Source of the DNA: Candidatus Methylomirabilota bacterium
Lineage (GTDB): Bacteria > Methylomirabilota > Methylomirabilia > Methylomirabilales > JACPAU01
Direction of reading: 5' to 3'
DNA: 5,621 bases
NCBI GenBank assembly: GCA_023249205.1
Contig: JAHFDC010000075.1
Span: forward strand, 1-5,621
Shown here one piece after another: positions 1 to 5,621 of the stretch (position 1 is the stretch's first letter; the number at the start of each line of letters is the position of its first letter). The notes beneath the pieces were generated by a model, which did not search any database, was not told the origin of the DNA, and saw nothing but the letters and a program-made list of their open reading frames with translations. The position numbers and the translations under genes were made by a program.

Positions 1-15
1 CCGCCGCCGGCCGCC

Positions 16-44
16 TTGACACCCTTCAACGCCTTTGATAGCCT
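16..44 (+). promoter_or_regulatory. Candidate sigma70-type promoter with extended -10
   Basis: A perfect TTGACA -35 box lies at 16-21. After a 17-nt spacer comes TAGCCT at 39-44, which keeps the most important -10 positions (TA at the start, T at the end). A TG at 36-37 sits exactly where an extended -10 motif would be. The stretch is noticeably AT-richer than its surroundings, as expected for a promoter. Transcription would begin near 50-52 and give a leader of about 50 nt before the TPR gene. This is a consensus match only. Chance occurrence is possible, and the window edge hides anything further upstream. Confidence 0.5.
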
Positions 45-90
45 CATACGGGCAATTTACGGGATTTTGGGCTTTCGGAGGCGTCCGGCT

Positions 91-98
91 GAAGGAGG
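91..98 (+). promoter_or_regulatory. Ribosome binding site of the TPR gene
   Basis: GAAGGAGG is a near-complete anti-16S complement, separated by only 3 nt from the ATG at 102. The spacing is shorter than the usual 5-9 nt, but no other in-frame start nearby has a comparable site, and the protein reads as a TPR helix almost from its first residues. It therefore fixes the start at 102. Confidence 0.7.
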
Positions 99-101
99 CG
101 T

Positions 102-3100
102 ATGGCTTTCGACAAGCGGAAGGCTATTGACAACGCCCTAGCCTTCACCCAGCAGGGACGGCTCGAGAAGGCCATCGGCGAGTACCAGAAAATCCTCGAG
201 GCCGACCCCAGGGATCTCAGCGTCATCAACACGCTCGGGGACCTGTACGCGCGGACCGGGAAGAAGGGCGAGGCGATTGATCACTACATGAGCCTCGGCG
301 ATACCTATCGGAGGGACGGGTTCCCCGCCAAGGCCACCGCGGTGTACAAGAAGGTCATCAAGCTGGACCCGGGGAATTTGCAGGCCCAGACACTCTGCGC
401 CGACCTGTACGCCGAGCAGGGCCTTGTGGCTGAGGCGAAGCAGCAACTGCTCCTGATCGCCGAGCAGTGCAACAAGGCCGGGGATACGAAGGAAGCTCTC
501 GCGGTCTACCAAAAAGTCGTGACCCTGGATCCAGGCAATGTGGCGGCGGCGACGAAACTCTCCCAGTTGCTCGCGCGCCAGGGGATGGGGCAGGACGCCT
601 ATACGCACCTGGCCCGGAGCGCTCAGCAGTGCCTGGCGGCGGGCCAGGACGCGGAGGCCCTGAAGATCTTCCGGCGGATGCTCCAGGTCAATGCGCAGGG
701 CTTCGAGGCGCACCTCGGACTCGGCCGCCTCCTGGCCAGGACCGGATCGGCCGAAGGCATCCAGGCGCTGAAGGCCGCGGCCAGCCTGCCCCCCGGTGAC
801 GCGGCGCAGTGGGCCTCCCTCGGCGATGGCTTCCGCGAGGCTGGGGACGGGAAGCGGGCCCACGAGGCCTACAACAAAGCGCTCGGGCTGGACATCGGCC
901 GCTGGGAGATCCACCTTCGCCTCGCCGCCCTCGCAGCGGGGCAGAGAGATCACGCCCGGGCGGTCGAGGAGGTCCGCCAGGCCATGGATCCTGCAGTGGA
1001 GGCCGGGCGGGGTCAAGAAGTCGCCCGGGTCCTGAAGGAGCTGTCGGCGATAGCGCCCGGTGAGGCGCTGTACCGCAGGGCCCTGGTGGAAGTCCTGAGC
1101 CGGCTCCAGGACAAGCTTGCTCTGGCGGATGCCTACCGGGGTCTCGGGCAGGTGCTGGAGAAGCAGGGCGACCGGACGGGCACTCTTGAGGCCTATCGCA
1201 GTCTGCAGGAACTGGACCCGCGCGCGCGCGACGCGGCCGAGAAGATCGCGAGCCTCTCTCCTCCCCGCCCCGCCGCCCCCGCCAAGGCGCCGCCGCCCCC
1301 GCCTCCCCGCCCCGCCGCCCCCACCAAAGCGGCGCCACCCCCGACTACCGTGGAGTTGGATCCAGGGCTGATTGCTCTCTCGGAGGGAGAGGAGGCCCCG
1401 GCCGAGGAGCCGGGGACAGTTACCCTGGATGAGAACGCGACTGACGATGCGCGCGCCTACGTTGCCCGCCTGGAGAAGGAGCTGGGAGGGGGCAGGGGCG
1501 AGGGCGCCTTCGACCTTACGGAAGCGGCGCAGGAAGGCGGGCTGGACGCCGCGGCCATTGCCCACGAAGCGGAACAGATGCTGGGGGAGATCGGGGCCGC
1601 CGGGGAAGAGCACCCGGCCGAGGGGGTTCTCGAACTCCTGGAGGACTCCTCCGTTGCCGCGGCGGCGGCCGGGGCTCCTGCCCTTACGGAGGGCCTCGCG
1701 CTGGAGGTGGGCGAGGCCGAGGCGCCGGTCGAATCCCCGCCGGCCGAGGCCGAGGATAGCCAGGTGAGCGACCACGTCGCCAAAGGGGAGGTCTACCTGA
1801 AGTACGGACTGGTGGACAAGGCGATTGAGCACCTGCAGCAGGCCCTGAGCCTCTCCCCGCGGAACCTGAAGGCGCGGCAGCGCCTCAAGGAAGTCTATCT
1901 GGATCGGAACCTCGCGGACCAGGCGGTCAAGGAGGGGCTGAGTATCGCCTCCATTTTCATGAGCCGCGGGGCGGGGGCCGAGGCGAAGGTGGAGCTGGAA
2001 TCCCTGGCCAAACTGGACCCCGCCAATGCGCAGGTGCGGGAGGCCCTGGAGGGGCTGGTGGGGAAGGCGGCCCGTCCGGCAGCGCGGCCGACCCCTCGCA
2101 AGCCTGCGGCCGCACCGCCGGCGCCTGCCAGGGCGCCCCTGCCAAAGCAGGCGGCGAAGGCCAGGCCCCTCGGGGAGGCCGCGGAACTGGCGGAGGTGGA
2201 CTCCTTCCTCCAGCAGGGGATGGTGGAGGAGGCGCGTGGCGCTCTGGAACGGATCCTGGCGGCAGACCCCGGGAACGCCGAAGCCCTGCGGCGACTCGAG
2301 GCGCTCGAGGCCCTGCCCGCCGCGGCGTCCGCCTTCGAGGGTATCGTCCCCGGGGTGGGAACGTTCGTGGGAGGCCAGGCGGCGGAGACCGCGGGTGAGC
2401 TGGGCGGGGAGGCGGCTCCCCCCGAGCCGCCTGGCGAGGCCCCCACCGGGGAACCCGCGCGGCCTTTCTCGTTTCTGCCGTCCTCCGACGATGTCTCAGC
2501 CGTTTTCAAGGTGGCCCAGGAGGAAGGCCCCGGGGAGGCGGGCTACGTGGATTTCGGAACCGACCTGATCGGGGAGATCGGCGTCGGGTCCCCTGGGGAC
2601 GCGGCACCCCTGCTGACGGAAATCCTGCAGGAGTTCCGAAAGGGCGTCCGGGAGCAGCTGAGCGCGGAGGACTACGAGACCCACTACAACCTGGGGATCG
2701 CGTACAAGGAAATGGAGTTGTACGACGAGGCCATCGAGGAGTTCCGCCTGGCCGCCAAGGAGCCGGGTCGGGCCCTCGCCTGTGCAAACCTCCTGGGGCT
2801 CTGTTTCCTGGCCAAGGCGGAACCCGCGCAGGCCGTCGCGGAACTCGAGCAGGGACTCACCCTGCCGGGGATCCTGAGCGAAGAGGCGTGGGCCCTCCGG
2901 TACGACCTCGCCACCGCGTACGAGGCCACGGGAGACGCCGCCAAGGCCTACGAGCTGCTGAGCGCCCTTCATGAGGAGGCTCCCAAGTTCCGGGACGCGA
3001 AAGCCCGCTTGCGGGATCTCAAGGGTCGGCTGAAGGAGCCACCCCCCGGGAGGGTCCGCCCCGCCGCCGGCCCGGCCGTCCGGCCGGCCGAGGCCCCCAC

Positions 3101-3191
3101 CCCGCCCCCTCCGGCCCCTGCCGCAGAACCCCCGGGGCCGCCGCCGCAACCGGGGAAGAGCGCCAAGAAGAAAAAGATCTCCTTCATCTAA
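102..3191 (+). CDS. Large cytoplasmic TPR scaffold protein with Pro/Ala linkers
   Basis: This 1029-residue protein is built of tetratricopeptide repeats, helical hairpins that act as protein-protein scaffolds. It has no signal peptide and no membrane segment, so it is probably cytoplasmic. The N-terminal array (about 8-385) shows typical endings such as KILEADPRD, KVIKLDPGN and KVVTLDPGN. A Pro/Ala linker (387-415) and an acidic Ala/Glu-rich stretch (420-555) follow. A second TPR block (556-655, with GEVYLKYGLVDKAIEHLQQA) leads through another Pro/Ala linker (656-690) to a single TPR (695-738). After a low-complexity acidic region comes a C-terminal block (835-975) with the highly TPR-like THYNLGIAYKEMELYDEAIEEF at about 860-881, split here as THYNLGIAYKEM and ELYDEAIEEF. 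The end is a Pro-rich tail plus a basic AKKKKISFI terminus. Similar multi-block TPR proteins occur near motility or pilus genes in deltaproteobacteria-like genomes, but the specific role is unknown. The ExeA-like ATPase downstream could be a partner; that is inference. The TAA stop lies at the edge of the repeat element. Confidence 0.93.
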   Translation: MAFDKRKAIDNALAFTQQGRLEKAIGEYQKILEADPRDLSVINTLGDLYARTGKKGEAIDHYMSLGDTYRRDGFPAKATAVYKKVIKLDPGNLQAQTLCADLYAEQGLVAEAKQQLLLIAEQCNKAGDTKEALAVYQKVVTLDPGNVAAATKLSQLLARQGMGQDAYTHLARSAQQCLAAGQDAEALKIFRRMLQVNAQGFEAHLGLGRLLARTGSAEGIQALKAAASLPPGDAAQWASLGDGFREAGDGKRAHEAYNKALGLDIGRWEIHLRLAALAAGQRDHARAVEEVRQAMDPAVEAGRGQEVARVLKELSAIAPGEALYRRALVEVLSRLQDKLALADAYRGLGQVLEKQGDRTGTLEAYRSLQELDPRARDAAEKIASLSPPRPAAPAKAPPPPPPRPAAPTKAAPPPTTVELDPGLIALSEGEEAPAEEPGTVTLDENATDDARAYVARLEKELGGGRGEGAFDLTEAAQEGGLDAAAIAHEAEQMLGEIGAAGEEHPAEGVLELLEDSSVAAAAAGAPALTEGLALEVGEAEAPVESPPAEAEDSQVSDHVAKGEVYLKYGLVDKAIEHLQQALSLSPRNLKARQRLKEVYLDRNLADQAVKEGLSIASIFMSRGAGAEAKVELESLAKLDPANAQVREALEGLVGKAARPAARPTPRKPAAAPPAPARAPLPKQAAKARPLGEAAELAEVDSFLQQGMVEEARGALERILAADPGNAEALRRLEALEALPAAASAFEGIVPGVGTFVGGQAAETAGELGGEAAPPEPPGEAPTGEPARPFSFLPSSDDVSAVFKVAQEEGPGEAGYVDFGTDLIGEIGVGSPGDAAPLLTEILQEFRKGVREQLSAEDYETHYNLGIAYKEMELYDEAIEEFRLAAKEPGRALACANLLGLCFLAKAEPAQAVAELEQGLTLPGILSEEAWALRYDLATAYEATGDAAKAYELLSALHEEAPKFRDAKARLRDLKGRLKEPPPGRVRPAAGPAVRPAEAPTPPPPAPAAEPPGPPPQPGKSAKKKKISFI
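1261..1344 (+). repeat. 42-bp tandem duplication in the Pro/Ala linker
   Basis: Two adjacent 42-bp units (1261-1302 and 1303-1344) match at 37 of 42 positions. Being a multiple of three, the duplication keeps frame and encodes the 14-residue units PPRPAAPAKAPPPP and PPRPAAPTKAAPPP (from about residue 387). It lies in the flexible linker after the first TPR array, so it changes linker length rather than a folded domain. Replication slippage in GC-rich sequence is the likely origin. Confidence 0.8.
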
Positions 3192-3391
3192 CGTGACTCC
3201 AACGAATTGGAGATGATGCTCACGCGACGAGTGACGTGCCGGGCCACATGACGAGCATCACGAGGCCCGAGGGAGGAGCGGGTTCCCGCGGGTGGGGAGG
3301 TGTCCGCAGTGTGACCGTTGAGGGCCGCCGCGGGCAGCACTCGAAGGGTGGTCGGAGAACGAAGTCAGGCGACGTGAGTTGGCCCGGCACG
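3189..3391 (+). repeat. Structured intergenic repeat element, copy 1 (candidate ncRNA)
   Basis: This noncoding segment aligns with 5461-5621. The first 90 nt (3189-3278) match copy 2 without gaps at 83/90 positions. After that only blocks are shared, notably 3305-3323 (16/19) and 3355-3378 (21/24), separated by about 29 nt of extra sequence in this copy. Homology begins at the stop codon of the TPR gene. Visible pairings include hairpin CTCCAA/TTGGAG (3197-3202 with 3207-3212, loop CGAA), CGTGA/TCACG (3192-3196 with 3220-3224), TGATGCTC/GAGCATCA (3214-3221 with 3253-3260), CGGGCC/GGCCCG (3240-3245 with 3264-3269) and a 12-bp helix (3235-3246 with 3380-3391). Some of these exclude one another. 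No plausible protein is encoded. It could be a structured RNA, a 3'-UTR element or a small nonautonomous mobile element. The strand is assigned from the direction of the neighbouring genes, and the right boundary is uncertain. Confidence 0.75.
3235..3391 (+). other. 12-bp perfect inverted repeat closing the 3' half of copy 1
   Basis: CGTGCCGGGCCA at 3235-3246 is the exact reverse complement of TGGCCCGGCACG at 3380-3391. As RNA, this 12-bp GC-rich helix would close a domain of about 133 nt containing smaller hairpins: GCGG/CCGC at 3278-3281 with 3286-3289, and GTC/GAC at 3364-3366 with 3371-3373. It competes with the local CGGGCC/GGCCCG helix that uses 3264-3269. Copy 2 has the left arm, but the window ends before the right arm would appear. 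Confidence 0.6.
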
Positions 3392-3427
3392 AGCGCCGTC
3401 TCGAGTCGGGAGAGGATCGCAGCGCTC
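3391..3427 (+). promoter_or_regulatory. Leader stem-loop before the ATPase gene
   Basis: GAGCGC at 3391-3396 is the perfect complement of GCGCTC at 3422-3427, and inside it TCTC (3399-3402) can pair with GAGA (3410-3413). The structure ends one base before the Shine-Dalgarno region of the ATPase gene, which it leaves free. Whether it belongs to the repeat element cannot be told because copy 2 is cut by the window edge. A 6-bp stem in sequence this GC-rich may be accidental. Confidence 0.3.
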
Positions 3428-3428
3428 C

Positions 3429-3436
3429 GGGGAAGG
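3429..3436 (+). promoter_or_regulatory. Ribosome binding site that decides the ATPase start
   Basis: GGGGAAGG lies 5 nt before the ATG at 3442. The reading frame is open further upstream to a TTG at 3379, but that codon sits at the edge of the repeat's 12-bp inverted-repeat arm and the added 21 residues (starting MARHERRLES) resemble nothing in the family. The ATG at 3442 gives the expected MSYEQFYGLREQPF start. Confidence 0.7.
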
Positions 3437-3441
3437 CACCC

Positions 3442-4296
3442 ATGAGTTACGAGCAGTTCTACGGCTTGCGGGAGCAGCCGTTCGCCAATACCCCCGATCC
3501 ACGCTTCTATTTCGACGAGCGGGAGCACGCCAATGTGCTCGCCCGCCTCATGCACGCCGTCACCACCAGGAAGGGGCTGGCGGTGGTGGTGGGGGATCTG
3601 GGGACCGGGAAGACCATGCTCGCCCGCCGGATGCTGGACGCCCTGGACGAGGGCCAGGTGGAGTCCGCGCTGCTGGTCATCATCCACTCCGCGATCACCC
3701 CCGAGTGGCTCCTCCGCAAGATCGCCCTGCAGCTCGGGGTGGAGGACATCCCCGAGACCGCCGACAAGGTCGCCATTCTCACCGTCCTGTACAAGCGGCT
3801 CGAGGTGTTGCAGGGGGAGGGAAAGAAAGCCGTGGTGCTGATTGACGAGGCGAACATGCTCCAGCGACGGGAGGTCATGGAGGAGTTCCGTGGCCTGCTG
3901 AATCTGGAGGTCCCGTCGGGGAAGCTCGTCACCTTCATTTTTTTCGGCCTCCCCGAGCTGGAGGAGCACCTGGCGGTGGACCCCCCGCTGGCGCAGCGGG
4001 TGGCCCTGAAGTGCCGGATGCGGGCCTTCAACGCGGAGACCACCCGGGCCTACATCCAGCACCGGCTGCGGGTCGCCGGGGCCACCCGCGAGCTCTTCGC
4101 CCCGGAGGCCCTGGAGGCGATCCACCGCCACGCCCGGGGCATCCCCCGGGTCATCAATACGCTGTGCGACAATGCGCTGCTGGAAGGCTTCCTCCTGAAG
4201 AAGAAGGACCGGATTGACGCGGAGCTGGTGGAGAGCGTGGCCCGCGACCTCGGCGTGGCCCCGGCGCGCGCCGCGACCGTCGGCGACCGTCGGTGA
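3442..4296 (+). CDS. ExeA/MshM-family AAA+ ATPase
   Basis: The 284-residue protein opens with YEQFYGLREQPFANTPDPRF, the N-terminal signature of ExeA/GspA/MshM ATPases (general secretion and MSHA-type pilus systems). The Walker A motif is GDLGTGKT at 51-58 and Walker B is VVLIDEA at 131-137. FFGLPELEEHL follows at about 167-177, where relatives commonly have GQPEL, and the sensor-2-like RGIPRVINTLCDNAL is at 232-246. There is no transmembrane segment and no C-terminal peptidoglycan-binding domain, so it matches the short, MshM-like form rather than the long membrane-spanning Aeromonas ExeA. It should bind and hydrolyse ATP in the cytoplasm and may drive assembly of an envelope complex. The partner is not visible in this window. 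It sits 6 nt upstream of pgsA and probably shares its transcript. TniB/IstB-type transposition ATPases are an alternative for a bare AAA module, but the N-terminal signature argues against them. Confidence 0.9.
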   Translation: MSYEQFYGLREQPFANTPDPRFYFDEREHANVLARLMHAVTTRKGLAVVVGDLGTGKTMLARRMLDALDEGQVESALLVIIHSAITPEWLLRKIALQLGVEDIPETADKVAILTVLYKRLEVLQGEGKKAVVLIDEANMLQRREVMEEFRGLLNLEVPSGKLVTFIFFGLPELEEHLAVDPPLAQRVALKCRMRAFNAETTRAYIQHRLRVAGATRELFAPEALEAIHRHARGIPRVINTLCDNALLEGFLLKKKDRIDAELVESVARDLGVAPARAATVGDRR

Positions 4297-4302
4297 GGCG
4301 CG

Positions 4303-4851
4303 GTGAACCTCCCGACCACCCTCACCCTCATCCGGATCTTCCTGGTCCCGGTCCTGATGGTTTTCCTCATCGCCACCGCTCGGCCCTACCCGATGGTGGC
4401 CGTGGCGATTTTCCTTCTGGCGGTCCTCACAGACTGGCTGGACGGCCACCTGGCCCGCCGCCGCCGGCAGGTCACGACGCTCGGCACCCTGCTGGACCCC
4501 ATTGCCGACAAACTCCTCATCGCCGCCGCCCTCATCTCACTGGTCGAGGTGGACAAGATCCCGGCCTGGATCGTCGTCATCCTCGTGGGGCGGGACATCG
4601 CCGTGACCGGCCTGCGGGGGATCGCCGCGGCGCAGCGGGTGGTAATCGCGGCCAGCGACTGGGGGAAATCCAAGATGGCGGCGGAGGTGGTCGCCGTGAC
4701 GCTCCTGATCCTGAGCCTGCGGGGGGCGCCGCTCGCCGACTGGCCCGTCCGGATCGGGACCGTGGTGTTGTGGGGCGCGATGGCGATTGCCGTCGTCTCG
4801 GGGGTGGACTACTTCCGGAAGTTTTGGCGCCAGGTTGATCTGAACCGTTGA
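4303..4851 (+). CDS. pgsA: CDP-diacylglycerol-glycerol-3-phosphate 3-phosphatidyltransferase
   Basis: PgsA transfers a phosphatidyl group from CDP-diacylglycerol to sn-glycerol-3-phosphate, giving phosphatidylglycerol-phosphate and CMP. This is the committed step to phosphatidylglycerol and cardiolipin, at the inner membrane. The 182-residue product has the complete CDP-alcohol phosphotransferase motif D-x2-DG-x2-AR-x8-G-x3-D-x3-D: D44, D47, G48, A51, R52, G61, D65 and D69. Downstream, GRDIAVTGLR (96-105) and AASDWGKSKMAAE (116-128) match the PgsA subfamily, although the usual GKxKT reads GKSKM. There are several hydrophobic helices (for example 10-25, 30-43, 71-81 and 150-168). The length is normal. 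The GTG start at 4303 gives MNLPTTLTLIRI, a typical PgsA N-terminus. Its weak Shine-Dalgarno (GAGG at 4295-4298) overlaps the stop codon of the ATPase gene, which suggests translational coupling. Confidence 0.95.
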   Translation: MNLPTTLTLIRIFLVPVLMVFLIATARPYPMVAVAIFLLAVLTDWLDGHLARRRRQVTTLGTLLDPIADKLLIAAALISLVEVDKIPAWIVVILVGRDIAVTGLRGIAAAQRVVIAASDWGKSKMAAEVVAVTLLILSLRGAPLADWPVRIGTVVLWGAMAIAVVSGVDYFRKFWRQVDLNR

Positions 4852-4855
4852 GGGG
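4850..4855 (+). promoter_or_regulatory. Ribosome binding site favouring the plsY start at 4861
   Basis: GAGGGG overlaps the pgsA stop codon (TGA at 4849-4851) and lies 5 nt before the GTG at 4861. The alternative in-frame GTG at 4855 would begin inside this site and has no other nearby Shine-Dalgarno. The two starts differ by only two residues. Confidence 0.5.
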
Positions 4856-4860
4856 TGCCG

Positions 4861-5463
4861 GTGGGGGTGGAGTTCCTGGTGGTCCTGGCCGGGTACCTTC
4901 TCGGCTCGGTACCGTTCGGCCTCCTCCTCGGCTGGCGCCGGGGGGTGGACATCCGCGAGCGGGGGAGCAGGAACATCGGCGCGACGAACGTCCTGCGGGT
5001 GGTGGGGAAGGCGGAGGCGGCGGCGACACTCGTGCTGGACGGGCTGAAGGGGGCGGCGCCGGTCCTGGCGGCCCGGGTCCTGGGGACTGGCGACCCCTGG
5101 GCGGCGGCCGCGGGGCTGTCCGCGGTCCTGGGCCACTGCTTCCCGGTCTTCCTCCGGTTCCGCGGCGGCAAGGGCGTGGCCACGGCCTTGGGCGCGCTCC
5201 TGGCCGCCCTTCCGGCCGTGGGGCTCGTGGCCGTCTTGGTCTGGCTGCTCACGGCCCTGTCTTTCCGCTATTCTTCCCTGGCGGCGCTGCTCGCCGCCGC
5301 CAGCGTGCCCGTGGCCGCCGCGGCCTGGGAGGGCCGCGGCCCCCTTCTGGCCTTCACGCTGGTGCTGGCAGGGCTGATCGTCGTCCGGCACCACGAGAAC
5401 ATCCGCCGCCTCTGGCGGGGGGAAGAGCAGAAGATCGGGCAGCGCGCGGCGCCCGTCGCCTAG
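4861..5463 (+). CDS. plsY: Acyl-phosphate:glycerol-3-phosphate acyltransferase PlsY
   Basis: PlsY is a polytopic inner-membrane enzyme that transfers an acyl chain from acyl-phosphate (made by PlsX) to sn-glycerol-3-phosphate, giving 1-acyl-glycerol-3-phosphate, the first step of phospholipid synthesis. From the GTG at 4861 the protein has 200 residues, the normal family length. All hallmark segments are present: GYLLGSVPFG (11-20), GSRNIGATNVLR (35-46; many relatives have GSGN), LDGLKG (59-64), GHCFPVFLRFRGGKGVAT (91-108) with the glycine-rich substrate loop, and the C-terminal RHHENIRRLWRGEE (176-189). Hydrophobic segments alternate with these loops. It follows pgsA by 9 nt (3 nt if the GTG at 4855 is used), so the two glycerol-3-phosphate-consuming enzymes are probably cotranslated. 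The TAG stop coincides with the left edge of repeat copy 2. Identification is secure; the exact start is less so. Confidence 0.96.
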   Translation: MGVEFLVVLAGYLLGSVPFGLLLGWRRGVDIRERGSRNIGATNVLRVVGKAEAAATLVLDGLKGAAPVLAARVLGTGDPWAAAAGLSAVLGHCFPVFLRFRGGKGVATALGALLAALPAVGLVAVLVWLLTALSFRYSSLAALLAAASVPVAAAAWEGRGPLLAFTLVLAGLIVVRHHENIRRLWRGEEQKIGQRAAPVA

Positions 5464-5621
5464 CGTGACTCTCACGAGTTGGAGATGATGCTCACGCGAG
5501 GCGTGACGTGCCGGGCCAAATGACGAGCATCACGAGGCCCGAGGGAGGAGGCGGCCGGAGGCGTACGCAGTTTGTACGTTGAGGACCGCCGACGACCGAG
5601 AACGACGTGAGGCGACGTCAG
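5461..5621 (+). repeat. Structured intergenic repeat element, copy 2 (cut by window end)
   Basis: This is a second direct copy of the 3189-3391 element, starting at the plsY stop codon. Preserved segments are CGTGA/TCACG (5464-5468 with 5492-5496), TGATGCTC/GAGCATCA (5486-5493 with 5525-5532) and CGGGCC/GGCCCG (5512-5517 with 5536-5541). The first hairpin is weakened by one wobble pair and one mismatch. Further on, CGTAC/GTACG (5562-5566 with 5574-5578), GGCGG/CCGCC (5550-5554 with 5586-5590) and GACGT/ACGTC (5604-5608 with 5615-5619) can form hairpins. It is shorter than copy 1 across the middle by about 29 nt. No rho-independent terminator (GC stem plus T run) is seen after plsY. The right end is outside the window. 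Confidence 0.75.

Follow-up and report, generated by a model that had tools for sequence, protein, structure and literature searches.

Among described bacterial repeats, RUP and BOX of Streptococcus pneumoniae and the ERIC (IRU) sequences of enterobacteria, together with insertion sequences of the IS630 family, are the closest parallels to the repeat family that we describe here. RUP is thought to be moved by IS630-Spn1 (PMC2229807, PMC3049150), and the orientation of ERIC matters for the neighboring mRNA (PMC2229807). IS630 elements duplicate TA on insertion, and the same source lists a paper whose title concerns their preference for TA in CTAG (PMC2170065). Like RUP, our family is small, non-coding and present in many copies, with IS630-like inverted ends and insertion at TA; RUP, however, is 107 bp long and AT-rich (PMC2229807, PMC3049150), whereas the cores located in our family have a GC content of 0.58–0.73, and the family has exchangeable inner arms and a habit of docking at stop codons. 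The likely mover of RUP also resides in the same genome, while none was seen in the genus of our host. With ERIC the family shares the form of an imperfect palindrome of ~127 bp with TA ends that lies between genes (PMC2229807), although the hosts differ and no ERIC sequence is recognizable by eye. The resemblance to BOX is one of modular build, with constant outer parts, optional inner modules and a predicted RNA fold (PMC3049150), but the optional parts here are arms of a single rod and we noticed no boxB-like tandem modules. TA in CTAG is common to IS630 elements and our family (PMC2170065), yet the former carry a transposase gene and the latter does not. In our view the repeat is a MITE akin to RUP, ERIC and BOX, and one in which a strand-specific fold has been strongly conserved.

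The window, the whole of contig G000:C251 (5,621 nucleotides), belongs to a draft genome (G000) of 1.33 Mb that is 64% complete. It encodes a TPR protein (102–3191, + strand), an AAA ATPase (3442–4296), a CDP-alcohol phosphatidyltransferase (4303–4851) and a PlsY-like acyltransferase (PF02660; 4861–5463, + strand). The initial annotation had singled out segments 3189–3278 and 5461–5550 as identical at 83 of 90 positions, and a letter-by-letter comparison of the copies agrees, with seven positions differing. In a direct-repeat search, the longest direct repeat of the window pairs 3181–3278 with 5453–5550 (90% identity, gapless), and the similarity said to continue in blocks reappears at 3355–3378 and 5598–5621 (88%). 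Both copies indeed lie between genes and in the same orientation, and the start of each falls inside the stop codon of the preceding gene. At copy 1, the TA at 3189–3190 (+ strand), which the sequence and the end-base tally suggest to be a target duplication, forms the TAA stop (3189–3191) of the TPR-protein gene with base 3191; at copy 2, the TA at 5461–5462 (+ strand) forms the TAG stop (5461–5463) of the PlsY-like gene with base 5463. Alignment with other copies delimits copy 1 as 200 bases at 3191–3390 (+ strand), consisting of a left part (3191–3235) and a core (3236–3390) that corresponds to the predicted rod, has an arm longer than in the compact form and scores 59.7 bits with covariance model R1. 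The site of its right-hand TA (3391–3392, + strand) reads GA, probably by decay, where other copies have CTA. Copy 2 (5463–5621, + strand) is interrupted by the contig end and hence incomplete; its core (5508–5621, + strand) covers model positions 1–113 of 125, cut at the 3' side, with a score of 119.8 bits. Both window copies are docked to a gene by their left end, the rarer kind of arrangement.

A search of the host genome, which the initial annotation had proposed, revealed far more than these two copies. It gave 26 BLAST matches with E values up to 1.6e-6, representing 24 places because L023 and L019, like L025 and L018, are pieces of one copy each. BLAST matches occur in 19 of 60 surrounding genomes, the host included, and a pattern for the right end, allowing at most three mismatches, had 40 matches compared with 0 for its reversed control, so that the repetition exceeds what chance would give. 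Among the matches listed in the pattern scan, copies are found in Methylomirabilota and Rokubacteria records and once in a Chloroflexi-titled record (L164), perhaps a stray contig. The covariance model, likewise suggested at the outset and built from 25 compact cores, detects the family in 51 of the 95 genomes of the class, which represent 23 of its 33 genera; copy counts per genome from this model are rough, because scoring was limited to 37 candidates in each genome and a copy also gives a weak match on its opposite strand. One compact copy had no match in plasmid and phage collections. Neither the window nor any of six distant loci gave an Rfam match above the gathering score, and a known Rfam RNA was dropped as a candidate on this basis. 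The description of the element as unrecognized thus holds for the family but not for its kind, as MITEs with TA target duplication are already known.

The element is ~125 to 270 bases long and lacks a transposase gene. In its usual form, a left part of ~47 bases, composed of GYGTGACTCCAACGAATTG and a loosely kept stretch, precedes a core that runs from GTGCCGGGCCAAATGACGAGC to GCGACGTCAGTTGGCCCGGCAC, with a length of 123–126 bases in the compact form that reaches 233 bases where extra arms are present. The small size, absence of a transposase gene and many copies (24 places in the host genome) are those of a MITE, as are the terminal inverted repeats of the core, GTGCCGGGCC...GGCCCGGCAC, which vary together such that subfamilies alter both ends at once. 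The usual long form has only a partial match at its left end. MITEs are typically AT-rich (PMC10969869), a feature that is typical rather than strict and that the element cores do not share. Three copies (L321, L322 and L344) consist of the core only, set between CTA and TAG. In one genome, two copies (L369 and L371) have cores that are 99% alike and similar left parts within unrelated flanks, and constitute a unit that has spread.

Taken together, the data are best explained, and in our judgment probably explained, by a non-autonomous element that inserts at TA, mostly within CTAG at the stop codons of genes, that IS630-type transposases likely move, and whose core keeps a predicted + strand fold. 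To look for empty sites, we spliced together the flanks of host-genome copies, leaving out the element, and searched genomes of the same genus for the resulting sequences. Uninterrupted relatives were found for 8 of the 12 copies compared (L006, L008, L013, L017, L018, L019, L020 and L021), with a clear CTAG/TA junction in part of them. At L006, L017, L018, L020 and L021, a single CTAG-like site marks the empty state, and in the filled state such a site lies at either end of the element; L017, for example, reads CCCTAG before and CTAGACC after the element when filled, and CCCTAGGCC when empty. The site of L008 reads GTAG or CTGA. The empty relatives of L013 and L019 are without CTAG, which counts against our preferred explanation. 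These uninterrupted sites and the flank analysis support mobility. In an end-base tally with controls of F type (F being an unrelated repeat whose ends read C-TA followed by ATACAAACGA), the left end was CTAG in 31 of 51 copies, and in several copies the left TA is preceded by T or G, yet C stands at the right end. A duplication of four bases, CTAG, fits such copies more poorly than one of TA, and the end bases favor a TA duplication inside CTAG by an element that would have G as its first base and C as its last. A TA duplication, here within CTAG, is also what would be expected of an IS630-derived element. Misfits to this rule are 11 of 152 copies in which 10–28 bases of the end of the docked gene are repeated at the left (control, 1 of 754), including four of the eight TGA-docked copies (L309, L380, L382 and L033); these longer copies are not accounted for by a TA-duplicating enzyme.

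The core is predicted to form one long rod, for which RNAalifold computed −55.8 kcal/mol on the + strand and −39.9 kcal/mol on the opposite strand from 25 cores. In a MAFFT alignment of 37 cores (set A3), 97.8% of the cells at predicted pairs are paired and both partners vary in 21 of the 37 pairs; these cores are compact copies chosen among more from ~30 genomes, with several each from the host's genus and from G090, and the counts leave out long-armed copies and are inflated by partial relatedness of the cores. On all five measures used, the observed value was higher than in every one of 500 shuffles, and slid partners pair in 24–40%. The central five pairs of the inner helix occur with 11 different 5' sequences and are paired in 36 of the 37 cores and in 103 of 108 copies located by the model. 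At four places, tandem GA/GA mismatches persist in 25–32 of the 37 cores, one of them being replaced by GC/GC in 10. The excess of G.T over A.C cells (29 versus 5) points to the + strand as the one that would fold. The initial annotation expected either a nonautonomous mobile element or a structured RNA, a reading that finds partial support. The data support mobility, and covariation supports a conserved predicted fold, whose action as RNA would be putative. A bolder reading, possible but doubtful, would make the family a structured RNA of a new class, spreading in the form of an IS630-type mini-transposon. Its + strand rod, with Watson–Crick and tandem G.A pairs, would be a working RNA that might, for example, bind the transposase or silence transcription running into the element, and the family would have become a stop-codon specialist, with one kind of subfamily docking at TAG and another at TGA, and would thereby spread without breaking genes.

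Paired changes may also originate in DNA processes instead of selection on a folded strand, either by template switching that perfects imperfect palindromes or because both terminal repeats must fit one transposase. We regard this as unlikely, though it is the strongest of the competing explanations. In its favor, the outer helix, which doubles as the terminal repeat and therefore provides weaker evidence for a fold, holds 12 of the 21 covarying pairs, and both ends change together in subfamilies. Seven covarying pairs, however, are in the inner helix, the tandem GA/GA mismatches have been kept and not perfected, and the wobbles are biased to one strand. In the preferred explanation, the predicted + strand fold of the core would act as RNA or single-stranded DNA, and it might be required for movement or might render the element tolerable to the gene at which it docks.

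The identity of the mover is suggested by the TA rule, the CTAG target and a short end likeness, which point to an IS630-type enzyme that would supply movement in trans. One example is L405, an IS630 element with a DDE_3 domain from G062, a genome that also carries the repeat. Its ends consist of CTA followed by GTGCCGTGTCCC at the left and of GGGACACGGCAC followed by TAG at the right, and its start, GTGCCGTG, occupies the same CTAG setting as the repeat's GTGCCGGG, the likeness being short at only ~7 bases. Three further elements (L411, L414 and L421) have GTGT ends in CTAG; all four elements with such likeness come from other genera and none from the host's own. Although IS630-type genes (PF13358) are present in 45 of 95 genomes of the class, they are not associated with the repeat across it (26 of 51 genomes with the repeat versus 19 of 44 without; p 0.54), and an intact IS630 gene is absent from G000, G001 and G003, with one partial match in G002. 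These absences and the shortness of the end likeness count against the preferred explanation, in which the family is a small transposon that is likely moved by borrowed IS630-type enzymes. Other movers were considered as well. IS481-type elements target NCTAGN, and a mover of this type was rejected for want of a PF00665 (rve) match in G000–G003. Group II introns have the ends GTGYG...AY; an intron of this kind was dropped as no domain V-like hairpin was visible by eye.

A single-strand (HUH/Y1) mechanism, in which the repeat would be a REP/RAYT or IS200/IS605-like mini-element whose top-strand hairpins are cut beside CTAG without a true target duplication, would also account for the better folding of one strand and for CTAG at both ends. 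We consider it improbable, since the only Y1 gene is found in G002 with other flanks and none in G000, G001 or G003, such that the REP/RAYT pattern of a Y1 transposase with matching flanks was not encountered, and since the cores have matched inverted ends and occur on their own between CTA and TAG. Still less probable is an RNA-mediated, SINE-like spread, in which copying of a + strand RNA at a nicked stop codon would insert the repeat and leave variable duplications. The uniform right ends and variable left parts, and the gene-end copies at the left in 11 of 152 copies, would suit this route. Reverse transcriptase (PF00078) is nonetheless absent from the four genomes of the host's genus and is not associated with the repeat in the class (16 of 51 versus 18 of 44 genomes; p 0.39), and the clear empty sites have CTAG-sized junctions and not long duplications.

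Many copies abut genes at their ends. Among the 149 copies with enough flank, a simple coding test found that in 88 the right end coincides exactly with the in-frame end of a converging, opposite-strand gene, compared with 10 and 4 for the other phases; the test relies on a crude GC-by-codon-position rule, by which coding-like + strand frames are found at the same place in 9, 34 and 12 of the 149. A stop codon is present at the right end in 87 copies (77 TAG, 8 TGA and 2 TAA), and the 87 docked genes, among which NusG, FtsA, S10, PyrH and Liv permeases were recognized by eye, fall in 72 protein clusters. At the left end, the counts by phase are 19, 2 and 4 of 65. Docking was assessable at both ends in 65 of the 149 copies, with the left end recognized at 12 of 21 bases; of these, 41 copies are docked only at the right, 13 only at the left, 4 at both and 7 at neither. 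The bias of 41:13 toward the right (p 0.0002) is only a hint of orientation, as it does not differ significantly from the 16:12 of the two ends of F (p 0.13). The strand transcribed from most docked genes is the one that folds less well, which counts against the preferred explanation. A fixed 3'-UTR RNA or terminator, immobile and inherited with its genes, would lie directly after stop codons and could explain why G009 and G015 have single copies at one orthologous place, but as an account of the family it is scarcely credible, being contradicted already by the empty sites and further by the 72 protein clusters, the docking at either end and the near-identical unit at unrelated places, and we keep it solely as a possible later role of single copies.

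To gauge how much of the docking follows from the target itself, we used 123 CTAG sites elsewhere within the loci analyzed, which coincide with the stop codon of a gene in 32 of 78 and 23 of 45 cases (14 and 6 in one control phase). Since CTAG is so often a stop codon (55 of 123), target choice explains a good part of the docking; the excess, with 58 of 65 copies docked at one or both ends, likely reflects the loss of harmful insertions. In the mechanism that we favor, stop codons would be hit because CTAG is the preferred target and often a C-TAG stop in these genomes, insertion would restore TAG from the target TA and the terminal G of the element, and harmful insertions would be lost. Docking extends to 28 of 54 ends of F and to 6 of 9 IS630 elements of the class that have C-TA-G ends; of the IS630 elements with other ends, 0 of 6 are docked, which says little because in five of these the end bases cannot form a stop codon.

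Bacterial MITEs are able to fold, but evidence for selection that keeps a MITE fold across a whole class is, to our knowledge, rare. In the part of the literature on RUP, ERIC, BOX and MITEs that was surveyed, a partial sample that does not prove absence from print, we found no MITE whose strand-specific fold covaries across a whole class, nor one that systematically docks at stop codons (PMC2229807, PMC3049150, PMC10969869). With its many natural copies, empty sites and orientation data, the family turns the question of whether a mini-transposon can carry a working RNA into a testable one. It also suggests a simple route to transposon harmlessness, in which the target CTAG is often a stop codon in these GC-rich genomes and would be restored by insertion. 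The same stop-codon habit recurs in the unrelated repeat family F and in full IS630 copies of the class.

A second repeat family, F, of about 200 bases is present in the host genome (G000) and in the three genomes of the same genus (G001-G003), as exemplified by loci L227, L233 and L237. Its copies run from ATACAAACGA to TCGTTTGTAT, with C-TA on the left and TA-G on the right, and it is probably another IS630-type MITE. F is unrelated in sequence to the GC-rich, MITE-like repeat, which it adjoins in L009, L011 and L015, and it shares the docking habit, with 28 of 54 ends placed at gene stop codons (TAA). IS630 elements with ATGARTC ends are situated in CTAG in L283, L402, L404, L407 and L408, and several of these terminate a gene at its stop codon. 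In L281 (G002), a Y1 transposase gene that resembles a RAYT is flanked by GGGGTCAGACT...AGTCTGACCCC, unlike the repeat.

In 11 of 152 copies of the repeat (L309, L382, L386, L380, L033, L391, L042, L031, L379, L326 and L007), 10-28 bases of the right-hand flank recur in the stretch of 37-77 bases that precedes the core on its left side. The duplicated segment is mostly the end of the docked gene, and in L382 it is present three times.

The repeat itself may serve as a target for IS110 elements. At least two different IS110-family sequences, with DEDD_Tnp_IS110 and Transposase_20 domains, split it at one common point, after GACGTSAG, in L016 of the host genome and in L192 and L215 of G001.

Beyond the genus, a copy in a draft record titled Chloroflexi (L164) may reflect either transfer or a misplaced contig. 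Three genomes of family f6 (G027, G029 and G032) each contain 14-18 weak matches to the covariance model built from compact cores of the repeat (best E ~1e-9), which may represent a related family.
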